Shown: piece by piece, positions 1-39,971 of the stretch | Position numbering within the stretch: position 1 is the first letter of the stretch | Layout: each line of letters opens with the position of its first letter | Assembly: GCA_003131315.1 (NCBI GenBank) | Contig: PKUV01000021.1 | Coordinates: 749-40,719 of the forward strand | Direction: 5' to 3' | Length of the DNA stretch: 39,971 nt | Origin: Acidobacteriaceae bacterium | GTDB taxonomy: Bacteria > Acidobacteriota > Terriglobia > Terriglobales > Acidobacteriaceae | The notes under the pieces: generated by a model | Database searches by the model: none | What the model was told of the DNA's origin: nothing | The model's input: the letters and a program-made list of their open reading frames with translations, nothing else | Made by a program: the position numbers and the translations under genes

Positions 1-38
1 GCGTCTCGCCCGTCCAGCCGGGCGGGGATGCCCGGCTC
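1..38. repeat. Truncated copy of the two-hairpin palindromic element
   Basis: The window opens inside a palindrome whose first hairpin is cut (GCGTCTCGCCCGTCC) and whose second hairpin is GCCGGGC/GCCCGGC. The same order of hairpins (GGACGGGCGTCTCGCCCGTCC core, then CAGC plus a second stem) recurs at 6143, 20441, 36962 and 37779. It lies downstream of the kinase-like gene. Confidence 0.6.
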
Positions 39-60
39 TCCACCAGCAAGCTTGGCAACC

Positions 61-780
61 TCATCCGGCAGGAGCGCCAACCCGACGCGGAATGCGAAGA
101 ACGAATCCGATAGGATCGACTCCAGTATGACCGCCGTCGCCGAACACCAGCGATGCTCCGGCGGTTTCGAGCACACGGGTGGCGATCGCAAGCCTCACCC
201 TGCGCAACGTTGATACTGATGCTGATGTTGCCCCGTCCGGATCGCGCTTCGCCTGCGTTGCGCTCTGTTCCAGCTCGCGAAAACCGCGTTCGCCTTCAAC
301 TCGCAGCACCGCTCCCGCCGGGGCCTCCCCCAGCAGAAGCATAACCTTACCGCCCACCGGTTGCGCTTCGATCATCGTCGTAATCAAATACTGCAAAGCC
401 AGCCGCAGCCTCGACTCCGGCACCGCCACCGTCGCCGTACATGTACCCACCAGGCGCAACCGGATACCGCGCACCGCCGCGATCGAGGATAGTTCTTCGA
501 TCACACTCCGCATTGCCGGCGCCAACGCGACCGAGTAGGCTTCCGCGCCGGGCTGCTCGGCGTCGAGATACTCCCGCATCAACTGGATCATGCCAATAAC
601 TTTTTCCGTCTGTTGCAGAGCTACCGAAACACTCTCCTGCTGCTGCTCCGCGACTTCTTCGATCGAGAGTTCCAACGAACAGCGCAAGCTGGTGAGCGGC
701 TGGCTTAACGAGTGCAGCAATTCGCCGAGCACGTCCGGATCTCGCGGCAGCTTCGGAAAAGAATGCGGACTCGTGCTCAT
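61..780 (-). CDS. Histidine-kinase-like sensor protein, degenerate ATPase half
   Basis: This 239-residue protein is probably the partner of the response regulator just upstream, since its ATG overlaps the regulator's stop codon by four bases (ATGA), implying translational coupling. Residues 18-50 look like a HisKA dimerisation helix with an H-box (LLHSLSQPLTSLR) holding the candidate phospho-acceptor His. The C-terminal half resembles the HATPase fold only loosely: the segment LALQYLITTMIEAQ stands where the N-box should be but lacks its Asn, and no clear G1 DxGxG box is visible, while RVRLAIATRVLETAG resembles the G2-adjacent helix. There is no membrane segment or sensor domain, so it is cytoplasmic. 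It may be a phosphotransfer protein or phosphatase rather than an active kinase. The two-component assignment rests on context and the H-box. Confidence 0.75.
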   Translation of the reverse strand: MSTSPHSFPKLPRDPDVLGELLHSLSQPLTSLRCSLELSIEEVAEQQQESVSVALQQTEKVIGMIQLMREYLDAEQPGAEAYSVALAPAMRSVIEELSSIAAVRGIRLRLVGTCTATVAVPESRLRLALQYLITTMIEAQPVGGKVMLLLGEAPAGAVLRVEGERGFRELEQSATQAKRDPDGATSASVSTLRRVRLAIATRVLETAGASLVFGDGGHTGVDPIGFVLRIPRRVGAPAG

Positions 781-1460
781 GCCGATGCCCCTTCAGGACT
801 CATCTGATACCCCACCCCGCGAACCGTGCGAATCAAAGATGGCGAGAAGCCGTCGTCCACCTTGCGCCGCAGGTAGTTGATGTAAACATCCACCACGTTG
901 GTCGTGGAATCGAACGTCAGGTTCCAAACGTGTTCGATGATCATCGCCCGCGTCAGCCGCCGCCCCGCATTGCGCATCAGGTATTCCAGCAGCGCGAATT
1001 CCTTGGTCGTCAACTCAATGTGCCGCCCCGCTCGCTCCACTTTGCGTTCCACCCGATCCAGACAAAGATCGCGGACCGTGAGAACCGATTCCGACGGCAA
1101 GTGGCTCCGCCGCAACAACGCCCGCGCCCGCGCCGACAGTTCGAGATAGGAAAAAGGCTTTATCAGGTAGTCGTCCGCTCCCGAATCCAGGCACTGCACG
1201 CGGTCTTCGACCCGGCTGCGCGCGGTGAGAATCATCACCGGTAAGTTCGCCTTACGCTGCCGCAAACTTTTCAGAACCGACAACCCGTCAACCCCCGGCA
1301 GGTTCAGGTCAAGCACCACCAGATCGTAGTCAAACTCCATCGCCATCGAACGGCCCTGGTTCCCCTCGTTGGCAACGTCCACCGCATGATGTTCCGCTTC
1401 CAGCCCCTTCCGGATAAAGCTGGAAAGTGCCGCATCGTCTTCCACAATAAGAATTCTCAT
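777..1460 (-). CDS. OmpR/PhoB-family response regulator
   Basis: A 227-residue DNA-binding response regulator. Residues 1-115 form a receiver domain with the acidic pair Asp8/Asp9, phospho-acceptor Asp51 (VVLDLNLPG), Thr79 and Lys101 (LIKPF), all canonical. Residues 125-222 form the OmpR-type winged helix (LTTKEFALLEYLM, then TNVVDVYINYLRRK and IRTVRGVGYQM), which binds direct-repeat promoter sites as a dimer. An AGGAAAAGCTC stretch precedes the ATG, so the start is well supported. It is the first gene of a two-gene operon with the kinase-like protein whose start overlaps its end. Target genes cannot be read from the sequence. Motif completeness makes the family call secure. Confidence 0.95.
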   Translation of the reverse strand: MRILIVEDDAALSSFIRKGLEAEHHAVDVANEGNQGRSMAMEFDYDLVVLDLNLPGVDGLSVLKSLRQRKANLPVMILTARSRVEDRVQCLDSGADDYLIKPFSYLELSARARALLRRSHLPSESVLTVRDLCLDRVERKVERAGRHIELTTKEFALLEYLMRNAGRRLTRAMIIEHVWNLTFDSTTNVVDVYINYLRRKVDDGFSPSLIRTVRGVGYQMSPEGASA

Positions 1461-1620
1461 GAGCTTTTCCTAAGTCGGCTGACTCTGAACCGATTCTCAT
1501 TCTCGACTCACCCGCCCCAGCACACAAGATAACCAGCCCGTACAAAGGGACGTACTTCAGGAAGGAAATAATCAGAATGTTTTTAATTTAAGGAAGAAAC
1601 GCATTGTGACGTTGAATCAT

Positions 1621-1668
1621 TGAGTCAATGTCTCAATGTCTCAATGCCTCAATGCCTCAATGATTCAA
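1621..1668. repeat. Six tandem 8-bp repeats, consensus TGYCTCAA
   Basis: Six back-to-back octamers (TGAGTCAA, TGTCTCAA twice, TGCCTCAA twice, TGATTCAA) fill the gap between the glmM stop codon and the upstream region of the response regulator. An AT-rich stretch (1575-1592) follows on the regulator side. The array could be a slippage-prone spacer or a binding array; nothing in the sequence decides this. Confidence 0.85.
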
Positions 1669-1676
1669 TCACTCTT

Positions 1677-3062
1677 CTACGCGCCCAGCGCCGACCGAAT
1701 CGACTCGACGATCGATTCCGCATGCCGATCCATCTGCTCCTTCGACTCCGCTTCAATCATCACCCGCGCCAGCGCTTCGGTGCCGGAGTAACGTACAACC
1801 ACTCGACCATTGCCGTCGAGTTCTCGCTCCGCCGCCGCAATCGACGCTTGCACCGCTGGAATCTGCGCGAAGGGAGTTTTTGTCCGCACCCGCACGTTCC
1901 GGATCGTCTGCGGAAACACCTTCAGATCGCCCACCAGATCAGCCAGCGGCTTGCCCGTCCGGGTCATGATCTCCAACACCCGGAGCGCGGTCAGCAGTCC
2001 GTCGCCGGTGGTCGCCTCTCCATCACGAAACAATATGTGGCCCGACTGTTCGCCGCCGAGCGTAGCTCCAACGCGCTGCATTTCTTCGAGCACGTACTTA
2101 TCGCCGACATTGGCACGCAGCATCCGAATGCCCGATCGCTTGAGCGCCAAATCCAATCCCATATTCGACATGGTCGTCGCCACCACGGTGGCATTGGCAA
2201 GCGCGCCGCGCGACTGCATTTCACGTGCCGCCAGCAGCAGAACCGCATCTCCATTTACCACTCGCCCATGGGCATCGCAAAAAAGCGCGCGGTCGGCATC
2301 GCCATCGAAAGTAACGCCCACGTCGAAACGTCCGTTGTCGGCGGCAAGGCTCTCGTAGACAAAGCGCGCCACCATTTCCGGATGCAGCGCACCGCAATTC
2401 TCGTTGATGTTCTGTCCATCCGGCGCGGAGTGCAGAAAGGTCGTGTTGATCTTGAGCGCCCCGAATAACTCCGGAGCTTCCGCAGCCGCCGCGCCATTGG
2501 CGCAATCGACCGCCACTCGAAACCGGGTCAAGTCGGTGGAAACACTGCCCGCGAGCCAGCGAACGTAAGCTTGGCGCAGACCTTCCTCACCGGGAAGGCT
2601 CGAAACCTCGGGAGTGGAATCCGGCGCCGGAACCGCATCCGCCTGCAACAGCGCGAAAAGTTCCTTTTCAATCGCCAGTTCGCGTGCGTCCGGCAGCTTG
2701 TATCCATCGCCCGAAAAAATTTTAATCCCGTTATCGGTCCACGGATTGTGCGAAGCCGAAATCACGACCCCGGCATCGAACCCTTGCGAGCGCGCCAGGA
2801 ACGCGACGCCCGGCGTGGTGATCACGCCGGCGCTGCGCGTTTCCACGCCCACCGACGCAAGCCCTTGCAGGAATCGGTCGGCGATCCAGCGGCTGGAGAC
2901 GCGCGTGTCCTGTCCGATCACCACCCGTGCCTTAGCATTCACGCGCACCAGATCGTGCCCCAGCGCCCGCCCAATCCAATAAACATTGTCGCGCGTCAGC
3001 GGAAACTCTCCCGCCACGCCACGAATCCCGTCAGTACCGAAGAGTTGTCTGGTTTGCGTCAT
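1677..3062 (-). CDS. glmM: Phosphoglucosamine mutase GlmM
   Basis: GlmM interconverts glucosamine-6-phosphate and glucosamine-1-phosphate in the cytoplasm, feeding UDP-GlcNAc synthesis for peptidoglycan. The 461-residue length is typical. The N-terminus reads FGTDGIRGVAGE, the catalytic phosphoserine is Ser104 in ISASHNPW, the Mg-binding loop is DGDADRALF, the sugar-binding loop is GGEQSGHILF and the C-terminal phosphate-binding loop is RYSGTEALARVM. The Ser-His-Asn form and GGEQSGH distinguish it from phosphomannomutases. It is the last gene of cdaA-cdaR-glmM, 28 bases after cdaR, an arrangement known from Firmicutes, where GlmM and CdaR modulate the cyclase. Thus c-di-AMP synthesis and cell-wall precursor supply are probably linked here. 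Only a weak ribosome-binding site precedes the ATG, in keeping with an internal operon position. Confidence 0.97.
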   Translation of the reverse strand: MTQTRQLFGTDGIRGVAGEFPLTRDNVYWIGRALGHDLVRVNAKARVVIGQDTRVSSRWIADRFLQGLASVGVETRSAGVITTPGVAFLARSQGFDAGVVISASHNPWTDNGIKIFSGDGYKLPDARELAIEKELFALLQADAVPAPDSTPEVSSLPGEEGLRQAYVRWLAGSVSTDLTRFRVAVDCANGAAAAEAPELFGALKINTTFLHSAPDGQNINENCGALHPEMVARFVYESLAADNGRFDVGVTFDGDADRALFCDAHGRVVNGDAVLLLAAREMQSRGALANATVVATTMSNMGLDLALKRSGIRMLRANVGDKYVLEEMQRVGATLGGEQSGHILFRDGEATTGDGLLTALRVLEIMTRTGKPLADLVGDLKVFPQTIRNVRVRTKTPFAQIPAVQASIAAAERELDGNGRVVVRYSGTEALARVMIEAESKEQMDRHAESIVESIRSALGA

Positions 3063-3090
3063 GCAAGGACCGGGGAGGAAAAACTACTCC

Positions 3091-3762
3091 TTATTTTTTC
3101 TCGTCTCCCGAACCTTCCATGATAACCGTCACGCGAATCGGGGTGGGGTGCACAACTTGGATCAGAGGATCGGGGACATAGGCCTGCGTCACAAAAGTAG
3201 CTCGCGTCATGACTCCGCTAGCATCTACCGGGTCCGTGATAGCGGCCTCCACCGCTTCGACGCGCCGGCGAGGTCCGGTGATCATGATATTCGGCGGATC
3301 GGCGATCACCTGCGCCACTCGCATGCCGCTAGCAAAATTTCCGATCACACGCGGTCGAACCTCGACGACGCGGGTCGCGCGATTGTCGAAGGAGAGGTGA
3401 AACTGACCGGGATAAATCTGCACCACTTCCACATCCTGTGGCACATGAACTTGCCGACCGGTCAAATCGAAAGTCCGTTCCCCGGGGCGGACGCTGGCCA
3501 GATCAATCTCCGCGCGCACATCCGTCACCTGCAGGCGATGAATCACACGCTCCGGTCCCCGTACCCGGATCTGCGCTTCGGTAAAGCTGGCGGAATCGAT
3601 CTCCAGATTTTCGGGAAGATTATGGAACTCGATAGGCACTTTCATTTCGACTTCGGCGATGGGATCGCGCGCCACCACCAGCCACAAGCCGATGGCGAGC
3701 AACAGGGAAACCAGCTTGAGTCCGATATTGTGAACGAACGTGCGCTGCACAAAGCTCGGCAT
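3091..3762 (-). CDS. cdaR: YbbR-domain protein CdaR, regulator of the diadenylate cyclase
   Basis: A 223-residue, membrane-anchored protein with one N-terminal transmembrane helix (about residues 14-31, IGLKLVSLLLAIGLWLVV), which would place the rest outside the membrane. The remaining part carries about two YbbR-type beta repeats (near residues 40-120 and 125-205; e.g. IRVRGPERVIHRL and IMITGPRRRVEAV). Firmicute CdaR usually has four, so this is a short version. It starts two bases after the cdaA stop codon, which strongly suggests co-translation. In the established model CdaR interacts with membrane CdaA and alters its c-di-AMP output. Family and context agree; the regulatory effect in this organism is inferred. 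Confidence 0.9.
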   Translation of the reverse strand: MPSFVQRTFVHNIGLKLVSLLLAIGLWLVVARDPIAEVEMKVPIEFHNLPENLEIDSASFTEAQIRVRGPERVIHRLQVTDVRAEIDLASVRPGERTFDLTGRQVHVPQDVEVVQIYPGQFHLSFDNRATRVVEVRPRVIGNFASGMRVAQVIADPPNIMITGPRRRVEAVEAAITDPVDASGVMTRATFVTQAYVPDPLIQVVHPTPIRVTVIMEGSGDEKK

Positions 3763-3764
3763 CG

Positions 3765-4646
3765 TCAGTCGTCCCTTCCGGGGCGCAGACCCGCATCCTG
3801 CCTGCGGGTGGGATGCGAACTGGGCGGCTCCTCTTCGATAAAGCTTTCCTCCACCGGAGTCGGCAGCGTGGGTGCCGGAGCGTAGCGGCGCAGCAGAGCG
3901 CTCAACCGCTCACGCAGACGCTCCACCGTCAACTCGCGCTCAATGCTTCCCGCCACCGCCATGCTGATCGTGCCCGTCTCTTCCGAGATGATGACGGCGA
4001 CGGCGTCGGTTTCTTCCGTGATCCCGATCGCCGCGCGATGACGCGTCCCCAGTTGGGTCGAAAGCACAGGGTTCATCGACAGCGGCAGGAAACAAGCGGC
4101 GGCCGCGATGCGGTCCCGCTGCACAATCACCGCGCCGTCATGCAAGGGAGCGCTCGGACGAAACACCGTGGCCAGCAGGTCGTACGACAGCCTTGCATCC
4201 AGTGACACGCCGCTTTCAATGTAGGTGCGCAGCCCAATCTCACGCTCGATCACGATCAGCGCGCCCGTCTGATTTTGCGAAAAAAGATTCGCCGCCAAAA
4301 CAATGTCGTCGTAAACGTCGGCCACCGAACTCGAAGACCGCATCAGCGAAATGCGGCTCCCGAGGTTTGCCAGTGCGTGCCGGATCTCCGACTGGAAAAC
4401 GACGATCAGCGCGAAAACAACGTATGGCAGCAGCGTGCTGAGCAGCCAGTTCAGGGTCCGCAATTCCCCCAGCCGCGCGAAATAGAAAGCCAGTCCAAGC
4501 GTCGCCACTCCGACCAGCATCGGCGCAGCTCGCGTGCCCCGCACCAGCGAGAGAAACTGGTAGATCAGGATCGCGACCAGCACGATGTCCAGAATCGAAA
4601 TGATCGAGATGACCGAGATGTGCGACCAGGCCAGCGACGGCGTCAC
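3765..4646 (-). CDS. cdaA: Diadenylate cyclase CdaA (c-di-AMP synthase)
   Basis: CdaA condenses two ATP into cyclic di-AMP at the inner face of the membrane. The 293-residue protein has three N-terminal membrane helices (roughly residues 15-32, 40-58 and 66-84) followed by the DisA_N catalytic domain. The two signature motifs are present: Asp170-Gly171-Ala172 (PLHDGAVIV) and Arg202-His203-Arg204 (GTRHRAAIG). The C-terminal tail after about residue 255 is acidic and proline-rich, and longer than usual. The start is GTG, preceded by GAGGGTGG. It heads cdaA-cdaR-glmM and follows xseA by 31 bases. No c-di-AMP phosphodiesterase or receptor gene is visible in the window. Confidence 0.96.
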   Translation of the reverse strand: MTPSLAWSHISVISIISILDIVLVAILIYQFLSLVRGTRAAPMLVGVATLGLAFYFARLGELRTLNWLLSTLLPYVVFALIVVFQSEIRHALANLGSRISLMRSSSSVADVYDDIVLAANLFSQNQTGALIVIEREIGLRTYIESGVSLDARLSYDLLATVFRPSAPLHDGAVIVQRDRIAAAACFLPLSMNPVLSTQLGTRHRAAIGITEETDAVAVIISEETGTISMAVAGSIERELTVERLRERLSALLRRYAPAPTLPTPVEESFIEEEPPSSHPTRRQDAGLRPGRDD

Positions 4647-4677
4647 GCCACCCTCACGTCGGAAGTTGAATTGGCTT

Positions 4678-6093
4678 TCATTCTAATGCAGCCCCGCCGG
4701 ATTCCGGCTCGCTGCGCTCGGTAGCAGTCACGCGCGCACGAACCCGTCCCCGAGCCAGCCGCGCCGACACCTCATCCCCAGCTTTGAGTCCCGCCGCATC
4801 TTTCACCAGTCGCCCTTTCGCATCGAACATCAGCGCGTATCCGCGATTCAGAATTGCCACCGGCGAAAGCGCCTCCAGGCTTGCGGTCCGGCGATCCAGC
4901 GCCCCGCGGCTCTCCAGCAACCGCGTGTGCGTGGCGGCGGCCAGGTTCGCAACTTGAGCCTCCAGTCCCTGCCGCACCGCAGCCAGACGGCGTCGCGCGT
5001 CATAGTGCCGCACTGCCGCGGAAACGCTTTCGCAGCGCCGATGACATCGCTCCAGAAGTTGCCGTTCCGCTTTTTCCAGGCGGAAGCGCTGTTCATCTAG
5101 CTTCTGCTGCCGCCGGTGGATGCCGTCCATCATGCGCGCAAACGCTCCGTGCTGCGCGTGCTCGGTCAGTTCCTGACGCGCCATCAGCAAACGGTAGCGC
5201 AACGCGCGCTCCAGCCGCCGGGACAAATCCTCCGCCTGCGCTTCGATCTCCTGTCGCGACCGGATCACCAGTTCCGCCGCCGCTGATGGCGTAGGCGCCC
5301 GCAGATCGGCGACAAAATCCACGATCGTGAAATCCGTCTCATGCCCAATCGCCGAGATCACTGGAATCTTCGAATCCGCAACCGCTCGCGCCAGGCCCTC
5401 ATGATTAAACGCGGCCAGGTCTTCGGCCGAGCCTCCGCCGCGCGCAATAATGATGACTTCGACCGCGCGGCTGTGACGCAAATCCTGATGAAAGCACCGC
5501 AGCCCCGCCATTACCTCGCCCGGCGCCGCGTCCCCCTGCACCTGCGCCGGATAGATCAGCACATTCGCCGAGTGATGCCGCCGCGCCAGAATGTTCAGGA
5601 TGTCCCGCAGCGCCGCCCCCTGCGGTGAAGTGATGATGCCAATTCTTTGCGGCAACGGCGGGATCGGCCTTTTTCGTGATGCCTCGAACAATCCTTCCGC
5701 CTGCAATCTCGCCTTCAATTGTTCGAACGCCAACTGCAGAGTGCCCGCGCCCTTCGGCTCCATGAATTCAGCGGAGATTTGCAGCTCCCCGCGATCTTCA
5801 TAAACGGTGATGCGCCCGCGCACGGTAACGTGCAATCCATTCTCCGGCCGAAATCGCAGCAGCTTCGCCGACGAGCGGAACATCACCACGCGAATCTGCG
5901 CGCTCTCTTCCTTCAGCGTGAAATACAAATGGCCGGAATCGGGAATGCGAAGGTTCGAAATTTCGCCCTCCACCCAACAATCCGAATACTCGCGCTCGAT
6001 GTGCGACCGTACCGCGGAGACCAGCGCCCGCACCGTCCAGATGCGCCGCTCCGGAGGACGAAACTGGAACCCGAGTTGGTCCGCCGTCTCCAT
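4678..6093 (-). CDS. xseA: Exodeoxyribonuclease VII large subunit XseA
   Basis: XseA is the catalytic subunit of exonuclease VII, which degrades single-stranded DNA to oligonucleotides. The 471-residue protein begins with an OB-fold (about 18-115; VRSHIEREYSDCWVEGEISN, then GHLYFTLKEESAQIRVVMF). The catalytic domain follows with IGIITSPQGAALRDIL, IIIARGGGSAEDLAAFN and IPVISAIGHETDFTIVDF, all hallmarks of the family. The C-terminal half is the long helical region that binds XseB, ending in LNRGYALMFDAKGRLV. The small subunit gene xseB commonly lies next to xseA but is not seen between xseA and cdaA, nor elsewhere in this window. The ATG lacks a clear ribosome-binding site. Confidence 0.96.
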   Translation of the reverse strand: METADQLGFQFRPPERRIWTVRALVSAVRSHIEREYSDCWVEGEISNLRIPDSGHLYFTLKEESAQIRVVMFRSSAKLLRFRPENGLHVTVRGRITVYEDRGELQISAEFMEPKGAGTLQLAFEQLKARLQAEGLFEASRKRPIPPLPQRIGIITSPQGAALRDILNILARRHHSANVLIYPAQVQGDAAPGEVMAGLRCFHQDLRHSRAVEVIIIARGGGSAEDLAAFNHEGLARAVADSKIPVISAIGHETDFTIVDFVADLRAPTPSAAAELVIRSRQEIEAQAEDLSRRLERALRYRLLMARQELTEHAQHGAFARMMDGIHRRQQKLDEQRFRLEKAERQLLERCHRRCESVSAAVRHYDARRRLAAVRQGLEAQVANLAAATHTRLLESRGALDRRTASLEALSPVAILNRGYALMFDAKGRLVKDAAGLKAGDEVSARLARGRVRARVTATERSEPESGGAALE

Positions 6094-6142
6094 GAAGTTT
6101 CAGCTAAGAAGTTACAGTTTACCCCGCCGCGCGAGTGACATA

Positions 6143-6188
6143 CACGTAGGGACGGACGCCCTCGTCCGTCCAGCCGAGCGAAGCTCGG
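6143..6188. repeat. Two-hairpin palindromic element upstream of xseA
   Basis: The stretch starts CACGTAGGGACGGACGCC, closes a first stem (GGACG/CGTCC) and continues CAGCCGAGCGAAGCTCGGC as a second perfect stem-loop. Order and spacing match the copy inside dusB (36962-37006, opposite orientation) and the copy at 20441. It sits between the DUF2905 gene stop and the xseA start. Confidence 0.8.
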
Positions 6189-6211
6189 CAGCGCCTTTCG
6201 CCGGCGGATGA

Positions 6212-6436
6212 TTACCGCTTCAGCCGCCCAACCAGAAAGAGAACAATAGAAAGAACAACGCTAATCAGAATGGAACTAGCCAGCGGAAAATAGAAAGCGG
6301 TGTTCTTGCCCCGATACAGCACATCCCCCGGCAGCCGCCCAAGCGGCAACCCAGTCCGCCCCAGCAGCATGACGATGCCCCCAATCACCACCAGGGCCAC
6401 GCCAAGCAGCACCAGCATCCGTCCTATCTCCGCCAT
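6212..6436 (-). CDS. DUF2905 family small membrane protein
   Basis: A 74-residue protein with two predicted membrane helices (about residues 7-27 and 47-68) joined by the conserved loop GRTGLPLGRLPGDVLYRGKN. The GRLPGD segment and the two-helix layout match the DUF2905 family, whose function is not known. The short basic C-terminus (GRLKR) is probably cytoplasmic. It lies upstream of xseA on the same strand, separated by a palindromic repeat, so co-transcription is possible but not shown. No clear ribosome-binding site is visible before the ATG. Confidence 0.85.
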   Translation of the reverse strand: MAEIGRMLVLLGVALVVIGGIVMLLGRTGLPLGRLPGDVLYRGKNTAFYFPLASSILISVVLSIVLFLVGRLKR

Positions 6437-6640
6437 GCTTCGAGTTTAACCCCGTAGATTGCTAGACTACATTCGGGATAGTTGATGTAAACGCCTGATT
6501 GCGACTGAAACTCCAGACCTGCCATGCGGCTTGACCTCGCTTTCTTCTACAATCACCCCCGAATATGGAGCACAGCGAGTGGATTCAGCATTGCGAGAAG
6601 GTCGTTCGACAACTAGACTGGAGAAAACGATGTTCGCCTA
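6437..6640. other. Intergenic patch with possible micro-ORFs
   Basis: This stretch and the bases to about 7172 look less GC-rich than their surroundings. A TACAAT hexamer (6548-6553) lies 11 bases before an ATG at 6565 that opens a 35-codon frame ending at 6672, which would suit a leaderless mRNA. In another frame a GTG at 6579, preceded by GGAG, runs to a TAA whose last base is the first base of the next gene's ATG (TAATG), a coupling arrangement. Neither peptide resembles anything I know. These are possibilities, not gene calls. Confidence 0.3.
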
Positions 6641-6952
6641 ATGCCCACCGAATCCCGCATTCTAGGTTTTAACAAAACCGAGTTATTTGAGGCACTCAGA
6701 GACTATTGCAGCCAAACCGGCCGGCTATTACCGGACGATGTCAATGGGGTGGTCTTAACGCAGAACAGCGAGGTCAGCATTGCGCTGAACTCTCCAGGTG
6801 ACGAATCGGCGATAAATTTTACAGAGAATGAAATCGGCGCTGCATTGGTCATGTTTTGCATCAAGAAGGGTATCCCTATCGCGAGACGGGCAATCAAATC
6901 GCTGGAAGTCGTTCACGAGACACTATCGCTTCGTCTAAGAATGGGGCCTTAA
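6641..6952 (+). CDS. Conserved-looking hypothetical protein, 103 residues
   Basis: I do not recognise a named family. The protein starts MPTESRILGFNKTELFEALR, has a helix-rich N-terminus, a middle part rich in beta-forming residues (GVVLTQNSEVSIALNS), then ENEIGAALVMFCIKKGIPIARRAIKSLEV. The last part resembles small proteobacterial hypotheticals in which a helix is followed by a 'KGIPxxRxAxKS' turn. It has no signal peptide or membrane helix, so it is cytoplasmic. Its ATG overlaps a preceding stop codon as TAATG. Base composition is less GC-rich than its neighbours, which suggests acquisition by transfer. The window gives no clue to its role. Confidence 0.6.
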   Translation: MPTESRILGFNKTELFEALRDYCSQTGRLLPDDVNGVVLTQNSEVSIALNSPGDESAINFTENEIGAALVMFCIKKGIPIARRAIKSLEVVHETLSLRLRMGP

Positions 6953-7172
6953 CCGGTCAGATCTGGCAGGACCTGATGGCCCTAACAGTCGATCTGACGG
7001 AGCCCCATTAGAGAAAAAAGGTTTCCAATCTGACGGAACACCTTATGTTTGGTCCACGGTACCACTGACACGCCCACATTTCTGTCGAAAAATTGCAATT
7101 ACACCAGTAACGCTCAGTGGCTTGTCTATGAGATGAGTGACGAGTCCTGAACTCCGCAGCAAGAATTGAGCG

Positions 7173-7703
7173 ATGAAGATTCTCGAAACCACCCGCCTCC
7201 TCCTCCGCGAGTTCACCCCGCAAGACGCCGACACTCTCGCCTTGGTCCTTTCCGACCCCCAAACCATGCGCTATTACCCCGCACCCTACGATCGCGCCGG
7301 CGTCGAGCAATGGATTGAACGCAACCGCCAACGCTACCAGGACGACGGCGTCGGCCTCTGGGCAATGGAGTTGACGAAGACGCAAGAGAAAGCCCAACAA
7401 ATGATCGGCGATTGCGGCATCATCCTGCAGCAGGTAGAAGGCGAGCGCCTCTACGAAATCGGATACCACCTGCGCCGCGATTTCTGGGGCCAGGGCCTGG
7501 CTACCGAAGCCGCCATCGCCTGCCGCGACTGGGCATTCGCGCACCTGAAAACCGAGCGATTGATTTCCCTGATTCGCCCGGAGAACCTGCCCTCACGCCG
7601 CGTCGCCGAGCGCAACGGCATGACCGTCTGGAAAGAAGTGAGCTGGCGAGGCCTCCCCCACTACGTCTATTCCATAGAGAAAACACAATCGTCGGTACCG
7701 TGA
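7173..7703 (+). CDS. GNAT-family N-acetyltransferase (RimJ/RimL-like)
   Basis: A 176-residue acetyltransferase of the Acetyltransf_3 type, which moves acetyl from acetyl-CoA to an amine. The N-terminus ETTRLLLREFTPQDADTLALVL is typical of the RimJ/RimL group. The acetyl-CoA pyrophosphate loop is motif A, RRDFWGQGLATEAAIACRDW, preceded by the beta-strand YEIGYHL. Motif B is present as LISLIRPENLPSRRVAERNGM, with the N-x-x-S-x-x-V-x-E-x-x-G pattern of the family. It stands alone on the plus strand, with a poor ribosome-binding site (TTGAGCG). The substrate, whether a ribosomal protein N-terminus or a small molecule, cannot be told. Confidence 0.92.
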   Translation: MKILETTRLLLREFTPQDADTLALVLSDPQTMRYYPAPYDRAGVEQWIERNRQRYQDDGVGLWAMELTKTQEKAQQMIGDCGIILQQVEGERLYEIGYHLRRDFWGQGLATEAAIACRDWAFAHLKTERLISLIRPENLPSRRVAERNGMTVWKEVSWRGLPHYVYSIEKTQSSVP

Positions 7704-7769
7704 CCAATTGATCTGTCCCCAATCGTGCCCATTCGAAAAACACGAACTGGCGCGCGCCGCAAAAAGCAG

Positions 7770-7793
7770 GTCCTTCGCTTCGCTCAGGATGAC
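7770..7793. repeat. Short dispersed repeat (TCCTTCGCTTCGCTCAGGAT)
   Basis: The stretch TCCTTCGCTTCGCTCAGGAT followed by GACAAA is of a kind often dispersed between genes in Acidobacteriota and other soil bacteria. Only one copy is in the window, so the call rests on general familiarity. It lies in the convergent gap between the acetyltransferase and the TPR gene and may contribute to termination. Confidence 0.35.
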
Positions 7794-7807
7794 AAATTTT
7801 GCCTCCC

Positions 7808-9505
7808 CTACACCAGATCCTCCACCTTCAACTCCCCCGCTCCGCCTTTCCACGCTTTGCGAAACTCCTGCTCCACAAACCAGGCATCGGAATTTCGATC
7901 CTGCGCCTTCAGCGCCCGATGCAAACCAAACAGAGACCGCGGATTCCGAGGATTCTTCGCCAAGTCATCCCGGAACACCTGCTCCGCTCCTTTTGCATCC
8001 CCACTCATCAGCAACACTCCGCCCAGCGACTCCCGCACCGGAAAGAACCAATCCTGGGGTTCGTCGTATTTCAGCGTGTCCTGCACGGCGACGGCTTCGC
8101 GGAGCATGCTCACTGCGGCGGCGTTATCTTTTTTCGCCAGCGCCACCTGTGCGCCAAGAACGTTCTCCGCAATCTTTAGAATGTCCTTGGTCTTGTTGTT
8201 AATAGGCATTTGGAACACGACATCCGGCGGCGTCGCCTTCTCAGCCTCGGCCACGATCTTGTATTCCGCTTCCGCTTCGCCGATCCTGCCCTTTCCCGCC
8301 AACGCCATCCCGCGCGCAAAGTGCCAGAAGCCAACCGCGGTCTTCATTCCCGCATCGGGCGCCTTCATCGCCAGAATTGCGTCCCACTTGTGGAAGCGCA
8401 CATTCACAGCCATGGGGATCGTCATGAATCCTTCGAGCGGTGGCATGTCCTTTACAGACGGCCCCACATGGGCCGCGAGCATCTCCGCCGCCTTGCGCGA
8501 TTTCAAATAGTCTCCCGTCATCGCCGAGCACATCGCGATGAAATGCAGGTTGTGGCTGTAGTACATCATCGGATAAATGCCCTGCGCGCCGCTGCTCTTG
8601 ATGTACGCTCGATCCACCACCGCCGCTTCCTCGTTGGTTTTCACCGCCGCCGCGTAATCTCCCGTGCGGATGTAAACGTGCGCCGGCATATGCACGATGT
8701 GTCCCGCAGCCGGCGCCAGCGCTGCCAGTCGGTTCGCCCCAGCCAGAGCCCGTTCCGGAGAATTCGACGCTTCGACGGCGTGAATGTAGTAATGGAGCGC
8801 ACCCAGGTGGTTGGGATCGCGTTTGATCACCGATTCCAGGGTCGATACGATCTCCTCCGTGCCGTCCTCGGGCGTCCCGTCACGATGCCACAATCCCCAC
8901 GGATGGAGGTCCATCCCCGATTCTGCGAACAACGTCGCCGCATCAAGATCGTCGGGATTGTTCTTTACCACTTCCCGCATCGCGTCACGATAATCTTCCG
9001 CAGCCTTCCGCAGGTCAGACTTCGGATCCGCCGGAAAGCGTTTCGCCATCGCGAAAATGTAGCCGCGTTCGGCGTCGGAGGCATTGCCGCTCAGGTCCAC
9101 CGCCTTCTGAATCGCCTCGTGCGCCTGCTTGAAGCGGTCTTCGCTCGCCGGATCGTTGTAGTTCGGTCCCACCGCCTCCGCAATTCCCCAGTAAGCCATC
9201 GCCAGCTTCGGATCGAGTTCAGCGGCTTTCTGAAACGAGCGCGCGGCTTCGTCGTGGTTGAAGGCATAAATCAGGCGCAGTCCCTGATCGAAAAATCCCT
9301 GCGCCTCTGGGTTCTTCGTCGAAACCGGATGGTGCAAATCGCCCAGACCCGCCATTATCGTGACCGCCTTCGCTGTTCCCATGGCGTGATCCTGCGCGGC
9401 GGCACGGATTGTGAGACTAAGAGAGATCGTGAAACTGAAAAGTACCGCGAGAATCAAAACGATCGTGAGACGCAGCCAGGCACGAGTAGCCGTCAGCAGT
9501 TTCAT
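7808..9505 (-). CDS. Secreted tetratricopeptide-repeat protein
   Basis: A 565-residue protein with an N-terminal hydrophobic segment (about residues 12-37, ending RAAAQ) that fits a signal peptide, so it is probably periplasmic or envelope-anchored. The mature part is built of TPR-like helical pairs: AQGFFDQGLRLIYAFNHDEA and SFQKAAELDPKLAMAYWGIA near the start, ALHYYIHAVEASNSPERALA in the middle and QVFRDDLAKNPRNPRSLFGL at the end. The conserved stretch GHIVHMPAHVYIRTGDYAAA, rich in His, recurs in this family in acidobacteria and planctomycetes. The start is backed by AGGAGGAG eight bases before the ATG. It is monocistronic. TPR proteins usually scaffold protein complexes; no partner is evident here. 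Confidence 0.88.
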   Translation of the reverse strand: MKLLTATRAWLRLTIVLILAVLFSFTISLSLTIRAAAQDHAMGTAKAVTIMAGLGDLHHPVSTKNPEAQGFFDQGLRLIYAFNHDEAARSFQKAAELDPKLAMAYWGIAEAVGPNYNDPASEDRFKQAHEAIQKAVDLSGNASDAERGYIFAMAKRFPADPKSDLRKAAEDYRDAMREVVKNNPDDLDAATLFAESGMDLHPWGLWHRDGTPEDGTEEIVSTLESVIKRDPNHLGALHYYIHAVEASNSPERALAGANRLAALAPAAGHIVHMPAHVYIRTGDYAAAVKTNEEAAVVDRAYIKSSGAQGIYPMMYYSHNLHFIAMCSAMTGDYLKSRKAAEMLAAHVGPSVKDMPPLEGFMTIPMAVNVRFHKWDAILAMKAPDAGMKTAVGFWHFARGMALAGKGRIGEAEAEYKIVAEAEKATPPDVVFQMPINNKTKDILKIAENVLGAQVALAKKDNAAAVSMLREAVAVQDTLKYDEPQDWFFPVRESLGGVLLMSGDAKGAEQVFRDDLAKNPRNPRSLFGLHRALKAQDRNSDAWFVEQEFRKAWKGGAGELKVEDLV

Positions 9506-9737
9506 ACAGAGCTCCTCCTGAAGTGAACCAAACGGATTTCAATCGTGATTAAAACGAACACCCCAAAGCTTTGCGCGCAAGCTTAGTGCAGACTGGCCGC
9601 GGAAGCAACCGTCTGCTAACCTCATCCGAGATCACCATGCTGGCCCGCCAAGCCGGACACGCGATCCCACAGAAGGCGATGTTCGGCATGTGGGAGTGGG
9701 GGCGTGCGCTAAACTCAAAGTAGCACCTGGCCGACGC

Positions 9738-10697
9738 ATGCGCAAAGCCACAATTCTGTTCAATCCCAACTCTGGCCGCCGACGGCGCGACACGCAACTG
9801 GACCATGCCATTGGCATCATCCAGTCGGCCGGCGTCCGCACCGAACTTACGGTTTGCCGCTCCAGCCAGGAAGCAACCGACCACGCCCGCTGCGCTGTGG
9901 CGGCCGGCAGTGACACCGTCTTTGCCTGCGGGGGCGATGGCACGATCCACGATGTCATTCAGGCATTAGCCGGCACACCCGTCGCGCTCGCGATTCTCCC
10001 GTTCGGCACCGCCAATGCTCTCGCCCACGACCTGGCAATCCCGCTCCGCCCCAGCGCCGCGGCTGAAGCCGCCGTCCACGGCAAGGTCCGCCGCATCCCT
10101 CTCGGCCGAATTGAGTACGAGGATTTCGACGGCAAATCTGCCGCGCGCTACTTCACCGTCGCCGCCGGAATCGGTGTAGACGCGCACCTCTTCTACAAAC
10201 TCACCGCCGAACTCAAGAATCGCTCGGGTATGACCGCCTACTACCTCAAAGCCTGGCAGTTGTGGGCGACTCATCGCATGAGGGACTTCGAGGTCGAATA
10301 TGCAAACGGAAACGGTCTGCGCCAGCGCGCCGTGCTGACTGAACTTCTCGCCGTAAGAATCCGCTTTTTCGGAAACATCCTGCGCGAACTGGTTCCCGGA
10401 GCGTCGCTCGACTGCACCGATCTGCGCGCCGTCATGTGCCGCACCGCCAGCCGCAACGCCTACATACAGTATGTGGCCGGGGCGCTGCTCGGCCGCCAAT
10501 GGAATATCAACGGCATCGATCTGATCAGTTCCTCGGAGGTCATCTGCCAGTTGCCGGAGAGAAGCGGCGACGACGATCATAGCGATTTTCGCAGCGAAGA
10601 CCGCGTCTATGTCGAGGCCGACGGCGAACTGCTCGGCCGCTTGCCCGCCCGCATGACGATGGTTCCCGATGCGCTGTCCCTGGTGGTACCCGCATGA
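9738..10697 (+). CDS. YegS/LCB5-type diacylglycerol or lipid kinase
   Basis: This 319-residue protein phosphorylates a lipid such as diacylglycerol at the membrane surface. The N-terminal DAGK catalytic domain shows FNPNSGR near residue 9, the nucleotide-binding signature CGGDGTIHDVIQAL and the downstream LPFGTANALAHDLAIP loop. The C-terminal half is the beta-sandwich domain, with VYVEADGELLGRLPARMTM close to the end, matching the 'D-GE' element of this family. I chose ATG 9738 because MRKATILFNPNSGR is where homologues begin; the frame is open to 9690, but the extra residues look non-coding. The exact lipid is unknown. A 41-bp hairpin repeat follows the stop codon. Confidence 0.92.
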   Translation: MRKATILFNPNSGRRRRDTQLDHAIGIIQSAGVRTELTVCRSSQEATDHARCAVAAGSDTVFACGGDGTIHDVIQALAGTPVALAILPFGTANALAHDLAIPLRPSAAAEAAVHGKVRRIPLGRIEYEDFDGKSAARYFTVAAGIGVDAHLFYKLTAELKNRSGMTAYYLKAWQLWATHRMRDFEVEYANGNGLRQRAVLTELLAVRIRFFGNILRELVPGASLDCTDLRAVMCRTASRNAYIQYVAGALLGRQWNINGIDLISSSEVICQLPERSGDDDHSDFRSEDRVYVEADGELLGRLPARMTMVPDALSLVVPA

Positions 10698-10715
10698 CCG
10701 CGCCGGAAGAAACGC

Positions 10716-10756
10716 GGGTGCCCCACTCATCGCGCACTTTGCGATGAGTGGGCCGC
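10716..10756. repeat. 41-bp hairpin repeat, copy 1
   Basis: The element begins GGGTGCCCCACTCATCGCG and folds into a perfect 12-bp stem (10722-10733 with 10741-10752) around a 7-base loop. A second copy at 32502-32542 matches at 39 of 41 positions. This copy starts 18 bases after the lipid kinase stop and lies upstream of the next gene's ribosome-binding site. It could act as a terminator-like or RNA-stabilising structure, though no T-run follows. Confidence 0.9.
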
Positions 10757-10793
10757 TGGACAGCCGACAGCTAAACTTCACCCAGGAGAGCCT

Positions 10794-11864
10794 TTGGAAC
10801 CCGTCACTCATTTCTTATTCGGCGCCGCCATGGGCCGCGCCGGACTCAATCGCAAGACCGCGCTGGCAACCGCCACGTTAACCCTGGCCGCCGAAGCCGC
10901 CGACCTCGACGTCCTCAGCCGCTTCGGCGGCTCCGCGTTCGGCTTAAACCATCACCGCGGCTTCACTCATTCGTTCCTCGGCGTGCCGCTGGTAGCCGCC
11001 GTGGTCGTTGCATTCATCTATCTCCTCTGGCGCCTGCGCGGCCGCAAAACCCGCAACCCCAACCTTCCCCCGCGCTGGGGATTGCTCTTCGCCTACGCTT
11101 GCTTGGCCGGCCTCAGCCACATTCTCCTCGACTTCACCACCAACTACGGAGTGCGTCCCTTCTGGCCCTTCTCCGAACGCTGGATTTCCTGGGACATCGT
11201 CTTCATCGTCGAGCCCGTCCTCCTGGTCGCGCTCACGCTGGGCCTGATTCTCCCCGCCTTGTTTTCGCTCATCCACGAAGAGATCGGCGCCCGCAGCAAA
11301 GGCCCGCGCGCCAAGCCAGCCGGAAGACTAGCCGCGACTCTCGCTCTGCTCGCCGTGTTCGCGTACTGGGGACTTCGCGACTACGAGCATCGCCGCGCCG
11401 TAGCCGCGCTCCAGTCGCGCAGTTACCAGGGAGCCGACCCGCTCCGCGTTTCCGCCTATCCCTACATGACGAATCCGTTCCGCTGGTACGGAGTCGCCGA
11501 AACCCCCAACTTCTTCGCCACCATGGACATCGATTCGCTCTCCCCCGAGGTCGATCCCGAAGCCCAAATGCAGATTCGCTACAAGCCCGAAGAAACCCCC
11601 GTCTCGCTCGCCGCCAAGAAAACCTACCTCGGACGCGTGTACCTGAGTTGGGCCCAGTATCCCGTAACCGAAACCGAACAGATCGAGAACGATCCGGTAA
11701 ACAACGCCCGCGCCGCCTACATAGTCCGCTTCCGCGATCTCCGCTACGACTATCCCGGACGCAACGCGCGCGTCACCCTCGGCGCGATGGTGTTCCTGAC
11801 TCGCGATCTGCAAGTCGTAGACGAACGCTTCGGAATCAGGAGCACGACTACGAAAACTCGGTAA
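10794..11864 (+). CDS. YdjM-family membrane-bound metal-dependent hydrolase
   Basis: A 356-residue inner-membrane protein of the YdjM (LexA-regulated, metal-dependent hydrolase-like) family. The N-terminus MEPVTHFLFGAAMGRAG is canonical, so I take the TTG at 10794 as start; AGGAG lies five bases upstream. Putative metal ligands are His6, Asp37/Asp39 and the HHRGFTHS cluster (53-60), followed later by GLSHILLDFTTNYG. Several membrane helices lie at about 62-82, 98-116, 137-160 and 176-192. The last 150 residues form a soluble tail (SLSPEVDPEAQMQIRYKPEE) presumably outside the membrane. The substrate is not known for the family. It is probably cotranscribed with the lipid kinase, across the hairpin repeat. 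Confidence 0.88.
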   Translation: MEPVTHFLFGAAMGRAGLNRKTALATATLTLAAEAADLDVLSRFGGSAFGLNHHRGFTHSFLGVPLVAAVVVAFIYLLWRLRGRKTRNPNLPPRWGLLFAYACLAGLSHILLDFTTNYGVRPFWPFSERWISWDIVFIVEPVLLVALTLGLILPALFSLIHEEIGARSKGPRAKPAGRLAATLALLAVFAYWGLRDYEHRRAVAALQSRSYQGADPLRVSAYPYMTNPFRWYGVAETPNFFATMDIDSLSPEVDPEAQMQIRYKPEETPVSLAAKKTYLGRVYLSWAQYPVTETEQIENDPVNNARAAYIVRFRDLRYDYPGRNARVTLGAMVFLTRDLQVVDERFGIRSTTTKTR

Positions 11865-11922
11865 CAGCAGTAGACGGCAGTGAGTCACGGTGCGTCTAGA
11901 GCTGAAGTTCAGCAGGTGGAGG

Positions 11923-14004
11923 CTACCAGACTCGTCCAAAGAAAACTGAATATGACCGCAGCTTTCCGGTCAGGTCTGGACGAATGTTATCGGTGTAGCT
12001 TCCGTAGTTGAAACGAAGACCACCATCGAATCCGGCGCGGAAGTGGTAATCGCCCATGGCTCCGATAAGGGTCTGCGGTACGTTCACCTGGGACACCGGT
12101 CCTGCGCCAATCGCGAGCGCATTGGCGAAATGCGCTGGGAACTGTGGGTCGCCGTTTGGGTCCGTCGTCCATGGGAAGGGCGGGTAGTCTGCCGGGTTGA
12201 CGTCCGGCCGCATGCTGCTGTGGGCCGCAGAGTGCGCGAAGCTTACATTGAGTCCCAGACGCTTCTTCAGTTCATAGGTGGAGTGTATGGAAAAGGTCTG
12301 GCTCAGTTGCTTATAGGGCACCAGCGGCTGCGTATAGACAGCGACCGCGGAATCGTTGCCGAACTGCATGTCGGTCCGCAGATTGTCTTGCAGGTAGGTG
12401 TATCCACCGCCGATGCTCCACTGCGGAACCGGCTTGAGGGTTACGAAGGTGGTATCTACGTAGAGGTGGTTGGTGCGCTGAATCACGGGAAACGACCGCT
12501 GCAGAATCATGCTGGCGTCGTTGCCGATGGTGAGCCAGTGAACCGGAGTAATGGTGACGTCGCCAAACAGGCGGTTATTCGTGCGCGGGTCCGTGACATA
12601 GCCGGGATTGTGTGTGCCGGTCCACTCATAACCGGCTCTCGCACTCCACAATTCCGCACTGTGAAAATGCGCGGCTGCGCCCGCAATGTTGCTGGAACTC
12701 ACGGGCACGACGAAGAGCGGATCGGTATTGTGGGGCGAAGAGAACTGCGGCCACAGCGATGCATCCGACCGCGTGATATTCATGCGCGTGTAGTACGACT
12801 CCAGGTCGAACTGTTTTGTTACCCGGTACGACACCTTCAGACCCGCCCAATGTCGGTGCAGGGACGGGTTGCCAAAGTAGTGAATCACAGTGGGGTCGGC
12901 GAGGGAATACGGCGAGACAAATTCGTTCACCAGATTCTGCTCATGAAAGTCGGCCACCGCTCGTAGCCGGGAAACCGGATTCCAGGTCAGAGTAGCGTCG
13001 GCATTAAATGCGTTTTGGGGATGATTGGTGAAGAGGTTGTTCGTCCGCGCGTAGTTGACGTCGCCGTTCAAGGTGACGTGATGCGCCACCGCCATGGTGA
13101 TCTGCAACGAGTCGGCCTGCGTTTCATGGCGCGGCAACACGCTGTGCACGTAGAGACCAGCCGGCGTGTAAGGGATGTCCTCGCCGGCGAGGGCGGGATC
13201 TGCTGTTCCGTAGAAGTCTTTCGGGTTCGGCATGCGGTCATTAAAGCTGCGAAACTCGTGCTGGTAAATGAGTTTGAGAACCTTTCCTAAGGTGACTTCC
13301 GCACCTCCGGCTATGTTCCGAGTCGTGTAGTTATAGCTGCGGTACTGGGAAGCGGAGTGGCAGTTATCACATCCCGGAAAGCTGTCGCTCGGTTGCCCGT
13401 TTCCGCCCATGTCGAAGTACTGCATCTGGCTGTTCCCGTCGCGGGCCAGCCAACCGCCTTTGACAAACAGCTTCACCGGCACCTTGGGCAACTGCAGCTT
13501 GACGGAAGCGTTGTTCATCCTCCGTCGTATGCCCAGCAAGGAATCCGCAGGGATCGAATCGGTGCGCACGATGTCCGGAGAAATCACAGCTGCTCCGAAA
13601 TAGGTGTTGTCATCCAGGTGACGGACAAAGCTGCGATTGTCGAGGCTGAAGTCAAGCCATTTGCCGAAAGTGAGGCGCGACTTCATGTCGTAGTCGTCCC
13701 GGCTCAGGACGTTCAACGTGGACCTGAAGGTCATGTGCTGGGGGATATTTACATACTCCAATGACAAATCACCGCCCAGCGACTGCTGCAGGCTGTCGTA
13801 TTCGCCCACCCTGCCGCGGTATCCGCTGGTGTCCAGGAACCGGTATTGCGGCATCATCACGGTGAGATGGTAGGTGACTTCGGGGAGATTCTCCGCCGGC
13901 TGCGAAGTGCCCGGGGTGGGCTGCTGAGCCTGAGCTGGGGACGTTACTGCCGCAACTATGAGTGCACCTGCGAGGAGTACAAGGAGTGCTGGAACCTTTT
14001 TCAT
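11923..14004 (-). CDS. MtrB/PioB-type outer-membrane beta-barrel with one haem-binding motif
   Basis: A 693-residue outer-membrane barrel that, with the decaheme cytochrome upstream, would form a trans-membrane electron conduit. It has a clear signal peptide (MKKVPALLVLLAGALIVAAV, cleaved near AQA|QQ). The rest alternates aromatic and polar residues in amphipathic strands (LKLIYQHEFRSFND, KQFDLESYYTRMNITRSD, WSIGGGYTYLQDNLRTDM) and ends SVFFGRVW, an aromatic outer-membrane insertion signal. Unusually, residues 212-216 are Cys-Asp-Asn-Cys-His, a full c-type haem motif (13357-13371) in a region of about 40 residues between predicted strands. Known MtrB proteins have at most a CxxC pair. AAGGAG supports the start. 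It follows the cytochrome gene by 40 bases. The family call rests on architecture and context. Confidence 0.87.
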   Translation of the reverse strand: MKKVPALLVLLAGALIVAAVTSPAQAQQPTPGTSQPAENLPEVTYHLTVMMPQYRFLDTSGYRGRVGEYDSLQQSLGGDLSLEYVNIPQHMTFRSTLNVLSRDDYDMKSRLTFGKWLDFSLDNRSFVRHLDDNTYFGAAVISPDIVRTDSIPADSLLGIRRRMNNASVKLQLPKVPVKLFVKGGWLARDGNSQMQYFDMGGNGQPSDSFPGCDNCHSASQYRSYNYTTRNIAGGAEVTLGKVLKLIYQHEFRSFNDRMPNPKDFYGTADPALAGEDIPYTPAGLYVHSVLPRHETQADSLQITMAVAHHVTLNGDVNYARTNNLFTNHPQNAFNADATLTWNPVSRLRAVADFHEQNLVNEFVSPYSLADPTVIHYFGNPSLHRHWAGLKVSYRVTKQFDLESYYTRMNITRSDASLWPQFSSPHNTDPLFVVPVSSSNIAGAAAHFHSAELWSARAGYEWTGTHNPGYVTDPRTNNRLFGDVTITPVHWLTIGNDASMILQRSFPVIQRTNHLYVDTTFVTLKPVPQWSIGGGYTYLQDNLRTDMQFGNDSAVAVYTQPLVPYKQLSQTFSIHSTYELKKRLGLNVSFAHSAAHSSMRPDVNPADYPPFPWTTDPNGDPQFPAHFANALAIGAGPVSQVNVPQTLIGAMGDYHFRAGFDGGLRFNYGSYTDNIRPDLTGKLRSYSVFFGRVW

Positions 14005-14044
14005 GGCGTGATCTCCTTATCCGAACCAATCCTTTCGCCGGGTC

Positions 14045-14974
14045 CTACTTGTCGATGAACTTGCTTCCGCCAGTTGCGGAAGGTATGTCGCTTCCATGAA
14101 TTGCGTTATGGCAATTGGTACACCGGTCCACCAGGGGCAAACTCGCGCCGTTGTGGTGCGCCGAATGACACTGCAGACAGAGCGCAGGTTGGCTCACGGT
14201 CAGCAGGTTCTGGTTTGGCGAACCATGGGCGGAGTGACACTTGAGGCAGTTCTCGCTTACCGGAGGGTGCTGAAATGTGAATGGGCCCTGATATTCAGCG
14301 TGGCAGCTGAAGCAAAGTTCGTTGGCGTTGGACATCTTCAGATTGTTGCCTGCGCTGCCGCCATGCGCGTCGTGACAATCCACGCAGCTCATCTTGGCTT
14401 CGCGAATCGGGTGGTGGTACGGAAGATCGGCCTCGGCATTTTGCTTCTGGTGGCAGCGCAGGCAGTTCTCATTCAGCTCCCGCCGCGACTCGATCGCTCT
14501 CTGCTCGCCGTGGCCCTCGCCATGAATGGTGTGGCAGTCGCTGCACTTGATGTCCTGCGCCTGGTGCGCGCCCGAAAACCAGTTCCGCACATGATCGGAT
14601 TTCGCGTGGCAGCTTAGGCACACACCGTTCGCTTGTTCGGGGGAACGGTCGCGGAAGCTGATGATCTTGTCTTTCGATTCGGTCGAGTACCCGCCCGCCA
14701 CCACGTGCAGACTGCCCGCCCCATGGCACTGTTCGCACGCAATTTCCTGCATCGAGTGCGCGCTCCGGCGGTAGCCCTTGGAGAGGCCAGCATGACACTG
14801 CGCGCACTGTTCCGCTCCTGCCATCTCCGCACCGGGGATTTCCACGAACTTGCTGAAGTCCTGCGGGATCTTGTGCGATGTGGCTGTCTTGGGTTTGTCC
14901 TTAGCGGGAAGCGTTGGAGTGAACAGAAAAGAAATAGAGAAGAAAAAGACGAGGAGCAAAGCACGTCGCCGCAT
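14045..14974 (-). CDS. Periplasmic decaheme cytochrome c, MtrA/DmsE type
   Basis: A 309-residue secreted cytochrome that carries ten CxxCH motifs, at Cys57, 80, 119, 144, 171, 197, 221, 243, 266 and 285. This number and length match the MtrA/DmsE family, whose members thread haems through a barrel partner from periplasm to cell surface. The signal peptide is MRRRALLLVFFFSISFLF and onward, ending near LPAK. I chose ATG 14974 since GGGAGGT lies just upstream and the signal peptide begins there, although the frame stays open to 15040. Distal His residues (SAH, HHP, GAH, AHG) are regularly spaced, suggesting bis-His ligation. The next gene on the same strand is the barrel. No MtrC-type extracellular cytochrome or CymA-type quinol dehydrogenase is in the window. 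Confidence 0.94.
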   Translation of the reverse strand: MRRRALLLVFFFSISFLFTPTLPAKDKPKTATSHKIPQDFSKFVEIPGAEMAGAEQCAQCHAGLSKGYRRSAHSMQEIACEQCHGAGSLHVVAGGYSTESKDKIISFRDRSPEQANGVCLSCHAKSDHVRNWFSGAHQAQDIKCSDCHTIHGEGHGEQRAIESRRELNENCLRCHQKQNAEADLPYHHPIREAKMSCVDCHDAHGGSAGNNLKMSNANELCFSCHAEYQGPFTFQHPPVSENCLKCHSAHGSPNQNLLTVSQPALCLQCHSAHHNGASLPLVDRCTNCHNAIHGSDIPSATGGSKFIDK

Positions 14975-15037
14975 AGCGACCTCCCGAAATACTATCCAGA
15001 CTAGTAGATTTGCCGCGGGGGATTCTGTGACCGCAAG

Positions 15038-15051
15038 CACCTATATAGGTG
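15038..15051. promoter_or_regulatory. Perfect 14-bp palindrome CACCTATATAGGTG, possible operator
   Basis: This perfect inverted repeat lies 63 bases upstream of the decaheme cytochrome start and about 185 bases upstream of the divergent DUF6580 gene. Its position in a divergent promoter region and its symmetry suit a dimeric regulator. There is no direct evidence for a regulator. Confidence 0.4.
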
Positions 15052-15178
15052 ACGGTCCACAGCACCAGCGACGCCCCCTCACGGTTCCGCCAGTATCACG
15101 GCCCCCCCGGAAGCAGTCCATTCGATCGCATAACGCCCACCGGAAACTGATCCACCAGCTATTAAATTCGCCCCTCCC

Positions 15179-15208
15179 TTGACCGGCAGCATCCGCTCGC
15201 GCAACAAT
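15179..15208 (+). promoter_or_regulatory. Candidate sigma-70 promoter for the DUF6580/DUF4260 genes
   Basis: TTGACC (15179-15184) is separated by 18 bases from AACAAT (15203-15208). The ATG of the next gene is 26 bases further on. The -35 box is good and the -10 box is moderate. Confidence 0.35.
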
Positions 15209-15234
15209 CCTAATTGGCTCTTAACGAGGTGATC

Positions 15235-15768
15235 ATGCTGGCTTATCTATTTGTCATTTTTGCGGTCGTGGCGCGGATGCCGTTCATGCTGCATCCCTGG
15301 GGATTCACTCCGGTAGCAGCGGCGCTGCTCTATTTTGGCGCGCGCGGTTCGCGACGTCAGCTGTGGGTTCCCTTTGCGCTGCTGGCCGCCTCCGACGTCA
15401 TCCTCACCAAATTCGTGTACTCCTATCAATTCTCCTGGGACCATTTCGTGACCTGGGCGTGGTATGCGGCGATCTTGTGGCTCGGCAGCCAACTGCGCGA
15501 AAACACCAACTGGCTGCGGGTCGGCGGAGCCGCGCTGGCCAGTTCCATCTCTTTCTTCGTGGTCAGTAACTTCGCCGTCTGGGCATGCTGGAACATGTAT
15601 CCCAAGACCCTGTCCGGTCTGATGACCTGCTACGCCGCCGGCCTGCCGTTCTTCCGCCGTGGACTCGCTGGCGACATGCTCTTCACCGCAGTCATGTTCG
15701 GATTGCCCGCGGTCGCCGCCGTGGTCGCCCGCTCCATGCACAAACCCCACGGAGCCGCAGCCGCTTAG
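15235..15768 (+). CDS. DUF6580 family integral membrane protein
   Basis: A 177-residue polytopic membrane protein of the DUF6580 family, function unknown. It has about five membrane helices: residues 2-18, 28-45, 47-70, 85-105 and 150-168. The conserved features are FTPVAAALLYFGAR near the N-terminus, the central FSWDHFVTWAWYAAILWLG, the segment SNFAVWACWNMYPKTLSGL and the cysteine-containing TCYAAGLPFFRRGLAGD. I use ATG 15235, with GAGGTGA just before it, rather than a TTG seven codons upstream. It resembles substrate-binding membrane subunits of ECF-type transporters in size and helix count, but this is only an impression. The DUF4260 gene follows 77 bases downstream on the same strand. Confidence 0.87.
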   Translation: MLAYLFVIFAVVARMPFMLHPWGFTPVAAALLYFGARGSRRQLWVPFALLAASDVILTKFVYSYQFSWDHFVTWAWYAAILWLGSQLRENTNWLRVGGAALASSISFFVVSNFAVWACWNMYPKTLSGLMTCYAAGLPFFRRGLAGDMLFTAVMFGLPAVAAVVARSMHKPHGAAAA

Positions 15769-15845
15769 CTAGCCGCCGACGGCGCGGCACTGGCCCACGA
15801 TGGCAAGCCTAAAAGGCGAAAACGATAACCAAGGATCAACCTGAA

Positions 15846-16241
15846 ATGTTCGCCAAACCTGGGGTTCTATTGCGCATCGAGGGAGCGGCCTTATTTGCGC
15901 TCAGTTTGTACCTATACCGCTCCACGGGAGCCGGCTGGGGATTGTTCCTTCTGCTATTCCTGTGGCCTGACCTCTTCATGCTGGGCTATCTCGCCAATGT
16001 GCGGCTTGGTGCCAGGCTCTACAACTTCGCGCATATCGTTGCCTTTCCCGTCGCACTGGCGGGAGTCTCGTATGCACTGCATTGGAGCAGATTTTTGCCG
16101 TTTGCGCTGATCTGGTTGGCACACATTGAATTTGACCGCACCCTCGGCTATGGCCTGAAGTATCCAACCTTCTTCAAAGACACACACCTGCAGAGAGTGA
16201 ACCAAACAGCGCAGTTGTACTCGGCTGGCGTAGCGAGGTAA
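15846..16241 (+). CDS. DUF4260 family membrane protein
   Basis: A 131-residue membrane protein with about four helices: residues 9-25, 29-50, 58-79 and 81-97. The signature stretches are LRIEGAALFALSLYLYR, FLWPDLFMLGYLANVRLGA, LYNFAHIVAFP and the C-terminal HIEFDRTLGYGLKYPTFFKD, which match the DUF4260 family closely. The function is unknown; the invariant Asp in DRTLGYGLKY and the PDL motif suggest a conserved active or binding site. It follows the DUF6580 gene on the same strand and converges with the DedA-type gene. The ATG is preceded only by a weak AAGGATCAACC element. Confidence 0.88.
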   Translation: MFAKPGVLLRIEGAALFALSLYLYRSTGAGWGLFLLLFLWPDLFMLGYLANVRLGARLYNFAHIVAFPVALAGVSYALHWSRFLPFALIWLAHIEFDRTLGYGLKYPTFFKDTHLQRVNQTAQLYSAGVAR

Positions 16242-16274
16242 CTCAGGGGATCTGCAGTTTGCCAGGCAAGCTGT

Positions 16275-16949
16275 CTAGCCGGTCAATCGAGTTTCTTCCG
16301 AGCGCAGCGCGGAATCCTTCCCTGCTGCGTTTTTAATTTCTGCCCTCTGCCGCTTCGCTCGCCGCCAGATCAGCCAACCAACCACCAGCACTCCCACCCC
16401 CACCAGAATCCCCACGAAGTGGTGCGCGAAAAGGCTTCCCGTCAGCGTCACAATCCCCGGACCGAACCACAGCGTCAGCAACGCCTCAATCAGAAACCGC
16501 ACGAACCGTCCCAAGAAAATCGCCAGCAGGAAATGCGCGAAGTTCATTTCAAACGCCGCCGCTGCCAGCACCACAATCTTGAACGGCGCGGGCGGCGGCA
16601 ACATCGCCGGAAACATCAGCGCCCAGAATTCATGCCGCTCGAAAGATGCGTGAATCTTCCCGAACCGCTCCGCTGAAAGCCGCTTGCGCAACAGCATCTC
16701 GCCACCCGTATACCCGATGACGTAGAGAACAATGCTTCCGAGCGCCGACCCGGCCGAGGCCAGCAGCACATACATCAGGAACCGCGAGCGATCGTGGTAA
16801 ACGTAGCCCACGAAAATCGCATCCAGCGGCAGGCCCATGAACGAGCCATCCACCGCCGCAAACGCAAGCATCCCCCACGGCCCCAGAGGCGCGAGAACGA
16901 GCTTAATCCACTCGCTGTAAGCGTGGACAAAATGTTTGATCTTGTTCAA
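16275..16949 (-). CDS. DedA/VTT-domain membrane protein (YqaA-like)
   Basis: A 224-residue inner-membrane protein with a VTT (SNARE-associated) domain, related to DedA and TMEM41 lipid scramblases. The N-terminal reentrant segment contains GPWGMLAFAAVDGSFMGLPLD, then the helix FLMYVLLASAGSALGSIVLY followed by IGYTGGEMLLRKR. The second half has a typical proline-rich turn MLPPPAPFKIVVLAAA and the Arg-containing ending LGRFVRFLIEALL. About five or six membrane segments are likely. The C-terminal 30 residues are charged and cytoplasmic. DedA proteins are tied to undecaprenyl-phosphate or phospholipid recycling; which applies here is open. It is monocistronic and converges with the DUF4260 gene. 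Confidence 0.9.
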   Translation of the reverse strand: MNKIKHFVHAYSEWIKLVLAPLGPWGMLAFAAVDGSFMGLPLDAIFVGYVYHDRSRFLMYVLLASAGSALGSIVLYVIGYTGGEMLLRKRLSAERFGKIHASFERHEFWALMFPAMLPPPAPFKIVVLAAAAFEMNFAHFLLAIFLGRFVRFLIEALLTLWFGPGIVTLTGSLFAHHFVGILVGVGVLVVGWLIWRRAKRQRAEIKNAAGKDSALRSEETRLTG

Positions 16950-16982
16950 GTAAGTAAGACTAGTTTACGCGAGAAGCGGAGG

Positions 16983-17087
16983 GCGTCGTTCGCTGTTAGT
17001 CGTTCGCCAGCCGCCTCTTCGCGTCGAAAGTCTCGCGTCCACAGTTCGCAAAAAATGGTTTAGCGAATAGCGACCAGCGAACGACGC
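16983..17087. repeat. Imperfect inverted repeat between the DedA and mogA genes
   Basis: Two 25-base arms (16983-17007 and 17063-17087) begin with an exact match, GCGTCGTTCGCTG, and pair with several mismatches beyond it. The 55-base interior has smaller repeats of the GTTCGC motif. The right arm ends three bases before the mogA stop codon, so it may form the 3' hairpin of the moaC operon transcript. Confidence 0.7.
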
Positions 17088-17089
17088 TC

Positions 17090-17587
17090 TCACTCATGCC
17101 CGGTCCGCCCCGCGATCAACTCCAGCGCATGCGGCAGCACATCCATCACCGCCTCCAGCGACTCGACCGCCCCTGCCGGACTGCCCGGCAGATTCAGGAT
17201 CAGGCTCGTTCCCCGGACACCGCACACCGCGCGGCTCAGCGCAGCGAAGCGCGTCTTGCCCACTCCCTGCAATCGCATCTGCTCCCCGATCCCTTCCACC
17301 AGCCGATCGCACACCGCGCCCGTAGCTTCCGGCGTCACGTCGCGCGGAGCGATTCCCGTCCCGCCCGTGGTCACCACCAGTCGAGCTGACCGGCACAACT
17401 CAATCAGTTTTTCTTGAATCGCGGCGCGCTCGTCCGCCACTACGCTGCGCACCACCACTTGAAAATTGCGCCGCCCCAGCGCTTCCGCCACGGCCGGACC
17501 GGAGAGATCCACCTTTTCGCCGCGCGAACACGAATCGCTAACCGTCAGCACCGCCGCCCGCATCCCATCAGGTGTCGAGGAGGACAT
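17090..17587 (-). CDS. mogA: Molybdopterin adenylyltransferase MogA/MoaB
   Basis: This 165-residue enzyme adenylates molybdopterin as the step before molybdate insertion by MoeA. Core motifs are [20 protein letters not shown], the nucleotide-binding [19 protein letters not shown] and the terminal [19 protein letters not shown]. The start is ambiguous: GTG 17593, ATG 17587 (used here) and ATG 17563 are all in frame. The last would give a 157-residue protein starting [10 protein letters not shown] four bases after the preceding stop codon, whereas the first two overlap the preceding gene by up to 26 bases. Either way it is coupled to the receiver-PATAN gene. Together with moaC and moeA it shows that the cell makes molybdenum cofactor. 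Confidence 0.93.
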
Positions 17588-18326
17588 CTTCACCTTCAGC
17601 CGCTGCGTCTCGCTGCGCCTCGTCCAGCAGTCGCAATCCTTCCATCAGCAGGCCCTGCGTATTCAGAGTCGTCGTTTCCTGCGCCGACTTTCCGTTGAAA
17701 TCAATCTGGAAGTTTCCTTCCGTCCAGCGCAGCACTTTGAAAACCGCTTCGTCTCCCGTAATCGGGCCGTACGCGGCGTGCTTGGCCTGCCCCTGGCTAA
17801 AATACATCTCGCATTTGTCGTCGCCATTGGTCATCGTCAGCAGGCAACTCTTGCGCCCCATCTCCAGCGATTGCACTAGGTCGATCACGTTCATCTGCGA
17901 CAGGCTGCCGCGCAATATGCCATCGGTCGACGCTGCCTTGCTCAGTTTCTCCAGCGCGATCCGGTCCACTACCCGCTTGATTTTGTGCGTAGCATCTTTC
18001 AGGAAGAAGGGTTTCTCCAGATAGTCTTCGATCGGGTCCTGCATCGACAATCGTTCGCTGATGTCGGCCTTGCTGGCCATCAGGATCACCGCGATCCCCG
18101 CCGTTGCCGGCCTGCTTTTCAGTTTTTCCAGCAACTGCCGCCCGTCCATGCCCGGCATGCGGTAGTCGCTGATCAGCACATCCGGCAGGTCATCGACTGC
18201 CTTCAACAACGCATCGGCTGCGTCGGTCGCAACCGTGACCTCGCCCAGCGCCGAGAGCGCCTGCTGCAGCATCCCCAGCACCATCGGGTTGTCATCCACC
18301 AGCAGAATTTTGACGTTGCTCGCCAT
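17568..18326 (-). CDS. Response regulator with receiver and PATAN (DUF4388) domains
   Basis: A 252-residue cytoplasmic regulator. Residues 1-125 form a receiver domain with Asp11/Asp12, phospho-acceptor Asp54 ([13 protein letters not shown]) and Lys105 (DYLEKPFF). The usual Thr/Ser before the beta4-alpha4 loop is Ala84, followed by Ser85 (VILMAS). Residues 145-220 form a DUF4388/PATAN domain ([63 protein letters not shown]). No DNA-binding domain is present, so output is likely through protein contacts. The real start is ATG 18326 ([13 protein letters not shown]); the open frame upstream is a shadow of moaC. It lies between moaC (26 bases upstream) and mogA (overlapping), an odd position for such a protein. 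Confidence 0.93.
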
Positions 18327-18352
18327 GGATAATAGATAACGATAATGGAGAA

Positions 18353-18832
18353 CTATTTCCGCTTGCCGCTTCTCCGGTAGTCTCCGCTCTTGCCCCCCGA
18401 CTTCCGCTCCAGCATCACTTCCCGGATTTCGATGCCCTTGTCGAGCGCCTTGCACATGTCGTACACGGTCAGCGCCGCCACGCTGGCCGCGACCAGCGCT
18501 TCCATCTCCACGCCCGTCTCCGCCGTAGTCTTTACTTTTGTCGCAATAGAAACGCCATTCTCGCACACGCGTAGGGTCACAGCAATGTGCGACAGCGCCA
18601 CCGGATGGCACATCGGAATCAACTCCGCCGTCCGCTTCGCCGCCATGATTCCCGCCGTCCGCGCCACTTCCAGCGGGTCGCCCTTGGGATTCTCCGGCAG
18701 CGCCCGCAGCACTTCCGGCGTCATCCGAACGAAAGCGCTCGCCTCCGCTTCTCGCGCCGTTCGCGCCTTGGACGACACGTCCACCATGCGGGCCTGGCCC
18801 TGCGCGTCGTAGTGGGATAGTTTTTTCGGCAT
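18353..18832 (-). CDS. moaC: Cyclic pyranopterin monophosphate synthase MoaC
   Basis: MoaC turns the cyclic dihydroguanosine triphosphate made by MoaA into cyclic pyranopterin monophosphate, the first pterin of molybdenum cofactor synthesis. The 159-residue protein matches the family throughout: [19 protein letters not shown] at the N-terminus, [19 protein letters not shown] with the catalytic Lys and the MCHP motif, then [19 protein letters not shown] and [16 protein letters not shown]. The start is ATG 18832; TTG and GTG codons just upstream are also in frame. It is the first gene of the moaC, receiver-PATAN, mogA operon. MoaA, MoaD and MoaE are not in the window. Confidence 0.97.
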
Positions 18833-18891
18833 CACCAACAGGTTATCGTACCCGCCCCGAGCAGGCTGCGGAAAATCCCAAGTTTCGTATC

Positions 18892-19060
18892 AGGGTATCG
18901 CTTTAGCGATACCGCAATTTCTTCGAAATCAGAGGCCCCTTTAGGGGCTGGGCGTCTTTCTCGCAGCCTGCCAGAAAAACTCTCGTCCCGGATGGCTTTG
19001 AAGGGGCATGGGCTTCAGCCATGCCGTTAGAAACCTGTCACGCGAGCGGCTTCTAGCCGC
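18892..19060. repeat. Cluster of short palindromes between moeA and moaC
   Basis: Four different stem-loops stand in line: GGTATCGCTTTAGCGATACC (about 18894-18913), AGGCCCCTTTAGGGGCT (about 18932), ATGGGCTTCAGCCAT and GCGGCTTCTAGCCGC (about 19049). Such tri- or tetraloop palindromes are typical of dispersed acidobacterial intergenic repeats. They occupy most of the 240-base gap and separate moeA from the moaC operon, possibly as a composite terminator for moeA. Confidence 0.75.
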
Positions 19061-19072
19061 TGAGGTCCGCCC

Positions 19073-20398
19073 TCATCGCATCAACAACGACACCCATTCT
19101 CCCGCCTCAATCCGCTCGCGCTCCGGAGAAATCACAACATAGCAGTTCGCCCGAGCCAGCGCAGCGATGTCGCCTGACCCCTGCCACCGAGCCAACTCCA
19201 CCTCCGCATTCTCAAACTCTCCCGAAAGCACCGCCGGAAGAAATCTCTTCAACCCTGTCTTAGTCCGTATCTCCGATTTCAGCCGAGCCCGAAGAAAAAT
19301 CAATCGCCGCGGCGTCTGACCCGCCAAAGCCTCAATCATCGGCCGAGCAAAAAGTTCGAAAGTCACCATCGTCGAAACCGGATTCCCCGGCAGCCCAAAA
19401 AAGTATTTCTTGTGTGGCGCAGACACTCCTGTCCGCGTGCTTGCAGTGAATCCACCGCCAGCGCGGACAAGAGTGTCCGCGCCACACGAACCAAACACGA
19501 CCGGCCGCCCCGGCTGGATCTCCGCTCCCGTAAAGTAAAACTCCGCCTTCAACTCCCCGAGTACCTGCTCCACCAGATCGTACTTCCCCATGGAGACGCC
19601 GCCCGTCAGCAATAAAAGATCGCACCCCAATCCTTCCTCGATCAGAGCCCGCAGCCGCAGGGGCTCATCCGGAGCGATCGCCAGCCGCACCGCCTCCCCG
19701 CCCGCATTCTGAACCTGCGCCGCCAGCGAATACGAATTCGAATTCCGTATCTGCGCCGGCCCCGGCGTCGCGTCAATCTCCACCACTTCGTCGCCAGTCG
19801 AAAGCACCGCCACGCGCGGCTTCCGGAAAACCTGCACGCGGCTCTTGCCGACCGACGCTGCAATCGCGATGCCCGAGTGGTCCAGTCGTCGTCCTCGGTC
19901 CAGCAGCAGTTGTCCCGCGCGCGCTTCCGCCCCGCGTGGAACAAAATTCTCGCCGACGCTAACGCTGCGCCGCACTTCCACTGCATGTCCCGCAAGTGAT
20001 GTGTGCTCCACCATCACCACCGCATCCGCCCCCGCCGGCAGCGGAGCCCCCGTCATGATCCCCACCGCCTGCCCGCGCCCCACCGAGCACACTCCCGGCT
20101 CCGGCCAGTCGCCCGCCTTCACCTCGCCCACAACTTCAAGCCGAGCGGGAACCTCCGCCAAGTCCGCCGCCCGCACCGCATATCCATCGCGAGTAGCCCG
20201 ATCAAAAGGAGGAAAGTCGCGGTCCGCCAGAATCCCCTCCGCCAGCACCCGCCCCAACCCCGCCAGCAGGTCCACCGTCTCCACCTCTCCCCGACACACG
20301 CTGATCGCATGCTGCTCGACCAGGTGTCGAGCCACTTCAAAGCTCACCACCCGAGCCGAAGCCACGACGGGAGAAGAGGGATGGGAAGAAGAAGACAT
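19073..20398 (-). CDS. moeA: Molybdopterin molybdenumtransferase MoeA
   Basis: MoeA inserts molybdate into adenylated molybdopterin, releasing AMP. The 441-residue protein has the four-domain MoeA layout: an N-terminal helical part, FDRATRDGYAVRAADL, MTGAPLPAGADAVVMVEHT, the MPT-binding domain with VLSTGDEV and LLTGGVSMGKYDLVEQVL, and a C-terminal beta-barrel domain. Residues about 304-329, between RPVVFG and KKYFFGLPGNPVS, are a foreign insertion: they are encoded by a 76-bp palindrome read in frame. Homologues go almost directly from RPV-FG to FGLPGNPVS. Without the insert the length is about 415, the normal size. The insert lies on a surface-loop position beside an active-site strand, so activity may persist. 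It is separated from the moaC operon by a repeat cluster. Confidence 0.95.
   Translation of the reverse strand: MSSSSHPSSPVVASARVVSFEVARHLVEQHAISVCRGEVETVDLLAGLGRVLAEGILADRDFPPFDRATRDGYAVRAADLAEVPARLEVVGEVKAGDWPEPGVCSVGRGQAVGIMTGAPLPAGADAVVMVEHTSLAGHAVEVRRSVSVGENFVPRGAEARAGQLLLDRGRRLDHSGIAIAASVGKSRVQVFRKPRVAVLSTGDEVVEIDATPGPAQIRNSNSYSLAAQVQNAGGEAVRLAIAPDEPLRLRALIEEGLGCDLLLLTGGVSMGKYDLVEQVLGELKAEFYFTGAEIQPGRPVVFGSCGADTLVRAGGGFTASTRTGVSAPHKKYFFGLPGNPVSTMVTFELFARPMIEALAGQTPRRLIFLRARLKSEIRTKTGLKRFLPAVLSGEFENAEVELARWQGSGDIAALARANCYVVISPERERIEAGEWVSLLMR
19412..19487. repeat. 76-bp palindromic element inserted in frame within moeA
   Basis: Two 26-base arms (19412-19437 and 19462-19487) are inverted copies matching at 24 of 26 positions, around a 24-base loop. 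The arm begins GTGTGGCGCAGACACTCCTG. In the moeA frame it encodes CGADTLVRAGGGFTASTRTG and a few more residues, which have no counterpart in MoeA proteins. It has no coding capacity of its own. Confidence 0.92.
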
Positions 20399-20440
20399 GC
20401 AAGAATCATACCCCGCCGGATTTTGCTCTGGCTTTGCTAG

Positions 20441-20487
20441 TGTACGGGCGGGCGCCCCCGCCCGCCCAGCGGAGCAAGGCTCCGCAC
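20441..20487. repeat. Two-hairpin palindromic element upstream of moeA
   Basis: GTACGGGCGGGCGCCCCCG runs into CCCGCCC and then CAGCGGAGCAAGGCTCCGCA. The first stem is GGGCGGGC with GCCCGCCC and the second GCGGAGC with GCTCCGC. Order, spacing and the linking CAGC match the copies at 6143 and 36962, though the stems have changed in concert, which suggests selection for pairing or family subtypes. Confidence 0.78.
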
Positions 20488-20610
20488 CACTCTTACCCTA
20501 AGCGTGAACGAAGTGGGATACCTCAAGACTACCTAGCGGATGCTGGCGGCGAAAAAAAGAGAGTAAGAATGCTTCTTCTGAGAACCGGGAACTGAGAACT
20601 GACAGCCGAC

Positions 20611-21756
20611 CTATCGCGCCAGTTCCTGCCCCAGCACCGTCGCATTGCTGGCGAAGCAAAGACCGGTTTCCAGATCCACCAGGCCCGAGCGGACCAGTTT
20701 CGCGATCTCGCCATCGAAGTGCTGCATGCCTTCGTTTTCGCTGGCCTTGATCGCGTCCAGCAGCGTGCGGCCCGGCCGCTCGCCTTGTTCGACGCAATCG
20801 CGAGTGCGCGAGTTGGATTTCAAAATTTCGACTACGACGATGCGGTCGCCGCCATCGTTGCGCGGTATCAGCCTCTGCGCCATGATGTAGCGGAAAGTTT
20901 TGGCGAGACGTTCTCGCACCGATTGCTGTTCGGCTGCAGCGAACGTGCCGATGATGCGCTCCACTGTCTTCGAGGAATCGACGGTGTGCATGCTGGAAAG
21001 AACGAGGTGTCCGTTTTCGGCGGCGTCGAGAAGAATCTCGAGCGTCTCCCGGTCGCGGATTTCGCCGACCATAATCACGCGCGGCGCCTGGCGCAGCGCC
21101 GCCCGCAGCGCCATCGTGAAATTCGGCGCATCGCTGTGCAACTCACGTTGGTGCACCGTCGATTTCTTGTGCTTGTGCAGAAACTCAATCGGATCTTCGA
21201 CCGTCAGCACGTGATAGCAATACTCGCTGTTGATGCGGTCAATCAAAGCGGCCAGCGTCGAAGACTTGCCCGATCCGGTTCCACCCGTCACCAGGATGAT
21301 CCCGTTGCGAACGTTCGCTGCCTCTTCCAATTGCGCCGGCAGACGAAGCGAACTGAAAGTCGGAATGACGGTGGGGATGACGCGCATCACAATCGCGCAG
21401 CTTCCGCGCTGGATAAAGACGTTGACGCGGAAACGCGCCAGTCCCGGCAATCCGTAGGAAACGTCGCAGGAACCCTGCTCGCGAAGCGTATTGATGGCCT
21501 GCTTATTGGTGCCGATCAGATCGGCCGCGATGCGGCGCGTGTCATCCGCCGAAAGTATGCTGCTCCCGGAGATTTCGACCGCCGTGAGTTGTCCGTGAAT
21601 CTCGACTTGGGGCGGTCGCCCCGGCGAAAAAATCAGATCGCTAACCTTCTCCGACGCGCGCAACATGCCGGCGAGCAGAACCGGCGTCGGGATCGATCCC
21701 GTTCCGCTGATGCCCTCGAAGGCAATCGCAATCGGGGAATTCCCCGGAGCAGCCAT
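20611..21756 (-). CDS. pilT: PilT/PilU-type retraction ATPase
   Basis: This 381-residue cytoplasmic ATPase would power type IV pilus retraction. Walker A is GGTGSGKS (158-165), the Asp box LTVEDPIEFLH follows, Walker B is VIMVGEIRD (227-235) and the His box HLVLSSMHT (250-258). The N-terminal PAS-like domain holds SDLIFSPGRPPQVEIHGQL. The C-terminus (SENEGMQHFDGEIAKLVRSG) matches PilT/PilU, but the PilT signature AIRNLIREGK is replaced by RTRDCVEQGE, which favours a PilU-like or divergent paralogue. ATG 21756 is chosen because GGGAG precedes it by eight bases; a GTG three codons upstream is also possible. No other pilus genes are near. Confidence 0.9.
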   Translation of the reverse strand: MAAPGNSPIAIAFEGISGTGSIPTPVLLAGMLRASEKVSDLIFSPGRPPQVEIHGQLTAVEISGSSILSADDTRRIAADLIGTNKQAINTLREQGSCDVSYGLPGLARFRVNVFIQRGSCAIVMRVIPTVIPTFSSLRLPAQLEEAANVRNGIILVTGGTGSGKSSTLAALIDRINSEYCYHVLTVEDPIEFLHKHKKSTVHQRELHSDAPNFTMALRAALRQAPRVIMVGEIRDRETLEILLDAAENGHLVLSSMHTVDSSKTVERIIGTFAAAEQQSVRERLAKTFRYIMAQRLIPRNDGGDRIVVVEILKSNSRTRDCVEQGERPGRTLLDAIKASENEGMQHFDGEIAKLVRSGLVDLETGLCFASNATVLGQELAR

Positions 21757-21907
21757 TCCATACACTCCCAGTTATCAACATTGACGCCACAGGGGAGAAA
21801 CGTCGCCGAGGAACCTATGCAATGAATGTAGCGCGGATGTGCGGAACAGCGAAGGACAACAAGGTCATAGACCTCGGTAACTGAAGACGAAATGAAGACA
21901 AAAATGA

Positions 21908-21931
21908 AGAGCGGCTTCTCAGGACCGCTCT
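21908..21931 (-). terminator. Rho-independent terminator after the TPR gene
   Basis: On the minus strand AGAGCGG pairs with CCGCTCT over a 10-base loop and is followed by TCATTTTTGTCTTC. It lies about 50 bases past the stop codon of the TPR gene and before pilT. Confidence 0.65.
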
Positions 21932-21979
21932 CCATGCGCTCTCCGCGTAAGACCGAAGACCGATTTGGCGTGGTTTACG

Positions 21980-23119
21980 CTATTTCTTCACCGGTTTTTT
22001 CTTGGTTCCGAAACCCGTTTCCGCGGGCGCGCCGATGCTGGCCAGCATCCCCTTGGCCCCCTCAGCGTACGGACCATTGGGGTCGAGCTCAAGATACTTC
22101 TGAAAGGCCTCGGCAGTACCTTCGGGCGCGACAACCTTGCCGTCCTTTCCGACGGTTTCCTTGGCGATCAAGTTCACGCCCTTCCAGTAGTAAGCTGCGG
22201 CTTTGGTCGGATCGGCGGCAATCACTTTGTCGAATGCCACGATTGCATCATCCCCCTTGCCTGCATTGGTGAGAATAGCGCCCTCGTTGAACAGGTACGT
22301 ACCGGCGTGCGCTGGATCCAGTTGGGCTGCCTTGTTATAGGTGGCCACGGCATCATCGACCTTGTTGGACTTCGAATAAACTTCGGCAAGATTGTTGTAA
22401 TAAGCGGCCATTTTCACATTGTTATCGGGCTCTTTCTGTGCCGCTTCAGAGGCGCTGCGCAGCTCAATTGCCTTTTGGTAGTTGGTTGTGGCCAGCTCGT
22501 AGCGCTTCTGCTTTTCGGCGGGATCGGTCTGCTTGGGCGCCGACATGCGGTAGGCGTCGCCGAGCTTGAACCAGATCAGATCGCGGGTGCTGTCAATCTG
22601 GTTGGCTTCGGTCAACTTGGCGATTGCGGTCTCGAAGTCGCCGGCATCGGAAGCCGCACTGGCAGCTTTGAGGTGGTCGTTGAGCGTGCCGACGGTTTTC
22701 TTTTCGTTCTCGGCTTTGGCAGCAGCCTCCTTCGCCTTCGCGGCTTGTTCCGGGGTCAATCCCTGGCCCTGGGCTTGGCTCGCCTGCTCCTTCTTCAGGT
22801 CGAAGTCCTGCACCGTTTCGTCCAGGCCCACCGGGACGCCGTTGAAGTGAAAGAGTTCCTTGCCGTCCTTGGTGAGCGTGACGTTGTACTTGCCAGGGAC
22901 CATGCCCAGCGAGAAGTACTCGCCCTTGTTGTTGGTTTTGAGGTTGTACTTGTGGCCGGATTCGGTCCCCGCCCACTGCACTTCGGCCTGTGGGATCGGT
23001 TTCCCTTCGACGTCTTTGCAAGTTCCCTTCACGGTGCCCGTGGTTTGCGCCAACGCGAGCGGAGCGGACAGCCCCACGGCGAGGACGAGCAGCAGGGGAA
23101 GGATGAAATATTTCTTCAT
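21980..23119 (-). CDS. Secreted protein with carboxypeptidase-regulatory-like domain and TPRs
   Basis: A 379-residue exported protein. The signal peptide is MKKYFILPLLLVLAVGLSAP and onward, cleaved near LALAQ. A beta-sandwich resembling the carboxypeptidase regulatory domain follows (residues about 25-105; GTVKGTCKDVEGKPIPQAEV, GEYFSLGMVPGKYNVTL). Next comes an Ala/Gln/Lys-rich helical linker (GLTPEQAAKAKEAAAKAENE) and then TPR units (DFETAIAKLTEANQID, KMAAYYNNLAEVYSKSN, VDDAVATYNKAAQLDPAHAG, GDDAIVAFDKVIAADPTKAA). The tail is Lys-rich. GGGAGG supports ATG 23119 over an in-frame start six codons upstream. This domain pairing is common in acidobacterial envelope proteins of unknown role. A terminator follows the gene. 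Confidence 0.9.
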   Translation of the reverse strand: MKKYFILPLLLVLAVGLSAPLALAQTTGTVKGTCKDVEGKPIPQAEVQWAGTESGHKYNLKTNNKGEYFSLGMVPGKYNVTLTKDGKELFHFNGVPVGLDETVQDFDLKKEQASQAQGQGLTPEQAAKAKEAAAKAENEKKTVGTLNDHLKAASAASDAGDFETAIAKLTEANQIDSTRDLIWFKLGDAYRMSAPKQTDPAEKQKRYELATTNYQKAIELRSASEAAQKEPDNNVKMAAYYNNLAEVYSKSNKVDDAVATYNKAAQLDPAHAGTYLFNEGAILTNAGKGDDAIVAFDKVIAADPTKAAAYYWKGVNLIAKETVGKDGKVVAPEGTAEAFQKYLELDPNGPYAEGAKGMLASIGAPAETGFGTKKKPVKK

Positions 23120-23261
23120 GATTTTGCCTCCCGGCATTGAATCTGAATTTACTGAACTCTATTTACTGAATCTGATTTCCGTTTTTCGACCGTCACGGAC
23201 GCGCGAGGCACATCCCTGGCAACGGAAAAGAGGAAATCGCTATTGCTCTTTCACAAATGTT

Positions 23262-23984
23262 CTAGCTCAATCGGGCGGCGGCTTCCACGTACGGAATGGG
23301 ATCTTCCGCGCCCGCTTCGCGAAACGCGCGCAGGCGGAGCACACAGCTGTCGCAGACACCGCAGGCGCGATCTTCGCGCTGATAGCATGACCACGTTAAA
23401 TCGAAGGGGGCACTCAGTTCAAGGCCAAGCCTGACAATCTCGGCTTTGTGCATCGCAATCAGCGGTGTCACCACCCGGATTGTTCCTTCTTTGGTTCCCG
23501 CCTTCACGACTTCATTGAACGCTCGATAATACTCCGGCCGGCAATCGGGATAGCCGGAACTGTCAGGCTCAACCGCTCCGATGTAAACTTTTTCGGCTCC
23601 CAGCACTTCGGCCCAACTGACGGCGACGGCGAGAAAATGCGCGTTGCGGAAAGGGACATATGTGACGGGCACGTTGGCGCCGATGCCGTGCGCTTCGGGA
23701 ACGGCAATGCTGGAATCGGTGAGGGCGGATCCGCCGATGGCGCGCAGAGCTTCATTGCGCACGAGCAGCCGGTCACGAATCTCGAGCCGGTCGCAGATGC
23801 TCTCGAAGGAGCGCCGTTCGCGCTGTTCGGTGCGCTGGCCGTAGCTGACGTGGACGGCAGCGGCCTGGTGGTCGCGCGCTGCAAGCGCCGCACACACGCA
23901 GGAATCCATGCCGCCACTTAGCAGGACAACGGCGCGGCTCCGGATGCTGGTTGCGTTCGATCCCATGACCTGCTCGCGAAGCAT
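23262..23984 (-). CDS. queC: 7-cyano-7-deazaguanine synthase QueC
   Basis: QueC converts 7-carboxy-7-deazaguanine to preQ0 using ATP and ammonia, on the route to queuosine in tRNA. The 240-residue protein has the PP-loop SGGMDS (23-28) and the family segments [38 protein letters not shown] and [13 protein letters not shown]. The zinc-binding cysteines are Cys200, 208, 211 and 214 (CGVCDSC). AAGGAAG eight bases before ATG 23984 supports this start. Other queuosine genes (queD, queE, queF) are not in the window. preQ0 can also feed DNA 7-deazaguanine modification, but no such genes are present. Confidence 0.96.
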
Positions 23985-24131
23985 GGCAATCGCTTCCTTC
24001 TGATTTTATGACAGTTGACGACGTTTCACTGGCAGCGCGACACGCAGGGCGATCTCGAAAGCGCATTTTTTATGCTCAGTCCTGCTTAAACCAGGTGTTC
24101 TTTCCCACTTGTTACTGATTTGATTCTTAAC

Positions 24132-24161
24132 CACGCAGGGACAGCCGCCTCCAGCTGTGCC
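24132..24161. repeat. Half copy of the palindromic element
   Basis: CACGCAGGGACAGCCGCC followed by TCCAGCTGTGC resembles the outer arm of the elements at 35625 and 36605 (CACGTAGGGACAGCCGCC) with several changes. The opposite arm is absent. It lies between the permease stop codon and queC and looks like a decayed copy. Confidence 0.6.
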
Positions 24162-24179
24162 GACATGGTTACTGGCCGA

Positions 24180-25418
24180 CTATTCGTAGCGCAGGCTTTC
24201 GACGGGATCGAGTTGGGCGGCGCGGATGGCGGGAAGGGTGCCGAACAGGATGCCGACCAGCGAGGAGACAACGATGGCGATGATGGCGGAGAGTCCGGAA
24301 ATGGGGATGCGATAGGCGGTAAAGAAGCGGACGGAGAAGGGGATGGCGAGTCCGATGATGATGCCGAGGACGCCGCCGATGAGGGAGATGAGGATGGCCT
24401 CGGAGAGGAACTGGAAACGGATCTCGCGATTAGTGGCGCCGATCGCTTTGCGGATGCCGATCTCGCGAATGCGGGCGCTAACGGTGGCAAGCATGATGTT
24501 CATGATGCCGATTCCACTGACAAGCAGGACAACCAGCGCTACGCCGAGCAGAACCATGGTCAAGCCGGTGGCGATGCGGTCCATCATGGCGAGCACCGCA
24601 GTGAGATTCTGCACGTTGTAAACGGATTCGGCGCGGTGGCGCGACTGGATTACGCGTTTAATCTGTGCCGTGGCTGTGATCACCATGGATGAATCTGCCA
24701 TGGAGAAGTAGGCAAGCTTGATGGAGGGCGTCTCCATGAAATAGCGGCTGACGGAGTACGGGATCAACATCGTGTTGTCCTCAATCTCCGTCTGGCCGAA
24801 AGTTTCGACGCGCTCCTTGAAGGTTCCGATCACGGTGAATGGCAGTCCGGTCAGCTTGATGACCTGGCCAACCGCTCCTGCCGCGGAACCGTAGATTTGG
24901 ATCGCCATCCTTTCCGTGATCAGGGCAACTTTGTTATGCGCCAGGGAATCATCCTTGTCGAAGAAGCGGCCGGCGGGGATGACCAAGTTGCGCACGCGCA
25001 GATACTCGGGAGAGACGCCGAGAATGGCGACATCTTTTTCCTTGCCGTTGCCGGCAGGGATTCGGTCCGACAGACCGATAACCGGCGAGGATGCGACGAT
25101 GCCGGGTACCTCCTGTTGCACGGCCGCAAGGTCTTCTATGGTCAGCGGGTCCGGGGTGGAACCGCCGATGTGTTGCGCGCCACCCTGATACTCGGCCCAG
25201 ATCTCGTTCGTGCCGATGGCCTGAATCTGGTTGAGCGCGTACTGGCGTCCGGTCATGCCGATGGTGACCACCAGGATGAGCGAGGCGGTCCCGATGACCA
25301 TGCCGAGCGCGGTCAGGGCAAAGCGGACCTTGTTGCTGATAAAAGTCTCGTAGGCGAAGCTGAAAATCTCGCCGAGTGCAAGGTGGGAGCGTCCGTTCGG
25401 GATCGTTGCGGTATCCAT
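24180..25418 (-). CDS. MacB/FtsX-type ABC transporter permease
   Basis: A 412-residue inner-membrane permease of the MacB-type superfamily. The first helix (about residues 32-55, KVRFALTALGMVIGTASLIL) is followed by a large periplasmic MacB_PCD domain (about 60-270; SPVIGLSDRIPAGNGKEKDV, LAHNKVALITERMAIQIYG, TVIGTFKERVETFGQTEI). Three C-terminal helices form the FtsX domain (TGLTMVLLGVALVVLLVSGI, REIGIRKAIGATNREIRFQF, GLSAIIAIVVSSLVGILFGT), ending PAIRAAQLDPVESLRYE, a typical MacB ending. No ATPase or membrane-fusion gene is adjacent, though these usually travel together. It could act in export of peptides or lipoproteins, or in signalling. No clear ribosome-binding site precedes the ATG. Confidence 0.93.
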   Translation of the reverse strand: MDTATIPNGRSHLALGEIFSFAYETFISNKVRFALTALGMVIGTASLILVVTIGMTGRQYALNQIQAIGTNEIWAEYQGGAQHIGGSTPDPLTIEDLAAVQQEVPGIVASSPVIGLSDRIPAGNGKEKDVAILGVSPEYLRVRNLVIPAGRFFDKDDSLAHNKVALITERMAIQIYGSAAGAVGQVIKLTGLPFTVIGTFKERVETFGQTEIEDNTMLIPYSVSRYFMETPSIKLAYFSMADSSMVITATAQIKRVIQSRHRAESVYNVQNLTAVLAMMDRIATGLTMVLLGVALVVLLVSGIGIMNIMLATVSARIREIGIRKAIGATNREIRFQFLSEAILISLIGGVLGIIIGLAIPFSVRFFTAYRIPISGLSAIIAIVVSSLVGILFGTLPAIRAAQLDPVESLRYE

Positions 25419-25486
25419 TTACTGATTTAGATGCTACGGCGAGTTGGCAGAGGCTGCAAGCAACTGTCTCCGGCCACTGGGTTGTG

Positions 25487-25516
25487 TTGACCCCGGCTTC
25501 CCGCGACAGGTATCCT
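25487..25516 (+). promoter_or_regulatory. Candidate sigma-70 promoter of the glycan genes
   Basis: TTGACC (25487-25492) and TATCCT (25511-25516) are 18 bases apart, about 95 bases before the first ATG of the GT-C-like gene. The -35 box matches five of six consensus bases and the -10 box four of six. Confidence 0.4.
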
Positions 25517-25610
25517 CTTCCATAACCCTACAATCTGCATCATTACAGCGTCATGGAGCGATCAAGGGCCCGACCGCCATTCTGCTTTCTGAGCTCTGGC
25601 CTAGCGGGCG

Positions 25611-26954
25611 ATGCTGTTGACCACAACAATGAGGAGTAAACCCGAGGTCATGGAGACCCGCAATCCGCAGGTGAGCCTTTTGCGCGTAGGGCTGAACCGC
25701 TGTTTTCAAAGCACTCTCTGCATGGTGATTGTCGCGCTCGCGATTCGACTTGTCGTCGTGGGCTTCTTGTACCAAGAGCAACTGGATCCGGACCGCGATC
25801 ACTGGCGGTTCTCCTATGAAAACGGCAGGCTGGCGCGCTCCATCGTCGAGGGTCGTGGCTTCAGCAGTCCCTTGTTTGAGGATACTAGCGCCAGTGCCTG
25901 GATGACACCGGTTTATCCGTATCTGACTGCGGGCGTTTTCAAAGTCTTCGGCACTTACAGTACGGCCTCGGCAATCGTGCTGCTCTCCATGCAGGGTTTG
26001 ATCTCTGCCGTGAATTGCCTGCCGGTCTTCTACTTTGCGCTCAAGCTTTTCGGCCGCCGGGCGGCATTGTGGTCGGGCTGGGCCTGGGCATTTTTCCCAT
26101 ACGCGGTTTACTTTCCAGCGGAACGAATCTGGAGCACGTGGTTATCAACCGCGTTGTTCAGCGTGCTTTTTCTGTGGACGTTGTACATCGAGGAGTCTAG
26201 TCATCTTTCTCGCTGGGTTGGAATCGGGCTGCTTTGGGGCCTGACGGCGTTGACGGATCCCATCGTGCTGGCCGCGTGGCCTTTCATGAATGGCTGGGCC
26301 TGTTACCGCATGCACCGGCAGAAACAGCGCTGGGCGGTGCCTCTGGCTGCGAGTGCGCTCGCCATGATCGTCATCGTGAGCCCGTGGTTCGTCCGCAACT
26401 ATGAGGTCTTCGGCAAGTTCATCCCCTTCCGGGACAACGCAGGACTGGAGATCCACATCGGCAACACCGGGGATACTTTTCACTGGCGTCCTCGTTGGGT
26501 CGGCCCCTGGCACAACGACGAAGAGTGGAAAGCCTTCAAAGAACTTGGCGAAATCCGCTACATGGAGAGGGAAAAACAGAGGGGTGTCGAATTCATTCGC
26601 ACTCATCCGCGTTGGTTTGCAGTTGTCACCGTGCGCCGCTTCGTTTACATCTGGACGGGATTCTGGAGTTTTGACAAGCGCTACCTGGCCGAGGAATCTC
26701 TCGATCCGCCGAATGTTTTCTTCTGTACCACACTGACTGTCCTGATGCTCATCGGCCTTCGCCGCCTGTGGCGCGAGAATCGTTCTATAGCGGTTCTCTT
26801 CGGGATGGTCCTTTTTTTCTTTCCGGCGATTTACTACGTGACGCATGTCGAGGTGTACTTCCGTCGTCAAATCGATCCGCTAATCGTGGTGCTTGCCGTG
26901 TACGGTGTTTTGCCCAGAACGGCCGGGCCGTATGATCCTGGTACGGAACCGTGA
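25611..26954 (+). CDS. GT-C-like membrane glycosyltransferase (ArnT/PMT superfamily)
   Basis: A 447-residue polytopic membrane protein with about nine or ten helices. The first extracytoplasmic loop after helix 1 reads YQEQLDPDRDHWRFSYENGR, with acidic residues where GT-C enzymes keep their catalytic Asp, followed by SIVEGRGFSSPL and AWMTPVYPYLTAGVFKVFG, a pattern shared with the PMT_2/ArnT group that uses polyprenyl-phosphate sugars. Later helices include FFPYAVYFPAERIWSTWLST and LLWGLTALTDPIVLAAWPF. The C-terminal half has the soluble stretch VGPWHNDEEWKAFKELGEIR between helices. Starts at 25611, 25629 and 25650 are possible; GAGG before 25650 may favour that one. It is the first gene of a pair with the next membrane protein. 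Donor and acceptor are unknown. Confidence 0.82.
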   Translation: MLLTTTMRSKPEVMETRNPQVSLLRVGLNRCFQSTLCMVIVALAIRLVVVGFLYQEQLDPDRDHWRFSYENGRLARSIVEGRGFSSPLFEDTSASAWMTPVYPYLTAGVFKVFGTYSTASAIVLLSMQGLISAVNCLPVFYFALKLFGRRAALWSGWAWAFFPYAVYFPAERIWSTWLSTALFSVLFLWTLYIEESSHLSRWVGIGLLWGLTALTDPIVLAAWPFMNGWACYRMHRQKQRWAVPLAASALAMIVIVSPWFVRNYEVFGKFIPFRDNAGLEIHIGNTGDTFHWRPRWVGPWHNDEEWKAFKELGEIRYMEREKQRGVEFIRTHPRWFAVVTVRRFVYIWTGFWSFDKRYLAEESLDPPNVFFCTTLTVLMLIGLRRLWRENRSIAVLFGMVLFFFPAIYYVTHVEVYFRRQIDPLIVVLAVYGVLPRTAGPYDPGTEP

Positions 26955-26992
26955 GTCGCCCGCTGACCCGATTTTGATTCCGGAATCGCGCA

Positions 26993-28453
26993 TTGGAGAA
27001 GCGTTTTCTGAAAATTCGACGTATCGCCGGTTTGCTCCTCTTCACTGCGATCGCATTTCTGATCCAGGGCTATCATCCTTATGCGGAGGATGCGGAGATT
27101 TACCTTCCAGGGGTTCTGAAGATCCTGAATCCCAGCTTGTTTCCGGCGAACGTGGAGTTTTTTGGCGAGCACGCCGGACACACGATGTATCCGAACCTGA
27201 TCGCAAGTTCGGTCCGGGTTACTCATCTGTCCTTGCCCTGGGTCCTTCTGCTGCTGCAAGTCGCCTCGATCTTTCTGATGCTGGTCGCAACCAGGCGCAT
27301 GGCGGCGGCTTTCTTTGAGGACGAAAAGGCGCACTGGGCCGCCGTCGCTCTCATGGCCGCACTGCTGACTCTGCCTATCGCCGGGACCGCTCTCTACGTC
27401 ATGGACCAGTATCTGAATCCACGGAACTTGGCCGCATTCGCGGGGGTTTTTGCGGTAGCTGAAATACTGCGCCGCCGATATCTTGTGGGGACCCTCTGGC
27501 TCGCTTTCGCTGCGCTTTTTCATCCGCTGATGTCGAGCTTTGCCATCGCATTTTGCATGTGGCTCGTCGTGCTGGACCGTTACCGGCCTCGCGCCCTGGG
27601 TTTTGCGGCGCTGCTTCCTTTTGGCATTACACTGGACCCTCCGCCGCCTGCTTACCACGAAGTGGCGCTGCGGCAGCCCTATTTTTACATCCAGCGTTGG
27701 GCGTGGTACGAATGGCTGGGCCTCATCGGTCCGGTGATTCTCTTCTGGATGCTCGCTCGCTTTGCACGGCGTCGGAGGATGAACAACCTGGAGCTGGTGT
27801 CGCGAGCAGTCATCCCTTTTGTCCTCGTGGCTACGGCGGCAGCAATCGTGTTGTCGATCCCACCTCGCTTCGAGGCCTTGGCACGGCTCGAGCCCCTGCG
27901 TTGCCTGGCACTGACATACATGCTGTTGATCGTCATCGGCGGAGGCTTGCTGGGTCAGTACATCCTGCAGGCTCGCGTCTGGCGCTGGCTTCTCTTGTTC
28001 GTTCCGCTCGGTTTGGGAATGGTTCTGGCCCAGCGACAGTTGTTTCCTGCCAGTGCTCACATCGAGTGGCCATGGGCCCAGCCTCGTAATCCCTGGGCAC
28101 AGGCGTTTGATTGGATCCGCGTCAACACTCCCCCGGATGCGCTCTTTGCCCTGAATCCCAACCACATGGCGCTCGAAGGAGAAGACGAGAACGGATTCCG
28201 CGCCCGCGCCGAACGTAGCAGGCTCGCCGACACGGTAAAGGACAAGGGGGCCGCGTCGATGTTTCCACCGCTTTCGACGAAATGGTTAGAGCAGGTCCAG
28301 GACACAAAGAATTGGGAGCGCTACGGTCGAGAAGACTTCGAAAGGCTGCGGCAGAAGTACGGGGCTAGCTGGATCGTGGTCGAACAACCCGGTCCCGCGA
28401 ATCTCGATTGTCCCTACCAGAATGCGGCTGTGCGGGTCTGCCGAATCGGCTGA
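26993..28453 (+). CDS. Polytopic membrane protein, GT-C-like, function unknown
   Basis: I do not recognise a named family with certainty. The 486-residue protein has about ten membrane helices and a C-terminal soluble domain of roughly 110 residues. The first loop GYHPYAEDAEIYLPGVLKIL holds an acidic pair (AEDAEIY) as in GT-C glycosyltransferases, and the next, GHTMYPNLIASSV, resembles the same group. The soluble tail begins AFDWIRVNTPPDALFALNPN and ends KYGASWIVVEQPGPANLDCP, a pattern seen at the end of several bacterial membrane proteins thought to handle polyprenyl sugars. The TTG start is the only codon near that keeps the first basic residues MEKRFLKIRR; the next Met is over 60 residues in. 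It follows the GT-C-like gene by 38 bases. Confidence 0.75.
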   Translation: MEKRFLKIRRIAGLLLFTAIAFLIQGYHPYAEDAEIYLPGVLKILNPSLFPANVEFFGEHAGHTMYPNLIASSVRVTHLSLPWVLLLLQVASIFLMLVATRRMAAAFFEDEKAHWAAVALMAALLTLPIAGTALYVMDQYLNPRNLAAFAGVFAVAEILRRRYLVGTLWLAFAALFHPLMSSFAIAFCMWLVVLDRYRPRALGFAALLPFGITLDPPPPAYHEVALRQPYFYIQRWAWYEWLGLIGPVILFWMLARFARRRRMNNLELVSRAVIPFVLVATAAAIVLSIPPRFEALARLEPLRCLALTYMLLIVIGGGLLGQYILQARVWRWLLLFVPLGLGMVLAQRQLFPASAHIEWPWAQPRNPWAQAFDWIRVNTPPDALFALNPNHMALEGEDENGFRARAERSRLADTVKDKGAASMFPPLSTKWLEQVQDTKNWERYGREDFERLRQKYGASWIVVEQPGPANLDCPYQNAAVRVCRIG

Positions 28454-28461
28454 AAACTTGT

Positions 28462-30039
28462 TTACTTCTGCTCGTGGTACTCCATTTCGGTATTAACCTT
28501 CCAGATCGGCGCCTTGTCTGTGGAGCCGGACACGATTGCGTCCACCGCCACCATGGCCGTGAGCATCGAATGGTCCTGGTTGTTGTATTTGTGCATTCCG
28601 TTTCGCCCCACCAGAAAAAGATTCTGGAAACCATCGAGGTATTCCCGCACTTCCTCAAAGCGGTCGTACGTGCCGAAATATGCGGGATAGGTCTTGGGCA
28701 TGCGGATGACGGTGGAGTCGAGCACATCTTTGCGATCGATGATTCCGATGTGGTCCATCTCCTCTTTGGCGAGCGCGGCCATTTCCTCGTCGCCCTTCGT
28801 CCACAGGTCGTCGGTTTCGTAGCAGAAATACTCGACTCCCAGCCAAACACGCTCCGGGTCGGCCACCATGTAGTTGCTCCAGTTGTTGAAGATTTGCAGG
28901 CGGCCAGCTCGGACGTCGGGCTCCTGGATGTAGATCCAGTTGTCATCGATGAGCTGGCGGGAGCCGTTATTCTGAACGGCGTTCTGGCCGATTTTCAGCT
29001 TCTTAAGCAACAGGCCGACGGTGATGAAATCGCGATAGAGCAAGCCGTCGCTGACTTCGCGCACATTTGCCGGAACCGTCGCGTCCAGGTCCCGGACGAG
29101 TTCCTGGATGGGCATGGTTGAGAAGAAGTAGTCCCCTTCGAACCTCTGCATCCGGCCCCGGTCATCCGTTCCGGAGACGGCCCGGATGCGCTCGTTTTCG
29201 CAGTGGATCGCGCCGACGTTGAAGCCGGTCACAATCTCCCCGCCCATTTGGATGACCTTCCGGGCGACGGTTTCCCACATCTGCCCGGGCCCGAACTTCG
29301 GGTACAGGAATTGCTCAATCAGTGAAGTCTCGGTTTCCTTCTGAGCCACAACGGAATTTTTCTTCGCCGGCGGTCTCAGAAAATGGAGAATCGCCTTGGT
29401 AATCGAGAGGCCCTTGATCCGCTGTTCTCCCCATTCGGCGCTAATCTTGTTGCAGGGCACTCCCCACACTTTCTCGGTGTAGTCCTTAAAGAACGTCAGA
29501 TACAGTTCGCGCCCGAAGCGGTTGATGAAAAACTGTTCAAGGTTGACGATTTCCTTCTCTGGAAACAGCATGCTGCGCAAGTAACTGAAGCCGATGCGCA
29601 GCGTACGTACCAAGCCGAGCTGGACCAGGGTGTTCCCGGTCAACTGAATGGGGTATTCGAAGAACTGGCGCAGGTAGTAGATGCGAGACTTGCGCTTGCG
29701 CAGAAGCATGACCTCATCGGTGTTCTGAGGATCGGGTCCCGCGCCGGCGACCGCGATTTCGCGGCTCTGCTGCTGGTAAGTAATGTTCTGCGAACCGGCA
29801 GCTCTTCCTTCGAGTGGCAAGTGCTGCAACCACCAGTTCATGACACGATCGCTTTTGGAGAAGAAGCGATGGCCGCCGAGGTCGATGCGATTCCCCTTGT
29901 AGTTGACGGTTCGCGAAATGCCTCCCATGTAAGAGCTTTTTTCCAGGATTACGGGGATGACGTCGGAACGGCAAAGCAATTCGTAGGCGGCGGTCAGACC
30001 GGCGGGGCCGGCCCCGATGATGATGGCTTTTTTCTTCAC
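28462..30039 (-). CDS. FAD-dependent oxidoreductase, UDP-galactopyranose-mutase-like
   Basis: A 525-residue flavoprotein. The N-terminal Rossmann motif is [20 protein letters not shown], with the FAD-ribose Glu in [16 protein letters not shown] and the mutase/amine-oxidase-like [17 protein letters not shown]. The middle has [20 protein letters not shown] and the C-terminus [20 protein letters not shown], both of the kind found in UDP-galactopyranose mutase and related NAD(P)-binding oxidases. It is longer than true Glf (about 380 residues), so the substrate is uncertain. The GTG at 30039 is taken as start because the motif begins there; the open frame continues upstream but looks non-coding. 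It follows the GT2 gene by 40 bases and converges, with only 8 bases between, on the GT-C-like gene. Confidence 0.88.
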
Positions 30040-30079
30040 GCGAGAAGGATTACAGTCATTGTCGATTGAACATGGCGAG

Positions 30080-30883
30080 TCAACGCCCAGATTGCTGGGA
30101 TAACCCACTATAGTAAGTCGGCACGCTAACTTCCAACTTCTTTCCGGAGTCACTGAAGATCTGGGAGTTTGAGAGGTGGGCCCGCTGGAGCGCGAACTGA
30201 AGCGTCGTCCCAAGCACACCCAAGCCGTATTGCACACTTCGCCAGAAATTGATGGAGGAGGCTTCCTCGAAATATTTCGTCGGGCAGGAAACCTCGCCGA
30301 TGCGGAAGCCGAAGTAGACGCATTGGGCGAGCATCTGGTTGTCGAAGACGAAATCGTCGCTATTTTCTCGTAGAGGCAAGCGGGTGAGTACCTCGCGGCC
30401 GAAGGCACGGTAGCCGGTGTGATACTCGGACAACTTGACGCCCAGGAACAGGTTCTCAAAAGCGGTGAGCAGGCGGTTGGCGATGTATTTGTAAAGCGGC
30501 ATGCCTCCGCGCAACGCGGTGCCGCCGATGATGCGGGAACCGAGAACGACGTCGTAGACGCCGTAAGCGATCATGCTCGCCATGGCGGTTACGAGCAGCG
30601 GCGTGTACTGGTAGTCGGGATGGACCATGATGACGACGTCGGCGCCGGCGGCCAGAGCTTCGCGGTAGCAGGTCTGCTGATTGCGGCCATAGCCGTAGTT
30701 GCGGTTGTGGACGAAGCACTGCAAGCCGAGCCGGTGCGCGACCTCGAGGGTGCGATCGGAACTGTGGTCGTCGACGAGAATGCGAATATCGACCAAGTCG
30801 GGCAATTCCCGTACCGTCGTTTCCAGCGTCTTTTCCGCGTTGTAAGCGGGGAACACGACGGCAATGCGTTTGCCGTTGATCAT
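30080..30883 (-). CDS. Family 2 glycosyltransferase (polyprenyl-phosphate type)
   Basis: A 267-residue cytoplasmic glycosyltransferase with a GT-A fold. The N-terminus [20 protein letters not shown] binds the nucleotide, VDDHSSDRT carries the first acidic pair and [19 protein letters not shown] contains the position of the DxD motif as HPDYQY, a form seen in dolichyl-phosphate mannose synthase-like enzymes. [20 protein letters not shown] near the C-terminus is also typical. No membrane helices are evident. ATG 30883 is chosen over an upstream one because [15 protein letters not shown] is the family N-terminus and GAGGAA lies nine bases upstream. It is the first gene of an operon with the flavoprotein. 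Together they suggest envelope-glycan synthesis. Confidence 0.92.
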
Positions 30884-31088
30884 GCGGTGTTTTCCTCGAG
30901 GGACTGATTGAATCATAACCGGAAGCGCGGACTTCTGCTGTAGTGATCCGGCTTAGTGCGCGGCGAAAAAAAGGTCCGCGGCGAAGATTTTGTGGCGGCT
31001 GCGTTGGTAGACTATCGAACAGCACCTGCTGCACCCGGCAGAGTTCGCGGCCTTGAACTGTCGGCACACGATGGGCGAAACTGGAAAT

Positions 31089-32498
31089 ATGGCTCCTCGT
31101 ACTCTGTTTGAGAAAGTGTGGGATGCGCACGTGGTTGCTGCTCCGGAAGGGCAGTCGACGCTGCTCTATATCGATTTGCACCTGGTGCACGAAGTGACGT
31201 CGCCGCAGGCCTTCGACGGGCTGCGCGCGAATGGGCGGCGTCTGCGGCAGCCTCTGCGAACGATGGCAACCGTCGACCACAATATCCCGACTACTCCGCG
31301 GGGCCTTCCGATCGCCGACCCGATTGCGGCAAAGCAAATTGAAGCACTGCAGAAAAATTGCCGCGAGTTTGGCGTTCCGTTGTTTGATATGGACTCGGCG
31401 GAGCAAGGCATTGTGCACGTCATCGGCCCGGAACTGGGCATCACATTGCCGGGGATGACGATTGTTTGCGGTGACAGCCATACCTCCACGCACGGCGCGT
31501 TCGGGTCGCTGGCGTTTGGCATTGGAACGTCAGAAGTGGAACACGTGCTGGCGACGCAATGTCTGCCGCAGAAAAAACCGAAGACGATGCAGATCCACGT
31601 CAGCGGAAAGCTGGCGGAGGGCGTGACGGCCAAGGACCTGGCGCTCGGAATTATTGGACAGCTCGGCACCGATGGCGCCACCGGATATGTGATCGAGTAC
31701 GCTGGCGATGCGGTGCGTGCGTTGTCGATGGAAGGCCGCATGACGCTGTGCAATATGAGCATCGAGGCGGGAGCACGAGCGGGACTGATCGCTCCCGATG
31801 AGACGACTTTCGCGTACGTCAGCGGCCGCCGCTTTGCGCCGAAAGGAAAAGATTGGGGAGAAGCGGTTACATACTGGCGGACGCTGGCGGGCGATCCCGG
31901 AGCGCAATTCGATCGGGTGATTGAGATTGACGCGGTGTCGCTGGCGCCGTTCGTGACCTGGGGGACGAATCCGGGAATGGTGGTGGCCGTGAACGCGCGC
32001 GTTCCGGAGTTAAAGAGTTTCGGGCAGGAGGCCGACCGGCGCGCGGCGGAACAGGCGCTCGCATACATGGGCCTCGATCCAGGAACGCCGATCGAAGCAA
32101 TTGCTGTGGACCGGGTGTTCATCGGATCGTGCACCAATTCGCGCATCGAAGACCTGCGGGCGGCGGCGCGTGTGGCGAAAGGGCAGCACGTGAATCCGAA
32201 GGTTCGCGCCATGGTGGTGCCGGGCTCGCAGGCGATCAAGCGCGCGGCGGAACAGGAAGGATTGCACCGCATTTTTCTGGACGCCGGGTTTGAATGGCGC
32301 GAGTCGGGATGCTCGATGTGTCTGGGCATGAATCCCGACATCCTGCAACCGGGAGAGCGCTGCGCTTCGACCAGCAACCGGAATTTCGAAGGGCGGCAGG
32401 GGCGCGGAGGACGCACGCACCTGGTCAGTCCCATGATGGCGGCGGCGGCGGCAATCGCCGGACATTTCACCGATGTAAGAAATTGGAAGTACGAATAA
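31089..32498 (+). CDS. leuC: 3-isopropylmalate dehydratase large subunit LeuC
   Basis: LeuC with LeuD isomerises 2-isopropylmalate to 3-isopropylmalate in leucine synthesis, using a [4Fe-4S] cluster. The 469-residue protein has the aconitase-family signatures: [16 protein letters not shown] at the N-terminus, [29 protein letters not shown], and the cluster-binding Cys in [12 protein letters not shown] and [13 protein letters not shown]. The C-terminus [20 protein letters not shown] is typical. ATG 31089 is the family start; 31071 and 31053 are in frame but poorly supported. leuD follows 91 bases downstream, with a hairpin repeat in the gap. No leuA or leuB is present. Confidence 0.97.
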
Positions 32499-32501
32499 AA
32501 T

Positions 32502-32542
32502 GGGTGCCCCACTCATCGCGTACTTTGCGATGAATGGGCCGC
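32502..32542. repeat. 41-bp hairpin repeat, copy 2, between leuC and leuD
   Basis: This copy begins three bases after the leuC stop codon and matches the copy at 10716-10756 at 39 of 41 positions. Its stem (32508-32519 with 32527-32538) has one mismatch. The sequence is open in the leuD frame, so it could be read as an N-terminal extension from ATG 32500, though LeuD homologues start at 32590. Confidence 0.9.
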
Positions 32543-32589
32543 GAGGAAGTCCGCACAACCAATCCAGCGGCAACTACCGAGGACTAAGC

Positions 32590-33222
32590 ATGCAACCGTT
32601 TCGCAAACACACCGGCGTCGTTGTTCCACTAGATAAGGTAAACGTGGACACCGATCAAATCATCCCCAAACAGTTCTTGAAGCGCATCGAGCGCACGGGG
32701 TTTGGGGAATTCCTCTTTTACGACTGGCGCTTTTCGGGAGACGGAAAAGAGTTCGGAAAGAAGATCGGCGATTTTGTGCTCGACGCGCCGCGCTATGCGA
32801 AGGCCTCAATCCTGGTCGCGGGGAAAAACTTCGGCTGCGGGTCCTCGCGCGAACATGCCGTCTGGGCGCTGGCGGATTTTGGGTTCCGGGTGGTGATCGC
32901 GTCGTCGTTTGCCGACATCTTTGCCAACAACAGCCTCAAGAACGGCCTGCTGACGGTGCGGCTCAACCAAGAGCAGGTGGCGGAGATCATGCGCCGCTCG
33001 AAAGAGATCGAAAACTACCAGCTGAATGTCGATCTCGAAACGTTGCGAGTGGAAGACGGACGAGGATTTACCACGACGTTCGCGATGGATGAATTCTCGC
33101 GTCATTGTCTGCTGAACGGGTTGGACGATATCGGGTTGACGCTGCAACATGAAGCGGAGATCGCGGCGTATGAAGCAAAGCATCCGGCGTGCGCGGAGAT
33201 GAAGGTGATTCTGGCGGGGTAA
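32590..33222 (+). CDS. leuD: 3-isopropylmalate dehydratase small subunit LeuD
   Basis: LeuD is the swivelling small subunit of isopropylmalate isomerase. The 210-residue protein starts MQPFRKHTGVVVPLDKVNVD, followed by TDQIIPKQFLKRIERTGFG, the substrate-loop AGKNFGCGSSREHAVWAL and IASSFADIFANNSLKNGLL, all family signatures. ATG 32590 has GAGGAC before it and gives the usual length; the frame stays open to 32500 through the hairpin repeat. It forms an operon with leuC. No terminator is evident in the 87-base gap before the peptidase gene, so read-through is possible. Confidence 0.97.
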   Translation: MQPFRKHTGVVVPLDKVNVDTDQIIPKQFLKRIERTGFGEFLFYDWRFSGDGKEFGKKIGDFVLDAPRYAKASILVAGKNFGCGSSREHAVWALADFGFRVVIASSFADIFANNSLKNGLLTVRLNQEQVAEIMRRSKEIENYQLNVDLETLRVEDGRGFTTTFAMDEFSRHCLLNGLDDIGLTLQHEAEIAAYEAKHPACAEMKVILAG

Positions 33223-33309
33223 CACGGGCCTCAAACCCTTCTGACGCAAACTCCTTCCAGGTTGTACACTTTTGAGTTTCACTGCTAGCGCGGCGTTGGG
33301 TCACACCTC

Positions 33310-35616
33310 ATGCGGAATCGGAGTGCGTTCGTGAAAAAACTTCTTTTCGTCTTCGCTATCAACCTGTTGGTTCTGCTTTCCGCGGGGCGCGCTCAGACCG
33401 CTGCGCCGAAGCAACTCACAATTGAACAGATCTTCGCGGAGGGCGGAGTCACGGGACGCGCTCCGGAGACGATCAAGTGGAGCCCGGACGGCACCAAGGT
33501 ATCTTTCGTGCAGCGCGATGACGCTGGCGAGCACGGCGAACTCTGGTATGTGGACGCGGTGACGGGCGAGAAAAAATTACTGGCCAGCGAAACCAAGCTG
33601 TCGCAGCTTGCCCCTCCTGCGAGCAAGATCAAAGACGAGCGCGAGAAAGAGCGCGTGACGCGGTATCACGTCGCCGCCTACACGTGGTCGCCCGATTCCA
33701 AACACTTGCTCTTCGATGCGCAGGGACAGCTCTGGTATTACAGCCTGGATACGGGAACGGCGGTGCAGCTTACGTCGTCTCCGGACGCGAGCCAAGACCC
33801 GAAGTTTTCGCCGGACGGCAAGCGGCTCGCCTTCGTGCGCAAGCACAATCTTTATGTGCATCCGGTGTCGGGAGAGGAAGGCGAACGACCGCTCACGCGC
33901 GAGGAGAAAGAGAAAGACAAGGATAGGGATAGGGACAAAGACAAGGACAAAGACGACAACATCCTGAACGGCGAAGTCGACTGGGTTTACGCCGAAGAAC
34001 TGGCGGTGCGCAGCAACTTCTTCTGGTCGCCGGAAGGGCACGAAATCGTTTTTCTGCAGATGGATGAGACCCGTGTGCCGGCCTATCCCATCACCGACTG
34101 GTTGCCGACGCATCCCCGGGTCGAGCAGGAAAAATATCCGAAGGCGGGGGACCCGAATCCCAGCGTGCGCTTGGGAGTGGTGGGCAGCAACGGCGGCAAG
34201 GTGCGCTGGATCAGACTCACCGATGACGATGACACCTATGTGCCGCGTTTCGGCTGGATTCGCGAAGGCTGGGCTTGGGCGGAGGTCCTGAATCGCAAGC
34301 AGGATGTGATGGACCTTTATTTTATTGACGCGAAGTCGGGCAGGTCGCGCAAAGTGCTGACCGAATCGGCTCCGGATGCGTGGGTGAACGTTAACGACGA
34401 CTTTCGCATACTGAAATCTGGCGACCGCTTTCTGTGGACCAGTTGGCGCGACGGCCACACGCACATTTATCTCTACAGTTTCAACGCAAAAGACCCCATG
34501 GCGGCCGATGCCAAACTCGAACGCCAGCTCGAAAGCGGAGACTATGAGGTGATCGAGATCAGCGGGGTGGATGAAGCATCGGGCACGGTTTTCTTCACGA
34601 CCAATAAAGGAGATCCGCGACAGGAGAAGCTTTTTTCCGTGAAGCTGGACGGCTATGAGATGCAGGGTATTTCACGGGAAGAAGGCAGCGATGCAGGTAA
34701 CTATGCCGCCAGCTTCGCCGATGACGGCAAGCATTTCGTGGAAACGCATTCTGCGACGTTGACGCCGCCGCGGATTTCGGTGTGTGCGCCAACCGGCCCC
34801 TGCCAGAAAATCTGGGAAGCGCGTAGCGTGACGGATTACGACCCGATTGCGCCGAAGACTTTGGAATTCAAAGCGGATGACGGCACCCTGTTGTATGGCT
34901 ATCTGATTCTGCCGCGCAATGCGGATGCGGGCCGGAAAATTCCAATTCCGTTGATCGTGCACATCTATGGCGGTCCGGCGGGGCAGACCGTGCAGGATTC
35001 ATGGGGAGGAACTACGGCGCTGTTCCACCAGCTTCTGGCGAACGAAGGATTTGCGATTTTCTCAGTCGATAATCGCGGAACCCCGAATCGCGGAAAGAAA
35101 TTTTCGGCCGCGACCCGCGGGCAGTCGGGCCCGGTCGAACTGAAAGACCAGCTGACGGCGCTCGACCAGTTGTATACGCAGGTGCCGCAGCTCGACCGCA
35201 CTCGCACCGCGATCTGGGGATGGTCGAACGGCGGTTCGATGACGCTCTACGCCCTGACGCACTCCGACCGCTTCAAGGCGGGGATTTCGGTTGCGCCGGT
35301 GACCAGCTGGCGCGACTACGATTCGATTTACACCGAGCGCTACATGGGTCTGCTGAAGGACAACGCCAGCGGTTACGACGATTCGATCGTCAGTTCCGCC
35401 AGCAGTCTGCACGGGTCGTTGCTGCTGGTGCACGGGACGAGTGACGACAATGTGCACTTGCAGAATACGATCCAGATGACCGACGCGCTGATCAAGGCGG
35501 GGAAACAGTTCCGGCTGATGATGTATCCAAACAAGACGCACGGGATCGCCGGGCCGGGCACGCGCACGCAGTTGTTCCACATGATGGAAGATTTCTGGCT
35601 GAAGGAATTGAAATAG
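33310..35616 (+). CDS. Secreted S9 family peptidase, dipeptidyl-peptidase-IV-like
   Basis: A 768-residue exported serine peptidase that would release N-terminal dipeptides, most often Xaa-Pro, in the periplasm. The signal peptide (residues about 9-29, KKLLFVFAINLLVLLSAGRA) precedes a beta-propeller (about 45-500) and an alpha/beta-hydrolase domain. The catalytic triad reads Ser639 (GWSNGGSM), Asp712 (HGTSDDNVH) and His744 (NKTHGI), with the same 32-residue Asp-His spacing as human DPP IV. The Glu pair that anchors the substrate amine may be in VDWVYAEELAVRSN. A run of alternating Lys/Arg and Asp (about residues 200-217, KEKDKDRDRDKDKDKDD) interrupts the propeller. The start could also be GTG 33331. 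A palindromic repeat follows. Confidence 0.95.
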   Translation: MRNRSAFVKKLLFVFAINLLVLLSAGRAQTAAPKQLTIEQIFAEGGVTGRAPETIKWSPDGTKVSFVQRDDAGEHGELWYVDAVTGEKKLLASETKLSQLAPPASKIKDEREKERVTRYHVAAYTWSPDSKHLLFDAQGQLWYYSLDTGTAVQLTSSPDASQDPKFSPDGKRLAFVRKHNLYVHPVSGEEGERPLTREEKEKDKDRDRDKDKDKDDNILNGEVDWVYAEELAVRSNFFWSPEGHEIVFLQMDETRVPAYPITDWLPTHPRVEQEKYPKAGDPNPSVRLGVVGSNGGKVRWIRLTDDDDTYVPRFGWIREGWAWAEVLNRKQDVMDLYFIDAKSGRSRKVLTESAPDAWVNVNDDFRILKSGDRFLWTSWRDGHTHIYLYSFNAKDPMAADAKLERQLESGDYEVIEISGVDEASGTVFFTTNKGDPRQEKLFSVKLDGYEMQGISREEGSDAGNYAASFADDGKHFVETHSATLTPPRISVCAPTGPCQKIWEARSVTDYDPIAPKTLEFKADDGTLLYGYLILPRNADAGRKIPIPLIVHIYGGPAGQTVQDSWGGTTALFHQLLANEGFAIFSVDNRGTPNRGKKFSAATRGQSGPVELKDQLTALDQLYTQVPQLDRTRTAIWGWSNGGSMTLYALTHSDRFKAGISVAPVTSWRDYDSIYTERYMGLLKDNASGYDDSIVSSASSLHGSLLLVHGTSDDNVHLQNTIQMTDALIKAGKQFRLMMYPNKTHGIAGPGTRTQLFHMMEDFWLKELK

Positions 35617-35624
35617 GCGAGGAC

Positions 35625-35757
35625 CACGTAGGGACAGCCGCCCTCGGCTGTCCGGTCGACCCGAAGGGTCGACAATGGTCCGGCAGAGTGCTCGCTCCAC
35701 GAAAGAGCCTGCCGGGCTTTGCCCGGCTGGACAGCCGAGGGCGGCTGTCCCTACGTG
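35625..35757. repeat. 133-bp symmetric palindromic element between peptidase and MBL genes
   Basis: Outer arms of 29 bases (35625-35653 and 35729-35757) are exact inverted copies that begin CACGTAGGGACAGCCGCC. Between them are two small stem-loops, GTCGACCCGAAGGGTCGAC and GCCGGGCTTTGCCCGGC. The element looks like two of the short two-hairpin units fused head to head. It ends 14 bases before the MBL ATG, so it fills the 5' leader of that gene. Confidence 0.92.
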
Positions 35758-35771
35758 GGCACGGGTTTCTC

Positions 35772-36611
35772 ATGCACCGCACCACGCTCGGCAATTTCGA
35801 ACTGACCATCGTTTCCGATGGGACCTATTTCCTCGACGGCGGGACCTTGTTCGGGGTCGTACCCAAGATCATGTGGTCGAAGAAGGTTACGGCGGACGAG
35901 CAGAACCGGGTCACGGTCGGACTGAACGCGCTGCTGATCCGCACCGGGAAGAAAAACATCCTCATCGAGACGGGCATCGGCAATAAGCTGTCGGACAAGC
36001 TCCTTCGGATCTACGGCCAGCCTGCCAGGCTGCTCGACAACCTGCATACCGCCGGAGTCGCCCCCGAAAATATCGACATCGTCATCAACACCCACCTGCA
36101 TTTCGATCACTGCGGGTGGAACACGGTGCGGTGCGGCGATCGGATCGTGGCCACATTTCCGAACGCGACCTACTACGCGCAGCGCGGAGAGTGGCAGCAC
36201 GGGCGGCTGCAGCTCGAGCGCGACGCCATCAGCTACATCAGCCCGAATTACGATCCGGTGATCGAAAGCGGGCAGATGGTTCTGCTCAACGGCGATCATG
36301 AGATTCTGCCCGGCATTGCGGTGAAGCTCTTTCCCGGCCACACGGCCAACATGCAGGCGGTCGTGGTCACGAGCGGCGGCCAAACGGCCTGCTACATCTC
36401 CGACCTGATTCCCACCAGCGCGCATCTCGACCTTACCTGGGTCACGGGGGTGGATCTCTTCCCCCTGACCAGCATTGAGAGCCGCAAGCAGTACTACGCG
36501 CAGGCCATCCCGGAGAGATGGCTGACGGTGTTCACGCACGATGATCAGACGCCGTGGGGATATGTGGAACGCGGGGAGCGGGGAAGACTGGGTCTAGCCA
36601 AGCTCACGTAG
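35772..36611 (+). CDS. MBL-fold metallo-hydrolase
   Basis: A 280-residue metallo-beta-lactamase-fold hydrolase, probably cytoplasmic, with two zinc or iron ions. The metal motif is NTHLHFDHCG with His108, His110, Asp112 and His113; further ligands are likely His in LFPGHTANM, Asp in ISDLIPT and His in FTHDDQTPWG. The fold's early strands appear as RVTVGLNALLIRTGKKNILI and ETGIGNKLSDKLLRIYGQ. This resembles the acyl-homoserine-lactonase/AttM side of the superfamily, but substrate cannot be told. ATG 35772 is used because upstream codons lie in the palindromic repeat. The TAG stop codon (36609-36611) comes from the arm of the next repeat. Confidence 0.9.
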   Translation: MHRTTLGNFELTIVSDGTYFLDGGTLFGVVPKIMWSKKVTADEQNRVTVGLNALLIRTGKKNILIETGIGNKLSDKLLRIYGQPARLLDNLHTAGVAPENIDIVINTHLHFDHCGWNTVRCGDRIVATFPNATYYAQRGEWQHGRLQLERDAISYISPNYDPVIESGQMVLLNGDHEILPGIAVKLFPGHTANMQAVVVTSGGQTACYISDLIPTSAHLDLTWVTGVDLFPLTSIESRKQYYAQAIPERWLTVFTHDDQTPWGYVERGERGRLGLAKLT

Positions 36612-36718
36612 GGACGGCCGCCCTCGGCTGTCCAGGCGCGCAAAGCGCGCCAGAGACTCTTGGGCGAATGCTGCGGACTTCACCCCGCTGGACAGCCGAG
36701 GGCGGCTGTCCCTACGTG
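36605..36718. repeat. 114-bp symmetric palindromic element that ends two convergent genes
   Basis: Outer arms of 30 bases (36605-36634 and 36689-36718) match as inverted copies at 29 of 30 positions and start CACGTAGGGACGGCCGCC. An inner stem-loop GGCGCGCAAAGCGCGCC follows the left arm. The TAG in the left arm (36609-36611) is the stop codon of the MBL gene, and the TAG in the right arm (minus strand, 36714-36712) is the stop codon of dusB. Confidence 0.93.
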
Positions 36719-37839
36719 GTCTGTGCTGGAAGCTTGGCCTCGAAGAACTCCTCGACCCGCCCCAGAATCTCCGCCCCGCCCTTAGCTTCGTAGATCGCCT
36801 TCCTGAGTGCCGCGCCTCCGGGCACGCCGTGCGTGAACCACGACGCGAACTGCTTCATCTTGCCTTCCGCTCCGGGCATTTCCTCTTCGACCAACATCTG
36901 AAAGTAGGTCCGGATCATCTGGTAGCGGTCGGCCTCGGTCGGTTCGTCGTACATTTTTTCTGCGGAGCTTCGCTCCGCTGGGCGGACGAGGGAGTCCGCC
37001 CCTACGCGAGCGATGCCACGGCTCACGTATTGCTCAATTTGGCGAAAGATCCACGGATTCGCCGGGGCCATGCGGCCGATCATCACGGCGTCGCAGCCGG
37101 TTTGGGCGACTACGGCGCAGGCGTCTTCGGGCGAGCGGATGTCGCCATTGCCGATCACGGGAATCTTGACTGCCTGCTTGACGGAGGCGATCCATTCCCA
37201 ACGCGCGTTTCCGCTGTAGCCTTGCTCACGCGTGCGAGCGTGCAACGCTACCGCGCCCAGGCCGCAGCTTTCCGCCATGCGCGCCAGTTCGACGCAGACG
37301 ATTTCGTCGTCGTTCCATCCGGCGCGGAATTTTACGGTGAAGGGAATCTTCACCGCGGCTCGCACCGATTCGAAAATTTGCCGGATCAGCGGCAGATCGC
37401 GCAGCAGTCCCGAGCCGCCGTTGCACTTCACGACTTTCTTCGCCGGGCAGCCGAGGTTCAGGTCGACGAGGTCGAAGCCGAGGTCTTCCACCAGGCGCGC
37501 GGCATCGGCCAGCACGCTGGGACTGCTGCCGAAGAGCTGGGCCGAGATTGGGTGCTCGTCTTCGTAGAAGTGCAGGTAGCGTCCGCGGACGCGCTGGTCG
37601 CGCAGAACGCCGTCGGCCGAAGTGAACTCGGTCATGATCAGGCCGCATCCGCCAAGGTTCTTGATGAAGCGGCGGAAAACGGTGTCGGTGACGCCGGCCA
37701 TGGGTGCAAGCACGGTGGCGGGAGCGATCTCAACGTTCCCAATCTTTAGGGCCGCAGGAAACACCCGTGCCAGTGTGGGGACGGGCGTCTCGCCCGTCCG
37801 ACCCACCACTGCATCCGTGTTGTCCCAGAACTTTTGCAC
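36712..37839 (-). CDS. dusB: tRNA-dihydrouridine synthase DusB with inserted repeat peptides
   Basis: DusB reduces uridine in tRNA to dihydrouridine with FMN and NADPH. The family core runs from about residue 31: IGNVEIAPATVLAPMAGVTD, EFTSADGVLRD, the catalytic-Cys motif DLNLGCPAKKVVKCNGGSG (Cys131), VKFRAGWNDD, HARTREQGYSG and GNGDIRSPEDA. Two segments look foreign. Residues about 278-294 (VGADSLVRPAERSSAE) are a two-hairpin palindromic element read in frame. Residues about 13-24 (GRTGETPVPTLA) come from another copy near the N-terminus. The start is uncertain: no ATG precedes residue 47, GTG 37839 is used, and GTG 37764 would begin after the repeat. The TAG stop codon is also supplied by a repeat. 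The reading frame is otherwise intact and probably functional. Confidence 0.93.
   Translation of the reverse strand: MQKFWDNTDAVVGRTGETPVPTLARVFPAALKIGNVEIAPATVLAPMAGVTDTVFRRFIKNLGGCGLIMTEFTSADGVLRDQRVRGRYLHFYEDEHPISAQLFGSSPSVLADAARLVEDLGFDLVDLNLGCPAKKVVKCNGGSGLLRDLPLIRQIFESVRAAVKIPFTVKFRAGWNDDEIVCVELARMAESCGLGAVALHARTREQGYSGNARWEWIASVKQAVKIPVIGNGDIRSPEDACAVVAQTGCDAVMIGRMAPANPWIFRQIEQYVSRGIARVGADSLVRPAERSSAEKMYDEPTEADRYQMIRTYFQMLVEEEMPGAEGKMKQFASWFTHGVPGGAALRKAIYEAKGGAEILGRVEEFFEAKLPAQTT
36962..37006. repeat. Two-hairpin palindromic element inside dusB, in frame
   Basis: Two perfect 7-bp stems stand in line: GCGGAGC/GCTCCGC (36962-36978) and GGCGGAC/GTCCGCC (36981-37000), followed by CCTACG. 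On the minus strand it reads CGTAGGGGCGGACTCC and so on, the same as the free-standing copy at 6143-6188. It adds about 16 residues to dusB without a frameshift. Confidence 0.9.
37779..37799. repeat. Palindromic element core in the dusB N-terminal extension
   Basis: A perfect 9-bp stem, GGACGGGCG with CGCCCGTCC around TCT, matches the core cut by the left window edge (GCGTCTCGCCCGTCC). On the dusB strand it is read as TGETPVP if translation begins at GTG 37839; otherwise it belongs to the leader. Confidence 0.85.
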
Positions 37840-37919
37840 AGTCTGATTTTACGTTCTTTTTCTGGCGAAGGTCGTGGCGAAGATCCTCGCGAAGATGATG
37901 TGCGGCGGGTTCAAAAAGT

Positions 37920-37944
37920 AAAGCCTCCCCTTGGGGGAGGCTTT
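37920..37944 (-). terminator. Rho-independent terminator after rpmE
   Basis: An 11-bp perfect stem (AAAGCCTCCCC with GGGGAGGCTTT) and a 3-base loop is followed on the minus strand by TACTTTTTG. It lies 26 bases beyond the rpmE stop codon and separates it from dusB. Confidence 0.9.
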
Positions 37945-37970
37945 CAAGAATGCGCGTTTCTTCGCGGGAC

Positions 37971-38228
37971 TTATTGCTTGACAGTCGCTTCGGGCTGCTT
38001 GGCGGCTGCTTCGGCTTTTCCCGCGTCGCTCTTGGCGTACTTGCGGCGGAAGCGCTCGATGCGCCCGGCGGTGTCCATGAGCTTCTGCTTGCCGGTAAAG
38101 AAGGGATGGCAGGCGGAGCAGATTTCTACGCCGATGTCGCCCTTGTGGGTGGAGCGGGTGATAAATGCGTTACCGCAGGCGCAATGCACGCGGATCTCGC
38201 CGTAGCTGGGATGGATGGCTGCTTTCAT
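37971..38228 (-). CDS. rpmE: 50S ribosomal protein L31, zinc-binding form
   Basis: L31 sits at the bridge between the large and small ribosomal subunits. The 85-residue protein has the family N-terminus [12 protein letters not shown] and ending [20 protein letters not shown], and keeps four potential zinc ligands: Cys16, Cys18, Cys37 and Cys40 (CACG, CSACHPF). This identifies the zinc-containing type rather than the zinc-free type-B paralogue. The C-terminal 20 residues ([20 protein letters not shown]) are an Ala/Lys-rich extension beyond the E. coli length of 70. It is monocistronic, with its own promoter candidate and a strong terminator. Confidence 0.97.
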
Positions 38229-38260
38229 GTCAGTTCCGAAAACCTCGATTCAGACATTAG

Positions 38261-38290
38261 ATTTTACAGGAGTTAGGAAGGATTCAGCAA
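38261..38290 (-). promoter_or_regulatory. Candidate sigma-70 promoter of rpmE
   Basis: On the minus strand TTGCTG and TAAAAT are 18 bases apart; TAAAAT lies 33 bases upstream of the rpmE ATG. The -10 box is near consensus and the -35 box weak. Confidence 0.5.
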
Positions 38291-38298
38291 GCCAACTC

Positions 38299-38322
38299 TC
38301 AGCTTTCAGTTATCAGCTATCA
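38299..38322. repeat. Short TATCAG-type direct repeat
   Basis: AGCTTTCAGTTATCAGCTATCAG contains three to four near copies of a 7-8 base unit (CTTTCAG, TTATCAG, CTATCAG). Such stretches are widespread in acidobacterial intergenic regions. It lies upstream of rpmE, in the 255-base gap to HU, which otherwise holds the rpmE promoter candidate and the HU terminator. Confidence 0.45.
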
Positions 38323-38432
38323 GTCCTTTGGGGCACTCAATTCCTCTCCATCGACGTAACCTGAACTGTGGAAAGGGTGAAGAAACTAGGCGGGTTGTTT
38401 GAGAGCGAACCCCTGAGACCTGAAAGCAAAAC

Positions 38433-38452
38433 GGCAGGGCCGACCCCCTGCC
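38433..38452 (-). terminator. Rho-independent terminator after the HU gene
   Basis: GGCAGGG pairs with CCCTGCC over a 6-base loop and is followed on the minus strand by GTTTTGCTTTC. It lies 31 bases past the HU stop codon. Confidence 0.75.
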
Positions 38453-38483
38453 ATCTCGCTCGCATACAAAAATTCTGGGGCCC

Positions 38484-38765
38484 CTACTTACCTTTATTGA
38501 CTACTTTCTTGAGTTCGTTTCCGGGAGTGAATTTGGCGACTCTACGGGCAGCGATCTTGATGGTGGCACCCGTCTGCGGGTTTCGGCCATTGCGGGCCTT
38601 GCGCTGCGAGACGGAAAACGTGCCGAATCCGATCAAGGCTACACGGTCCCCTTTTCTAAGGGCAGCGGTAACACTGTCCACGGTGGTGTCGATCGCGGTC
38701 GTCGCCTGGGCCTTTGAAATGTTGCAGGCTCCGGCGATCCGGTCAACCAGATCAGCTTTATTCAT
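38484..38765 (-). CDS. hup: HU family DNA-binding protein
   Basis: HU is a small dimeric nucleoid protein that bends DNA. The 93-residue protein matches throughout: MNKADLVDRIAGACNISKAQ at the N-terminus, the dimer core ALRKGDRVALIGFGTFSVSQ, the DNA-binding arm RKARNGRNPQTGATIKI and the ending ARRVAKFTPGNELKKVV. An AGGAGAGAG sequence directly precedes ATG 38765; an in-frame start five codons upstream would place that site inside the coding region. IHF is less likely, as no IHF-specific residues stand out and HU is usual outside Proteobacteria. It has its own terminator. Confidence 0.96.
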   Translation of the reverse strand: MNKADLVDRIAGACNISKAQATTAIDTTVDSVTAALRKGDRVALIGFGTFSVSQRKARNGRNPQTGATIKIAARRVAKFTPGNELKKVVNKGK

Positions 38766-39007
38766 GCTCTCTCCTGACACTAGTCGTTACGGTTCCCGCG
38801 CATCAGCCGGGGAGGAAAGCTCAAGCGCGAGCACCGGCGATGGTCATTTTCGCCTATGTTACGGGATTGTCAATGGGAAACACGTGCCAGTTGCCGGTTT
38901 TGACACTTTAAGGCGAACGTGTGGGTGTAGTGATGGGAGAATGCGTCGAAAGTGCCAGTTCCTGTTCGCTTCTTATCGGCGATCTGCGGCACGGCAGTTT
39001 TCCTCGG

Positions 39008-39046
39008 TTCTCCACAGTTCTCCACAACCGGCCGCTCGTCTCCACA
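39008..39046 (+). promoter_or_regulatory. Three phased DnaA-box-like 9-mers
   Basis: TTCTCCACA at 39008 and 39018 and GTCTCCACA at 39038 differ from the DnaA box TTATCCACA by one or two bases. Their start points are 10 and 20 bases apart, so all lie on the same face of the helix. They stand about 87-125 bases upstream of a helicase-loader-like gene. A role in DnaA control or as an origin element is an inference. Confidence 0.35.
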
Positions 39047-39108
39047 GGATGTGCACAGAGAGGAAACGGTTTCGAGTTGCGGCGCGGGCTAGTTCGGGTG
39101 CAGAGTCT

Positions 39109-39132
39109 AAGTACAGAATTAGGTACAGAATT
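39109..39132 (+). repeat. 12-bp direct repeat abutting the DnaC-like start codon
   Basis: AAGTACAGAATT and AGGTACAGAATT are adjacent, and the second ends at the base before the ATG. No ribosome-binding site other than the AGG of the second copy is visible. The repeat may be an operator or a duplication by slippage. Confidence 0.6.
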
Positions 39133-39945
39133 ATGAAAACAGCGACCGAAGTTTGCCCCCTGTGTGCCGGCTCAGGATGGAAGCCGGTTCCGGGAGCGCC
39201 GGAGCGCGGCGTCACGCGCTGCGATTGTCAATTGCGGGCGCGTGGCGGCGCCATCATCGCGGCGGCGCGGATTCCAAAGCGCTATGAGCATTGCGAGCTG
39301 TCAAATTTCGAGTTTGAAGGCCCGCATTCGCACCTCGCACATGCTCGCACGGCGGCGTATCGCTTCGTGGAGGAGTACCCGGTGGACAAGACCGGTCTGT
39401 TGCTGATCGGCAACGCAGGATCGGGAAAGACGCACCTCGCTGTCGGCATCTTGAAGGCGCTGATCTGCGAAAAGGGGATTGAGTGCGTCTTTTACGATTA
39501 TGCGGACCTATTGAAACAGATCCAGGATTCGTACAACCCCTCTGTGCAAACCACTGAGCTTGGCTTACTCCGGCCAGTGTTTGAAACGGAAGTTCTAGTG
39601 CTGGATGACCTGGGATCGGTGAGGCCCACTGACTGGCGGTGGGATACCGTGCGCTTGATCGTGAACACGCGTTACAACGACAGCCGCACCACGATCATCA
39701 CCACAAACTTTCCGAACAAACCACCCGCGGCCCTTGCGGACAGACGAACCACGAAGGCTAAGGACCCGAATGCAACCAAGCATGCCGACGATTTTAGTGA
39801 GCAAGCCCCAGCGGACTGGGAGAAGTACACTCTCGGTGACCGCATCGGTGAGCCCATGCGTTCCCGTCTTCATGAGATGTGCCGCGTTGTGAAGATGGAC
39901 GGCCCAGACTTCCGAAAGAAGTTTAAGAGCGCCAGCTTCGGATAG
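39133..39945 (+). CDS. DnaC/DnaI-like AAA+ ATPase with N-terminal zinc ribbon
   Basis: A 270-residue cytoplasmic AAA+ ATPase of the DnaC/IstB group, which in known members loads the replicative helicase onto DNA. The N-terminus carries Cys8, Cys11, Cys30 and Cys32 (CPLCAGSGW and RCDCQ), a likely zinc ribbon. Walker A is GNAGSGKTH (93-101), Walker B LVLDDLG (155-161), sensor 1 ITTNF (189-193), and a late Arg pair MRSRLHEMC (242-250) is a candidate arginine finger. Residues 200-235 form a charged insertion. No transposase lies beside it, so IstB is less likely. ATG 39133 begins the zinc-ribbon protein; the longer frame upstream is non-coding. The helicase DnaB gene is not in the window. Confidence 0.92.
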   Translation: MKTATEVCPLCAGSGWKPVPGAPERGVTRCDCQLRARGGAIIAAARIPKRYEHCELSNFEFEGPHSHLAHARTAAYRFVEEYPVDKTGLLLIGNAGSGKTHLAVGILKALICEKGIECVFYDYADLLKQIQDSYNPSVQTTELGLLRPVFETEVLVLDDLGSVRPTDWRWDTVRLIVNTRYNDSRTTIITTNFPNKPPAALADRRTTKAKDPNATKHADDFSEQAPADWEKYTLGDRIGEPMRSRLHEMCRVVKMDGPDFRKKFKSASFG

Positions 39946-39971
39946 AGCTCCAGCCGCGAAGCGGCGAATCG

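Follow-up and report, generated by a model that had tools for sequence, protein, structure and literature searches.

A CxxCH motif in the MtrB-like barrel of an acidobacterial decahaem pair: a candidate surface haem site

In the MtrAB complex of Shewanella (PDB 6R2Q; passages of PMC7198977) a decahaem cytochrome is combined with a 26-strand outer-membrane barrel. In the MtrAB model the barrel serves as an insulating sheath for the cytochrome, and the C terminus of MtrA faces outward in the crystal structure. The PioAB and MtoAB conduits of Fe(II) oxidation, as given in passages of PMC10654088, consist of two proteins, a decahaem and a barrel, and have no MtrC. Haem motifs and a barrel can also occur in one chain, as in the Cyc2 and Cyc572 fusions and in GM18_3465 (passages of PMC10654088 and PMC4245776). 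The Cyc2-type proteins have one N-terminal motif and a barrel of about 17 strands, while GM18_3465 of Geobacter sp. M18 has ten motifs spread over barrel loops that are predicted to be solvent-exposed.

In Geobacter, GSU2203 and GSU2204 (families NF041028 and NF041027) are a decahaem beside a barrel with one CxxCH. Passages of PMC4070692 name GSU2203 as OmcK and report a joint increase of GSU2203 and GSU2204 on haematite and magnetite. The passages of PMC13188914 list some GSU2204 members as selenoproteins and do not give the position of selenocysteine. The literature passages on GSU2203 and GSU2204 do not treat the function of the barrel motif. Acidobacterial decahaems have been suggested to indicate iron reduction in arctic peat (passages of PMC3669403).

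Here we describe a decahaem and barrel pair from a stretch of 39,971 nucleotides (the window; bases 749 to 40719 of contig C37) in a 6.0-Mb acidobacterial genome. Among the known systems closest to it is GSU2203/GSU2204, a comparison made through the family models and 30 members from the phylum. Unlike Shewanella MtrAB, the window has a barrel far under the TIGR03509 cut-off, an extra CxxCH and no MtrC gene beside the pair. The PioAB and MtoAB barrels are of the TIGR03509 type, in which none of the 30 barrels examined from this phylum has the motif.

A decahaem and barrel pair of the MtrAB kind

The two genes lie on the minus strand and are separated by 40 bp. Their features, in window positions, are:

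14045..14974, minus strand: P0002, decahaem c-type cytochrome of the MtrA/DmsE kind, 309 aa, ten CxxCH
14153..14158, minus strand: His273-His274 of the decahaem, just after haem motif 9 (CLQCHSAHH); the covariation discussed below concerns His273
14013..14018, minus strand: AAGGAG, resembling a ribosome-binding site, in the 40-bp gap 8 bases 5' of the barrel ATG
11923..14004, minus strand: P0001, MtrB-like outer-membrane barrel, open reading frame of 693 aa, 26 predicted strands
13357..13371, minus strand: CDNCH (barrel residues 212-216), closing the predicted loop between strands 7 and 8

P0002 belongs to the MtrA/DmsE kind, with ten CxxCH motifs and a TIGR03508 score of 210.7 bits (cut-off 192.2). 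Its best E-value, 4e-70, is to NF041028 (GSU2203), at a score of 236.5 bits that lies below the cut-off of 325. Among solved chains the best phmmer match is the MtrA chain 6r2q_A (E 1.5e-40), which carries another label in the source table; entry 6r2q is the Mtr complex.

The barrel is less easily placed by sequence. Its best NCBIfam match is NF041027, GSU2204 'CXXCH-containing (seleno)protein' (E 3e-20), where 72.5 bits fall short of the cut-off of 350. The TIGR03509 (MtrB/PioB) score is 19.4 bits against a cut-off of 240.05, and the Pfam MtrB_PioB score (PF11854) is 23.8 for the whole protein against a gathering score of 23, with no single stretch that passes. On these scores P0001 is related to both the GSU2204 and the MtrB/PioB kinds and is a certified member of neither NCBIfam family. 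A phmmer search with P0001 found no match, and P0001 is thus not recognisable by sequence as a barrel like that of Shewanella MtrAB; a search of solved chains with profile A5 gave a single match (E 2.3), not a relevant one.

The AF2 model of P0001 (mean pLDDT 65.5, pTM 0.57) has 26 strands, a count that leaves aside a strand of eight residues (43-50) and five short fragments of three to four residues. The first Foldseek match of this model is 6r2q_B, the MtrB chain (E 6.3e-16, TM 0.63/0.67), and the next match is at E 9.5e-8. By model and Foldseek match, P0001 has the MtrB-like 26-strand fold with a decahaem next door. The first-pass annotation had proposed an MtrA/MtrB-type pair, and both the TIGR03508 score of the cytochrome and the best solved-structure match of the barrel bear this out. 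A Cyc2 fused cytochrome-porin identity for P0001 was considered and is ruled out by the position of the motif, at residue 212 within a 26-strand barrel.

Among window frames of at least 80 aa, P0002 alone has more than one CxxCH. The earlier statement that no MtrC-type cytochrome is adjacent agrees with this, as the window contains no second multihaem gene. The TIGR03507 (OmcA/MtrC) profile had no matches in the genome; it had none in the control genomes either, so absence is not established. Six neighbours scanned for families are YdjM-like, DUF6580, DUF4260, a VTT-domain protein, a TPR protein and a lipid kinase. On the minus strand at window positions 37974-38249, CSACH occurs once in a frame of 92 aa.

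Elsewhere in the genome P0001 has no second match at E up to 1. Contig C24 holds a second decahaem with an overlapping barrel-like protein of 802 aa (L049:4403-7940, minus strand). This protein has nine cysteines, no C-x(2-4)-C pair and no CxxCH, no Pfam match, and a weak match of 20.6 bits to GSU2204. Judged from its sequence, the C24 pair is a probable second conduit and serves as an in-genome control. Contig C141 (L047, L048) carries multihaem genes with 5, 19, 13, 11, 4 and 16 CxxCH; one product is of the NapC/NirT type and another has a cytochrome b561 domain. These genes, the NapC/NirT-type pentahaem protein of the genome and its encoded Cytochrom_C_asm proteins (the cytochrome c assembly family) have no link to P0001 or P0002.

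The CDNCH motif of the barrel and its relatives

The CDNCH motif contains the only two cysteines of P0001. The first-pass annotation had described a complete CxxCH at residues 212-216 in a loop, and this reading is confirmed. Chance origin is ruled out, because CxxCH arose in only 3 of 20,000 shuffles of the protein and the motif is conserved in relatives. These relatives also rule out a motif peculiar to this genome.

The AF2 model places the motif at the end of loop 199-215, which joins strands 7 and 8; the stretch 195-218 has pLDDT below 50. The C terminus of outer-membrane barrels is periplasmic. Counting back from it on the model puts the motif loop on the extracellular side. The loops on the side of the motif are thirteen in number and 5 to 45 residues long; the turns on the opposite side are twelve and 2 to 5 residues long. 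The motif is therefore predicted to lie on the outer side, which suits the surface position that had been raised for it, and it is probably in an extracellular loop at the cell-surface end of the barrel.

Barrel matches at E up to 1e-5 occur in 12 of 200 genomes of the window's family and in two of the eight genus members among the genomes listed, the genome itself being included in both counts. The pair is thus patchy in its distribution. Among named genome contigs, a scan recovered 25 related loci, all titled acidobacterial or terriglobial, with palsa or peat in eight of the titles. Across 25 aligned barrels of the window lineage, Cys215 and His216 are kept in every one and Cys212 in 24. Spacing and loop length vary around the motif, with Cx2CH in eight barrels, Cx3CH in 16 and CH alone in L068. 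The barrel of L084, left out of alignments A4 and A5 on account of masked bases read as X, has Cx3CH as well. A count of CxxCH alone suggests that most fused relatives have lost the motif; this is ruled out by the Cx3CH aligned at the same place. The CH-only barrel of L068 (269-3226) adjoins a cytochrome broken over two frames, and this locus may be decaying.

Of 396 genomes of the phylum, 78 have a match to the GSU2204 model at E up to 1e-6, and in 32 the match exceeds the cut-off. In the 30 GSU2204-type loci taken as the best matches, all above the family cut-off, each barrel has exactly one Cx2-4CH, and it is a CxxCH. A frame with eight to ten CxxCH stands beside the barrel in 29 of these loci; the remaining one, L109, begins inside the barrel. 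By contrast, Cx2-4CH is absent from all 30 TIGR03509 barrels taken from the phylum as controls (24 of them score over the cut-off), although a cytochrome of nine or ten motifs is present in 28 of these 30 control stretches. The assertion that MtrB proteins lack the motif thus stands for these TIGR03509 barrels, which are the scope of the test; the Shewanella MtrB sequence lies outside it.

The window motif aligns with that of 28 of the 30 GSU2204-type barrels, L106 and L109 being omitted from the joint alignment and the barrel tree, so the motif has a conserved place. In the 53 barrels of the two lineages taken together, no column of C, H or M other than the three motif positions is kept at 80% or more, and all 53 retain the His that follows the second Cys. 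The joint alignment contains no distal ligand shared by the two groups; each has an invariant His of its own. A search for CxxCH in acidobacterial homologues, as had been proposed, therefore finds the motif kept in both close barrels (24 of 25 with full Cx2CH or Cx3CH) and distant ones (30 of 30), so that the first refuting outcome named in that annotation, its absence from close homologues, does not hold. The supposition of a variant particular to this locus is not supported, since the motif marks a larger family that NCBIfam had already named CXXCH-containing. The observation itself is real, and the motif belongs to a named but little-studied family.

The window lineage is set apart from the GSU2204 lineage by long, fully supported branches in the barrel tree. 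Its barrel in the window is about 100 aa longer than most of the GSU2204 type, and the fusion described below and Cx3CH are seen only in the window's lineage.

Fused relatives and the outer end of the cytochrome

In 16 of the 25 related loci the decahaem and the barrel form one stop-to-stop open frame of 1048 to 1200 aa:

L069-L073, L075-L081, L083, L085-L087 (e.g. L070:4714-7857): fused loci, one open frame

Near-identical pairs among them are L076/L087 and L080/L081. Five loci (L063-L067) are split like the window, as is L068 with its broken cytochrome. Overlapping frames are found in L074 and L084 (the latter with masked bases), and L082 starts inside the barrel. The five aligned split cytochromes (window, L063, L065-L067) all terminate at GGSKFIDK. 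In the fusions the stretch that matches this end continues into a linker of 67 to 118 aa. The linkers of all 16 have a Gly/Ala-rich hydrophobic patch (e.g. about residues 327-421 of the L070 protein from 4738), perhaps the decayed signal peptide of a once-separate barrel.

An assembly error is unlikely, because the frame stays open across linkers of many different lengths, and does so in separate assemblies. All 16 fusions fall on one side of one branch of the barrel tree (100/98); the window clade is weaker (82/88). The AF2 model of the natural fusion L070 (mean pLDDT 56.9) has a similar barrel with the motif at a strand start; its cytochrome half has pLDDT below 50, so this fold gives no placement of the cytochrome within the barrel. 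Unlike Cyc2 and GM18_3465, the fusions consist of an MtrA-type decahaem domain, a linker and a 26-strand MtrB-type barrel that bears a further motif. No fusion of a decahaem with MtrB was found in the literature searched, of which parts were available, with preprints and most subscription journals outside the search; the main text of PMC8805035 contains none of the terms 'fusion', 'fused' and 'CXXCH'. The natural MtrA-MtrB fusion, which the first-pass annotation did not mention, is the most surprising part of the finding. In L077 a frame with eight CxxCH lies nearby, at this single locus.

The cytochromes differ together with the barrels. At haem motif 9 the pattern CxxCHxxH occurs in all 51 partners of motif-bearing barrels (23 of the window lineage and 28 of the GSU2203 type) against one of 27 controls. 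The tail pattern HG-x(1-3)-H is absent from those 51 and present in 26 of the 27 control partners. Cytochromes without ten motifs in one frame were omitted, namely L068, L074 and L082 (three of the 25 related loci), L090 and L109 (two of the 30 GSU2204-type loci) and L124, L129 and L130 (three of the 30 control loci). The C24 decahaem has neither pattern; it agrees with the first contrast but departs from the second. Because the C terminus of MtrA faces outward, both differences are expected at the outer end of the conduit. The three cytochrome groups have similar numbers of conserved non-motif His (12, 10 and 11 at the 85% level), so the His after motif 9 may be a relocated ligand of one of the existing haems. 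Each group is one side of one branch, so the covariation may also be a single event. As a comparison of sequences, the covariation supports a changed outer end, short of proving a ligand for an eleventh haem.

A proposed eleventh haem and what it would mean

Conservation, the control barrels and covariation together make an eleventh haem the best reading of the motif. The fused relatives, the Cytochrom_C_asm proteins of the genome and the increase of the Geobacter pair on haematite and magnetite also count in its favour. We give a probability of roughly 55% to an eleven-haem conduit with a surface haem borne by the barrel. P0001 and P0002 would form an MtrAB-type wire across the outer membrane, in which the decahaem, inside the 26-strand barrel, would carry electrons between the periplasm and the cell surface. 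The Cx2CH of the barrel (Cx3CH in most fused relatives) would covalently hold an eleventh c-type haem within an extracellular loop that lies at the barrel's outer mouth, close to haems 9 and 10 of the cytochrome. With this haem the pair would have an electron site of its own at the surface, and docking of an MtrC-type protein would be unnecessary. We infer the outer-side placement, by strand counting on the model, together with haem attachment, transfer distance and surface role. Electrons could flow towards reduction of metals or humics, or from oxidation of Fe(II); the window holds no indication of either direction. More tentative, at somewhat under even odds, is the fuller picture in which the insulating barrel supplies a surface haem perhaps ligated by a His at the outward end of the decahaem, the eleven-haem wire having been fused in one acidobacterial lineage into a complete one-gene outer-membrane conduit.

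Against an eleventh haem stand the missing common distal ligand and L068, which keeps only the second Cys, its cytochrome being broken too. The first of these points also favours an ordinary MtrAB pair, in which the Cx2-3CH of the barrel would form a disulfide or bind a metal so as to fix the extracellular loop or aid assembly, and the occurrence of both Cx2 and Cx3 spacings fits such a site as well. The selenoprotein listing of some GSU2204 members (in passages of PMC13188914) could also point to thiol chemistry. However, a disulfide has no need of the His that follows the second Cys in all 53 barrels, the motif is found only beside decahaems where the neighbour is visible (29 of 30 loci), and the cytochrome covaries with it. 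We regard a disulfide or metal site as unlikely. Still more doubtful is a motif haem that is not the exit itself and only makes contact with a separate multihaem cytochrome, at the surface or in the periplasm, whose gene lies elsewhere in the genome. The genome has possible partners in the C141 genes with 19, 16, 13 and 11 CxxCH, but none of these lies in the window, and the genome has no TIGR03507 match, with the control genomes equally silent. A surface cytochrome or other shared gene was also sought in the flanks of the related loci, which are of unequal length. Among the clusters listed (14, of at most six members each), the only shared frames belong to the conduit or overlap it.

The fusion of decahaem and barrel offers a ready-made one-gene conduit for assembly studies. 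It also poses a puzzle of topology, as an MtrAB-like cytochrome has its C terminus outside, yet the first strand of the barrel should start inside. The literature searched, seen in part, contained no functional study of the GSU2204 group. A haem in the sheath, if true, would give a function to this wide group and would change how two-protein conduits reach their substrates without MtrC.
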